Below are positions 1 to 64,000 of a stretch of 64,000 bases of DNA, in pieces. The notes below the pieces were generated by a model. That model was not told the origin of the DNA. It did not search any database and saw only the letters and a program-made list of their open reading frames with translations. The translations under genes and the position numbers were made by a program. Source of the stretch: Laburnicola sp. R22_1. Taxonomy: Eukaryota; Ascomycota; Dothideomycetes; Pleosporales; Didymosphaeriaceae. Location of the stretch: contig JACONQ010000004.1 of assembly GCA_014281115.1 (NCBI GenBank), forward strand, positions 3,224,001 to 3,288,000. Reading direction: 5' to 3'. The number at the start of each line of letters is the position of its first letter. Within the stretch, counting starts at the first letter, position 1.

Positions 1-2007
1 CGGACATATGTGGATGACAACTCAGTTTTGTACCTCAAAAATACGATAGCTGACTGTGCAGAAGCCCAAATTAGTCTAATTAATTACCGGCGTGGCGGCC
101 AACCGTTCATGAACTTGCTAACTATGATTCCGATTGCGTGGGAGCCGGGGGGCAAGACCAAGTTCTTCGTGGGTTTTCAAGTTGATCTAGTCGAGCAGCC
201 TCACTCCATGACAAACAAGAATCCAGGTATGGCTTCGGGAGCATCTTTCCTTCGACAAAGTACTTACAGTGGACAGACGGATCATATCGGGTCAACTATC
301 AGCGTGGCATGTCTATGCCGAGTTACGTATTTACAGACCACAAGGCACCTCATGAACAAGGCACAACCATTTCCAAGGACGAGGTGTCTAACGTCCTGAC
401 TGCGTACGGCTCCACCGGCGACTCTGAAATCACGCGGCGCTTGTGGGACAAGGTCCTACTGGAGAACACCGACGATGTGGTCCATGTTTTATCACTCAAA
501 GGATTGTTCCTTTACTTATCCCCCTCTAGTCACGCGATTTTGGAATACGATCCGAGCGAGCTCATTGGCACAGCATTATCATCCGTGTGCCATCCCAGTG
601 ATATTGTCCCAGTCACTAGAGAATTGAAAGAAACGAGCAACAGCGCATCTGTCAACGTGGTCTTTAGGATAAGGCGGAAGAAGAGCGGCTACATGTGGTT
701 TGAGGGACATGGTTCCTTGCACACAGAGCAAGGAAAAGGCCGCAAGTGTATCATCCTAGTTGGGCGGGAGCGACCGGTCTACACGCTCAGCAAAACGGCA
801 TTACGCGCTTCCGGGGGGATCGGCGACAATGAAATCTGGAGCAAAATGTCCACATCCGGAATGTTCCTATTCATTGGATCCAATGTTCGGTCCTTGCTAG
901 ATAAACAGCCTGAGGACCTCGTGGGTACCAGTATTCAGGCTCTGATGCGTCCAGAGTCAAAACAGCAATTTGGAAAGATCCTGGAACTGGCTCGGAGTGG
1001 AAGGAAAGGCGATGTAAAGCATGAGGTGATCAACAAACGAGGTCAAGTATTGCAGGCTTTTACCACCATCTATCCCGGCGACGCTACCGCGGGACATAAA
1101 CCCACCTTTCTCGTCGGGCAGACCCGCTTGCTCAAATATCAGAGGAACGCTTCTGGGCAGAGACCCTCCCTATATCAGAGTAGGATGCGCAATTCCGATG
1201 AGTCACAGATCTCTCGGGTGTCAGCGAACACGGTCATGTCTCAGCAATCGGGGCCGGCTTCTGGGAGCGCCACATCGCACACAACAGGAACTGATCCACG
1301 CTTTGCTACAACGGAGGAACAAGCTGCCACTTTCTCAGGCTCGAGTGGCCTCCAAATTGGCCACCAAGATCAGTCGTTGGCCTCGGAAGATAACGTGTTC
1401 GATGAGCTAAAGACTACGAGGAGCACAAGCTGGCAGTACGAACTGCGTCAGATGGAGAAGCGCAACAGGTATCTGGCAGAAGAGGTGCAGAGCTTATTGG
1501 CTGCAAAGAAGAAGCGAAAACGTAGAAAAGGCGCCGGACAAATGCAAAAAGACTGCGCAAATTGCCACACGAGAACCACGCCAGAGTGGAGACGAGGACC
1601 CTCAGGCAATAGGGACTTGTGCAATTCTTGTGGGCTGCGATGGGCTAAGCAGGTAAGCGGGCTCAACTTCCGACGCCAGCTTTGATTTGATTTGCTAATG
1701 TATCTCGCAGCAAGGTCGTATGTCTCCCCGGACCTCGTCGGCGCATTCAGTCAGCGACAAGAGCAAAAAGAGCGTCTCACCACGGCACACGCAAAGCTTC
1801 TTACCGAACGTCATCCAAGAGACCGGCCAACAGTCGTCTGTCCCCTCGACGCTCGCTCAACCTGCCAAGGGAAGTCAATCCGACATCAAGCACGATCCTC
1901 ATGCGGCAAAGGTTGCTCGATTAGAGGTCGCTGCCTCGCAGGGCTACAACGCCGGAACCGCCGTGGACATACCTCCGAAAATCGACGAGGGCATCGAGCC
2001 CGACTGA
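1..2007 (+). CDS. wc-1: White Collar-1 blue-light receptor and GATA factor, 5'-truncated by window edge
   Basis: WC-1 is the fungal blue-light photoreceptor and transcription factor of the white collar complex; it binds flavin through a LOV domain and DNA through a GATA finger. The window opens inside the LOV domain (NYRRGGQPFMNLLTMIP, then FVGFQVDLVEQP). Exons are <1-226, 277-1652 and 1711-2007. The 50-nt phase-1 intron restores NPDGSYRVNYQR and the 58-nt phase-0 intron restores WAKQ-QGRMSPRTSS. Two further PAS-like regions follow (about 480-800 and 830-1110). A basic stretch (KKKRKRRK, about 1510) precedes a CX2C-X18-CX2C GATA finger at 1555-1640 (CANCHTRTTPEWRRG, then LCNSCGLRWAKQ). A disordered tail ends at TGA 2007. 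The 5' half of the gene, including the LOV cysteine motif, lies outside the window. Confidence 0.95.
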
Positions 2008-2959
2008 GCTGATGTTCGCCCCAATCCTGCCACTCCTTTTTCACATGGCTTGCTCGCTTGCGCATCTCTTGCCTTGGTTGTAACACGATACCCCTTTGCG
2101 TGCTGTTGACCACTTCTTTTTTTACTGATCTTGTCATGACTGACGTATATCATTTTACTTTGATCTTTTCCATGCCATTTTGCTTCTTGCGCCTTCGTGG
2201 CTGGACGATATCTTGCTTGCTAGACATCTATCTTCCGGACGATGGGCGCGGTTGGTGGCAATTTCACTTAATGATTCATCTGAAAGCTGTGCTGCTAAAC
2301 GGGTGGCATGCCAGCCCAGCTAGGTGCTAACGGTTTTAGTACCCATCTAACTGTGAAGTCTGGACCTTTTTTTTCACGGCCTGAAAGCATGGCGGGAAAG
2401 GCGTACATGGTTTGGGGTCGGGTCGGGTCAGGTTGGATTGGGTGGGGGTCCTTCGGTTGGTGACGCTGGCGGGCTGCCGTAGACGGCACGGCGTGCGTTG
2501 CGTCGGTCGGGTTTGTGATCATGTACATAGCATATACCAAGGGATGTTCTGGTTTTTGGGGGAAGCTTGAGAACTCGGAGCGAAAAGAAAGCGCTTCGTT
2601 GATGGATGCTATTTAGCAATTTTATCTAGGCATGGTATGTTTACACATTGTGAGAATTGCTTCCTATGCGTGCTTTTTAGAATAGGTACATATATACGTA
2701 CATACATACATACATATAAGGTCTTCGATGCAGACCTGTTAAGTACTTTGTTAAGTTTTACACAGTGCATAGTTTGAAGTTAACAATTATCGCGTTATGC
2801 TTCGGCTCCCTACTATAGCTGATTTTAATCGCGCCCTTTTTTTACGTACTTTGGCTGTTGTACCTTATTTATACTTGCTGTTAAGCCTTATAATCTGTAA
2901 AAGGTTTGGTTAACTATAAACGGATATGAATAAATGAAAAAATACATACATATATACAT

Positions 2960-3063
2960 ACGCTCTTTTTGATTACTAAGCAGGGGGCTCTGCTTTTTTT
3001 CTCATGTTATTTGAGATGAAAGCCTTTGTCGTTCTACCCCTAGGTAGTTAATTTAACAACACA
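2960..3063 (+). repeat. Dispersed repeat, copy A (about 100 bp)
   Basis: This segment carries the words GATTACTAAGCAGGGGGCTC and TTGAGATGAAAGCC and ends near TAGTTAATTTAACAAC. It recurs almost unchanged at 29852-29950, differing only by a few substitutions and a 3-nt indel. It holds a small AGCAG/CTGCT inverted repeat. Here it is flanked by TACA microsatellites rather than by the outer sequence seen around copy B. It may be a short non-autonomous mobile unit or the core of a larger repeat. Confidence 0.8.
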
Positions 3064-3172
3064 TATACATACATACATACATATATACATACATATATAC
3101 ATACATATATACATACATACATACATATATACATACATACATACATATATACATACATACATACATACATAG
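3062..3172. repeat. TACA/TATA microsatellite
   Basis: About 110 bp of ACATACAT and ATATATAC units directly follow repeat copy A. A shorter tract of the same kind lies at 2698-2718 and another just before copy A (2942-2960), so the repeat copy sits inside a microsatellite field. Confidence 0.9.
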
Positions 3173-3554
3173 GCAGTAAATCTACTAGTCTCGTGTTGTT
3201 AGGAGGTCCACGGCTCCACTTCAGTGCATGGCTGTGTCCCCTGGTTCACGACTCCGCGTCTAATTAGATAGGTAGTCCCCGCAGCCCTGGCTCGTGCATA
3301 GTTTCAAAAGGGATGGCTTGGGATCAACACCCATGAGATCAACACAGCACAGCGTTAGAGTGGAATCACGCTCCCGCGCTTTTTATATGGATCAGGTATC
3401 TAAGGTCGTATTCTTTCACACAAAACGTACAAGCGGGAGATGCTCCTCTACAATTACTTTACAAGACCCCGACGCCGCAATCCTCGGAGAGAGAAGGAAG
3501 AAGATGGTACAAGGGAAGAAGCTTCATCGAAATATTAGTGACTGCCAGCTTAGC

Positions 3555-4667
3555 TTACTCGACGAACTTCTTCACGCCTGGGAATAATGTTAGCTGTTGC
3601 GAATTGAGTGTCTAGGTGAAAGTGACTTACTGCCCAACCACCTAATGTACTCCTTCTGCTCCTTGTGGTCTATGTAGTCAGGGATGAAGAGCGCCATCCG
3701 GGTGTTGATGCCGCGCTCCTCGAGGTACTTCTCAAGCAGGACCTGGAGGTCCTCGTCCAGGTTGTTGAAGGGCGGGCCAGTGTACAGCGTCCGCCTCTGC
3801 CAGTCCTTCTCGGCGGTAGCGGGATCGGCAAGGTCAGCAATTGGGAAGTACCACAGGTCCTCGATCAGGAAGTCGCCATCCTGGGCAGTAGCCTCGATGG
3901 CAAGAGCGCCCTTGCCGGGTCGCTCGATGCGGATGTTGGCATGTGCGGGGAAGCCCTGTTGCTGCGTATCCTCGTCGAACTCGTCGTCCAGCTCCTCGCG
4001 GTCAGCCGGAGCGACGCGGTCCTCGGGCGCGACGCGAATGTTTCCGTCGCGCGTGTTGCCCTGGTTGATGGCGCCCTTGGTGTTGGCGCCGCCGGACTGG
4101 CCGTCGCCGACCATGTCGTCGACCTCGTTGTCGTACATGGCACTATCGTTCATATCTTCGTTGGGCATGTTGTTGTTCAGATCGGCGGTGGTGAAGGTGA
4201 TGCGGATCTTCTCGTCGCCAAAAGTGCGGGTGAGGGTAACTTCTTGGTGTCCAGGCTTGTCCTCGATCTAAAAAGGAATGTTAGCTAGGCCATTCGAATC
4301 GAGCGTGCAGGTGGCCTACCTCGAACGCGCTGTTCTCAAGGTATTCCTTGATGTTGGTCGACAAGTCGTCATCCTCCTTGAGGTCCTCCTCCATGGCAAT
4401 CTCATTCTGCAGCTTTGCGACGAGCTCCTCCTTTACTGCGATGCATTAGCCAAAGCTCCAGCATCTCGTGATGCGATTCGTACCATCTGAGTCCTGTCTC
4501 CGGGCGGCCGACATGTGGAAGGAAGCTGTGAGACGCGGGACCGACTGCGACCATGATGGCAGAGCAGCAACTGGTCTGAAAAGGGACGACTGCGGGCGGA
4601 TCGCTTTCGTAGAGAAACGAGCAGCGGACCGCGGGGCAGAGCGGGCAATGTTCCTGAGGGCAAGCAT
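3555..4667 (-). CDS. MAM33: Mitochondrial acidic matrix protein, MAM33/p32 family
   Basis: This encodes a member of the p32/MAM33 (mitochondrial glycoprotein) family, a trimeric acidic matrix protein linked to mitochondrial translation and respiration. Exons on the minus strand are 4484-4667, 4320-4435, 3631-4267 and 3555-3577, giving 319 aa. The first about 55 residues are an Arg/Ser-rich, acid-free presequence (MLALRNIARSAPRSAARFST). The mature part has an acidic centre (DDEFDED) and the conserved C-terminal fold ending YIRWLGSVKKFVE; a 53-nt last intron is needed to obtain that ending. It is divergently arranged with the mitochondrial carrier CTP1, with 402 bp between start codons. The family assignment is strong; glycosylation, despite the old name, is not implied. 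Confidence 0.92.
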
Positions 4668-5069
4668 GTTGAATGTAGATGGGATATACAGAGAGGTATG
4701 AGAAGAAAGGTTATGTTGGAGTAGAGTAGACGATGGACCAAATCGCCCGTATGTTTTTCGGCGGACGGACCACCTACGTCTTGGCGGGAAGCTCCGCCGA
4801 TGTCACCTCTGCCGCTATCGGCTCGGGCGCAATTATGATGTACAATTGAGCGCCTTGTCGCTCTTTTCTCCTCTCAGAGCACCTCGTGTAAGATTGCTAG
4901 AGCCGTCCCTCTTTTATCAATTTCTTTCAAAGCTTTCGAGTCCATCCCGCTTTTACCACCACTCGGCGTGCGGAAACAGTCACCACGCGACACCTGAAGA
5001 ACGGCACCGTTTATTCGTTGTATTTCTCTGGTCCACAAACCGTGAGACACTTTTCGAAGCCCAGTCAGC
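4668..5069. promoter_or_regulatory. Shared divergent promoter region of MAM33 and CTP1
   Basis: There are 402 bp between the two divergent start codons, both for mitochondrial proteins. No other gene fits in between. A GC-rich block (about 4740-4820) is followed by CT-rich sequence before CTP1. Co-regulation is inferred from arrangement only. Confidence 0.5.
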
Positions 5070-6275
5070 ATGGCCACCGTACCCTCTGAGAAGAAGAAGG
5101 TATTGTACGTCTTGAACGATGTCATCTGGACGATACTGAGCTCTGGCAGCCGTCGGCTTTGCGATCGATCATTGCAGGCGCCACAGCAGGCGCTGTAGAA
5201 ATCTGTACACATCATCTACCGCCAGTGTCATAAATGTCACTAACAAGCCATGCAGCAATCACATACCCCGCCGAATGTACGCGAAGAATCGCCCTTCTCC
5301 CACATGCAAGATTCTCTGACCGCCGTACGTAGTCGCGAAAACCCGCTCGCAGCTCAACCGACGATTACCGGACGTGAAGAAGCTCCCATGGCCCCCATTC
5401 GGCAAACAATGGTACGCCGGGTGCACAACGCTGATAATCGGCAACTCGCTGAAGGCTGGCATACGTACGTGAGGACTACGTCGAGCATGGAGACACCGTT
5501 CTAATGCTGGCCTTAGGCTTTGTCGCCTTTGACATGTACAGGTCGCTTCTTGCAGATGCTGAAGGCAAGGTTTCGGGTCCTGCGACAGTAATCGCAGGGT
5601 TTGGTGCTGGAGCCACTGAGTCACTGCTCGCCGTGACTCCCTTTGAGAGCATCAAGACGCAGCTTATTGATGACCGGAAAGCGGCGAACCCCCGTATGCG
5701 TGGCTTCTTACACGGTTCGAGGTTGATAGCACAGGAAAAGGGTATCAGGGGCTTCTTCCAGGGCTTTGTTCCCACGACCGCACGGCAAGCTGCCAACTCT
5801 GCTGTGCGCTTCTCCAGCTACACCGCGCTCAGACAGCTGGCACAGTCATATGTCGCGCCTGGCGAGAAGTTGGGAGCGGCCAGCACCTTCGGACTCGGAG
5901 GTCTCGCCGGCATAATCACCGTATACACGACGATGCCCATAGACACAGTCAAGACGCGGTATGTCTTACGCCTTTCGCCTTTCGATGACTCCACATACTA
6001 ACATCTGGTGTGATAGTATGCAATCAATCGAAGCACGGAGCCTATATAAGAATAGCTTCCATTGCGCAGCGCAAATCTTCAAGGACGAAGGTGTCCTCAC
6101 ATTCTGGTCCGGGGCTGTCCCGCGTCTAGGTCGGCTCATTCTAAGTGGTGGTATTGTTTTCACCATGTAAGTATTCCTTCTGATCTGTCGTTTCGTTCAG
6201 AAGCTTATCGCAATTAGGTACGAAAAGTCGATGGAGTTCATGGACAGACTCGATCCACACGGCCGTTACATATGA
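5070..6275 (+). CDS. CTP1: Mitochondrial tricarboxylate/citrate carrier
   Basis: This is a six-helix mitochondrial carrier (SLC25 family) of the citrate/tricarboxylate type, exchanging citrate or isocitrate across the inner membrane. Seven exons (5070-5099, 5150-5204, 5256-5276, 5333-5464, 5517-5958, 6017-6166, 6218-6275) give 295 aa. All three carrier signatures are visible: PAEFAKTR, PFESIKTQ and PIDTVKTR, each in a repeat of about 100 residues. The 21-nt third exon is required to join TYPAE to FAKTRSQL. The SQLNRRLPDVKKLPWPPFGKQW segment after the first signature and the C-terminal MYEKSMEFMDRLDP fit fungal citrate carriers. Family assignment is certain; substrate is inferred from the closest family. 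Confidence 0.93.
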
Positions 6276-7158
6276 GATGACGGTATTCGAAAAAATTGGA
6301 CTTGCTCCAGCAGATCAGTGCGAGCTTAGACATCAGTATACCCTGAAGTGCGATTATGATTCGATACATGAAATGTATAATTACCAAGATAATGTGGTCG
6401 TCAATATGTACGAGAATGCTCGATTGAGTTTGGCCATGTCCAAAATTGGTTGGAATTTAGATACACAACCCCGTTTGGGAAAGCTTTCAAATTGACGTGA
6501 TATATATTTTGATGCGTGTGTAGGGCTGCTTGTCCTTTTGAGGTATATTTTGCGATTTGTCTACTCGCATATTCATCTGTATATGGAAGTGGCGCATTGC
6601 AATAAACACATTAAGAGGCGGTTGCATCAGGTAATTACACAGATTACTCAAAAACTCTTTTGTCGACCAAAACAGTCATTCCAACCCGGACACGTGGTAG
6701 ACATGCTTCCAAGGTTTTGACGGCGATTCAACGTAGCGATGACAAAGGAAGTATGGCACGGTAATTCAGCTAGGAATGGCCAGGCAGGTGGCCCTGTCAG
6801 TATTAAATGCTCTTCTGAAAACATTAAGATCAGCATCTGAACATCTGACGAGCACAAGCACAAGCACAAGCACAAGCACGAGGTTATTTTGTACGTGACT
6901 TTCAGAGCCCAACAGAAAGCTTAAACAGATGGACGAAAATATCAAACAGCCTACCAGATCAAAAAGACCTACATCAGTCACTTCCAAAGGCCGCAACTTT
7001 CCGCTTGCTAGAGCTAGCGCCTAAGCCCTTCACTTTGGGCCCCAGCGTCCTTTCCCCTTGTATATAGACATACTTAGAACATGGACTCATACACACCACT
7101 CTCCCACTGTTGAATCAACATCAAACACCACCATCGAAAATCTATCAACGTCAAAGCC
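6276..7158. other. Intergenic region, nothing recognisable except a CACAAG microsatellite
   Basis: No ORF here has a recognisable domain. A short (CACAAG)n tract lies at 6851-6878. The final about 100 bp look like a promoter and leader for the small downstream BTB-like ORF. Confidence 0.5.
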
Positions 7159-7421
7159 ATGGCCGCTGAACTAAACGATCCGCGCACTAAAGACACCGAC
7201 GCTAAAGAGTAAGTAGAAAGCGGTCGTCCATGGACTTCAATATTCAACCTCTATGGCGCTAATAAAAGCGCTAATATACCTCCAGTATCACCGATGGGAC
7301 AAAAATCGTCCACCTCGTAGTAGGAGAGCAACAAGCCATCTTAAAAGTCTACACTTCCTACCTCAGCGCCAGCTCAACCTGGTTCCGCGATCATCTCAAC
7401 CGCGAAGCCATAATTCTCTAG
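7159..7421 (+). pseudogene. Truncated BTB/POZ-domain gene fragment
   Basis: The start ATG 7159 and exons 7159-7208 and 7286-7421 (intron GTAAGTAG...CCTCCAG) give about 61 aa. The second exon reads DGTKIVHLVVGEQQAILKV and then YTSYLSASSTWFRDHLNRE. This resembles the first beta-strands and helices of fungal BTB/POZ proteins (VxIVVGxxxxxFxVHKxxLxxxSxFFxxxL). It stops at TAG 7419 immediately where the rest of the BTB fold should follow, so it is a fragment or a decayed gene. A functional micro-protein is possible but not supported. Confidence 0.45.
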
Positions 7422-7542
7422 CACAATGGGTGAATAGAAATGTATATGGGACTGGATCAATGAATGGTAGATGAGGGACGATTGGCTACCTGCGGCTCGG
7501 TTCAAGAGTTGTTGATTCGAGGGTGATTGATTCATGAAGAGA

Positions 7543-8222
7543 TTAGCTTAGCAGTTGTCTTAGCAGGGCTTGATAATAACGTACCTGGACATGTGGGCTT
7601 CTAGCATGCTTCACGAACTGTAAATGCCTCTGCGTCGCCTGCCATAGCGCAAATGCACCAAAGAAAGGGCCCCCAATAACATCAACCATTGTAACCGGAA
7701 CAAAAGTCACGCAATGAAACTCATACATGGCAGTATTGGTCCTGTAAAAATCACAATCGGTACGAAGTGAAATTTGACAATCGAATGCTGATACCCCCAC
7801 CTTCGATAAACGTCGCTATGATAATCCATAAGCAGTAAATTTTGCTTGAGTCGTCGCGGCCTTGAATAGCAAAACGAGAAGCTGAACGGGCCCAGTTGTA
7901 AATGATGCCTTGAGCGGGGGTGTAATCCCTTTTGACGTGGAGGCAGTCCTCTGCCCCCGTGACTGCGTATGAAGTCTGCGCCCCTGAACCCAGAGGAAGC
8001 CCAGAAACCCAGCTCGTCTGTGTATAGGATGTAAACCGCAATGTTAAACATACCTGGGGTAGCAAAAAGACTTGGATAGAATTTAAAGAGGAGTGTTTGG
8101 CGACGGGAGAAAACAAGAAGGGCAAAACTGGACCAAAAGACAAAACCCAACAAAGAGATGTGACAACTCGCGAAAGACCTAGTTGAACCTGAAGACTGTG
8201 CCGAATCATATTCCTCGCTCAT
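7543..8222 (-). pseudogene. Possible decayed membrane-protein gene, frames broken
   Basis: On the minus strand three overlapping frames are open in succession. They carry hydrophobic segments (8100-8200) followed by protein-like sequence with frame changes: YTPAQGIIYNWARSASRF, then KIYCLWIIIATFIEGGG, then YEFHCVTFVPVTMVDVIGGP. The natural joins near 7750-7760 lack good splice signals, suggesting a frameshift. I do not recognise the family. It could equally be a lineage-specific gene with introns I did not place, or chance ORFs. Confidence 0.25.
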
Positions 8223-9517
8223 ATGAAAAGCTATGTCATAGCCATCATCCTATTGGTGGTGGTGGATTTTGGACGGATGCGCCCTCCCTGATGATGGCAA
8301 ACATGGGTTCACCGGCAGATATTCCGGGCATTAGAACCATGAGCGCATCGGGTCAGACATGCAGGAGTTGCAAGGGAGGCTTGCTTCCAAGGGTTACTGC
8401 TCGTACGGGGATGAGCGTGCCGATTTTGAGGAGAGCTATCCATGGCTGACGACTCAGGAGCTTGAAAGGAGCGCATCCTCACACTTTGAGCACTTCATAT
8501 TTCTAAGTTTTGGAAATTCTTGTGGTGATGTGGGCATGCCCGCGATTGTGATCCTGACCTGTGCCCTTTTGTAGGACAACAATTGTTGGGTGATGACTGG
8601 TGTGGGTTGCAGCTAGGGAAGACCATGGAGCAAAGGGAGAGAGGTATTATCTTGCCAGCACCATGGCTCTCGTAGCGTATTGCCTGTGGTTGTTGCAATG
8701 CTAACTAGCTACCATCTGCCGAACACGATGACATGCCCTTGGTTGAGCTGGAGTACAGATGTAGAAGGATGAAACAAGATGCAACGGCAAGGCTGGCGGA
8801 GAGGGGGTTGATTGGGGTGACGAGTTGGGTCTTGGCGCATGTGTCATCCTGCCGTGAACCACGACACTTCAGACGTACGAGGTTGCCCTGGCCCTTGGCT
8901 GCGCCCGTTCAAGCACCCTTTGGCTGCTCGAACACATGTCACGGCACTATTCCCCGGGATGCGACGAAGGAAAGACGCCGAGGCGCGTGCGGGCCGTGTG
9001 CGCACGTGTCGAGTGATTGCCGCCGACAGGCCAATATGAAAATAAGATTTGAAAGACGCCGGGATCGTGGATGCATGAGCTCGCGGGACCATGGGCGTTG
9101 GGTGCCAGTGGGTGTCAATGGGTGGTAATATGGTATATGTGGTAGGGCGGCGTGGACAGTTGCAAGGGTGCTCGTCAAGTGTAACGTGCCGCTTTCCTTC
9201 AAACGGCTCCCAGGCCTCCCTCCCGCCCTGCTTTTTTCACGCGCTCCGCCCTCGACTTCTTCGTAGCCTCTGCCGCGCGAGAGACATCACACATCGGCCG
9301 AAAACAATAGTCTGAAGACGGTCGACCATCGGAAAGACGATTGCGCCTTCATCGACCCGGGTTGCGGATCATTGCGCCGAATCGACTTGCGACCCGAACG
9401 AGAGAACGACGACCGGGACCACGGAACACGCCTGATCGACCACGCAGCTCCGCTTCCCACGACATCAACGATTCTCTTTTTTGGCTCGCTGTATAATCTA
9501 TCTGGAGTTTGGGGGCT
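8223..9517. other. Intergenic region, no gene recognised
   Basis: There are several short ORFs on both strands, none with a recognisable domain or credible splice structure. The final about 300 bp are GC- and CGA-rich and probably form the promoter and leader of the Ras-like gene. Confidence 0.4.
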
Positions 9518-10532
9518 ATGGACGAGAACAACAGGGTTACGATAACGGTGTGCGGGGACGGTGGATGCGGTATGTGTGCCCACGCTGAGGGATGGACCCG
9601 ACAATGCCAATTGGGACTCTGGGGAGGCTGAGGGCTGATGATGAGGCAGGCAAAAGCTCAATTACACTGCGGCTAGTGAGGAGCGAGTGGACACATGAGT
9701 AAGTCGACATCTGGGCCTGGTCGTGGGTTTCGATGCACTGGGCTGACGAAGCGGGCAACAGCTATGATCCAACGATTGGTACGTCTTTGAGCCTCCCCGC
9801 CCGGCGCAAACAGTGCTGCTGCGCACGCGACCACCACATAGCCCTTGCGCCGACCGCGGCCGTGCGCATGCACGCCCGCGAAGCAAACGCCTGCTAATCC
9901 ACCCGAAGAAGATTCATACTCGGTAACGCGCACCGTCGATGGCCAGTCCTACTTTCTCATGCTCACCGACACGGCCGGACAAGAAGAGTACCGTTCGCTC
10001 TGGGCAGCCTCGAACCTCCAGTCCGATGCCTTCCTCCTCGTGTACGACATTACGAACCCGCACAGCCTGGAAGGCCTCGACTACTTCGCCGACATGATTG
10101 GGATGGAGGAAGACAACAGGATTGACCAGGGCAAAGTGCCACCCGTAAAGATTGTTGCCGGCAACAAATGCGACCTGTCAGCGGCCCGGGTCGTGAAGGC
10201 CGCCGAAGGACTGGAGTGGGCGAGAAAGAGGCGGTGTGGCTTCATGGAGACGAGCGCCAGGGAGATGGTCAACATTGAGGAGACTTTCGCGCGTGAGTGA
10301 ACGAAGAAACCCCTTTCTCGATTTGCCAGCTCGAAAAGCTGACGAGACAGTGCTCGTACGTCGCGTTGTCGAAGCCCGCCGGTTAGCAGCCTCTGGCGGT
10401 GCTGCTACATATGCTACGAGAACTGCAGCCCTGCCACCTGCGCACGGGAGCGAAAAGTCGACATGGACGTTGCCGAATGAGAAGGACGCCGACTCGAAAC
10501 GAAGCTTCTGGAGGAGATTGCGGTGTTGGTAG
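9518..10532 (+). CDS. Ras-like small GTPase
   Basis: Five exons (9518-9569, 9650-9698, 9762-9778, 9909-10292, 10351-10532) give 227 aa. All guanine-nucleotide motifs are present: P-loop GDGGCGKSS (created across intron 1), switch I YDPTIEDSY (assembled from three exons including a 17-nt exon), DTAGQEEYRSLW, NKCD and ETSA. The YDPTIEDSY effector loop places it in the Ras branch rather than Rab or Rho. The predicted C-terminus ends RRLRCW without a CAAX prenylation box, although a basic stretch is present. Membrane attachment is therefore unclear; an unplaced 3' exon is possible. Confidence 0.88.
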
Positions 10533-11232
10533 GGCTTCCATTGAACACAAGAGGGGACCTCAAACGAGTGCGAAAATTCATAGACGCGGTACGTACTGCG
10601 AGCGGCTGCTGGGCTGTTCCTGGGAGAATCTATCTTTAAACCGCGATGCTTGAGTCGGCCAGACAGGTTTTGTTTTGGATAGAAGGGAAGGAGAAATCTG
10701 GGGCTGGCGTTCTCACATCTTGTATTCAATGCTGCAGGGTCTAGCAGCAAGTCATTTGGTGGACTGCATGGATTTGGATCCGATTATCCGTCATCGGTGG
10801 CTCTGCATATATTTCATGCAAGGCACATCTTTTTGTATACTAAGAGACGTTGGTCAACCTCGCTATTCCCGAATCCGCGAAGATGTGAATGCTTTGCTCT
10901 TTCTGGATGGCTCCAAAATCTCGACGAGGGGAGTTTTGCCCGCAAACTGACGCGATGCACACGATACCGTCCTAGGGCGTCTTGGCACAAAGCACGCCAA
11001 CCAAAGAGCCAGCATCACGGGAAACTCCTCGGCGTTCGGCTTCTGTAAACCTTCATCTACCGCTGTGCACCCTCAATTGACTCTCTCGACATTGCTATTA
11101 AGGACTACAGCTTTCAGGAGTTTGGTAATTTACGATTGTGCCCGCCGTGCCCCGCTGGAGGCTTGTGCGCCGATAAGAGACGGAAAAGCAAAGTAGACAT
11201 TACAAGGTCGACTGGGCGAAGAGAGTCAAGAG
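10533..11232. other. Intergenic region, no gene recognised
   Basis: About 700 bp between the Ras-like gene and the mitochondrial carrier. I see only short ORFs without domains. Confidence 0.5.
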
Positions 11233-12371
11233 ATGGGAATCGAGGCCGAATTCGAGGCGCCTGAGCATGGGCTTCAGCGGACGCTGAAGGATCTGTTTGC
11301 AGGTGCTGTGGGCGGTGTTGCCCAAGTGCTCATCGGTATGTCGAATATTTTGTGAATTTGAGCTTTTCGGGCCGAAGAACTCTTCTTCTCGATGCTCCTG
11401 TGTCTCCTACTTCTTGAAGTGCACGTCTCCGACATTGCAAATTTACCGCGGCCTCGGTAGCTGGTTAACGGTGGACTCTGATATCGCTTAGCTTACCCGG
11501 CACTGACGCGATACAGGACAACCTTTTGATATTGTCAAGGTCAGGTTACAGACTACGAAGCAGTACTCTGGCGCCCTAGATGCAGCCACCAAAATCTACA
11601 AGAACGAGGGAGCCCTTGCCTTTTATAAGGGTACATTGACGCCCTTGATCGGCATTGGTGCCTGCGTGTCTGTCCAATTCGGCGGGTTTCACTATGCTCG
11701 CCGTGCTTTCGAGACACGGAATCTGGAGAAGACAGGTTCCGGTGAGCTCAGCTACACACAGTACTACGCAGCGGGTGCTTTTGCCGGCATAACCAACACC
11801 GTCCTGTCGAGTCCCATCGAGCACATCCGTATCCGGTTGCAAACTCAGCCCCACGGTGCAGCTCGTCTTTACAATGGACCTATTGACTGCATCAAGAAGC
11901 TCACAGTTCACGAAGGCATACGAGGTGTCTATCGCGGAACAGCTGTAACACTTTTGCGTGAAGCTCAAGCCTATGGTGCCTGGTTCACTGCTTTTGAGTA
12001 TATGATGAATAAGGATGCGGAGCGCAACAATATCAAGCGGGACGAAATCAGCACGCTCAAAGTTGCCGTGTACGGTGGCCTCGCAGGTGAAGCATTATGG
12101 ATTTGGAGCTATCCATTCGATGTTATCAAGAGCAAGATGCAGACGGACGGGTTCGGCGAGGCTCAGAAATACAGGAGCATGCGGGATTGCTTCGCAAAGA
12201 CGTACAGGGTGGAAGGTCTGGGTGGCTTCTGGAGGGGCATTGGGCCAACTCTGTTGAGGGCTATGCCTGTCAGCGCAGGCACCTTCGCGACGTAAGTTCG
12301 GTGGTGGTTTGCTACAGCGACCGTGACTGACGCGATACAGTGTTGAACTTACCATGCGTTTTATCAGCTAG
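11233..12371 (+). CDS. YMC1: Mitochondrial carrier, YMC1/carnitine-carrier type
   Basis: This is an inner-membrane SLC25 carrier. Exons 11233-11335, 11517-12291 and 12341-12371 give 302 aa. The three signatures are PFDIVKVR, PIEHIRIR and PFDVIKSK. FYKGTLTPLIGIGACVSVQF after the first repeat is characteristic of the YMC1/YMC2 and CRC1 branch (glutamate, glycine or acylcarnitine-type substrates). The last exon encodes only VELTMRFIS. Introns have GTATGT/GTAAGT donors and ACAG acceptors. Carrier identity is certain; the substrate cannot be decided from sequence here, and YMC1 is used as the nearest named yeast relative. Confidence 0.88.
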
Positions 12372-13116
12372 AAAGATGGCGCAATATGTCACAAAGTATG
12401 GAGGTAATAGAGTTTCGATAAAGAGAAACTCTTCTTGGCAGCATTGGAACCGTTTTAGCGAGAGACGGAGAAACGAACGGCGGACTTTACAGTTCAGTGC
12501 GGAGGTCCTGTCGCCAGGGTGTGCTTACCGGACTCCGACGATTGATAGAATCTTTTATATTTCCACCCTATCAAAAGGCTTTTGGGTTTGCACGAGCGGT
12601 CCTGTCGGCCGTAGCGATACAATGCCGACAAGCCACGCCCCCATGCAAGCAATTCACACCACTTTCGCCTGAGTCAATACGAGGGAGACTTTTGCTCCCT
12701 TTGCTCTCCCTTGACGTGATGAAGCATATGCATAAAGTTCTTATAACGCACACAAGCCTCGCTCACAGCGTTCATCCTCAAGCTCTTTCGGTTCTTGCCA
12801 ATAACTCTTGGACCCAGGTCAGACCAGTGCACGTTCCTGAGTCGACGCCCCATGGTCTAAGCACTTCCCCCTGCATAACCGGCGCCCCACGAACCGTTTC
12901 CAGCTTCCCCGAAACTAAGTCCAACGCACCGGGCCCGCTTGTTCAAGGGACGGGTCGCTGTGATAAGAGGGGCAGTGCCGTTCCATCGCCTTTCCCACGT
13001 GGAATACCTTTTTCCAGGTTGTTCCATCGCGTGTACGGTAGCTCAAAGACGATATCTGCTTCATTCTGCAGAATTGAGTTTTACTTGGATCGGATCCTTG
13101 ACAAACCTAGCGGGAC
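12372..13116. other. Intergenic region, no gene recognised
   Basis: A 321-codon frame overlaps the end of this stretch (12497-13462) but has low-complexity, unprotein-like composition and shares sequence with the better frame starting at 13117. No domain is visible. Confidence 0.4.
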
Positions 13117-13899
13117 ATGCAAAATATGGATACCGCTTCACAGGCTACAAATGCCATCAAGGACGGCACAGGCATCAGGAAGACGCTCAGAATATGGAAG
13201 GAGAAATGGCGATCGAATCGAACATCAAGTCCTAGGGCGCCGCTATCACGACTCCCATCGAAGGCGTCGTCGGCGAAAGGTGCACACAAATCAACAGCAG
13301 CCGTGCCGGTCAGGCTTCCGCTTCCGCCGATTCCGGCTTCGCCACCTCCCGTCCCCACCGCTCTCTTCACGGCGACCACTGAAACCTTCATCCACTCGCC
13401 TGCCGACCCTAGGAATCGATCACGAAACACATCAGCTTCGTCTTCGTCAGGCGGCACGCTGAGAAGGGGACAACCGATCTCGAGAAGGAACACGGCGCCA
13501 TCCGAGTTCCTCGCCAACACGTCATTTCGCGATGGGCAAGCTCTCCCCATGAACGTGGTCACCACGACGATAATGGCTGGAAACGACAGCACAAAACGGA
13601 AGCGGACGTCTCGTCTCCGGTTGTCCATCTCAAGAAGAGGGTCAATACTGGCCTCGTCGCCGTCGAGCCCGTCCCTGAACAGTTACTTCGAAAGAAGTAG
13701 CAGCCGAGCAACAAGCCGATTTGAACCTGTGCCAGAGATGCAGTCGCGGAAACGGGCAAGCAGTGACCGTGCGACGGTGGTCGAAGAGGTTGAGCTGATA
13801 AAGAGGGACAGACCGAAGGTCTTGGGACGGGAGGAAGACGAGGCGAGCGTGCAGCTTGCCTATCAGTACGTTGGCAGTCGGGACGGGAAGAGAGATTGA
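13117..13899 (+). CDS. Hypothetical Ser/Arg-rich, largely disordered protein
   Basis: This is a single uninterrupted 260-aa frame starting at ATG 13117. The first about 35 residues form a plausible amphipathic segment (GIRKTLRIWKEKW). The rest is Ser/Arg/Pro-rich and predicted disordered, with RRGS- and RRNT-type sites that resemble basophilic kinase targets. The tail VEEVELIKRDRPKVLG is less biased. Similar low-complexity proteins are common and poorly conserved in filamentous ascomycetes. Other frames over the same DNA are also open, so this could be a false ORF. No function is proposed. Confidence 0.45.
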   Translation: MQNMDTASQATNAIKDGTGIRKTLRIWKEKWRSNRTSSPRAPLSRLPSKASSAKGAHKSTAAVPVRLPLPPIPASPPPVPTALFTATTETFIHSPADPRNRSRNTSASSSSGGTLRRGQPISRRNTAPSEFLANTSFRDGQALPMNVVTTTIMAGNDSTKRKRTSRLRLSISRRGSILASSPSSPSLNSYFERSSSRATSRFEPVPEMQSRKRASSDRATVVEEVELIKRDRPKVLGREEDEASVQLAYQYVGSRDGKRD

Positions 13900-14409
13900 T
13901 GGCTACAAGCTGTATCACGGCCTATTTTCTTGGACATGTTTCTTTTGTTGGGCGAGACTGGTGGGATGACGGGACGGGGAGCGTCGTCTCATGCGTCGCC
14001 TCGTCCTCAGGTAGCGCTGTGGAAGCTACAGGTGCGAGCACAGCGTTCTCAAGCGCGCATCAATTCAAACATGTTCACGCGCATGACATGGAGCAATGGA
14101 AGACAGCAGATGTCGTGATGCAGCGCCAGCCCTGGAGCCTTGGAACCTCGGAACCTTTGGTGCCTTCCTTGGTATGCAAGGCTGAAGGCTCCAGAGTGCT
14201 AATTACTCATCAAACGGGGACGGATCCTTCCAAGGTTTCCAAACGCACAGGCCCCGGTGCGCATGCAGTGCTGAGGGTGTGACTTGTGCAGCCTAAGGCT
14301 ACGCCCCTGAATATCCCACGAACGGCTTCTCACACCTGCACGTCGGCACGTCTGCACCTGCAGTAGCAATCCCTTGCCCAATTGATTTTAATTGCCCACG
14401 CAGGTCGAC
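13900..14409. other. Intergenic region, nothing recognised
   Basis: About 510 bp before the PEBP-like gene. I see no convincing coding sequence. Confidence 0.5.
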
Positions 14410-15208
14410 ATGGTCAACTGGAAGACTGCCAGCTGGGGCTTCTGCGCGCTGGTGGGCGCGGCTGGCGCCACCACGGCCCCGGGCTTCCCTCTCCAGGGCA
14501 CGCCGGATCTAAACATGACCTGGGCAGGCAACAGCGTCGCGCCTGCGGGCGAGCTGTTGACGCCATCAGGTACGCACCGCCGGCCCTCAGCTCATATCGC
14601 GAGCTTCGCACATTGACACGGCAACAGAGACGGCGAGCCCGCCGGACCGCATCTCCACACCGGTTTGGTCCACCTTCGGCCGCGCCATCCTCATCATGGT
14701 CGACAGCGATGTGCCCCGCAACGGCACCCGCGTCCAGCGTCTCCACTGGCTCACGTCCAACGTCACCATGCCCTCGATCGATACGCAAACTCTCAAGGTG
14801 CCCTCCGCCGACACCGCAGAGGCACCGTACCAGCGACCCGCGCCGCCCCTCAACGACGCAGCACACAAATACACAATCCTCCTCTTCCAGCAGCCCGACA
14901 ACTTCACCATCCCGGCGCGGTTCAAAGACGCGCTCGAGAACAGGTTGCCCTGGGATACGGCGGATTTCGTCAACGCCTCCGGGCTGCGTCGTGCGCCCTT
15001 GGCTGCGAATTGGATACGGGTGCAAAACACGGGCGAGGAGGAGACGCCGACTTCAACGAGTAGTGCGCCTGGGGCGACCGGGAACGCGAGTGCACCGACT
15101 GCGATGCCGACGTCGTACCCGGGTGCTGCGGGGGCGGTGGAGGCGAGAGTGTGGGCGGCTGGGCTGGGCACTGCGCTCGTTGCTGGGTTGGGGGCTTTCT
15201 TGCTTTAG
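14410..15208 (+). CDS. Secreted, probably GPI-anchored PEBP-like protein
   Basis: Exons 14410-14569 and 14628-15208 give 246 aa. A hydrophobic N-terminal signal (WGFCALVGAAGATTAPG) is followed by a phosphatidylethanolamine-binding-protein fold: ILIMVDSDVPRNG corresponds to the DPDxP-type motif, LHWLTSNVT to the GxxxHW-type region, and AHKYTILLFQQPDNF to the RY(x)FLL strand. The C-terminus is a Ser/Thr/Ala-rich linker and a hydrophobic tail (VWAAGLGTALVAGLGAFLL) typical of GPI attachment. It is probably a cell-surface protein of unknown ligand. An in-frame ATG 18 nt upstream (14392) would add six residues; the downstream ATG gives the better signal peptide. Confidence 0.8.
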
Positions 15209-15874
15209 GGTTTTGGGTTGGAAAGGGGCTTGTATTTTCTTTTTTTCGGAACGGTGGTGTTTGTAAGAGATAGATCCGGTTCAAGACAACATGATACCTT
15301 TTTCTTTTGCTCGAACTTGGGAACCACTGCGACTGTGCGTGAACCTGAGGAAAGGGTTTTTGCTTGCAGTTTATGGGATTCAGTTTATTATAGCCCTCGA
15401 ACCTGATGTGCATACTGTGATGGTGTCTGAGTGGATGTCTGATTGGTTAGCGCATCGGCAGCCTTTTCATGGAAACCCGTCATCGGTCCAGCGTTTGGTG
15501 GGGGCGGGGCACATCGCCGACGAACACTGCACACTGCTCGTGAGCCTCACCATTTCTACGTCTTCGTGCAATCCTTGGTGGGTGCTCAATAGCTTTGTTG
15601 GTTCCCCCAGCTCATCCGCGTCAAAACGCGTTAGACAGCAACATCTATTCTTGTGAGTCCGGAGAGGCACATTCTCAGGCCAAGTCCTGTCCAACTAAAC
15701 CCACCTCCGATACCCGCTTGACCTGACTTTCACTATGGCGCAAACATTTTAATTGGACGCAAACTGACCGACCCAAAGGGCGCACCTCGGCCGTTTCCGC
15801 ACCCCATGTGCAATTGAAATACGTCTCCTCGGCCGCCCAACCGCTTGCGCTCCTCGTCTCGCTTCCCACGGAAC
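15209..15874. other. Intergenic region, no gene recognised
   Basis: 3' region of the PEBP-like gene and promoter of ADE12. I see no ORF with domain content and no repeat. Confidence 0.5.
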
Positions 15875-17353
15875 ATGTCCGTCACCGTCGTCCTCGGCGC
15901 CCAATGGGGCGACGAAGGCAAAGGCAAGCTCGCCGACATCCTCGCCCACGAGTCGCAGCTCTGTTGCCGTGCCCAGGGCGGTAACAATGCCGGCCACACC
16001 ATCGTTGCGAACGGCATCACCTACGACTTTCACATCCTCCCGTCCGGCCTGGTGAACCCAGGATGCACAAACATCATCGGGAGTGGATGCGTGGTGCACG
16101 TCCCCTCGTTTTTCAAGGAGCTGGAGGACCTGGACAAGAAAGGGCTGAAGACAGAAGGGAGGATATATATTTCGGACAGGGCCCATGTCGTCTTCGATGT
16201 GCACCAGCTGGTGGATGGGCTGGAGGAAGTAGAGTTGGGAGGTGGCAACATAGGTCGGACACCCGCACCTTGATTGGGATGGGATACAGAAGCTGACGAA
16301 TGTGTTGGAACAGGTACCACCAAGAAAGGCATTGGTAGGTCGATCGGCACCGGCACGGAAACGGCGCAGAGAACTGATAGGACGCAGGCCCAACGTACAG
16401 CACCAAGATGACTCGTAGCGGTCTGCGAATGTGCGATCTTTTCGACGAGGAGATCTTCGAGAAGAAGCTGCGGCGGCTAGCAGATGGGTACAAGAAGCGA
16501 TTTGGAGATCTGTTGAAGTACGATGTGGAAGACGAAATCAAAAAGTTCCAGGTGGGGCAGACAACATATAGCCGGGAAACACACGAATTGATTCGAAATG
16601 CAGGAACTCCGCCCCAAGCTTGCCGAATACGTCGTTGATCAGGTCCCGCTGCTCGCATCTGCGAAAGAGAACAACGCGAAGATCCTGGTTGAAGGCGCCA
16701 ACGCGATAATGCTCGATATCGATTACGGAACATATCCCTTTGTCACATCTTCAAACACCGGCCTCGGAGGCGTCCTCACGGGCCTCAGCTTGGGATGGCG
16801 ATCGATCAAAGAAGTCATCGGGGTCGTCAAGGCGTACACCACTCGAGTTGGATCGTAAGATATTCCACTGTCGAACACATGACGGATTCTAACAATCGAC
16901 AGAGGTCCATTCCCGACAGAGCAGCTGAACGAGATAGGCGAGAAGCTCCAAAAGGAAGGCCACGAAGTCGGCGTAACAACCGGTCGCAAGCGTCGCTGCG
17001 GTTGGCTTGACCTGGTCATTGTTAAGCATTCGCACGCCTGCAACGACTACACCGCCATCAACCTGACCAAACTCGACGTTCTCGACGACTTTGACGAGCT
17101 CAAAATAGCCACGTCGTACTCGCTCGGCGGCCAGAAAGTCGAAGGCTTTCCATCGAACCCTGAGAGGCTAGCCGAGGTCGAAGTCCACTACGAGACCCTG
17201 CCAGGTTGGAAGAAGCCGACCACGGGCGCAAAATCTTTCTACGATCTGCCCAGTGCGGCGAGGAAATATGTCGAGTTCATTGAGCAGTTTGTGGGTGTCA
17301 AGGTCAGGTGGATTGGCGTGGGTCCGGCCAGGGACCATATGATTTCTCGGTAG
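15875..17353 (+). CDS. ADE12: Adenylosuccinate synthetase
   Basis: This enzyme catalyses the GTP-dependent joining of IMP and aspartate, the first committed step to AMP in the cytosol. Five exons (15875-16253, 16314-16334, 16388-16551, 16604-16854, 16903-17353) give 421 aa, the usual length. Diagnostic motifs are QWGDEGKGK (P-loop-like, residues about 10-18), [27 protein letters not shown] (built through a 21-nt exon), [20 protein letters not shown] and [11 protein letters not shown]. The chosen ATG at 15875 lies just before [17 protein letters not shown], matching fungal starts; an upstream in-frame start at 15845 would add ten residues. Confidence 0.97.
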
Positions 17354-17878
17354 AGGACAAGGTTTCTTTCAGTGTCTCCTTGTACCTTGTTTGTCTCCTA
17401 GCTGGGACGGAAAGGATTATGTGGCGGTACTCTCACGTATGTTTGGCGTGGCATGTCAGACGGGACAATGATAGAATATAGACAAGTGTCCTCCACCGTC
17501 TCTCCCACGATTGATGTGTCGCAAAGTCCTCACCTAGCATAACTTCATGCAATCGGTCTAAAACCCATGAGCAAGTAATCTCTGTGTTCATCAATGCTAC
17601 AACTAAGTCTAAACGCGAAGCTCCAAGGGGGGCTTTACTTCCAAACCAGAGCTATTTACTGCACACACACACAAGAGGTCGAAACTAGGATTTATAACAT
17701 GGAACTAAGAAGGAAACGAAACGAAACCAACAGTACCACGACCAAGTGACACTCCCTCTAACCCTCCATAACCCCTTTCCTTCAGCTCAAAAAAACAAGA
17801 AGGGAAAATCCTTCTCCAACCCCCACAGAACCAAACTAAAACAATAGTTACGAAATAAGTCCCCCCCCCTCACCTTCT
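17354..17878. other. Convergent 3' region between ADE12 and the Pro-Ala repeat gene
   Basis: No ORF or RNA gene is recognised. A-rich stretches near 17700-17860 probably belong to the two 3' UTRs. Confidence 0.5.
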
Positions 17879-18587
<709 letters not shown>

Positions 18588-19602
18588 GTTCCATGTCCAA
18601 CCACGCCAAATCTACGTTCTGCCATTTTTTTGCTTTTTTATTGTTTATAAAAAACAGTGTTCGATGAAGGGTGAGGAAACCGAGGGAGTAGTATGCGCGG
18701 TGTGTAGATGTACGGGCAAGTTGGGTTGGCTAGGGAAGAAAAAGAGGGTGGTAGATATGCTTTTTGAAAGGCTGAAAGAAAAGCCTGGTAGAGAGAGTCC
18801 GGCCGGATGCGGAATCCATGGCTGATTAACGGGGACGACGGGGACGCTGGAGACAAAGAAAGGCTCTGTGCTGATTTTTACTTTGTCTTGGGCTTGGTGT
18901 CTGGATTAACACTTGAAGGTTTGTCGGGCGGCACGAGGTACTGTGGTCCTTGTGTATTGATACGCCACAGGCGGCTTTCAGATCGAGGGGGAGGGATGTT
19001 TCGAGGAATATGAATGTGGAGATTATTGGAATGAGAACCTAGCTGAGGTGACCTACAATTGTAAATCCAAAATCCATAGGAACCCATAGAACACTAATCT
19101 GGATAGTCGGCTAAGCAAGCCCCAGCATGCAACAGCTTGTGGTGTATTCGAAAGTCTGACGGAGGGAGGCATAGAGCCGGAACCTATGTCCATACGGGCA
19201 GATAAAGGGATACGTAGTCCGTCCTTGCAGTTTCCCCCCGACAACCTAGTTAATTAGCCGTACTCATCGTATTCAGAAAGATTAATGGACGCAAGCGTGA
19301 TTGGAGAGCTACGCGTGACAATCCACAATCGCTACGTGACATCCAAATGGGCAGCGCATCGACTATACCAGCTGAGAAGAAAACCATTAATTGATGTGGG
19401 TATATAACCATGCAGCACACTAGACGCCATGCCGTGGACTAAACATTGTCGTCGCGCGTACTACTAGACAGACAGCGAACTGATCGGGAATCAATATGCC
19501 GCTCGCCGAAATAACCACCCTGTAAGATAACACTCTAATCCTGAATCTATCTTCGCCCTTCAACCGTGGGTATAAATAATCGGATCGAGTACTGTGAGAT
19601 AT
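18588..19602. other. Intergenic region, no gene recognised
   Basis: About 1 kb between the Pro-Ala repeat gene and the EXO1 stop. Short ORFs only, with no repeat and no RNA gene that I can identify. Confidence 0.5.
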
Positions 19603-21854
19603 TTATGCGCCGAATGCGAATCTTCCGAGGTTCAATAGTGGCTTCCGCGGCGAGCATATGCTTTCTACGTCGCTCGATTCCGGTACGAGAAATTCTTCGC
19701 TGCCTTTCACTTCAAACTGCTTCCACGGTGTGGAGGGCTGAGGTGGAAGATCCTCCGTGTCGCTAGCAGCGACTTCCACCTCGGCGTCTTGAGCGTCTAG
19801 ACTATCGTCTTTGTGTGTTTGTGAAACACCTGTAGTAATAGGCTGCATATCCGCATCTACGCACGTAGACTTGGCGAGTGGAGCGAGATTGGATGACTCC
19901 CATCTTCGGGTAGATCGCGTTATCGGAATGGCCGATGCGGTCGGGGAAGAACCACTAGTCGCACTGTACGAGAACCTTGAGCGAAGGTCGTTGAGTTGTT
20001 TAGTTAACGGAGCGCTAAAGATCGATTCGGGCTCAGAACTACCAAAAGAAGTCGCAGGCGTAATTGCACCAGAATCTTGTGTGCCTTGCGGCGACTCCAA
20101 CGTAGATCTTGACAAGGTTGTCGATTGCGAGTCGCTAGCTACGCCAGATCGAAAGCTATCTTTGAAGACCTTGAGCTTCTTCCTAGGCGATGGTGCGGAT
20201 CCATCATAGTCAGGCAAGTCCGCCATGGCCTCCTGTATTGAATCATCAGAGTACAGCTCAAAGTCCTGGGTGGACTTCTTCCTTCCATCTTTGTTTGGGC
20301 GCAGTGATGGGCTTGGCTCGGTCATCGACGATGCGAAGAAGCGACTCCGCGTGACCTCCTCCTTTCTACATGCGGGAGAAGCGAACTCGGAATCAGAACA
20401 CAACCGTTGCCTCTTGGAAGGGTTTGGCGCTGTTCGTTCCGGTGTGGCTGAATGTGCGCTAACACGCCTGGTTGGGTGGGGCGCGGTTTGGGCTCGTGAA
20501 AGCTGCTGTCGCTGGCTGGTCTGTGGAGCCGGAACTGCTTCCCAGCCAGTACTTCGTCGATGATTCTCTAACAGGACTTGCTGACTAGGAGATGGTGTGA
20601 AGAGGTTGATATCCAATTCGGACAGTGGTGTTCTCTTTGCTTTGAAGAAAGAATCGATAGGCCTTGCTTGCTTGCCAAGGGGTGTCTGGGCAGTCGACGA
20701 GACTGTTCGTGCTGGCCGAAGAGGCTTGCCACTTGGTTTAGACTGTGTCCGAAGGATGATGGGCTGTTTTGTGCGCGGATGCAAGTCACCGCGTGCGACA
20801 CCATACGCTAGATGCGACGGCACCTCTTCCCCAATGAAAGCCATCTTGGAAATGTCAACGTCGGAGTCGGGACTCGTCAGATTGACCACTTGCTTGGATA
20901 TTGTGCAATAAACCCACGGGTAGAGAAAGGTGTTTTCTGCTTGATAGAAATCTGCCAGGTAGCCATTGGGGACCTTGAACTTTCCGTCGAACTGTATAGC
21001 TTTAACGAGTCGCTCAACGTTTTTGTGCTTCCGTAGCATTCTATAGGCCGTCTTCAGACCCATGCCGCCAATACCAGGAAGATAGTCACAGCCGCTTAGG
21101 ATGGCCATGCGCCTAAAGTCCGCGTCGCTCCAGCCAGCTAGGCTGACCTCTCTGCAGGCTGTGAAATGGTCACGGTTGATTTCCACGCACTCGCCGTACT
21201 TGTCAAGTTTGGTAATCAGACGTTTGGCGCCAAACACGAGTAGGTCTGAGTCTTCAGACAGGATGCCGTCGATGATGCCCTTTCGTTCTAGATAGGCCAA
21301 TTGCGAATCGGCCTCGTACGGAGCGACGACGTACTGGATGTTATGGTGCTTCAGCTCTTCGATCAACATGCGCGCCATCTCCGGGGTCACGTCCACGGAC
21401 TTTTGAAGTTCCAAATGAGCCTGCGAAGTCTTGCCAACCTTCAGCAGCTCTAGACCCAGTCTCTTGCTCTCTTTCCGCTTGGCTTTCCGGTCCTTCTCAG
21501 TGCCAGACTTGCCGGGCAGGTTGTCGCCATCGAAGACGAGATACGGGGTGATGCCGAAATGGATGAGCATGCGGACGCGGTTCATGGCGAAATCGACAAA
21601 TCTACGAGCATGAGCCATTGAGCAGAAAGTGGAGAGGCAGGGTCATACTTTGTTGTCGGCTTGTCCTGCGCCAGCTCGATGGCGCAAGCCGCTGTGCCGC
21701 GGTGAAGCCATCCATAGGCATCCACGCCAATGGTCTGTCCCTCGAACTTCTTGAGACTGCATGGCCTCTGAATCGACTTTAACAGCGGTAGGAGACCTGC
21801 AGGAGGTCAGTATGTAGACAGCGTTGCAGCCGTATCCCTACCTGAGATGCCCAT
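19603..21854 (-). CDS. EXO1: Exonuclease 1, XPG/Rad2-family nuclease
   Basis: EXO1 is a 5'-3' flap exonuclease acting in mismatch repair and double-strand-break resection in the nucleus. Minus-strand exons are 21842-21854 (13 nt), 21649-21796 and 19603-21601, giving 719 aa. The N domain reads MGISGLLPLLKSI with GVDAYGWLHR, assembled across intron 1. The internal domain has YVVAPYEADSQLAYL, ILSEDSDLLVFG and LSGCDYLPGIGGMGLKTAY, containing the metal-binding acidic residues and the helix-hairpin-helix. The C-terminal about 400 residues are disordered and variable, as usual for the family. The ATG at 21615 (MAHARR) is intronic: splicing joins TTK to FVDFAMNRVRML. Confidence 0.95.
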
Positions 21855-22513
21855 TTTGTCCGCTCTGCGGCTGGCGTGTCCAGTGTCGGAGCCCAAGCAA
21901 TGGCGCGTATCTGCTACTGCATTCTTGGTTTCGGCGAGAGAGTACGGCAGAAGCAAAGGAGTCGCTGTGGTTAGTAGTCCGGACGGAGGTGGAGGGGACG
22001 TCGAGAGTCACGCACGACGCGTTAACGCTGGTACGCGCCCACGCTAATTCCACATGCGGGTAGCGCTACCTCGACAGCAGGTATGCTCATCCATGCCAAC
22101 TTCTACATCATGGTCGATATAGCCTACTATCTTCTGCCTGGTGTAGTTACGCCCTCTTGAAGCTCTGCAGTCACATTAGTGCCGTCTGCAGCACAAAATA
22201 GAAACGGTAAACATTGCTGGATGACCGGAGAGAGGGCTCTTATATTTGCATTTCGGCGGAGCAATGGAAACATACGACGAGCCTAGGGACCGTTACTCAC
22301 TCGTGGGGAGGGCTAAAAAACCTGTTCCAGACAAAGTAGCTGAAGACTTGTGCCAAAAAAAGAGATGAAAGCGCCGAAGAATTGTTGATCCCACGCCCGA
22401 ACAAGCAACAACTTTAGCGAGCTCAGGTCATGAGTCAGCACCTAACCTACTATAGTCCACCAGCGAAGGAAATTTTGGCCACCAAACTTTTCACAACCCA
22501 CAAACAAGCGAAA
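21855..22513. promoter_or_regulatory. Divergent promoter region of EXO1 and TMA16
   Basis: 659 bp lie between two divergent start codons. The EXO1-proximal half is GC-rich, the TMA16-proximal half A-rich with a CAACCCACAAACAAGCG leader. No other gene is seen. Confidence 0.45.
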
Positions 22514-23103
22514 ATGCCGAGCAATCGCCTAAGCAAGGTGCAGAAACACCTACACAAGAAGAAAGGGAAGAGTGTCGCTCTGCACGAGAACAGTCGGGAC
22601 ACGCGTCGCCTGACGAGCGCCGCTCAACGTGACGACAAGATCAACCGCCTGACTGCAGTAAGAGAGAAGCAGAATCGCCCGTACCGTATGTCCTCCCATT
22701 TCGATTGTAATCTAAAAATACTGATCTGTAGGAAGTACTCCGTATCAAGTCATTCCAGTCATACACTATGGAGCACGATTCTGCACTGTCTGTCTCCGAA
22801 ATTCAAGCCATGATTGAGGACTTCCTAGGCCGGGATGACGAAGAGTTGGCGAACATCCAGGCAGAACGTCGCGCTGGAAGACCGCCATCTACACGCGAGA
22901 CCCTGCTGAAACAGAACCAAGCCGTGGAGCAGGGAGAGTACGCTTCTGGTTTTTGGGTCCCGGATCTAGAGAGCGTCGATAATCTACGGAAGTTGAAAGA
23001 TTGGAGTGGGAATTGGTCCAGCCTCGCCACGCTGCGGTTCGCCCGTATTTCGAAAGATGGAAAAAAACGAGAGTCTAGTTTCCCTCCGAAAGGGCTCTCG
23101 TGA
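22514..23103 (+). CDS. TMA16: Translation machinery-associated protein 16
   Basis: TMA16 is a small basic protein associated with pre-60S ribosomes. Exons 22514-22685 and 22736-23103 give 179 aa. The N-terminus (PSNRLSKVQKHLHKKKGKS, then LHENSRDTRRLTSAAQRDDK) and the C-terminal SGFWVPDLESVDNLRKLKDW are characteristic. The acceptor was chosen at AAG 22735 because it joins RPY to LLRIKSFQ in frame; an acceptor a few bases upstream breaks the frame. The start ATG at 22514 fits the MPSNRLxKVxK start seen across fungi. Confidence 0.88.
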
Positions 23104-24388
23104 GCGCTTAGAATTGCCCTCGACGCGAGGGAACTATGGATGAGGTGTACCGCACGCATTATAAGAATCGGTCCTCCCATAGCCTAACCGCACAGCCTTA
23201 ACTCCAGCGACCTCGTGTTTCAAGCCTGTCAATCTCGGTTGAGAACATGAATGGGAAGACGTCGAACAGGATGAGGAGGTTACCCTAAGATTCAGGTTTC
23301 AATGCCAGTGCTTTGCTAGCGGACTTTTCGCCAGCTTGTTTCTGGCCTTTCGTATCTGGAAACACACCAGTCCGTATGTTGGCCCATCGACGGCGGGCTT
23401 CCGGACACCTCTTATCAATCCTCGAGGACGCATTTGGGGGGTTTCAAGGATGCTCTGGTGGGACGACGCGGATGCAGTGACCGATGGCTACAGACCATTG
23501 CAATACCCCTTCTTTGGCCAGAGGTGTCTGGTATTCAGATGGCTTAGTTTCGCAATGGAGACAGTAGAGGTCAAATTCCATACACATCAAAAGGCATGCA
23601 AGCCCGCGCAAACTACACATGGGATGCCGATACTCTTGCTACAATAGGGTTTTTAGACGCTCATCGGCTCCCTATTCCACCTGACCGTTGTACTGGTGAG
23701 TCACCTAGATGACAGTCTACGTATAGTGAGAGAATTCATAAAGATAGAGGGCATGATACTTGCAACTGTCAGACGGACTATTTAGCTCGGTGGCACCCGA
23801 ACATATCCTACATACTGTTTATAGCACTAAGGGGTGGCGAGAAGCCCCCCAAGTCTCGGGGAGAATGTTGGAGACATAATTGGACACGGGATCTGGGGAA
23901 CCCCGGTCCCTGGTGGGTTCATGCATGATGAGACGTGAAAATTGTCCTGGGCGAAGGGGGTTTCTGCATGGGATAAGGACACCGGGTCCCAGCTATCGTT
24001 ATAGAGAACCGGTGATTCGGGTATGTGGCTTATTTTTGATGAATCGCTGATCTAGAGGAAGACTTCGCGCACGTTTGGTACACGGTATAACGCTGTTAGG
24101 GAAAGCTGTGTGGGTGCTGACAAACGCAGTGAAACAAGGCAAAGCAATAAGACTGGTTTTTGGGATGAATCACTGATAGTGATTGCACAATATGTAATGC
24201 AGAGTCATGAATAGTCCGCGGATATACTAGTAGACTGTAGTAGCACTGTGAGAGTAAGAGAAGAAAAACTTGACTAATACTAAACGGGTTAGCGCATGCC
24301 ATCACTCTTCCGCCGCATTTCCTTTGCATTCGCGTCGCACACCTTTGCACCACGCCCACACCGCGTGTTTCTACGCCCGCTTGTCGAC
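23104..24388. other. Intergenic region, no gene recognised
   Basis: About 1.3 kb. A 103-codon frame at 23336-23647 has no recognisable domain. I see no repeats or RNA genes. Confidence 0.45.
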
Positions 24389-25652
24389 ATGGAGTCCGGA
24401 CCAAGGAAGCGGAAAGCCGGCCCAGATCAGCAGGATAGAGGCAGCAGCAAGAAGTCCAATGGGGTGAGTTTACATTGGTCCCTGCGAACCTAAAGCATTG
24501 GAGCGTTTCGCCTTCTATCTCCAATAATTCTGTGATGCTAAATTAAAATGCAGGCCAAAAAGAAATGGAATATGCCCCGAAAAGGTGGTGCCGAGGCTCG
24601 AGGAATTCAGCCGGGTGATGTAGGCATATGGGTGACATGCGCCTTAAACAAAGAGGCGCCATCGGTCGCCGACCTGCGCAATCTCTTCGAGAAGGTGAGT
24701 GATATGCTGCGACATCATGCATGCATGGTCCAGATCTCTTTAGATCGATGCCGACGCACAAGTAGTATGCATCACAGTTATACGGGGAGGGCCAGTTAGC
24801 GGGGGTAGCTGAAGATGAAGAATCCGAAGCGGGCGATGGCGACATCGAGAAAGAGATCCAGAAAGAAGTTGAAGCAATTCGAAAGCCTACCGTGAAGCCG
24901 CTGTTCCAAAATGTTAGATTGTCTGGGACCTGCAGTAAGCCGCGCCGTCACAGATGATCAAATCGAGCTATGGGCTGAATGCAACCAGTGGTGTTCTTCA
25001 AAACTCGCTCGCCCGTTGAGCCGGCCTCGTTCGTCCACAAGATCTGCCAGGACACCGCAGACGGTGTTGAGCATCAGCGCTGCCGCTACGTAAAAAGGCT
25101 GACGCCATTATCGGCCATCGACAAAGCTACAGAAAGAGGTTTGGAGGACGTTGCTCGCCAAATCCTCGCGCCACACTTCCATGCGCCTGAGCAGGCAGGA
25201 AAAAAAGTAAGTCTTCTCCAATCTGATCCTGCAAGCCTAGATTACCATGCATGTTTGCATAATCTCAGACGCAGCTTCCTTGCTCAGGTATATTGATCCA
25301 ATGTGCAGTTCGCAATTCGTGTATCGATCCGAAACAACAAGGAATTCACGCGAGACGAGGTCATACACAGAGTGGCAACAATCGTGGGCAAGGGCCACAA
25401 GGTCGACCTTTCGCATTACGATCTGCTCATCCTCGTGGAGATCTACCAGGTATGGCACATCACACGTGCTTCCGGGCACGTTGTCCGGCCGAGATCCGGT
25501 CGAGGTTCTTTGCATATGCTAACGAAGAGTAGAGTATTGTTGGAATGAGCGTCGTGGGCTCAGATTACGAGAAGCTCAAGCGATATAACTTAGCAGAGTT
25601 GCGCGACGCTTCCATCGTCGAAGCACCGAAAGAGGATACATCTGTACCCTAG
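24389..25652 (+). CDS. TAN1: THUMP-domain tRNA acetylation adaptor, TAN1-like
   Basis: TAN1/THUMPD1 binds tRNA and helps the acetyltransferase Kre33/NAT10 form N4-acetylcytidine-12 in tRNA-Ser and tRNA-Leu. Six exons (24389-24463, 24554-24694, 24778-24934, 24989-25206, 25309-25449, 25533-25652) give 283 aa. The N-terminus is basic (ESGPRKRKAGPDQQ), followed by GIQPGDVGIWVTCALNKE, an acidic linker, then VFFKTRSPVEPASFVHKICQ and the THUMP core FAIRVSIRNNKEFTRDEVIH with VDLSHYDLLILVEIYQ and SIVGMSVVGSDYEKLKRYNL. Every intron is needed to keep this order in frame. The exon 3 acceptor (24777) is the least certain junction. Confidence 0.9.
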
Positions 25653-26729
25653 ATATGGGCAGATTGCAAGATACTCTAAAATACAGAAATGACAGAGTTC
25701 TTTGTGCTGCAGAACAATCACCAACGCTTTGGTTATGCTGCAACTGTATGTTCTCCGGGGGTATTGCAGGTTACAGCTACGGTCATACCGAGAGCGAACC
25801 CAACACTGTACGACACAGCAACAGCCCCAGTGATTGACGTGCTATAGGTAGTGCACTAGCCACAAGTTTCGTCTCCGGATTGATGGGTCAAAAGGTTGAA
25901 ACTACTGTGGCGTTACAAGGGCTATGGACACCGCGTGATGCGTGCGTGATCAAGCGATGTTATCCGCATCGCGCTCGTTCAGCTCGACGCCAAGTTGCGG
26001 TGAACTAGCCCCCCGCATGTTTAGCCTGAAACTTAGGTGCTGATTATCGATACCACCACGATTTCTGACCTAGGTTCCACGTTGTCTTTCGGACCCCTTT
26101 CGCCATATGCCTATTCTCATAATTCCCACCAATCAGTGTTCACGTTAGCCGACAGCACCTCTGGGTAAGCCTAGCCCCCAATAGGCTACCTTAGACGAGC
26201 ATTCATGCAGCCGCATCGTCACTTGACGCCTCCCGCGTTCCAGTGCGAGATCTGTTCGCCTAGACCAGTGCTTTCGTCAAGCCCTGCACGGCTGCGTTGC
26301 CCTTCAACTAGGTTTAGCCGAATTTGACTCGCTCGAAACGCTATCGGAGTCGGGCGCAGTGTGACTCTGATGAAGGCTGCAGCCATACATATGACAGTGG
26401 CTGTAGAGCTGTCAACCGTCAGATATGTTGGTGACGCACCGAGGCCCATGTCGAATTTGAGGACCTCAATACCTTCAGCTTTGCTCGGACTATTATTATT
26501 CCATATGTCGCTCTCACGCCTCTGACACTGTACCTATATGTCCTCTTGATTACCGAGTCAGCTCTGTGGTGGAACGAAGGCATCACCTGGGGTACCCTCT
26601 TCATGCAAGCTATACCACTCAAATTTGAGCGCCACCCCAGCATGCACTTTCATATCAATCGCTCGTTTCGGACTTGCTCTTTTTTTACATTGTCTCTCAC
26701 TTCGTCCTTTGCTTCCAAGTCTTTTTAAG
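25653..26729. other. Intergenic region, no gene recognised
   Basis: About 1.1 kb at the start of the gene-poor accessory stretch. Short ORFs only. Confidence 0.45.
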
Positions 26730-27865
26730 ATGCATTTACCCCCTCTCGATGTGGCTGTCTATCCCGTGGTCACTATGAATAACGGAAGATACATTAGCAA
26801 GTCGGCTCGAGCTTCATCAACAGTCTCCAACGCGTCTTCCTCTTTTTCGGCATCATCTCCTGCCTGTGCTCCGACTGCAGACTTCTCGAGCATTCAAAGA
26901 GCCATCCAGGGAGTCTTCCGTTCCACAAAGATCACGGTCAAAAAATTAGAACGCCTTGAAGGACGACTCCATCAAGTGTATCTCGCGAGGCTCGGTGATG
27001 GCAGTGCCTTCATACTCAAGTGTCCGCCACAATTTTCCACACGAACTCTTCGACACGAAAGACATGGTCTCGAAACCGAGCGCAAAACTCTCGAGATCCT
27101 TCGCCAGTTCAGGCAGGTGCCGGTACCTGAGGTCTACAAATATAAAGAAAATGGAGTCGGGTTTAGATCGCCGTTCCTGCTCATGAGCTATATCCCTGGG
27201 AGGAGATTATCTGAGATGTTACCGTACCTCTCCCAAAACGAAAGAAATGCAATCGATCGAAGCATAGGCATTTACGTGCGCGCCGTCACAACACTCGTCT
27301 CTACAGGATTTGGCATGACGCACGAAGTGTTTGCGAACAAGGGAAGCAAATCATGGCGAGAGGCATTTCGTATCCTATTGGAGTCGGCATTGCGCGATGC
27401 TGAGGATATGCTCATCACATTACCATATGACAGCATACGGCACTACGTTGAACGACATTTACGTGCCCTTGACGAGGTCCGGACTCCCTACATGGTCACA
27501 ATGGATATGTGCGACCCACAAAACGTGCTCGTGCACGAACAAACAAAACAAGTCACTGGCTTAGTAGGCTTCTCGAATGTGATTTGGGGAGATCCACTAC
27601 TGAATGAAGGCATTGCGAATGGCAGCGATGCTTTCTTCGAAGGCTATGGGGAGCGACCGCCGCGAACAGGAGCACCCTATGCTCGGCTATTAATGTAAGT
27701 ACAGATATTCTGCTGTGGCTGATGATGTCTAACATCATTAGATATAGTATATACCGCGCGACAGTGCAGATAGCCTCGTTGCATTATCGACCACAAGTTC
27801 GCATCAACGACGACGATGCCCGTCGCTCCTTGACTTATGCCATCAACAGCCTCGCAACATTGTAA
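26730..27865 (+). CDS. Aminoglycoside-phosphotransferase-like (APH) kinase, possibly inactive
   Basis: Exons 26730-27694 and 27742-27865 give 362 aa. A Ser-rich N-terminus is followed by an APH/choline-kinase fold: VKKLERLEGRLHQVYLARL (glycine-loop region), SAFILKCPP (lysine strand), LRHERHGLETERKTLEILRQ (helix C), VPVPEVYKY and PFLLMSYIPGRRL (hinge). The catalytic-loop region reads TMDMCDPQNVLV (about residue 257) and the segment that should hold the metal-binding Asp reads VGFSNVIWGDP (about residue 278), with Gly in place of Asp. Large fungal expansions of this family act on unknown small molecules. It may be a pseudoenzyme; no substrate can be proposed. The ATG at 26730 is preferred over 26625, which would add a hydrophobic leader. 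Confidence 0.8.
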
Positions 27866-30839
27866 GGCGCGCGACTTGTCCCAGCTTTCATGCGTCTAAC
27901 AGGATTAGATAGGCAATATTAGACGAACATTGCCCAACATTATTTCGACCCTCTGGGGTTTCAACAAGCGAATCCGTCTCATGTGATGCAGTCATAAGGC
28001 GCTGCTTGCTCTTGACAGGATGCTTGGGTTGCACCGCAGTTGACCGCCAAGTCATCTTCGGCGTCGCGGGGCTGTTTCCTAATCTGTATAACTCCATACC
28101 TTGCGTAGGCTCGGCTCATATCATTTTTACGCCTCCGACCTGCTTCAGTCTACTTTGTTATTTTCCCTTCTTTCCCAATATTCATTGCATTGCCGAGCTG
28201 TATCGTTGTATGGAAACGGGCTGGCACCCATGCATGATCTCTTATACGTCTCTGTTCATTCTGCGATGGTAGTCATTTTGGGCAGTCTCCAGCGAGGCGC
28301 ACTTGTGTCTGGTTTGGTTTTTGTTTTAGCCTAGGAGCTCAGGTTACGAGTTACGGATCTCGGTCCAGTGCCACTAGTGTTGTATCAATTGGTCCTCATC
28401 CTCCTCTTCAAGTCTGGGCATGCTAGCTGCCCCTGAGGTTACCTTTAGGATGTAACCTCAATCCTTGCGGTAATTTCAAATCAGCTTCTAGAATACAAGC
28501 TTTGTCGGGCAGCCCTGAGAAAGTATCCCTACAGAGCCGGGGCGTGGCGCACCGATGGCGTACCTTTAGCCCAAAACAGCCCAGAACGCAAGCTAAAACA
28601 TCGTGTTATCGGATAACGGACCCCCAACATGTCGTAAGACCTTCAATATCCATCCGAGGAAGGAATCACATCAAGGTCCACGCAAACACACACACATCCC
28701 TAACGAGCAGCAGGTTTACCATCAGAACCACCAGGCCCCCAACGCTTTGTATTCCCAGCGTCAAGGGCAACCTCGTATAGATTTTCAAGTTTAACATTAG
28801 ATTTATGCACCCAACGCCTAGCATCATCTCCAAAAAAAATGACAAAGCTTCGACGCCGCGACGCCGCGACGCCACCTTCATACTGAGAGAAATAATATAC
28901 ATCATTATTGTCGTGAATGAAGAATATCAGCCCGACACGAATACACCCTTGCAAACTGCCCAATATCTAACTGTACCGAACTTTCGAAGAACATAATCCT
29001 TCGCCGACCACGACCCACCAATTCACCAGGCGACCCAATTCGGCTAGCGCAGCTCAACCCAAATGTTCCTTCGCTTACCCTTGCGCTCATCTCCACCAAT
29101 CGCACGTAGCTGGATCTCACCTTTTCGCTTACCCTTGTGCGGACACTTTCCATATAAGGTTAGGGTGACGGGAATATAGAGCAAAGCAGACGACAGGCGG
29201 ATTCGCGGACAATAAACGGTTTTTAGGCGCGGTAAGACAAGTGCACATGGGAGAGCGAGTGAGCGCCCAAGATGACGGTCGTAAGGTGCATGCGACATCA
29301 TGTAGAGAGGTTTAGGAACAACACATGCGATGATGCAGTCACAATGCAAGGGTGTCCACCAGCAACGATCAGCCCTATCGGAAGCCTCAGTCATCACAAG
29401 GGGTGAGCCGTTTGCATGCTTCATACATGAGCTGAACTTTAGCTTGTATGTCGATGCTAGTGTGCATAGTGAAGTGGCAGCCCAGTACCGTGGGAGCAGC
29501 ATGGTGTAATCGCCGACTACCGGGGGCCCTGATTCTTGACCGCTACGTTCCCTGGTCTCTCAGAATCCAGGGGTAGACGGTGAAGGTGGTCAGTTTGTCG
29601 TCGTTGCACGACTTCACTTCACATACCCTGGACCGCACAGCGTTCAACAGGTGCGTCGTGATCTGTATCTGCATCCGCATCAGAAGGCGATCTATTGGCT
29701 AGCGAGACTGTACGTCTGTGGAATGAGGAGCTCCCTCCTTCCAAGGTTGTATGGCCAGCCGTAGCATCCGCCTTATAGTTCTTTTTTTTTGTAAACAAAG
29801 CTGCATCCCGCAACTATACTATAGTAAAATTTTTTTTGTAATTACCTTTTTACGCTCTTTTTAATTACTAAGCAGGGGGCTCTGCTTTTTTTATGTTATT
29901 TGAGATGAAAGCCTTTGTCGTTCTACCCCTAGGTAGTTAATTTAACAACGCACATACTATAGTAAAAAAAAATCTAGCTATAACCTTTTTTTCTATGTAC
30001 TAGCTCTGTGTAAAAATCTTAAATATATGTAATTAAGTTAATAACGCCCGCAAAAGTTCCTCAATCATGTGATTTGACTGTGGAGTGCCTGTGGGTCTCG
30101 GTCGAGACCGGCCTCATGGTTCTGTCGATGGTTATCCGTCACTACCCTGGGCGAACTGACAAGTTACAAGGTGACCATTCCGCTACTGGGTTATCTCTCC
30201 ATGTACATCGTAACATATGGAGGTTGCCACCTAAGAATTCTGGAAGCAATACATATTTTCAAAGTTGAGACTTCCGCTTAATTTCAATGGCAACTTTCTG
30301 CGAGCGCTACCGCGGCTACTTCTTACATTTGCGCGATTGTCTCATTCGCGGCGAAACTTTGCTCCTTCATGATGAATCCTGCACATCGTTTACCGGCCTG
30401 GCTCTTGGGCTCTTGTAGTACACATAGCTGGCATACAGTACGTCAACTATTTTGGTGTGCATGGTAAGAATTGATAGCTAAAGCATGAAGCCACTCTATC
30501 TTCACCTACGGGTTATGTATGATGTCGTCATGGAGACTTCTGACCTAGATTGAGTCTTCACACTACATAGGAAAGGGGCAAGGCAGGAGTTGCTATAACA
30601 CAGCCCTAGCACCAAGTGGCTTCACGAGTGGCTATCATCGTTTGAGTCACACAATTTCGTCTCGATCCCAGAAGTCAGCCATGACCGACGAGCTCAATCT
30701 AGAGGGCGATTTTTCCATTCCAGTCGAGGTCATTTAGAACCGTGATTAAGTTCAAGGCATTAACATTACTTAAGCGTAACGGATCGATATGTGCAAGATG
30801 TCGAGCACAACTCTCCTCTACAACAAGAACACATAGACA
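27866..30839. other. Gene-poor 3-kb region with repeat copy B
   Basis: No recognisable gene. A minus-strand frame at 29044-29502 (152 codons) and smaller frames lack any domain. A short GACGCC-type GC repeat lies near 28852-28872. The right half becomes AT-rich and contains repeat copy B (29780-30010), listed separately. Confidence 0.5.
29780..30010 (+). repeat. Dispersed repeat, copy B (composite)
   Basis: The outer part (29788-29827 and 29951-30010: AACAAAGCTGCATCCCGCAA with CTATACTATAGTAAAA, and AATCTAGCTATAACC with AGCTCTGTG) matches copy C at 34658-34750. The inner part (29852-29950) matches copy A at 2960-3063. The word ACTATAGTAAAA occurs on both sides of the inner unit (about 29817 and 29947). 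Copy B therefore looks like the full or nested form of the family. No coding capacity. Confidence 0.85.
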
Positions 30840-31878
30840 TTACAACACAAGGCCAAGAATGCCAGTGCCTATCGCCAATGTAACCAACCAAACACCCAAT
30901 GAACCGTTAAATATACCGATAAACCGAACTCGGTCAGCATTACCGCCGAAATCAGTGGCGCTGGCTGAAGCAGGAGGCGCGGTATCGGACGGTACGGTGT
31001 CCATGGAGGTAGTGATCGACGGTCTTATTTCTGTCGTATCCGGCACTGCAGACGTTTCCGATGGTAACTCGGGAAGCTTCGTCGCCGAGTCAGGCGTTGG
31101 CAGCGAAGCAGTCATCGTTATGCCGTCGAAAGATGACTGTGCTTTGGCACTATTGGCAGCATAGACGACGATAGTTGAAGTTGTAGTAACTTCGCTCGAC
31201 GTAGATGTGCTTCTGGTGATGCTCGGAACGTAGACGTAGTAGTATTGGAAGTAGTAGCTATGCCATGGATAAGTAAACTGCTTGAATGGGCGAAGACTCT
31301 GACATACTAGGTGATCGTGAAGGTGAAATAAGTGTAAGAGACCCTGGATACTGTTGTTGTTGTCACTACTGGAGGCGGTGTTGTGATTTCAGGCGTGGAG
31401 CTTGATATTAACGACGGTGTCTCGACGATAGTTCCTGGGTTTCCACTGTCGGGACGGCATGCACGGCAGGTTTCTCCATCAGGGCACGATCCGCCGCCTC
31501 GACAGCAGTAATATCCGGGACGAGCATATGTTCCGGCATCACAGCACGTAGCTTCTTCCGGCGCAGAGTAGAGTATGGCTAAACAACCCAATCAGTAAAG
31601 CAACGAACAACTATAATAACGAAATACTTACAGCAACACTTGTTTCCAGGTCGTGCACAGTAGTTTATAAGGCCTGTTGATCCACAAAATGTCTCTCCAG
31701 GATCGCCTAGACGTCGGTCAGCTCTGTTCCTCCATCCAGGATATTAGATTTCCAGCTTACAAACTCCTTGTCGTTTAGCCAGTGGAGATGTCTCAGACCG
31801 CTTCTCAATTGCATCATGCTGGGCAGCATGAACAAGGAGAGGAAGTGAGCACAAAAGTGAGAGGATCTTGTAAGCCAT
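30840..31878 (-). CDS. Secreted Cys-rich, GPI-anchored or C-terminally membrane-bound protein
   Basis: Minus-strand exons are 31761-31878, 31632-31706, 31308-31578 and 30840-31257, total 882 nt and 293 aa. A signal peptide (MAYKILSLLCSLPLLVHAAQ) is followed by a dibasic site (LAKRQ) that may be a Kex2 site. A Cys-rich region of about 70 residues carries TFCGSTGLINYCARPGNKCC, ATCCDAGTYARPGYYCC and CPDGETCRAC. After that come a Thr/Ser-rich stalk with a YYYFQYYYVYVP segment and a hydrophobic C-terminus (LGVWLVTLAIGTGILGLVL) consistent with GPI anchoring or a membrane helix. The family is not recognised; effector-like or cell-wall roles are possible. Good splice sites and phase agreement across four exons support a real gene. 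Confidence 0.72.
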
Positions 31879-32761
31879 TGTGAAGAGTTAGCACTGAGCC
31901 AGGGCGACTCCAGGCTCATGAACAACCCATTGATAGAAGCAGCAGCCTCATATATAACTTCTGCTCTCTCCTACGTGTCCAGGCACGGCACGTCCACACG
32001 AGATCGTAGCGTGGAGCATTGTACAAGCGATTCAGGCCCCGCCCAATCAACAAATAACTCTACGCTCAAGCGTCTTTTTACTCCGCATTCCCCGTGTTCG
32101 ATTCCCTCACCGGCCACGCCTCTTCGTATTCGATGCTTCTAATTTGGCACCGTCACCAGCGATTTAAGCCACATGGCGCCAGGCAACCAATTATGTTTTG
32201 CTAGGTATCTTGCAGCCTCGTAACAGAACGCGCACTGTTCCTGTTCCGCGTTGGCAAAAACGCTTCCCTATTGGTAGTAACCACGCACGACATAACCGGA
32301 AGTTTTCAGTCAGGAATCTGCAACGTCTGAGACTGGAGACGTCTTCAGGCACCTTTATGAAGAAAAACAATCAGTTGAGTGGAAATCTGGGTTGTGATGA
32401 TGTATTTTAGGGGGCAAGACCGTCGGGACACTTGGACGATGGTGGTTGTTGGGCAGCAGCGGTTGCCTGGGACCGGTGAGGTGAGGGCTTCAGCTGAAAG
32501 GCGGGGTTGATGCCGGCCCCCACTTTTTCACAGCCTGAGTCCATTTTCAGTATTTTCCTGCACGTCGAAAAAAAGCACCGCAGCCGAATTCCCGCTGTCA
32601 TGATCGATAGACCTTGCTCGGCATCGCATGTATACCTAGGTACGTTCCTTTGACGTTGCACAAAGCGTTCGTGCCTGCGTCTACCATAATACGTATATTA
32701 TTGGCATACCCAATGTCGGATGCAACTTTTGGGCAAGATCCGCGGCTTATGCCCAGCCATC
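31879..32761. other. Intergenic region, nothing recognised
   Basis: Promoter of the Cys-rich gene and the region where the missing 5' part of the dehydrogenase would be expected. I searched it by eye for a TGxxxGxG motif in all frames and found none. Confidence 0.45.
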
Positions 32762-33625
32762 TATGGTAGGATAGATGTCATTGTAAATAATGCCGGGTAC
32801 ATCCAAGCTGGTGTAGCCGAAGAAATCACGTAAGACATACTTCCATCTCTTTGTTCGCTACCTAGGTAAGATCTTTTGCTAATCCTACATCATAGTCAAG
32901 AACATTTCATTACCCAGTTCAATACCAAGCTCTTTGGTGCCATCAATACGACTCGTGCTCTTTTGCCGCATTTTCGAGCGAAGAAATCTGGTGTCATCGT
33001 CTACGTAGGATCTCTTGGTGGCATTGCAGGAGACGTTGGCGCTGCGGCCTACTGCGGCAGCAAATTCGCTCTCGAGGGTGAGTCAGGGAGCATTGAGCAC
33101 GGAATGTCCACTGAGTTGATAATAGGCGTCGCCGAATCGATGAAGCTTGAAACAGAAAGTTTCAACATCAGATCTCATGTGTTCCAACTAGGCCATTACC
33201 GCACTAACGTCCTCAGTGCCGACAACTACAAACCAGCGCCACAGACTATCGATGCTTATAAAGCTCTCAATGATATGATTTATGGCTTCCTTGGGAACGC
33301 AGACTCGAATCAGCCAGGCGATCCTGAGAAGGCAGTCAAGATCATGATCGATATCGTCAAGGTAGAAGGCGTAGCTGAAGGGAAAACCCCGCCAATGCGT
33401 CTACCCATCGGGAAAGATGCTCTGGCCACGCTCTGCAACAAGTACGTGAAGTATTTGGAGCTGTGCGATGAATGGGAGAGTGTGATTACAAGCACGGACT
33501 TTGACGTATCAGACGTAAAAGCAAGCACGACGGTCCAGGGCCATGAACCAACCGTTCCTTGGAATGAATTGGTTGAGATGGTAGTCAATCAGAATCTATG
33601 TTTGGATACAATTGAACGAATATAG
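32762..33625 (+). pseudogene. Short-chain dehydrogenase/reductase lacking its 5' part
   Basis: Exons 32762-32829, 32896-33077 and 33126-33625 stay in frame for 250 codons. SDR motifs are visible: YGRIDVIVNNAG, the catalytic Ser region (VIVYVGSLGGIAG) and AAYCGSKFALEGVAESMKLE with the YxxxK catalytic pair. The region upstream of YGRID lacks the TGxxxGxG cofactor-binding motif and the first about 75 residues of the fold, and no start codon or 5' exon is visible. The remaining ORF has no stops, so truncation may be recent, or a distant 5' exon may exist. Substrate unknown. Confidence 0.7.
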
Positions 33626-34657
33626 AAAACGTGCTACAATATTTTGCATTCGAGATTGGATTAGAGATCAAGCACCTTAGGTATCTTTTGTCAGGTAACT
33701 TGAGAGAATTAGTCAATACCCAGAGCCTTAAATTTGACCTATGGTAATTTAGACTTGACTAAACAGAAATTGCGCAAAATAATCTTTAATCCATAATAGT
33801 CATTATATGTGAGCCGAGCAAGGCTTGCTTGACTTTGACGAACCTTCGAATGGGCATGTGAACGCGCACGTGTACTGGGGTGCAGGACTGCGCCATATTA
33901 CCGCTCTTTGAAGCTTGAGCCCCTGCATGCTCTTGGCCCCCATTCTTAGGGCTGACCAGCGCTGACTTCCTACATACCAGGGTGTGGGAGGCGAAGGATT
34001 GATGCTGCAACATCATCCAATCAGAATGAAGAGTGGGATCCAATATTGGGACCCAACATTTCTCACAATCACTGCTCATCGCCGTCACACTGGTGCAGTG
34101 CCACATTTGCACTTCCGGCCAGCCGGAATGCGCCCCAACAACGCATATCTCCAACGCTCGATGAGCCGCCACACTCCTTATCGCTTACGGTGCGGTTAAA
34201 TACCTCTACCGTGCCACGCAGGCTGGATCCAAAGCGCCTTAAACCTGCAGTTAGACACGGTGATCCTTCCAACATCTTGGTTCCGGCGGTGCATGTATAT
34301 GTGCATTACAGGTCTACGTGTCTCCATCTAGGTCACCGTTCGAAGCTTGATATAGCAGGCTATGTGAACTATAGGACTTGTCACTTACCCTATCCTTGCC
34401 GGTGGGCGTTGTATCGTTGACTATCATGTATTGTTGCGGCATGATCGCCAGACGAGCCTAAAAAGGGAAGAGTCAATCTTGGGTGAAGTCTTGGGAAAGG
34501 TCAACAAGACGCGCTTAAATTGATATCTCTTTTGGATGTTTACTACGTCTGAGAATAGAAAGGCTTGTGGATTTAGTGCTTACAAGGCGTGAACTAGACT
34601 CTACCTTCCCTCTAAGGCGCACTAGACGTAGTCAACTGTGGCAGAACCAAACGCGCA
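33626..34657. other. Intergenic region, nothing recognised
   Basis: AT-moderate sequence between the SDR remnant and repeat copy C. No trace of the missing N-terminal part of the P450 was found here in any frame by eye. Confidence 0.45.
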
Positions 34658-34750
34658 CTTTTTTTGGTGAACAAAGCTGCATCCCGCAACTATACTATGG
34701 TAAAAAAAGAAAATCTAGCTATAACCTTTCTTTTCTGTGTACCAGCTCTG
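34658..34750 (+). repeat. Dispersed repeat, copy C (without inner unit)
   Basis: GTGAACAAAGCTGCATCCCG, then CAACTATACTATGGTAAAA, AATCTAGCTATAACC and CCAGCTCTGTG match the outer parts of copy B (29780-29827 plus 29951-30010). The about 125 bp that separate those parts in copy B are absent. It abuts the P450 remnant. Confidence 0.85.
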
Positions 34751-35052
34751 TGCAATGGATTGTAGGTAATGGCGTAACTGCCGAGAGTGTCAAGGCTTGT
34801 GGGGGAGCCATTTTCGCTTTCTCGTATGGCCATCATGGATGTCCCGGGAAAAGGTTGGCACGTATGGAGCTCGCAGTTACCATGGCACGGCTCATCTTTC
34901 AATATGACTTCCGTGGTATTCCAGGAGGGACTGAAGGTCAAGGACGTTCTGATATGATGTGGGGAAGAAGGCATAAGACGCAGTTCCAAACATGGGACTA
35001 TATGATAGCCAAAAGGAATGGACCAATCGTGCAATTCAGGAAACGGGCTTGA
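34751..35052 (+). pseudogene. Cytochrome P450 remnant, C-terminal end only
   Basis: The open frame reads IFAFSYGHHGCPGKRLAR and ELAVTMARLIFQYDFR. This is the P450 heme-binding loop (FxxGxxxCxG with the axial Cys) followed by the L helix. It continues through a normal P450 tail (GPIVQFRKR) to TGA 35050-35052. Helices A-K, including the ExxR motif, are missing. Upstream the homology stops at repeat copy C, which probably marks the breakpoint. About 95 residues remain of the usual about 500, so no enzyme can be made. Confidence 0.8.
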
Positions 35053-35307
35053 GGCTTGTCGTGTATCTTACCACTGAGCGCTCGACCGCAGTGGATAATG
35101 CTCATGGAGATGTTGGAAAACTACCAAAGCCAAAGCTCTGAATATTTCGGCGTGCAGCGAAGTTTTGTAACTAACCGAAAGTTTCATTATCTTACTTGTT
35201 GTGTCTGTTGAATCGTCCAAACGACCGTAAAAAGGGGGGTATATATACTGTTCGTAATCCATACGATGAATGAATGAACATACGCCGTTATCGCAAGCCC
35301 AAACCGC

Positions 35308-38300
35308 TCACAGCGGTCTCAGAAAAAAGTTCATATACTTCTGCAGCTGTTCCAAGCACACAGCCGCGGCCACATACTTCCAGCTCTTCAACTTGACAGG
35401 TTTGTCCCACCCCTCCGTCTCCAGCGCAACCTTAAAGCACGCAAGCGCCCTAGGTAGCGCCTCAGACTCTTCGTCATGCACTCCATGGCCAGTCCTGATG
35501 GTTGTCACGATGGACGTAACCATGCGGTCATAGCACTCGCGGAGCTCCTTGTTAGCTTCGCGGACGTATTGAGTTGAAGCGCGCTCCTTTTTGCCCAACA
35601 TGTTGCCGGAGATCACTTCAAGCTCGGTGAGAGGCTTCCCATGATGCGGACGCATTGTCTGCATGGTTTGGAACACGCCCTCCTCGTAGGAATTGCGCAA
35701 CTGTTCGGCGAAAGTACGGTGGTGCTCCCATTCGATACACAGTGTCTCGCGATCAATGTACCGCTCAAGCTTCTGCATGAGATTTTCGTCGCCCAATGCT
35801 TGCTGATAATCCTGGAAATCGCGCTTCATGCGAGCGAAGAACTGCTCGTGGTCGATCTTACGGTACAACTCGCCTAAGACTTTCTCGCTCCTGTAATAGC
35901 GAATAGCGGATTTCCCCGGGTCGAGCACACTGATGCGGTCAGGTTCCTCTGCATCTTCAGGATCATCTTCTGTTACGTCAGGAGCGCCGGCCGCGTTAAT
36001 GACTAGGTGGGGCGCATTCGCCATGTAGTCTGGTCGAATTTCGTCTCGTCCTTTTGGAATGGCCGCTAAATCCACGGGATTTCCAGATTTTCCATAGTCG
36101 ACAGCATCCGATGCGATTTTCGCTAGGACAACGCACTCATCATGCTTGGTCCCCTCCGGATGGAGGTCTGCTCGAATCTTGTGTTTGTTGGAAACCATGC
36201 CTAGAACATCGGAGGTCATGTATTCGACAAAGAAATCCGTAATGTCTTTCGTCTGTACAGGTCGGCCGAGGATTTTCGCAGGAGTGGGAGGGTAATCGGC
36301 CGGACGGGCTGTGCGTGGCGGAATCAAACGCTCATCATACAATACATGAAAGGTGTCGCCGTCGAGATCGCCGCCACTGAGTTGGCTAGGGAGGTCTCGT
36401 TGCCCATGTTGACTGAACACGATGCAGTTGTACAAGTCCTGTAGTGGCGAGTTGTCGGACACTTTCACAGCCTTGACCACCTGAATATCGCCAGGATGCA
36501 GAGCAGGCGCTCTGGTGACAACGACGCGGTCCCTAACGAGTGTCTCACGCTTTGTTTCACCAAGCTCGTCGCGAAATGCTGTTGTGATGTATACCTCGCC
36601 TTCATTTAATTCGCCGGTCTCGTCCATGATGCCATAGAGCACAAAGCCGTCACGAACGGGTATCCGAGCGCGATACTTGAGGTCCCTTAGAGCCGACATG
36701 GCAGCGACTTCAACAACGTCGGTCAGAAACCTGTCGATTTGAAAGTAAATGCCAATCTCATGCATGAGCTTGATCAGGAGTGGAATCTTAGCAGCAACGC
36801 CAGTATAACAGTATTCTTGGGTTACAGTTAGCGCATACGAGAAATGGTAATGTGCAAACCTTGACTTACCTAAGAAGCTTGCCGTGTTGAGAGGATGCTT
36901 CAAATTCAAGTCGAGTTCCCTCATGGCATCGTCCTGTACTGCTATAATATCTTGACGCGCCACACCTAGATCTTCCAGTATCTTGATAAATTGGTGATTG
37001 AGGTAGAAGTCCAACGGCCTGTATGATGCACCACAGATCTCAAGATCCCTGTTGGTTGAGATGATCAGTGACAATGGGTAGAGGAATTTTGGGTTGATAG
37101 CCTTACCTCCACTCTTCTTTCGCAGGATACTTTGTCATGCTTTTTCGAATATGCAACTGCTTTCCAGGCAACGACGTATCTAAGCTGACAACGCCCTTTG
37201 AGCCGCCGTACCTGATTTGCAGAACAGTTGGTTCAAGGCGACTTGGTCCAATTGGAAGACGTTTCCAGATTGTCTTCATGAGTTCCAAGGCTACGAGAGG
37301 CGAAGATATGATGTCAGTGTATCTCTGAGATACTTCGGATATATACACTTACAGATAGTGCCACAGCCGTCTGAGAAGCATCTTCCGTTCCTCTCGACGT
37401 CGCTTTTGGTCGTGATGACGACCGCATCATTTGGAATATCAACCTAAAAGTTGATTGTCAGAAAGTCTCAGAGACTAGTCGAGCACTACTCACGGCAAAG
37501 ATAGTATCCGTGAAAGCTTGTCCAATACGTGCAGCACATTTAGCGCTGCACTGGATATGGCTGAAGTCTCCCAGGTCCCTGATGATATCTTCGGCGGTAA
37601 CAAGTTTTTCAAACCACTTGAAAGGCGCCATAAACCACGCTGAGTGACAGCGAAGAGAAGAATTGGAAAAGCCCAGGAAGCTAAACTTCCTGTCGGCCAA
37701 TTCCAATCCCTCGTTCAATACCCTGCGAAAACGAAGATACACTGCACATTGATCCGCACGAGGGTCGTGTGAAACTGGAAGACCATCCTCGTCGGTGAAA
37801 TAGACTCGTATGAAGTGATCGTTGTATTTAGAATACTTGCGAAGTATTCTATTAGGCATGGCTTCATCCGGACCTCTTAGCATCAATCCGATGGGCTTGA
37901 CTATGACCTTGTACGTCTGGACCAGATGTTGGTGCTGATTCTGATTGCGAAAGGCCTTAGCGGTAGCTTCCTGTGCCTGTGAAGTAACAGTTAACTCTAG
38001 CGGACGTGCATTGCAAAAATCCTAGACATTCCTCCTGAGACGACTAGACGCATATCTTACGTACCTGGATTTCTTCGATGTTCTTCTTAAGCATCTTGAT
38101 CATGGTTTCCAAGCTTGCCTCGTGAGCGTCAATATCAGGGCTTAACCTGGAGGGCACCTGGTGTCCAAGACTACGAAGAGCGGAAGCTGTGGTCGCACTG
38201 CCATGCTTGGAGTATAGTACCAACACGTTCTCTAAAAGAGCTGACATTGTCGCCGGCGCCACAATCCCTTCAAAGATCAGTGCAAGAACCTGGAACTTCA

Positions 38301-39383
38301 CCTACACGTCGGGTCATATATCATTAGTAAGATAATTGAGGCTACAAGGGTACGTACCTCAAAGGTGAGAGCCTTTGCTTTCCGAAGTGCTTGACAAAGT
38401 TGCGCGTATTCGGTTTCGATATCGTCCGTACGCCTTGCCGGAACCGTGGTCTTCCACATCTGGGATTTAGAAATTGCATGGGATTGTTTTATGTGCTTCC
38501 AAGCTATCTTGGCAGAATCAATGTCCGGCATCGTGACACGATATACCAGACAAAGCGCTGCGTTCATGGAGAGCGATTGAAGAATATTACACTGCCGTAC
38601 CAAGCCCCGCGGGATTCGCTTGCTGATTGCACTCAGGATGAGATTATCCAAGGTTGGTAGACTGTATGTTTCGTTTGAAGGTTCCTTTCCAGAATAGTGA
38701 CGTAGATCCTCCGTGTTGATGAGCTTGTATATCTTCGGTGGTGATCTCAATGTCAAGTTCAATGCACTCCTCGTCCCCTCTGAATGGGTTAAGATTGCAT
38801 GCTCGATGTTCGTGTAGCGTATATCAATCCTACAATGCCAGGCGTACAGAGCGTGGACATTCGTTGCCAGGTAAATCACGAGACTCGATTTACCGAATAT
38901 GACCGTTCCTTGACGTAAGTCTTTGAACTTGGAGTCAAAGACGAGCTTTTCAAGTCGGTCATACTCCCAAATCCCTGTCTGGAAGGAAAGGATCGGGACA
39001 TGAGCAGTAAGAGCGTTGGCTTCCTTTTTCATGCTGTTGGGAACATTTGCACGCATCTTCGCTTCCTTCTCTTTCAGTACTTGCACCTTGAGTTTATCGG
39101 GCTGGCCTCGCCTCGTGCTCTGTTTGAACCGAAGCTGTCTCTGTCGGAAGGGTATTGGATGAAGCGGAATTGGTCCGCCATGCTTCTGTAGGAACCGCAT
39201 GCCATTATCGACATCGCATAGGGTAATGATTGCCCACTCCTTCCGAGGCAGTTTGAGAATGTCGAAGGCTAAAATATGGAATTGTTGCAGAAAGCCTTGG
39301 AGGAAGAATCGCAGCTCCGCGCGATTCGTGGAAGGTTCCACACGATCCACAAAAAGGTCCTGGAGTAAGTTGATGGTTAACAT
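35308..39383 (-). CDS. RNA-dependent RNA polymerase of the RNA-silencing pathway
   Basis: Eukaryotic RDR/QDE-1-family polymerases make double-stranded RNA for Dicer. Minus-strand exons are 38358-39383, 38065-38301, 37494-37976, 37353-37443, 37107-37290, 36870-37048 and 35308-36815, giving 1235 aa from the ATG at 39383. An N-terminal RRM-like region begins DLFVDRVEPSTNRAELRFFL. The catalytic core has SQHGQRDLPSQLSGGDLDGD (about residue 880), whose DLDGD aspartates bind metal, then VEYMTSDVLGMVSNKHK. The start used here lies inside a transposon end: the original ATG is probably at 41555-41557, separated from the second exon by an intron that now contains the element. QDE-1, SAD-1 or RRP-3 subclass not decided. 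Confidence 0.9.
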
Positions 39384-41515
39384 GTTGGTTCAGCACTTGG
39401 CGCGGTTCGGCAAATGGCGCACCCCAACCAAATCACGCAGTTTACAACACCTCGTTACTGAGCCATCCACAATAGCTAGAATATTCTAATAATTCATTCA
39501 ATTACTATATAAATTGCTGCGAAAAAGATGTACTACTGGAATTTCGCTGGAAGTTTGATGTTGCGGCCACGGCGCGTTGTTGTTGTGGGTGCTGGATCAC
39601 GCCCCATTTCATCACCCCTATCCCCCTACCCTCAGCAACCACCACACGTTGCTTTTTTTTCTGTTTTGGCGCTGCGGCAGGCTTTGAGGCCTTCCTCTTT
39701 CCCTTTTTGGAAGTTTGTATAGCCTTTTCGGAGTTTTCTTTCTCCTGAATCCTCCGTTGTTGCTCAGCCTGTTTCTCCGCCGCGACCCTCTCCTTTTCCT
39801 CCCTTTTCTTAACCCTCAACCTTTCTCTCTCTTTCTTCTCCTGCAGGTTACGTAGCTTAGCTGAGGTTATTTCTGCCTTCTTACGCGCTTTTTCGAGTTC
39901 TACTTTCTCTTTCTCCTTATCTACAACGCTCTCGCGTACTCTAGCCTCCCTCAGCTTCCTCGGGGACCAGAAAACTGCACCACCGTGGTACTCCCTGCGT
40001 TGTTGCAGGTCTAGAGGCTTGCTCTTCTTCTGCTGCTTCTTCTTGACTTGTAGGGCCTTTGTCAGGCCTTGTACCTCAGCGTGGAGGATGTCATTTTGAA
40101 CAGAGATGTGGTGGAGAGAACGCTTCAGCTTCTGCACCTCCCTACTGCCCTCCTCCCTCACAGTATTACGCACGAGGGTCTCGATTTTGAGCCAATCCTT
40201 GCCGCTGAGTACAGAGGTACTGCTCTCTCTCGAATCCTGCTCCACTGGAGTTGATGGCCTGTATTTCTGAAGGATAACCTCAGCGTTACGGGGCCATATA
40301 CCAGTGGCCTCAAAGGACTTTAGAATCGTTTTCTTCTTGAAGGAGATGGTCCAGGCTTCCCAGAAGAGAGGGAAGAAGTCTCCTTTCTTTACTGAGAGTA
40401 GCCCCTGGGCCTCGTGGAGATAGGTAGTGAGGGCTTTTGAGTAGGCTGATGAGAGAGGCTTAAAGAGTACTACATCAAGGGGCTGCAGCGTGTGGGTACT
40501 GTGAGGGGGAATATCATAAGGAGAATCCGATTGTGGTCACAGTAGTCGATAAACTCTCTCGTTACGTGGGACCCATGGCCATCCACGATCAGTAGTCGGT
40601 AGGATCGACGAGCTTTCGCTTTTGTGTACCGATCGAAGACCTGCTCGAGCCACGCAAGGCCTATATCGTTGTTGGTCCATCCATTAGGAGATGTAGTGAC
40701 GAATACCTCATGCTTCCCAGCCTTAATATCCTCTACCCAGGCCGATTGGAGAGCGTTATTGGCAGCTGCAAATAGTAGCCCTGGTGGCAACGCAGTTCCA
40801 TCAGCGCAGACGCAAGCTAGGATGGTCATCCACTCTCTGTTGCCATCTTGGAGGGCTGATTTCACTTCCCCGCGGTCCCACATAGCTTTGCTGAAGATCC
40901 TTTTGCTTCTTCCAATCACTCCTGTAAGGAAGCCCTTCTCATCCATATTGTACGTGTGACGAGGCTCTATATTGTACTCCTCCATTTTCTCTAGCAGAAG
41001 TTGAAAGAATTGCTCGTATTTAGCCCCTGAATCAGCTTGGTGGCGCGCGCGATCCATTCCAGTAACCCAATGGGGGTGATTTCGACGTTGTAACGGTTGA
41101 TGAATCGGGTAACCCAGCTTTTTCCTACTGGTTGTTCGCTGTTGGTTTTTGCAATTGATGAAGCAAAATTCTGCAGCATCTCCCTTGTAGGTGGTAGACG
41201 ACGGCCTGTAAGCTTTTCTATATAGCTTACAAGCTCCAGTTCTTGTTGAGGGGTAAGTTTTCGCCGTTGGAGTTGTTGCTCTTTCATCGGCACGTTTTTG
41301 CCATGGTGTATCCTCCTCAGCGTAGTGTCTGGTACACCATATTTTTTCGCTATTTTTCGATACGAGAATTCTTCTCCTGGTCCGCGCGATTCGATTTCTT
41401 CAATTGCCTTGTCAATTGGATCCATATTGGCTGAGTTATGGGTGGGTGAAGGATTGGGTGGAAAATGCGGGGGTGCGCCATTTGCCGAACCGCGCCAAGT
41501 GCTGAACCAACATGT
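39380..41515 (-). mobile_element. Fot1/pogo-like DNA transposon with perfect TIRs
   Basis: This is a 2136-bp element flanked by TA on both sides, the target duplication of the Tc1/mariner/pogo superfamily. Its two terminal inverted repeats are identical over 46 bp; each begins ACATGTTGGTTCAGCACTTG and ends GCGCACCCC. It holds one transposase gene on the minus strand with two frameshifts. Perfect TIRs, no in-frame stop codons other than those caused by the shifts, and normal base composition suggest a young copy that has not been visibly affected by RIP. Confidence 0.95.
39505..41425 (-). pseudogene. Pogo/Fot1-type transposase, two frameshifts
   Basis: Starting at ATG 41425 (MDPIDKAIEEIESRG), the first frame has a Psq-type HTH (FSYRKIAKKYGVPDTTLRRI) and a CENP-B-type DNA-binding segment (VGKSWVTRFINRYNV). 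The frame shifts at a run of five G/C at 41072-41076. The second frame contains the DDE core (TYNMDEKGFLTGV and LIVDGHGSHVTREF). It shifts again at a five-base run at 40505-40509 into a third frame (THTLQPLDVVLFKPL, third Asp). That frame ends in a long Lys/Glu-rich coiled-coil tail at the stop 39505. In both runs one more C on the coding strand would restore the frame, so homopolymer sequencing error must be considered. Confidence 0.85.
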
Positions 41516-41557
41516 TAGCGATCCGACAAGAATCGTATATTGATATGAACTCACCAT

Positions 41558-41913
41558 TTTGCCAACTTGTAGCTACCAAGAACCCACGCTCCCATATAGT
41601 TTACATTAAATTGTGCGGGAGTCAAGAGCGGGGAAAAGTCTGCTGATTACACGGCATTGGATCTTTCACGTGGCTTCCCAAATTGGAAGCGGGGACTTCA
41701 CCTTCACCGATAGGTAATAGAACGAAAACAAGAGTTATTAGTATGCAGTATATTATCTTTGCAAAGAGAAGTCGGAACCAGTCATGTGACTCATTCTTGG
41801 CCCCAGCTAATCGCTAGCAAGAGTGATACTGGCGTGGGTGCTGCGAGAGACAGACCTGTACGACTGAGCTTTCCAAGCGTACCTCGTCCATCGGGGACCA
41901 TCATACGCCCTAT
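41558..41913. promoter_or_regulatory. Native RdRP promoter and CLPP 3' flank
   Basis: 356 bp upstream of the original RdRP ATG and downstream of the CLPP stop; both genes are on the minus strand. The element now separates this promoter from the RdRP body by 2.1 kb. No other feature is seen. Confidence 0.45.
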
Positions 41914-42722
41914 CTACCCGCTCACTGCTTTCTCCGCCTCCCTCTTCTCCAGCACCTGATCCACGATGCCAAACTCCAACGCCTCCTTAGCATCCATAAA
42001 GTGATCCCTCTCCATCACTTTTTCAATTTCCTCCAAACTCCTCTCCTTGGTCAAATGCTTCTGATAGATCCTATTCAGCTGATCCCTCACCCTCAAAATT
42101 TCCTTCGCGTGGTCCGCAATGTCGCTCGCCTTGCCCGAATACCCGCCGCTGGGCTGGTGTATCATGACCCTGCTATGCGGCAGGATGAAGCGATTCCCAG
42201 GCGATCCTCCAGCCAGCAAAAGTGAGCCCATGGAGGCAGCCTGTCCCATGCAGATGGTGGTGACAGGGCACCGGATATAGTTCATAGTGTCGTAGATGGC
42301 CATGCCAGCGGTGACGGAGCCGCCTGGCGAGTTGATGTAGAGAGAAATGGGCTTCTCCGGGTTATCGGCTTCGAGGAAGAGGAGTTGTGCGGTCACGGTG
42401 GCGGACATGGGGTCGTCCACTTGGCCGTTGAGACAGATGATGCGCTCGGCGAGCAGGCGCGAGAAGATGTCCGACGTTTTCCAGCCTCCAGCCTAGCCTG
42501 TTAACTGAGAAATGACCATGCACGTCATGGGAAGCTACGTACGACTGTCTCGGTCACGTAGGGCACCGGCATCCATGATGTCGGCTGTGATGACTGCGCG
42601 TACTGTGATGACTGATGTTGTGGTTGTGGCGGAATCGATATGGAAGAGAAAGCACGCGCTGGGTGCTGTCGAGAAGCTGCAGAGACGACTGGTCTTGCGA
42701 CTCGCCGTATTATCGAGGCCAT
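41914..42722 (-). CDS. CLPP: Mitochondrial ATP-dependent Clp protease, proteolytic subunit
   Basis: Minus-strand exons 42543-42722 and 41914-42492 give 252 aa. The first about 55 residues form an Arg/Ser/Ala-rich mitochondrial presequence ([19 protein letters not shown]). The ClpP fold follows with all catalytic residues: Ser in [15 protein letters not shown], His in [13 protein letters not shown], and Asp in [36 protein letters not shown] is the typical oxyanion/handle region. ClpP is absent from S. cerevisiae but present in many filamentous fungi. It is divergent from the gene at 42856. Confidence 0.96.
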
Positions 42723-42855
42723 GATGTGTTTGTTGCGCGTACAATCATGGCTAGAAAGTAGAGAAGCTTGAACCGCGCCGCCAAGGCGTTTCCTCAAGCT
42801 CGGAATTCGGAACGGACCAACTTCGTCTTCCTCCACGCTCTGACGCTCCACCCTG
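42723..42855. promoter_or_regulatory. 133-bp bidirectional promoter
   Basis: This is the whole interval between the divergent start codons of CLPP and the putative mitochondrial protein at 42856. The short shared region suggests co-expression of two mitochondrial genes; no specific binding site is assigned. Confidence 0.5.
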
Positions 42856-44102
42856 ATGCCAGGAAGACTGATTCCTCGCGCCAGATCATGCCTACGGTCA
42901 CCAGCTAACCCCGCCAACTCGCATTGTCGTCCTTACGCCACCAAAGTCCTTCAAGATGACCGTCTAGGACCCCTCGAGCAAGATGAGCACCAAAGCTTCC
43001 GTTTCCGCGAGAGCGGCAAGAAACTACCTATACCACCCATCCTCGATCCCCTAGTCATCGAAAAAACATTGAGATGGGAGCAGAAGAAAGCCAAACCCGA
43101 CGTGAGCACATTCACGCCCTTCCAGAAGAAACTGTGGGAAAATCCGTACGGTACGCCATGCCTATTTCTCCTGTCCACGACTATGAACCGTGCTTTGATT
43201 CCATTCGTAACTACTCATGCTAACACCGCGCAGCACACGCCCTCTCCTCCCCCATCCGCGCCGACCGCTCAACCTCGACCCACCAACCCACCGTCAACCT
43301 CATAACCCTCCACCCATCCGCCCACCCCACCACCGCAGACCCCTGGCTCCTCCCCATCAGTCTCACCACCTCCAAAGCCCACCTCGGCATGCCCTACCGC
43401 TTCTTAGCCCACAAATACATCGCGTCGCACCTCAGCAAGAAGAAAGCCTACGAGAAGGGCCTTTACCAGCGCTTCTACGAGAGATTCGGATCCACGAAAC
43501 TCAAGGAGAAAATAGTGTGGCGCGAGGACATGGCCGAGCTCGTAGAGGGCTTGCTGCAGAAACGGGTGGTGGAGAAGTTGGCGTGGCATTTTAAATGGGT
43601 GGGACGGCTGGTTGCGGTGAAGAGCCCACGGCCCGAGGATATCGAGGATGTGGATAACGTCTCGTGTGTTTTGCATATGGGGTCGTTGAAGACGAGGGCA
43701 GATGCCGTGCAAAAGGAGGCGGAAGGCATCGTAATGGAGGTCGATAAGTGGACCAGTTATTGGACGAAAACGTTTGCGATGCAGTATGATCCCCACAAGA
43801 AAGCCGGAGTCACGCACCAGCCTCCGCCGTGGTATGAGCCTGTTGTCCCCCGCTTACCGGCACGAGCACGCTTCCCGCCACTGGAGTTCAAGAAGACGAC
43901 TTGGCGGCAGAGACAGGTCGCTCTGTACAGCTTGACAGACTTGCTAGGAGAGGAGAAGGCCAACGAGCTACTTGCGGGCACGAGCTACGAAGGGGAGCGA
44001 TGCTTTGTCATGCGGAGGGGCAGGCACAACGTACCCGTAGAGTTACTGCTCATGCAATTGCAGGCTTATTTGGCGGAGCCTGGTCCCTATTTCAGTCCAT
44101 AG
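42856..44102 (+). CDS. Conserved-looking protein, probably mitochondrial, function unknown
   Basis: Exons 42856-43150 and 43234-44102 give 387 aa. The start is Arg-rich and free of acidic residues (PGRLIPRARSCLRSPANPAN), consistent with a matrix-targeting signal. The body is soluble and rich in Lys, Trp and Pro (YRFLAHKYIASHLSKKKAYE, HQPPPWYEPVVPRLPARARF, EFKKTTWRQRQVALYSLTDL). This composition would fit a mitoribosome-associated or RNA-binding protein, but I do not recognise the family and propose no function. The divergent 133-bp arrangement with CLPP supports a mitochondrial role. Confidence 0.75.
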
Positions 44103-44399
44103 ACACAGATACCCATGAAGCTACTTCGTTCATCATCAAAGCGGTCTCGGACCCTCAACCTTAATATTTCACAGAAGAATGTATATATGCAACAAGGCCA
44201 GCGAAAAATCCCAACAATGAGCCCAAATGCACACTGTGGCCGACCCGACAACAATCCTGAATATGAATGTGAGTCCTTGCATCGTTCTCGAGGCGAACGC
44301 GCCATGCAACCTCCTATGCGTCACCCTTGGCGCATATTACATTCGTAGTCCACGTCGCATGCGTTCCTAAAAGACCCACGGCAAACCCCTAGCAGCCCG
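44103..44399. other. Convergent 3' region
   Basis: 297 bp separate the stop of the putative mitochondrial gene from the stop of the Pro-rich gene on the opposite strand. Nothing else is seen. Confidence 0.5.
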
Positions 44400-46502
44400 C
44401 TAAGCCGCCTGTTTGTACTTATCCCTCAGCTCGTCGATCTCCTTTTGAAATTTCTCCATGTCATCCAGTATGTTGCTTGAATTCGAACCACCACTCCTCT
44501 GCACTTCTTCGAGCTTAGATGTGCTGGGCTCTCCTATTTCGTCCCTCGGCGAGTACAGTGCCTGTTCGTTATGCGATGCGACGGGAGTATGTTCGTTTTT
44601 GGAAGAGCTGACACTGGCTACGCTCGCGGGCCTCCTACCATCGATCGAAGTGCGTTTGTCTTCGGCGCTTGTGCGACGGGGATCAGTCGGAGACGAAGAT
44701 GGGAGGCTAGGGCGCTCTCGGTCCAGGCTTGAGCGTCCTGGTTGGCGACGGCGCGGAGGCGGGGGAGGTGGCGGCATATTCGTGCTTTCGTTAGAGACCG
44801 ACCGAGGGTTGCGTGCCGAGTGCAAAGACGAAGTGCGAGTCACCCCAGGTACAGGTGACGGCTCAGAGGAAAAAGTCGTCCGGCGTGAAGACGGAGCGTT
44901 TGACGACGAAACTTTGGGTTGGCGTGGCGTCTCCGAGGAGGACAAGTCCGTCGTAGAAGATTGGGCACTTGACGTCTTTATTGTTGACAGCGGCGCGCCG
45001 TGCCGTCTCGAGGGTGGGGGTGGGGGTGCGGCTTTCTGGGACGAGGGGCACGAAGTAGGTTCCTGGGCAAGGCTTATGGATGGTGCTTCAATCGAGTGTT
45101 GAGATGACATTGTTAGTGATGAGTTGCTACGCGATCTGTTGCCGCCGGTCGAACTACGCAGCTGGCTCTGTCGGCGAGCTAGTGGAACTGGTGGTGGCGC
45201 TTTCCTTTGCGACGGCGCTGCGTCTGAAATACTCGCTGCTTCGCCATCTTTGGTGTCTAGTGTCGATGTAGGCTCCTGTGTGCTGTCTTGTGAAATGATG
45301 TGAAGCGGTAGTGACATGGTGGAAGGGGTAGGGGGAAGCGGCTTGTTCAAATCCGTACTCGTCTTCCTGGGCACGGGAGGAGACGGGGTGTTCTCTGTCG
45401 CAAAGAATTCCGAGAACGACACAGTTTGCGGCGCCCGGGGGCTTACAAGCTTCCCGTGGCGATGTTTCGGCGTGGGTGGCGGCTTCTTCTTCTCCTTCCT
45501 AACATCTCCCATAAGACTAATGCGCTCATCGTCCGAGGCCGGCATGTCGTATGATGTTCGCGGTGATTCTGGATGCGGCTCTTGAGCGGGATCGAATATT
45601 GATTGTCGTGAAACAGACGAGGTGTCGGTGCTGCTGCTACTTTCGAAGACGGCAGGGCTGTGCAGGTGCGGAGCAGGAGCCATCTGTGGAGGTGGACCGG
45701 AACTTCGCGGACTAGCTATGCCATGCATCAAAAGATTCTTGAAGCCTTCAACATTTAACGATTGTCTTGTAGTTCTAGCTACTGGCATATCCGTGGCAGT
45801 CCGCTCTGTTGATGTTCGGGTCAGCATAGGCAGTCTACGCTTGCAGCTGAAAAGAGTGATAGTGTCGCGAAGCCTGCTTCCAATTCCACTTCCGCTACCA
45901 CCTAGTGGGGTAATATATAGAACTACAAACCTTTAGACTGCCCTCCTGGTTCCCTGTCCTTCTCCTGCGGCTCAATGGTGGTCAGCGTCCGTGAAAATGG
46001 ATTTGCAGGAGCGTTGCTGAACGAATGGACAGGCCCAGGGACTCCTGTGCTCTTCCACGTGTTTCCTATCATGTCTCGTTCATCTGCCTCCCTTCTCGTG
46101 GGGCCAACGGAGCTTATATCTTGGATATTGTCCGGAACGTCAGGTTGGGGCGTAGGCGGCGGCGAGCCAGCATGGCCGCTGCGGTCTGTGCGAAGGGGCA
46201 GGATATCATCTGCATCGTAGGAAGCCGGATGCGGAGGAATGGTCTCGGTGGGCGATTCTATGCGGACGGATTTCTTTGTCTTTATGGGAAGCGCGGTCGA
46301 GACGTCGAGCACTGTGCAACCATTATTCGTGCTTCTTTGAGACGCATAGCACGCTCGCAAAGGAGGCTATACCAGAGTCGCCTTCGCGCTCGTCGCGAGC
46401 CTCCTCGTATCGATTGCTGCTATCAGCATGGGTGAAGCTGGTGGGAGGAGCGGCGGCAGGGTGGTTCTGGATGAGGGACGCACGGAACGGGTTTCCGGAC
46501 AT
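44400..46502 (-). CDS. Pro/Ser-rich disordered protein with SH3-ligand motifs and C-terminal coiled coil
   Basis: Three exons are proposed: from ATG 46502 (MSGNPFRASLIQNHPAAAPP) to near 46378, then about 46319-45930, then about 45900-44400. The exact second intron is uncertain: a 29-nt gap gives GSRLRDTITLFSCKRRLPML, while a later acceptor gives only CKRRLPML. The protein is mostly disordered, with many polyproline and PxxP stretches (KKPPPTPKHRHGK, NKPLPPTP, MPPPPPPPRRRQPGRSSLDR). The C-terminal helix reads ILDDMEKFQKEIDELRDKY. This resembles actin-patch or polarity scaffold proteins that bind SH3 domains, but no defined family is recognised. Confidence 0.6.
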
Positions 46503-46879
46503 GTTTGGGTTCAGGAGCAATGCATTGTTCTATATACATCAAAGAGGGCCCGTGAGAAGAACACGGCATGGGTAAAGCCGCAGGTGCAGCGTCGAGGTGC
46601 TAATAGACAGCTACCAAAGATGAGCCGGGGTTTGACAGCGAAGAGGTCCGTTCCCCGCCTATCCCACCGCCGGGACTTTGGTTCAGAGCTTCTCCGATGT
46701 CAACGAATACCTCACAGGATCTACGAAACCGTGGGAGCGAAACACTAGCATGCCTTGTCTGACGACGACTTTGCTTCTCAGAGTTCTATGGCTGCGGATG
46801 CCAACCAGCATCCGGGGGTTGTTCTGGACCACCTTCGGTACAGCGCAAACGCTCCACGATGCGACATTCAACGACCGTG
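46503..46879. other. Short intergenic region
   Basis: 377 bp between the ECO1 stop and the start of the Pro-rich gene, both on the minus strand. A plus-strand frame at 46428-46748 has no domain and is rejected. Confidence 0.45.
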
Positions 46880-48165
46880 TCAATCAGCATCGATGTAAAC
46901 TAGCCAATTTGTTCCTCGGCCGAACCATTTCCTAGCCAACTGTCCCCCGCTCTCTGTAGGCTGGCTGAAGGCTACCTTTGATTTTTCAACAGTCATGCCG
47001 TATAAGAAATCGGACCTAGCCGAGTCTAGCAGCGTCGTCGCGATGCCCCCCTTCCGATGCAAATTCGAGGTCCATATTCGTGAAATGCCCAGGATAGCTT
47101 GCTCCCGCGTGTTCCCGATGCAAATGGACGAGCTGTTGGTGTCAGCAGGGAGATGACCGGTAGTCTCGGACCCGTCATGCTGGTCCAGTATTGGAAATGC
47201 GTCCTGGATTCGTTCCGCCAGACATGCCCCTACACATTTCTGACCCTGGATGTATAGATACGCCTTGAATCTATCACTAGCCGAATTTTCTGCTTTTCTT
47301 CCCCTCGAGTGTTGCGCCTTCTCCTCCTGCGCTGGCGCGCTTCCAGCTGTTGAATTGCGTGTCTGACTCCACAGCGCTTCTTCGGATATGGGAACGGCTC
47401 CTAGCTCGGTATTGACGACTTGCAGCACTTCGCGAGCCTTGTTGCGCAGGACCAATGTGTCCTTTCTGCTGACGACTGCAATAAAGCTTCTCTCCCCTCC
47501 GGACCAGACTTGGTTCTGCCTAAGCCTCTCAAGTAACGTCTTGCTAATATCAACGCCTCCAACGTTCATCGCATGGAACTTCCGATGTAGAGCGGCGTCT
47601 TCAGCTTGTGAGGGGACATACTCCATGCCGCAGACCTTGCACGTCTTGTTTGGATCCACAACCAGATCCAGCTGCATTTGAACCAGTTTCTTCTTCTTTG
47701 GGGCCTGTGGAGGTGCACTCGAGATATTGTGACTTTGTTCCGCCAGGGGCTCCTTCGTAGACAGTTCGCGTTTTGGTTTTCGCTTCACGAAAGAAAACAT
47801 TGGCCTCCGCTTTCGAGTGGGCGGTGTAGAGGCGTGTGATATTGGAGAGGATGGAGGGCTGGAGCGAGACGGTTCGTCTGAGAACGCTGCGGGTTCTTTG
47901 GGACTGGACGGAAGCGTGGAACTACCACGCGTTGACGAAGAGCTCGCTAGATGTGGCACTGGAGTTGAATCATCTGCACCGTTGGTTGCCTCCGTCTCCA
48001 TGGCCGGCTCGACGCGTCTGCGCTTGGTTGATGGCTCTTCGAGCTCGTCATCGTATAACGAGGGCTTGCGCTGTCGGGAGTAGGTCCTGACGATTTTCCT
48101 GTTTCATGTCAGCCAAATAATATACTCAGTCCGCTATGTACTCACTTCACTATCAAAGAAGTCAT
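46880..48165 (-). CDS. ECO1: Cohesin acetyltransferase (sister-chromatid cohesion establishment)
   Basis: ECO1/CTF7 acetylates Smc3 in S phase. Minus-strand exons 48146-48165 (20 nt) and 46880-48098 give 412 aa. The N-terminus contains KKIVRTYSRQRKPSLY, after an intron that splits MTSLIVK. A disordered basic region is followed by a C2H2 finger (CKVCGMEYVPSQAEDAALHRKFHAM, Cys and His spacing as in the family). The acetyltransferase domain ends ILGISRIWTSNLHRKGGIAT, FSQPTESGGQLARKW and TNWLVYIDAD. RxxxHRKGGIA is the acetyl-CoA-binding turn, with a Gly pair conserved. Confidence 0.94.
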
Positions 48166-48924
48166 GCTGGTGCGATAAAATAGAAAGTGCACAAGGTCCA
48201 GGTTACGAGATCGCGACGCGGTTCGCGTGTCTTTCGGACGCTAATCGATAAGTGCACAGACTCGCAACACGCGATGTCATTCACCCACTGTCTCGGCTTC
48301 CAGAAATACCGACTCCGTAAAAGTTTCCCTCTCGCGAATAAATGCGTATATGCTGACCCTGTGCTTCCTGCGTTTAACACGCTACAGCCCGCCCCTAGTC
48401 AGAAGTTCGGAGACAGTATTGCTCATCGTAGGGTAACTCAGTTCACAATGAGTCTCCAGACTGTTCTTGATTTTGTATTGTAGACGTGAATGCAGAGCCG
48501 GGAGTCTCCAGAGCCCCTTTCCAACGTTTTAATGGGTCGATTTGTCCGTTCCAGCTCCAGGGCTTGAGGCGGTTCACGTGCTTCAACCCGCTCCAGGCTC
48601 CAGGCTGGAGGCATGGACAATTTTACTCGAGGGACGCCTCTTATATCATCAGCTCTACCTAAGCAAAAGCGGAAGGTGAAACACCTTCTACACCATGCAT
48701 TTACAGGCCAATCCATTCCCTATCCGTACTCCTAGAGGCTTCGAGTCAATCCTATCTGCTGACAACCCCCGTATGAGTCAACAAAGCTGATAAGTACCTT
48801 ACGCACAATATAAACCCACATCCAACCCTCTCTTTCCAACTTTCCCATAAACCCTTACCCTTTCTCTTGCAAAGAATTCTATTCCTTACCTACGAGCCCA
48901 CGCACACGGCACACCCGCAACACC
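48166..48924. promoter_or_regulatory. Divergent intergenic region between ECO1 and the GNAT gene
   Basis: 759 bp between divergent starts. The last about 130 bp are CT-rich (CCCTTTCTCTTGC) as in many fungal promoters. No gene is recognised. Confidence 0.4.
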
Positions 48925-49765
48925 ATGGCCGCCCAACCCACCCCCGCCCACCCAGCAACCATGGTCGCAGAACTAACCACCGCACCCTCATCCGCCACCA
49001 ACACAGACACACCCCTCCCCGAGCCCCTCTTCCGCACAAAAAGACTCCTAGCCCGCCCCATGTGCCCCCAAGACGCGCCCAGCACGCAGCGCGCTTGCGC
49101 CCCAGCCTCAATCACGAAATACATGTACGCCCCCCGCCCAATCGCCCGACCCCGACCCCCCTCCCACCACCAACCCAAGTCCTAACAAAACCCTGACTCC
49201 ATTGAAGGACCCTCGCCTTCGCGCACCCCTACACGTTAGAACACGCCAAGGCGTGGATAGAAATGAACCGCAGCACTCCAAACGGTACCTTCTCTCACGT
49301 CTAGCCCCGTGTCCCGCAGGATGGAACTCACATTCTTCCCCAGACAAACTCGTACTGACAACGCACTCCGACCCTTACACGGTAATCGGCGGCATCGGCA
49401 TCAAGCCCGGTACCGACGTTCAATCCCACACCGGCGAAGTAGGCTACTGGGTTGCCGAAGAGGCATGGGGCCAAGGGCTGACCACCGAGGCTTTAGAAGG
49501 CTTCATGGAGTGGACTTTCCTAGTGCGGGACGGGGATGGAAGCCCAGAAGTGGAGGGCAAGCCTAAGGAGGTTAGGAAGACGAAGCTGTTCGCAGGGGTG
49601 TTTTCCGGCAATGTGGCGAGCATGAGGTGTCTGGAGAAGTGCGGGTTCAAGGAGGAAGGGGTACAGAAGGGGCAAATAGAGAAGCATGGGGTGGTCAGTG
49701 ATTTGCATCTGTTCGGGCTGACCAAGGGGGACTGGGAGGCGTGGAGGCAAGAGCAGGGGCGGTAG
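48925..49765 (+). CDS. GNAT-family N-acetyltransferase (RimJ/RimL-like)
   Basis: Exons 48925-49124, 49208-49284 and 49320-49765 give 240 aa. After a disordered N-terminus comes LFRTKRLLARPMCPQDA, the usual first strand of RimJ/RimL-type GNATs. It is followed by LAFAHPYTLEHAKAWIEMNR, VIGGIGIKPGTDVQSHTGEV, GYWVAEEAWGQGLTTEALEG (acetyl-CoA-binding motif A) and FSGNVASMRCLEKCGFKEEG (motif B, with the typical N-x-x-S-x-R pattern). These enzymes acetylate protein N-termini or small molecules; the substrate cannot be told. Exon 1 shows an atypically weak link between RTKRLLARP and the rest, so the first intron may be slightly misplaced. Confidence 0.85.
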
Positions 49766-49862
49766 ACGGGCGAAGAAGCTAACGGGAAGGTCTTCATGAT
49801 GTGGAAGAAGAGCGAGCCGTACCGAGCGCTGATATTTGTTCATGTAAAAGTGTATCGTAGAA

Positions 49863-52079
49863 TTATAGCATCTTCAGCTTCTGCATAGTAACGACATCTG
49901 CCCGTTCATAGACTCCCAGCTTCACCAGTGACTTTTTGGCATGCAGTATCAGTTTCTGTCTTCGAGTCCAAAAATCCTGTTCAACCTGTCTCGCAACGTC
50001 CTCGCCTTCAACAATGGCGACAAGCCGACACACCCATATTACCGTCTTTTGCTCCACGAACTGATCTTCAGACAAAGGTCGCGTGATCAGCACGCTCACA
50101 AGTGCCTTGGTAAACAGTGGCCTAATCTCAAGATTATAGAGAAGGAGATATTCATACATGTATCGGATCGAGCGCCAGTTCTGTTGATTGCTCCTCGTTT
50201 GGTCCATTGCGTACTGATGTGCGAACTGGTGAATGAGATCGGCCTGGACGTTCATTGGTAAATCCGCGGGCAGCTCCCGATAGGCGAGTGGCACGACCCG
50301 AGCGTCATTAGCACGATCCAGTATATGTTTGAAGTATCGGCGAGTATGCAGGGTTTTCAATTGTCCGTCAAGGTCTTCTATCCGCGCGCGGAGAGCAAGA
50401 GCCAAACTTTGTAGTTTTTCAAAAGCTTTCAATCTGTAACTGAGGCGTGCGGGGTGATTCTCTCTGCTAAATTGTTCCAGGAGTGTGCGCATATAGTCTT
50501 CGAGAAAAAGAGTGCAGGATAATGTTGAGTCGTTGTTGACCAATCTTTGCAGCAGGTCCGAAACCGAATAGTAGTTTTTGTGTCGGTTTATTATCGGGAT
50601 CGTCAGTTCTATTACGCTATGGTTGGGCAATGACCTTTTCTCCAGGTCTGCAATCAATGTCGCGAGCACTTCGTTAAGAGTTGCTCCACTTTCTTCAAGC
50701 TTCGTCAAGACTGGTGCATATGATTCAATAAAGCCATACACATCTTTCGACGAATCGCCGGTGAACGACTCATGCCCAGCCATAGCGTAAAGTAGGGAAC
50801 TAACAAAGGCATGCACAGGGAACCCATGCTTCCAGAATGTATTCGCGAACGTGGTGAAGGCAAAGTTGGACAGTGGCGCAGGGGTGGGTGTACCAACACC
50901 ATTGCGCCTGTCCAGTTGATAGAGCAGTTCACACCACATATCAAAATAAAGGAGGTTTTCTTGGCTGATGTTGGAACCTGCGTTCGGTCCTTCGGGTCGT
51001 AGAAGCGTGACAGGCATGGCAACGATCCAATCATTAAGTAATGAAGTGGGGATCGAGTCTAGCAAGTCCAGACTAACCTGCATTGGCGTATGCGCCTGGA
51101 CGCAGGAAATGACCCAGTCGCGAAGCCATGCAGGTTGGGGGCCAGGCGCTCTAAAAAACTTGTCCAAAGACTGGGAGAGAGACTGGTCCGCCAATTTGTG
51201 GGCTGCACCACGCAATAGCTCAAGGTCGTCCTCTGAAGGAACTTTGTCATGGTCTGAGGCAACTTTGCTGCTGGGGAGGGCGGAGTCCCAGAGGCCACGA
51301 ATCAGCAGCCGTACTGTTACATCCTGGACCGCAGAAGATGAGGGCGAGCATGTTTGGAGCTGCTTAGCAAGTCGCTTGTAAATATAATGTTCTTCTTTAG
51401 TGCGATACAATTTTCTCTTGCGGTCGGTAGCGGTAGCGAGAATAGTTTCCTCCATCATTTGCAAGAAAGCTAAACCATCGGGCCCGAAGATGTGTGGTAA
51501 AGGTACCGATGGCATGGAGAGACAGTGGAGGATATGTTTTGTCGGCCGTCGGGTATTGCGGAGGTAACGAAACACGAGAAGAGAGAAAGATCCCGCGTCT
51601 GCAATAGTGGGACAGCACTCTTCGTAGATCTTCTTCAAGGAATCTCTGTCAAGTCGCCGCCGGGATGCACCGCCGACTGTTTGCACGAATCTCGAGAAAC
51701 AATGCCTCAACTCTCTTTTCACTTCTGCAGCTTTATGCTCAAGCACTGGCGGCGCCATGTGCTCCGTAGTTTGTCCGTCGGTTGTTGTATTTCCATGGCT
51801 ACTGTCTGCAAGAGGTATGTTGTCTCTATCTGAAAGTGCAACGGATGGCTCGCATGTAGACGTCGAGGCTGAAGGCGGACTTGTAGGACAGGGCACTGGG
51901 GGGTCAAGAACTGCAATAATCAGCTTGTGTGAAGATTAACATTACGCAACGTCTTATGTGTACATACGCAAGTCCAAGCGCTCCGCTGGCTTCAAAGACG
52001 GCGGTTCGTATCTCCAGTTGGGCTCGGCGGGCTGGTGGAAACCGAATAAGGCGGCCAGGCTCAACAGCAGCGGCGGCAT
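49863..52079 (-). CDS. Large helical protein of unknown function
   Basis: Minus-strand exons 51968-52079 and 49863-51910 give 719 aa; the 57-nt intron joins ERLDL to LLDPPVPCPT in frame. The long exon alone has no ATG at its 5' end, which supports the upstream exon and the ATG at 52079 (MPPLLLSLAALFGFHQPAEP). The protein is alpha-helical throughout, with tetratricopeptide- or PPR-like spacing in places (QTRSNQQNWRSIRYMYEYLL), but no motif I can name. No signal peptide is certain: the hydrophobic start is short. I do not recognise the family. Confidence 0.75.
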
Positions 52080-53667
52080 CCTATCCTGAGGGCTCACATT
52101 CGCCTGCAGAGTCATCCTCCTCTTCGCTGCCCGCCTCCGGCCCTCCAATGGCCCCGGCACATTGCTACCATGTCGTCTCTGATGCGGACAGGCGACGCGG
52201 AAAAAGCGAGAAACGGCGGCCGAAAGGAGGTGGTCGGGAACCCAGAGGTGGCCAAGGGGGGTTTCACGCAGCGGTTGCGCTGCTCGTCGGCAGGCAATGA
52301 GCGGGCGTCGCATCAAGCGTGGTGGGCATCGGAGCGTCGTCAGGTCCCAGGTGGCGCTTGCGCTTGCATTCCACAGGCACGTCCCGATTGGGCGATGCGC
52401 TTAGGTAAGCGTGGGTCACGTGCGGCTCGGGACGAACGACCTCTTGGAACGGTGGAACCTCGGGAACGGTGGAGTCTGAAATCTCCACTGTGGTCGGTTC
52501 GCGCTGACAGCCGGGATGCGCGGCACGACCGACGGGCCACGGCGTGGAAAAACGCACGATGCTCCACAGCAGAAGTGAGCGTGCAAACGCAGGAGCGCCG
52601 TCGAGGCGGACTGCTGGACAGCGGCGTCGAGGCTGGGGTGAAACAGCGGCACCGCACGCAACGGGCTCGACGGCCGCCCGACTGGGGCTAGCCGGCTGCA
52701 GCCATTCCCAACTTCGATAAGCCAGGCACAGGGCCGCCCTGGTTGGTCCCCTGCCTGTCGTCCGTCGTGCATACGCGTCGACGCCGCCTTGGCCTCGCTG
52801 GCAAGCGCTGCGTGCCCGGCAGCTCCTCGCAGCGGCCGTATCATGCAATCATGGGACCTGTTTGCGCTGCACAGCAAAATAGAGTAGAGGGCTGGTTGCA
52901 CGTTGGGCGGCGCCAAAACGGCCACGTCGACGGCGACTGGGCGCAATATCTGTACAAGCAGCCATCCCGTGGCGGCACCCCGGCTCGGACTTGCGACTGT
53001 GCGCCACCCTCATTTTACCGCGACCAGGGGCCTCCACGGCTGCCCTTCACTCACGGACTGCTTCGCCCTGCTGGCCGTGACCCGCTCCCGCTCCCAAGTC
53101 AGCACGCCCTCTCCACCAGCACCACGCTCCTTGTTTCCTGCGACCTCACGCTCATTGCCGCTACTACTCCCGTAATCTTGCCCGTCTGCCTCCACTCGCT
53201 TTGCCTGCAGCCTTGCAGCTCCATTCCTTACCCGTCCAGCCCGTACGTGAAAGGGGGCGGTCCGACATTCCAGGGCAGAACCCCAACGCGCTGCGTTTCA
53301 ACCCGCCAGCGGAGGTCATCGTTGAGCGAGTCCTCCACCACCCCAGCCTCGAAGCCTGGAGAACCACCATCTTGCTTCTGCCCGACGCCTACACCACCAC
53401 CGCCCATCGCCACAAGCCCACCCCAGAGCCGCCCGTCCGCGTACCCACCACGCCCCAAACGGCTCCCGAGTCCTCGTGCGTCGACGACGAGAGGCACGCG
53501 GTGCGCCTGAGTGCTATTGTCTAGCCCAAAGGTACAAACGCCTGCGCTGCTCGGTGCCTCACGCCCCAGCGCCGCTGACTTTTGCTAAGCACAGTCCACA
53601 GTCTCGACAACGCACCTCGCTCACCCTCACCCTCGCCACCAATCCATCACCCCATACCCCACACACC
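52080..53667. other. GC-rich intergenic region, promoter and leader of the WSC gene
   Basis: About 1.6 kb with many overlapping open frames on both strands caused by high GC; none has a domain or consistent splice sites. From about 53050 it is CT/CA-rich with pyrimidine tracts, as expected for a strong promoter and 5' UTR. Confidence 0.5.
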
Positions 53668-54607
53668 ATGTTCACCATCAGGCTACTGTCTGCCCTCGCG
53701 GCAACCGCGCTGCTCTCCACGGCCTCGGCCCAGTCGTCGTCGTCAAAGATCGTCTCAATCCCCACGCCGACTGCGACGCTGCCTGCGAGCGCTATGCAGG
53801 AAATCGGATGCTTTGAGACTGGCACTCCTCTCGAGGACCACGGCAAAGGCGATTTCACAACCCCTGGCTCATGTCAACAGATTTGCCTAGGCCTCGACAA
53901 GAATGTGCTAGGTCTTTCCGAGGGTGACCATTGCTGGTGCGGTGACGAATATCCACCAAAGGATGCCCAGGTCGGCAATTCTAGCTGCAGTACCTCCTGT
54001 GGCGGCGATGACAGGATAACTTGTAAGTCGTCTGCCGAGCTTGTCCAACGCAATGGCTAACAGTGGTTCAGGCGGAGGTCCCAAGATGCTGTGGGTCATG
54101 TCGACCGGAAACACGCGCAACCAAATTCCTTTCTTTAAGCCCGAGTCCTCATCCTCGTCGGCAGCTCCAGCCACTACCAAAGCAGGTACCGCGGAAAGTT
54201 CCGCAGCTGCCACCGCCGACAACCCTAGTGCTTCAGCTGAACCTGAGAAAAAGGGACCCAACACAGCAGGCATCGCTGCCGGTGTCGTGGTCGGTGTCGT
54301 GGCCCTTGCTGCTATTATTGGCGGCGTGTTCTTCTACCTACGACGACAGAGGAGGCTCGCAGTTGAGGACGAGTACCGTCGGCAAGCGGCCGTCAACTCC
54401 TTCGTATCAGGAGGCAAGCTGCATACTAGCAACTCGTCCATGACAGATTCTCGCCTGGATCCGGAGTTTATGGCCAGGAGGCAGAGCAATGGCAGCATTG
54501 CTGATAACGAGGACTACTCGAGGAGGATATTGAAGGTACGTGTGCTAGACATGCTGGAATCCGGCCGCGCGGTAGACTGACACCTATACCAGGTAACCAA
54601 TGCATGA
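53668..54607 (+). CDS. WSC-domain single-pass membrane protein, stress-sensor-like
   Basis: Exons 53668-54022, 54072-54535 and 54593-54607 give 277 aa. A signal peptide (MFTIRLLSALAATALLSTAS) precedes one WSC domain with its Cys pattern (EIGCFETGTPLEDHG, CQQICLGLDKNVLGLSEGD, HCWCGDEYPP, CSTSCGGDDRITCGGPKMLW). A Ser/Thr/Ala-rich stalk, a transmembrane helix (GIAAGVVVGVVALAAIIGGV) with a YLRRQRR stop-transfer, and a cytoplasmic tail with DSRLDPEFMARRQSNGSIAD follow. The last exon encodes only VTNA. WSC sensors report cell-wall stress to Rho1/Pkc1. The architecture matches, but the specific role is inferred. Confidence 0.9.
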
Positions 54608-56442
54608 GCAAGCCTCAAAATGACAACCGTGGCCTAGCGACCCTCACATCTTCTTTGCCATTATCTCGCATTGGCCTTCGACGAAATATCCCAACCTACC
54701 TTACTCGAATCCACCTCGCCTAATCCTCCATCCTCTTGTTACGTCCTGCGCACCGTGCGCACCATATGCCTGACGAGAGCAAGATTCGCATTTTAGCATC
54801 CGCGTACTCTGCCGGCGCTGCTAGTACGCCTCTGGCCGAGCTGTTGATTTGGAAGGGCCGGCAAAGATCGGTGGCCTTCCAAATCCTTTTCCTGTGTTAT
54901 ATATTCCTGAATACATGGCGTTCTTAAATGGACTGAATGGGTACCTATTGATCATCTCTGTGGCGCGCGGGCATCTCGGGTTCCCTCCTTTTTGTTTGTC
55001 ATTCCTTGGGCGTGGGAGGGACCATGCAGCCATGAAGCTGCTCTCCATCCTGGTCGCCCCCTCTTGTACTCCCTTGTGCGTCATCTCGAGACCTGCCCTT
55101 TCCTCGTATCCTCGTGTGCTTCGCCTTAATCTCCTCAGGTCAGCCCAGATGTGGTGGTCTTGGTCTCAAGCAAAAGCGGATCTTTTACTCTCTTGTCACA
55201 TAGGCTTTTCTAGCGAATCATGAACATGGGTACCAGAATACTGCACGCATCTTTAAGAGACACCCTCACCATCTACCCTCCACCAGCAGAATTCATCGCA
55301 GCGCCCAACTTCTTCTCGGAGTTTCTGATCCTATTTTGACCGTACTTGACATACTTGGCCATTCACACTGCTTACCAAACCATGGTGATCACACGCACCT
55401 CCATGAAACACAGGCCTTCCATTCCCATCCCAAAACAGCAGGATATCGCATGTTTGAAGGTCGCGAGGCTCTGATTGGCCCCTCGGTCGTCGTACTACAT
55501 ATTCGGGTTGGGAAACGATCCGTCAGGATTTCCCGGTTAAGGCTGGTATACTCCGGGTCGTGAAACAGGTAGGCTAATTATTATGCGGTCGGGTGAGTCG
55601 CACGTAGGTCGGGCGGGGTTGTGCGTTGCAAGGCTGTGCAAGGCTGGCTGGGTCGGGGATTTATTAGTACGGCGGGTACATGGGTGGTTTTTGGTTGGGG
55701 ATGTTGGGGATGGAGAGGGGAGGGGGAGAGGGAGTGTTGTCCCATGGGCAACTGGTTTGGGTGTGTTTGTCTGTGAGGAGTGGGTTGAGATATGTACGTA
55801 GTTCGTTGCGCCTCTTTTACTCGCGCAGAGCAGAGCGTTTTGCAGTTGCTCTCAAGCTGCTTGCCGGGCGGGCATCGTGCATGGCCCTGATGCCGAAGAT
55901 CTCGGTCACGGTGCATCATTGCGGAGTCTTGTTGCGCAGGCAGACAGGCAGCCCTGCAGCAGGTAGAGAGCGGCTTTCCACGTGTTCGAACACGCACCGA
56001 TGGCTAAGGTATCTGCGCGTGCGTGGTACGTACGCGGTAGGCCGGCGCTTCTTTCTTTCGGGACTTTGCATGTGCATGTCCGAGTTCGTTTCCTCCTCGC
56101 GCGTCGGGCATTTGATTCGTCTCACTGCATATACCCACCGTACGGACATAGACGTAGCTCCGGAATTTTTGGTTTGCAAAGTCACGCTGTTTTTCGCTGC
56201 GTTGGCGTGATGGTCGTTTGGAATGGGGGTGGCTTTGCTTTGCTGTCTTCGCTCGCCGTTTTCGTCGTGCGGGGCGGGGCGGGCTTGTAACCTTGTTTGA
56301 GCGGATCGTCATGCTGCGGAGAATAGGGGCATTAATGGCCTGCAGGGGTAGCACATAGACGGTGACGTCGATGGTTTACGCCGGGTTATGGATTGTGCTG
56401 GAGAGGAGGGAACCTAGGACGATTCCAGACGTTGATCTCTTT
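54608..56442. other. Intergenic region of 1.8 kb, no gene recognised
   Basis: Several frames of 70-176 codons on both strands lack domains. The stretch 55670-55760 is strongly G-rich on the plus strand. I see no repeat copy or RNA gene. Confidence 0.45.
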
Positions 56443-57524
56443 TTATAGTAACCGCATCATCGCTTGCTTCATCCGCGGCACGCTTGCCATTATCGTCGGT
56501 ACCACTTGGGCACTTCCCACTACAAGGCCCTCGACCGGCTGCTCCATCTCAGCCAGTTTGTAATTCTGCAAGAAGAACGTCAACGGTATAATAGGTGCCG
56601 CGGCAACGACTGCGCCAATGAGCAGCAGACGCATTGTTTCCTGGTATGCGCGGTGGATTGCGATGCGAGTTGGCGAGCCGGTCGGGTAGGTCGTATAATC
56701 TGAAGACTGAGTGATGTCGCCAGAGATGAGCGTGGCATTGGCGGCTACTTCCGCAGGAAGATGTTGCTGCAGCTTGCTTGGGATGTGTGTGCTCCATATT
56801 GCGCCAGAGATAGCTGATCCTACAGCACCACCGACTTCAAGAGTGAGCCAGACGGTCGTGGCCGTGGCGACTTGTTGATGGCTTGCGCTCGCTTGAACGC
56901 CGAGTTGGACGGGCACGTTGAGAAAGCCTCCGCCAATGCCTATTACAATCTGCGTACCCACAAGGGTGACGGTTGTTGCATCCTCGTTTCGATAATGAAG
57001 CATGATACCCATGCCTAGCAAGTATATGCAGGATCCGAGAGTAACGTAGTACTTGTAGTGCCCCGTGTATTTTATGAGAAGCAAGACAAATATGGACGAT
57101 ACTGTCGAGCTTAATGAGAAGACGCGTGTGATGTTGCCTGGGGTGATGATCGATTTGTTTTGTACGATAAGCAAGTACTAGTAGGAGTATGGGAAGACCG
57201 ACATGTAGAACGCCACTGTTTTCACCCATCAGCTCACGTTGATGTATTAGTGAATCAACTTACTGAAGTAGAAGAAGGCGACCAGCGTCCCCGCGATGAC
57301 GGTTCTGTCCTTGAACAGGTTCGGCGGAAAGAATGCCCTAGGCGCAAACTTTCTACTAGTTTCCCAGAACGGGAAAACGATCAAGGTAAGAGTACCAACA
57401 ACAAGCATAGCAATCATACTTGGGTTTCTCCACTTGCCGTCCGCGTTAGGTGCTAACTAATGTGATATCAGTGTAGCTCTTGCTTCCCATATACAGGTAC
57501 ACTTACAGTGAGCGGCAACATCAG
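56443..57524 (-). pseudogene. Siderophore-type MFS transporter, C-terminal half with a nonsense codon
   Basis: Minus-strand pieces 57507-about 57524, 57264-57456 and 56443-57215 join into the second half of an ARN/MirB-type siderophore transporter: MLPLTLAPNADGKWRNPSMI, RAFFPPNLFKDRTVIAGTLV, AFYMSVFPYSY, VIGIGGGFLNVPVQLGVQAS and GGAVGSAISGAIWSTHIPSK. The codon between SY and YLLIVQNK is TAG (57179-57181), an in-frame stop. The first six membrane helices are absent upstream on the same strand. Splice sites remain normal, so decay is probably recent. Function as a transporter is not possible as drawn. Confidence 0.8.
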
Positions 57525-58654
57525 TCTAACACATCACGAAAGGTTGTTTTCTTATTTGGACCTTTTCATTATTGCACCATACATCGATCCACGCATCTGG
57601 ATATCACTACTCACTCGCCAGTTCAGCGTCCGAATACACGACGCTTGGAAGCCCAGCTATCTCTCCGACCTTGTCAACAAACCAGCCCGCGGTAGGAATA
57701 GAATTGCCCGATTTCATGCGGTGCGATTGGTTTGTTGTCCATTTGCGGTTTCGGCTCCGCTCACCTCTGATCCTGAGTCACCCATTCCACCAGAGTGTAC
57801 GGACTCGAGTTTTCTATTCACTTCAATTTACTGACATGCAACAGCTATTACTGCTATGTTCCAGCTTCTCACCGGCTGGAGGCTAGAGTACTTTGCTTCG
57901 GTTGAGCAAGTCAAGTCAGAAAGGTATGCTAGACGCGACAAAAAGAAGGGTGCAGCCGACGTTATGCTCTGGAGGAAAGACGTTGGAAACATAGTCTCGG
58001 CCTGCATATCCTTTCGCCTAGAGGGCGAAGGGGACATTTGGATGAGCGGAAGGAGTAAGAAATCATGATCGTTCGCGATAACTATGAAGCTGACAGTCCC
58101 GGCTCTAGTCGATGCAACAACAACATCTGTGTTATCTAGCTCAGATGCCACATGTTGTTTCAACATATTCGACAAGCAACATGGCCGCCTGCTCGACACG
58201 TCTATCATGACTGCCATTACCCACCTGCTCGACAAGTCTAGAGAGTCTGCTATTCCCCACCTTGCGCGAGATGACTCTGCGTCCATCGATGCTAGTTCGG
58301 GCGTCCAGCACGAGGTAAAAGGGATCAAACTGCATATCCAAAACCACAAGCATCGCCACAAGTTCGCCGAAGTCGTCGAGGAGCTCACACGCGCTGTGGC
58401 TAATAGCCCTTCCACAGTGGCCGTCAATAGTACGATATTTACCCGGTCGAGATACCTCCCTGCTTCTCCGTTGGCTAGGTGATCGCAACGTGGATCGTAT
58501 TCGTGCCCAAGAAATGTAGAAGAAATGTATCATAATTTGAAACAGTACAATATCGTCAGATCATCGCGCTCGACCAATCTTGAATGCGCAGTATCAGTGT
58601 GGAAAAACCAGGCATGATTCCTCTTCGACTTCCCAGTCTTCCATGTATCATCGT
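57525..58654. other. Unresolved region between the MFS remnant and fluG
   Basis: Frames of 100-200 codons are open on both strands (for example 57828-58427 minus, 58084-58482 plus and 58141-58533 minus) and overlap each other. None shows a recognisable domain and the composition does not favour one. The missing N-terminal half of the MFS transporter was not found here. Confidence 0.4.
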
Positions 58655-61606
58655 CTAGTATCGTTCGATCAACCACACCCTCCTCTCCCCATCCGCCATC
58701 TCCGCCAACATCTTCTGCTCACTCTCCTTCATCACCAAATAATCTCCCACAAACCCGTCCGCCAACGCCTCTCTCAGATCAGTATCCGCCCCAAGAGCCC
58801 GTGTCGCCTCCTCAAAACTTGCAGGCATCTTCTGCAAGATACCATAGGCCGCTCTGCCTTCTTCGTCCAACTGCGAAGGATTTTGAGGTACATCTTTCTG
58901 CGGGAAGTCGACGACGTTACTCTTCAGACCGAGCAGACCAGCCGCAAGGACAGCACCGAGAGCAAAGTACATGTTTGCGAAACCGTCGAGACACCGGATC
59001 TCCCAACGGCTGCTACTCACCCGGCGAAGTGGTACTTCACGGTTTTGCGTTCCCCATGCGACCCACGTGCCGCCAGTCCAGGAATCGTCGACTACACGTC
59101 CATAACTGACCTCCTCTGGCATGGTAAATGCACAGATTGCAGGTAAATGGTTGAGGACACCGCCAACGAAGAACTGGAGATCCTTATCCGGCGGATCTAG
59201 TGAAATGTGAACATGTGCTGCTGTTCCGATACCAGGGAATGGCTTAGGATGCAGTGTAGCTCGTAGACCATGCAAAGCCGCTATTTGCGCGACGACCTGC
59301 CGGGCTTGAATCAGGGAGTCGATGGCAAGCAGCGGTTCTTGAGGGGCGAGAACAAACTCGTACTGGCCTTGGCCAGACTCAGAGTGGAATTGTTGGATGT
59401 CGATGCCGATGTCGGATAGGGATGTAGCTATTTCTGCGAGGAAGGGAACTTGAAGCCATTGTTCGGGCGACATGGTTCCCCATGCATGCGTTTGCGTTAG
59501 TGGCGTATACGGCTCCTCTGTCTGAGCGTCGTTACGCCGCAAGAAAGTTATTTCAATCTCGAATCCGAAGCGGAGCTTGACTAAGAGCGATCCGTCAGCG
59601 TGTGTTGAAAGTAGTGTAAGGCGGGGCTACTCACTGCCGTGATTATACTGCAAGTCGTGGACAAACAGTTCCAGGTTCGTTCGCGGACATTCGCGGATTG
59701 ATCCTCCAGTTTCACTGCGCCAGAAAGACATGACAGTTGCAGAGGGCAGAGGATCTTTGCTATGGCTTCGTCGAAGTGATCGGAGATCTGGTTCCACGTA
59801 GATTTGTCCAACAGGATTGACGACTGGAGTGGCACCATCGTTTTGGAGGGTCCCTGTGTTACCTTGCGAGATGCCAATCCTACTACCAGAGCGAATCATG
59901 CGGTCAAATTCCTTGATTGGGACAATCCTTGCGCGGACAGTGGCCATATAATCAAGCCACTGGACGTAGACAAACTTTACTTGAGGGTTCTCGTTCATGA
60001 AAGTCTCATAAACCTGGATATCGTACACTTGTGGCTCTTTTGGGGGAGGGGGGAACGGAGGAAGATGGTGTCTTTCAGATGGCGTTCGAGGTATTGCCGA
60101 AGGTGGCGCAGATGTAGGCGGTGGACTTCTTGTATCTGAGAATGGCGCTAATGCAGATGGTGGACTGCGTGTATCTGGGCCGGTCGGAAAGGGTTGAATG
60201 GTAGGTGACTGTGCCTGTCCTGAGCCCGATCTGGTATTGAACACGAGAGCTTTTGGCGCTTTCGGCATTATGGCGAGGTCGTCGAAAACCGCCTCATATC
60301 GCAGGTTATAGAGTACATTGGAGTTGTTGAACAAGAAATCTTTCGTCATTGCGATGGCTTGATGTGGGGTGATGTCTTCTTTTTCCACATACTCCAACAA
60401 GAGCTATTAAAGTCAGCTGTTTTCCATGCTATTCACAACAAGTATCACGTAGAATATACTCACATCTAGCCAGACCTCACGGAACTGCAAATTTGCAAGC
60501 CAAAACGTCTCTGGCAAGTAGTGTCCGTCGCTACTATACAGTAGCTTACTGCCGGGAACGATCTCGAGCGCTTGTCGCAGTACCGCTCTTTGGCCATCTC
60601 TGCTCACCATAGGAAACACTTCTCCGATATCGAGATAGACATTTCGATACACGGTGGCGAGATATCCAGCCTCTCTGGTATATGGATAGGCTGAATGCAG
60701 CAGGACGAATGGAACGCTTGTGTAGTTCTCTATTAAAGGTTGTAGAGCCGCTGGATTCGACTTCACAAGGCTGATATCATTGTCTCCAAGGCCTGTGTGG
60801 AGTTGAAAAGGCTTCGACTTCGCATCATGATACGGAAGCCGTTCCGAGAGAATTTCCAGAGTTCGCAGCACCAAGTAATCGTTGAGTGATTTTCTCTCGA
60901 TCCGGTACTTCTTCTTCCGAATACACCGTTCCAAATAGCGTTCAAAAGGTAACCCTACTTCCCGTGCAGCTTGCTCGTAATCCGGCTCGATATCTAAACC
61001 GGTTCGATAGCAGATGACTGTTTTGAAACCAGCAACTTCGGGATCCTGGATAGCTTCTTGAATTTCCCGTTCAAACTCCCCAGTAAATTCGACCCATGTG
61101 TCCGTGAGAAAGCTCGCTTCGTCGAGGTCCTCATCGGTAGCGCCGTCGAGGACGATCTCCATCAGTCTTTCGGCTAAAGTTTCAATCCGAACAATCCGTT
61201 TAGTAGGGGCTTTCGTGTAGCGATCGTGCCAATGGTATGGAAAAACTTTGTCTGGGCTTGCAAGTCCATCGTCGATAAGGAGAGCATGCACTCCTTGAAA
61301 ACATTGCTGGTTCAACCTTTCTGGATTCGACCTGAGCCACTCCGTTCGCTGTTCGAGCAGCTCTTCCCAGTTGGCATCGTCAGAACATTCGTATAGCTGT
61401 CGTAACTGACGTGCTGCTCGGAGATGAGGAAGTGACTTGAATGCATCCCTCAGCGCTCGGCCTTGCGCTTCCGAGGTTATTGCTTCAAAGGGGACTGTGT
61501 CCAAGAACGCGGGTTGAATGATATTATGTGCATGATTGTCGATGAGTGGGAAATTGTTTACTACATTGCGTAGGTGTTCGACTGTAGGCTTTGGCAGCAC
61601 ATCCAT
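58655..61606 (-). CDS. fluG: FluG-type amidohydrolase-glutamine synthetase-like fusion
   Basis: FluG is needed in Aspergillus for an extracellular signal that starts asexual development; it joins an amidohydrolase-2 domain to a GS-I-like domain. Minus-strand exons 60464-61606, 59635-60403 and 58655-59580 give 945 aa. The first domain has FPLIDNHAHNII, LHTGLGDNDI, FVLLHSAYPYTREAGYLA and KLLYSSDGHYLPE. The GS-like domain has VQWLDYMATVRARIVP, FGFEIEITFL, FHSESGQGQYEFVLAP, AAHVHISLDP and SSRWEIRCLDGFANMYFALG. A Pro/Ser-rich linker of about 65 residues with two TRSPP repeats lies between them. An upstream extension of the frame to 61657 begins with TTG, so ATG 61606 is used. Confidence 0.93.
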
Positions 61607-62299
61607 GTTGGAGTCACGCGAATGGTATGCGCGAAGTCGTTGATTGAACGGCGCCAAGCTGTAGTTTGGCCCGCTTTCAGATCAACCTTTGGTGGAAGGG
61701 GAAGAAAAGGGAAGACTAATCGTGGAGCCTTCCTCCTCGAATGGTACTGCAAGAGCGGGGCCTTCGCTTTAGTAGCTGGGGCCACGCAGCACCAGTGAGC
61801 GAGGTCTGCTGACCTCGACGTTGACGTGTACCGAAGCGCCGAGGCAGAAGAGACGCTCAGAAGAAACGCAAAGCACTAAACTGTTGATGATAGACACAAT
61901 AGAGCATCTATCTGGATGCTACACACGGATATCACCGTCTGGAAAGTTATACCTTGATGATTCAATCTGCTGAGGTCATGGTTGCAAAGCGGGATGGATG
62001 ACGCTAGTGAATAGCCTAGGCTGCTTCAGGCGACAAAGACAGCGCTGCAATGAGGTAACACAACGACGAATTTCATTTAGCGGAACTGACAAAGCTCTCA
62101 GCATGTACATGTTAATTTAGAGTATGCCTCCATTCTCCGAGAGCCTCCATTTGAAACTCCAGTTCACCACCTCATCATTACTCCTACATGCCCTCTTGTT
62201 ACCCCACCCAAGCGCCTCTCCCGTCTTATCTACAGGCTCTAAGTTGCTATCCGCAGCACACATTAGAGTTTGTCTTAAGTATTTGTTAGATCTAGGTTG
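61607..62299. other. fluG promoter and transition to the AT-rich block
   Basis: No gene is recognised. Base composition shifts sharply toward A/T after about 62270. Confidence 0.5.
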
Positions 62300-62559
62300 A
62301 GAAGTTAATAATTGTATGTATTTCGCTATCTAATGCGGGGTAGCAGTACCTATATACATATGGGTACCTATACGCTAGTCCTAATAAGGAAGGATATATA
62401 AAAGGGGGATCTAGTTTCTAACAGCCCCCTATCGCCCTATTACATATTCTTTGCTATATCCGCTATTTTTATACACCCCTATAGATCTTTAAAAGTTATA
62501 GGTAGTAGCAGCTTTATAAATATATTTATAATATTATTAGGCTAGTAAATAGGTTTAGA

Positions 62560-62725
62560 GTACCTAGCTTAGGTATAGGGTTAGGTTGGAGTTATATAGA
62601 CCCTAAGTATAGGTTAGGTTAGAGTTATATAGATCCTAGGTATAGGTTAGGTTAGGTTGCATAGATTCTAAGTATAGATTAGATTAGGTTATATAGACTT
62701 CTAGGTATAGGTTAGGTTAGAGTAC
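62560..62725 (+). repeat. Tandem repeat of about 40 bp
   Basis: At least four diverged copies of a unit containing AGGTATAGGTTAGGTTAGAG followed by TTATATAGA lie head to tail (starting near 62571, 62606, 62638 and 62700). Differences are mostly C/T or G/A, as expected after RIP. Confidence 0.8.
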
Positions 62726-63349
62726 CTATTAGAATTACGTAACTTATATTATATAAAATTAATAGTAATAAAATTAGTAACTTTAGTTACTCTCTAAATG
62801 TGTATAAGAAAAGAAATCTAAATAAAAATAAAAATAATACTATTTTACTATTAATATATATAACATATTCTATTAGTAGCCCGGACAGATTAGTCTGCCG
62901 GATAGTTTTTCTTAGCAACTTCGAGATCCCTTATAACTTATAATAATCTACTATAACTTATAATATACTAAGTTACTATTTAATTTACTTTTTACGTTGT
63001 GTAGCCTCTTTGCGCGGCTACTATAGCCGCGTAAAGCTAAGGAGTCTTTCTTAGCAGTACAAACTTACAATAAGACTCTTTATAATATATAATATATTAT
63101 CTACTATACTATACGTAGGTAATATATAGTATACTTATTATAATTTATAGTAAAGCATACTATATCTTAGGTAGTACTTTATCTAATTTTTAGTTACTAA
63201 GTGCGTACTATTATAAGATAAAGTTAACCTATTATTTTTGGCCTTATAGTAACCTATAATAAAATCACTCTAATTTACTATTAACACTATCTAAAAATAA
63301 GCTGCTAAGAGTAATATTTAACTCCTCCTCTATCTCTTTATCTATCTAA

Positions 63350-64000
63350 CAGGTTCTTATGTTGTGTCTAGGCTCTCTATACCTCTCACAGCGGCGTTGT
63401 ATTAAGAGACCTGTCTCTTCCTCACCACTACCTCGCGCCCTTTTCGATAACTTCACCCTAATAGAAGGGCTTTCTACTCCTAAATCTGCTCCCTAAGCAA
63501 AGCCTAGCGTCCCACCTTTCTAAATGCGCTTTCTTTACGCGTTTTTCGCTTTGTTAGAACCTTAATTTGCTTCTTAAGTTCCTTAATATAGGTCTCTTAA
63601 AGTACACTATAGTAGAGTATAAGTTTAGCACCTTTTATAAGCTGTGAGTAGCTTAATTTAGCATTAGGTAGAGACCGAATAAAAGAGTCGCGTACGAGCT
63701 TTAACTAGGATCCAAACTTAAGGGTATTACTTAGGGTCCTGGCTTGCCATAGTGTATCTAGTGGGGTACCCTAAGGTGGAGTGTAAATACGCACATTAAG
63801 GCGATTTACTACTATTAACGCATCTAAAGAAATAAGCCTAGAGGCCTTAAAGGCTTTCTTACAGTTTTCTAGTATAAATATATTAAAAAACGCATTGTAA
63901 AAGGCTAGTAGAAAGCCCTCTTTATTAATATAAAAGACGTATTAGCGCGCTAAGTCCTGCACGCGCTAGGAGTACTTTAGCTTTAGTAGCGCGAAATAGA
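63350..64000 (-). pseudogene. RIP-degraded Fot/pogo-type transposase, C-terminal part, runs off the edge
   Basis: Reading the minus strand with stops ignored, fragments appear in the order typical of the C-terminal third of fungal pogo/Tan1-like transposases: YINKEGFLLAFYNAFFN (near 63920), NCKKAFKASRLISLDA, VVNRLNVRIYTPP, SQLIKGAKLILYYSVL, ELKKQIKVLTKRKTRK, KGGTLGF and finally QRRCERYREPRHNIRTC (near 63370). The last is a damaged version of the CxxCGxxGHNxRTC zinc knuckle that ends these proteins. It is different from the element at 39380-41515, which ends in a coiled coil without a knuckle. The N-terminal and DDE part would lie beyond position 64000. Confidence 0.7.

Follow-up and report, generated by a model that had tools for sequence, protein, structure and literature searches.

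Tigger is a member of the pogo family. In Fusarium oxysporum, a Fot1 copy reportedly sits in a nitrate reductase intron; this case resembles the locus described here in that a Fot1-family element within a fungal intron is said to alter transcripts. The Fot1/pogo elements of filamentous ascomycetes, which belong to the Tc1-mariner superfamily, share with the element described here a TA target duplication, TIRs of 46 bp, a length of approximately 2.1 kb, and the combination of HTH_Tnp_Tc5 and DDE_1 domains. In human cells, intronic Tigger causes gene trapping by means of cryptic splice sites and poly(A) sites of the element (PMC10901741); it is comparable as a DNA transposon lying in an intron on the strand of the gene, with splice signals able to capture the upstream exon, and differs in that trapping was seen by RNA-seq after SAFB depletion, whereas the acceptor at the present locus is predicted and lies in the TIR itself. 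In Aspergillus nidulans, growth at pH 8.0 was the selection that yielded pacX18, an allele with a Fot1-like insertion listed at T667 of pacX (PMC4832277); in both cases an endogenous Fot1-like element lies within a host gene, at T667 of pacX in one and in the first intron of an RdRP gene in the other. Introners (PMC9860276) also place a mobile element at an intron position but make new introns, whereas the intron considered here is older than the insertion, has a native donor, and harbours a full-length transposon containing one GTRNGT. A literature search by titles and abstract openings, with most subscription journals outside its coverage, addressed (i) transposons in fungal RdRP or RNAi genes, (ii) Fot1 in introns, and (iii) start or splice signals borne by TIRs, and returned none with this arrangement.

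The window, i.e., the whole stretch of 64,000 nucleotides from Laburnicola sp. R22_1 that was analysed, contains an element of this kind inside an RdRP gene. The boundaries given for it in the earlier note, together with the identical TIRs, the TA, and the separation of the native ATG from the body of the RdRP gene, are borne out base for base. Its features, read directly as positions and frames, are as follows:

39380..41515, minus strand: pogo/Fot1-type DNA transposon of 2,136 bp, recognised by TIRs, TA, PF03184 and PF03221 matches, and TIR matches in the genome
39378..39379, no strand: TA target duplication, RdRP side
41516..41517, no strand: TA target duplication, promoter side
39380..39425, plus strand: 46-bp TIR, RdRP side, holding the outward ATG
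41470..41515, minus strand: 46-bp TIR, promoter side, providing TTCAG (41506-41502)
39505..41425, minus strand: transposase coding region, with its ATG at 41425

The two TIRs match at 46 of 46 bases, TA flanks each end, and the pair lies far above chance, two matches having occurred in none of 100 shuffles. The transposase is encoded on the minus strand, pointing toward the RdRP gene and running in the same direction, and both PF03184 (DDE_1) and PF03221 (HTH_Tnp_Tc5) score above the Pfam cut-off in the window ORFs and in copy L039. With a DDE_1 domain, a DNA-binding domain of the Tc5/CENP-B type, TIRs, and TA, the element is a pogo/Fot1 DNA transposon. The transposase of copy L039 has relatives in 1,119 proteins (7,993 candidates scored); among the 120 matches listed out of these 1,119, 75 measure 616-631 aa, and two are named 'Pogo transposable element', a name that Pyrenophora bears at 55-57%.

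The TIR is matched 26 times in forward and 26 times in reverse orientation across the genome (63.9 Mb, 26 contigs), and 26 copies could be paired from these matches, of which 24 are flanked by TA at each end. All 26 display ACATGTTGGTTCAG at both ends, save that L026 and L033 each carry a single substitution at their 3' end. In an alignment comprising 25 of the 26 copies, the window copy differs from six others by 0, 1, 1, 1, 3, and 4 substitutions, which makes the insertion very recent. An intact RdRP body is consequently uninformative on expression or use, and the open RdRP frame was discarded as a sign of function after the insertion; the suggestion that the transposon 'kept it expressible' lacks support on the same ground, the insertion being too recent for an open frame to show use.

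As assembled, the transposase frame is broken at two C runs, near 41076 and 40509, each of which lacks one base that some other copies have. With the exception of L040, the copies differ by single-base indels only, and nearly all of these fall in runs. Among the 18 copies with another copy no more than 4 substitutions away, both C runs are short in 16 (L029 is full at both and L030 at one); among the seven more diverged copies, both are short in none (L043 is short at one). Since the short runs occur mostly in near-identical copies, uncorrected assembly error in near-identical repeats is the likely cause of the shortening and of the broken transposase frames.

The host gene comprises the following parts:

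35308..39359, minus strand: RdRP body in seven exons (39359-38358, 38301-38065, 37976-37494, 37443-37353, 37290-37107, 37048-36870, and 36815-35308)
41555..41557, minus strand: native RdRP ATG, context CAAAATGG
39360..41554, minus strand: enlarged first intron of 2,195 nt, made up of the native intron (57 nt), the element, and one TA
41558..41913, minus strand: 356-bp gap to an upstream ClpP-like ORF (end 41914), in which the native promoter and 5' leader are expected

The body is complete, with 1,227 residues from D to the stop and six GT-AG introns of 50-88 nt, and matches PF05183 (E 8e-105) and PF25358. Its exon 36815-35308 encodes GGDLDGD, which we take to be the catalytic motif. The PF05183 domain with the DLDGD motif identifies the gene as a cellular RdRP, for which a role in silencing is predicted; it is not of the QDE-1 type, the last-exon ORF being closer to plant-type RDR2 chains (1e-43) than to QDE-1 (2e-11). 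Among 7,992 scored candidates, 18 homologues were found. Of the named ones, Byssothecium circinans (58%) is nearest and Periconia macrospinosa follows (55%); both are Pleosporales, Massarineae, and a relation to Pleosporales is as far as the placement goes. An ORF neighbouring the gene matched two unnamed proteins, at 40-42%.

The homologues also fix the native start. All 11 that have the N-terminus begin MD[IV][FYH][IV], a count that excludes the seven of 18 starting elsewhere (fragments or other gene calls); the native protein thus reads M|DLFV, which requires the ATG (41557-41555) to be spliced to the GAC at 39359. The intron of the empty site that fits this start was proposed in the earlier note and gains support here: it lies directly behind the ATG and comprises 57 nt, with GTGAGT, CTAAC 17 nt from its end, and CTCCAG. 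The uninterrupted empty-site reading MVSSYQYTILVGSL, offered there as an alternative, was rejected as the native start on account of the same 11 MD starts. For comparison, the branch word stands 12-23 nt from the end in the six other introns of the gene, and nearby, five adjacent Cpn60/TCP1 exon matches are spaced 28-64 nt apart, three other pairs abutting or overlapping.

The last exon of the window gene finds matches at three more RdRP loci, namely C2, which is open and RDR2-like, C22, which is open and QDE-1-like, and C20, which contains five stops. The assembly contains one RdRP locus of the window type. A search of it with exon 1 of this gene gave no second match, and hence no empty allele was found. 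At C20, L053 (G000:C20:3978500-3985000) is a decayed RdRP fragment that runs in one open frame into an apparent UPF1-type helicase tail, recognised by eye.

The TA targeted by the insertion is the TA inside the branch word CTAAC of the first intron, and the two junctions carry the following features:

41502..41554, minus strand: predicted 53-nt intron made by the insertion, from native GTGAGT, re-made CTAAC, and the CAG of the TIR
39381..39383, minus strand: TIR ATG in the RdRP frame (MLTINLLQ|DLFV), context CCAACATGT

On the promoter side, CTA joined to the AC of the element restores CTAAC, with the CAG of the TIR 13 nt on; both the 53-nt size and the 13-nt branch distance fall inside the ranges of the gene's own introns (50-88 nt and 12-23 nt), and 2,195 nt is far outside. 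If this intron were spliced, the product would be MHLARFGKWRTPAFSTQSFTHP, that is, ATG plus 21 codons and then a stop, ahead of the transposase ATG. Left unspliced, the sequence from the native RdRP ATG reads across the TIR in the transposase frame, as an ORF at 40991-41557 on the minus strand (MVSSYQ...NSAN-MDPID). Both promoter-side signals, the TIR acceptor and the frame from the native ATG into the transposase, were absent from the earlier note. The latter frame is the mirror image of that joining the TIR ATG to the RdRP.

On this evidence, a young pogo/Fot1-type copy landed at the TA of CTAAC in the first intron, 57 nt long, of a fungal RdRP gene; the native promoter, leader, and ATG now stand 2.2 kb away from the gene body and lead into a co-directed transposase. 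Given a size in the normal range and re-made signals, the short intron would most likely be either spliced to the TIR or retained, the first placing a stop after the short product and the second leaving the ATG in the transposase frame. With either outcome, the gene would yield less RdRP mRNA or none, and its promoter would serve the transposase. We favour, with confidence somewhat above even, an intronic insertion that lowers RdRP mRNA or removes it altogether and hands the RdRP promoter to the transposase; the consequences for RNA and protein are drawn from the DNA. The TIR on the promoter side resembles a gene trap; the splicing of a host exon to the element is predicted, and the RdRP gene is probably weakened or off. 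In favour of this account, the single GTRNGT donor of the element lies at 40173, leaving no strong internal donor close to the RdRP acceptor. Against this account stands the frequency with which random inserts supply a proximal acceptor: 9.0% give some such acceptor, 3.0% via direct completion of the branch word, with 127,840 window positions taken as insert starts and a rule fixed after the junction was known. In addition, the element contains seven more acceptor-like sites, each with a branch-like word, which make other splice forms possible. Neither AATAAA nor ATTAAA was found in the element on the RdRP strand, which makes premature polyadenylation an assumption. Splice sites were scored by consensus and by the six neighbouring introns rather than by a trained model.

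Three other outcomes compete with the favoured reduction of RdRP mRNA. The whole 2,195-nt intron, element included, may be spliced, yielding the normal MDLFV protein, perhaps less efficiently. The GTGAGT donor and the CTCCAG acceptor survive, and after the duplication TTAAC stands 17 nt before the native acceptor in place of CTAAC, at the original distance; TTAAC is also the only branch-like match of RdRP intron 38064-37977, and a branch-like word kept at the native acceptor could permit splicing across the element. On the other hand, the other RdRP introns do not exceed 88 nt and the spaced Cpn60/TCP1 gaps are 28-64 nt, so that 2,195 nt is exceptional here, as the earlier note held in calling a 2.2-kb intron very long for this genome, and the nearer acceptor at 41502 would compete; we consider this outcome unlikely.

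The working start proposed in the earlier note, the TIR ATG, is less probable again, although the sequence does read as described there: from this ATG the frame continues as ATG TTA ACC ATC AAC TTA CTC CAG and then GAC CTT TTT GTG, without a stop, and with A at -3. A transcript beginning in the last ~130 nt of the element, where TATATA occurs at 39511, would give an RdRP starting MLTINLLQ-DLFV. When the first-exon ORF of 361 residues was modelled (13 sequences, mean pLDDT 72.8), residues 1-5 had a pLDDT below 50 and strand 1 began at residue 9, so the eight added residues seem to form a loose tail ahead of that strand, with which the protein could fold; the model speaks neither for nor against this start. 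Weighing against it is the base rate, since an in-frame, open TIR ATG would result at 10 of the 41 TA sites in the seven RdRP introns, and at two of five in the first intron, and the arrangement is not beyond chance. Moreover, the nearest element-internal ATGs upstream, at 39466 and 39497, come first on longer transcripts, and this start needs transcription to begin in the last part of the element, where a promoter is unsupported; the CTCCAG acceptor would also have to be ignored. As to a conserved trait of related elements, an outward ATG was rejected, being present in just one of the 18 ends of nine such elements and at a different position.

Plain loss of function, in which transcripts from the native promoter terminate or undergo silencing within the element and give no RdRP and no transposase fusion, ranks marginally lower still among these improbable outcomes. 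Loss would be tolerable in view of the open C2 and C22 loci and of rdr knockouts in Cryphonectria parasitica, whose single, double, and triple mutants lacked a phenotype and did not differ significantly in transposon RNA (PMC4182546); the same result cautions against presuming any effect of the insertion on transposon activity. Plain loss would leave the junction splice signals unused, and differs from the favoured reading mainly in the RNA made. Neither AATAAA nor ATTAAA was found in the element on the RdRP strand, which makes premature polyadenylation an assumption.

Should transcripts confirm the favoured reading, the locus would represent a natural transposon insertion in an RNA-silencing gene caught early, with in-frame joins at both ends; it would provide a test of fungal splicing with an element exactly at the branch site, and of RdRP loss against transposon activity. 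Should the RdRP simply be off, it would be an ordinary insertion allele in a genome seemingly rich in such elements.

A broader reading concerns the ends of the whole subfamily, which, with the TA duplication, read TAAC...TTCAG inward, a branch site and an acceptor, and ACATG outward. Such ends might trap the upstream exon and offer a downstream start, here giving the promoter and ATG to the transposase while a lengthened RdRP stays translatable. If so, each intronic insertion could trap the exon before it and offer a new start behind it, and a silencing gene would be exploited and spared at once; we regard this as very improbable. Nine related elements of the same genome, hand-chosen from 88 scored matches, have transposases with 59-67% protein identity and six TIR types, all differing from the ACATGTTGGTTCAG of the window element; within the last 46 nt, 17 of their 18 ends lack an outward ATG, and an acceptor of the kind seen in the window TIR was found in none of the 18. 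The transposase search that supplied them had 3,394 first-look candidates, from which the 88 were scored, and the genome appears loaded with pogo-type elements.

A second lineage of the element (L028, L044, L045, L031, L038, L036, L042, L046, and L029) displays C-to-T changes mainly before A or G, with nine copies tested, as expected of RIP, together with stops. It includes near-identical copies at different sites, as if mutated copies had been moved in trans. L042 and L049 come from different lineages, yet share a 1.5-kb flank with 97% identity and agree in the short flanks at the insertion point. At the far end of the window, positions 62001-64000 form an AT-rich block with a GC content of 0.348.
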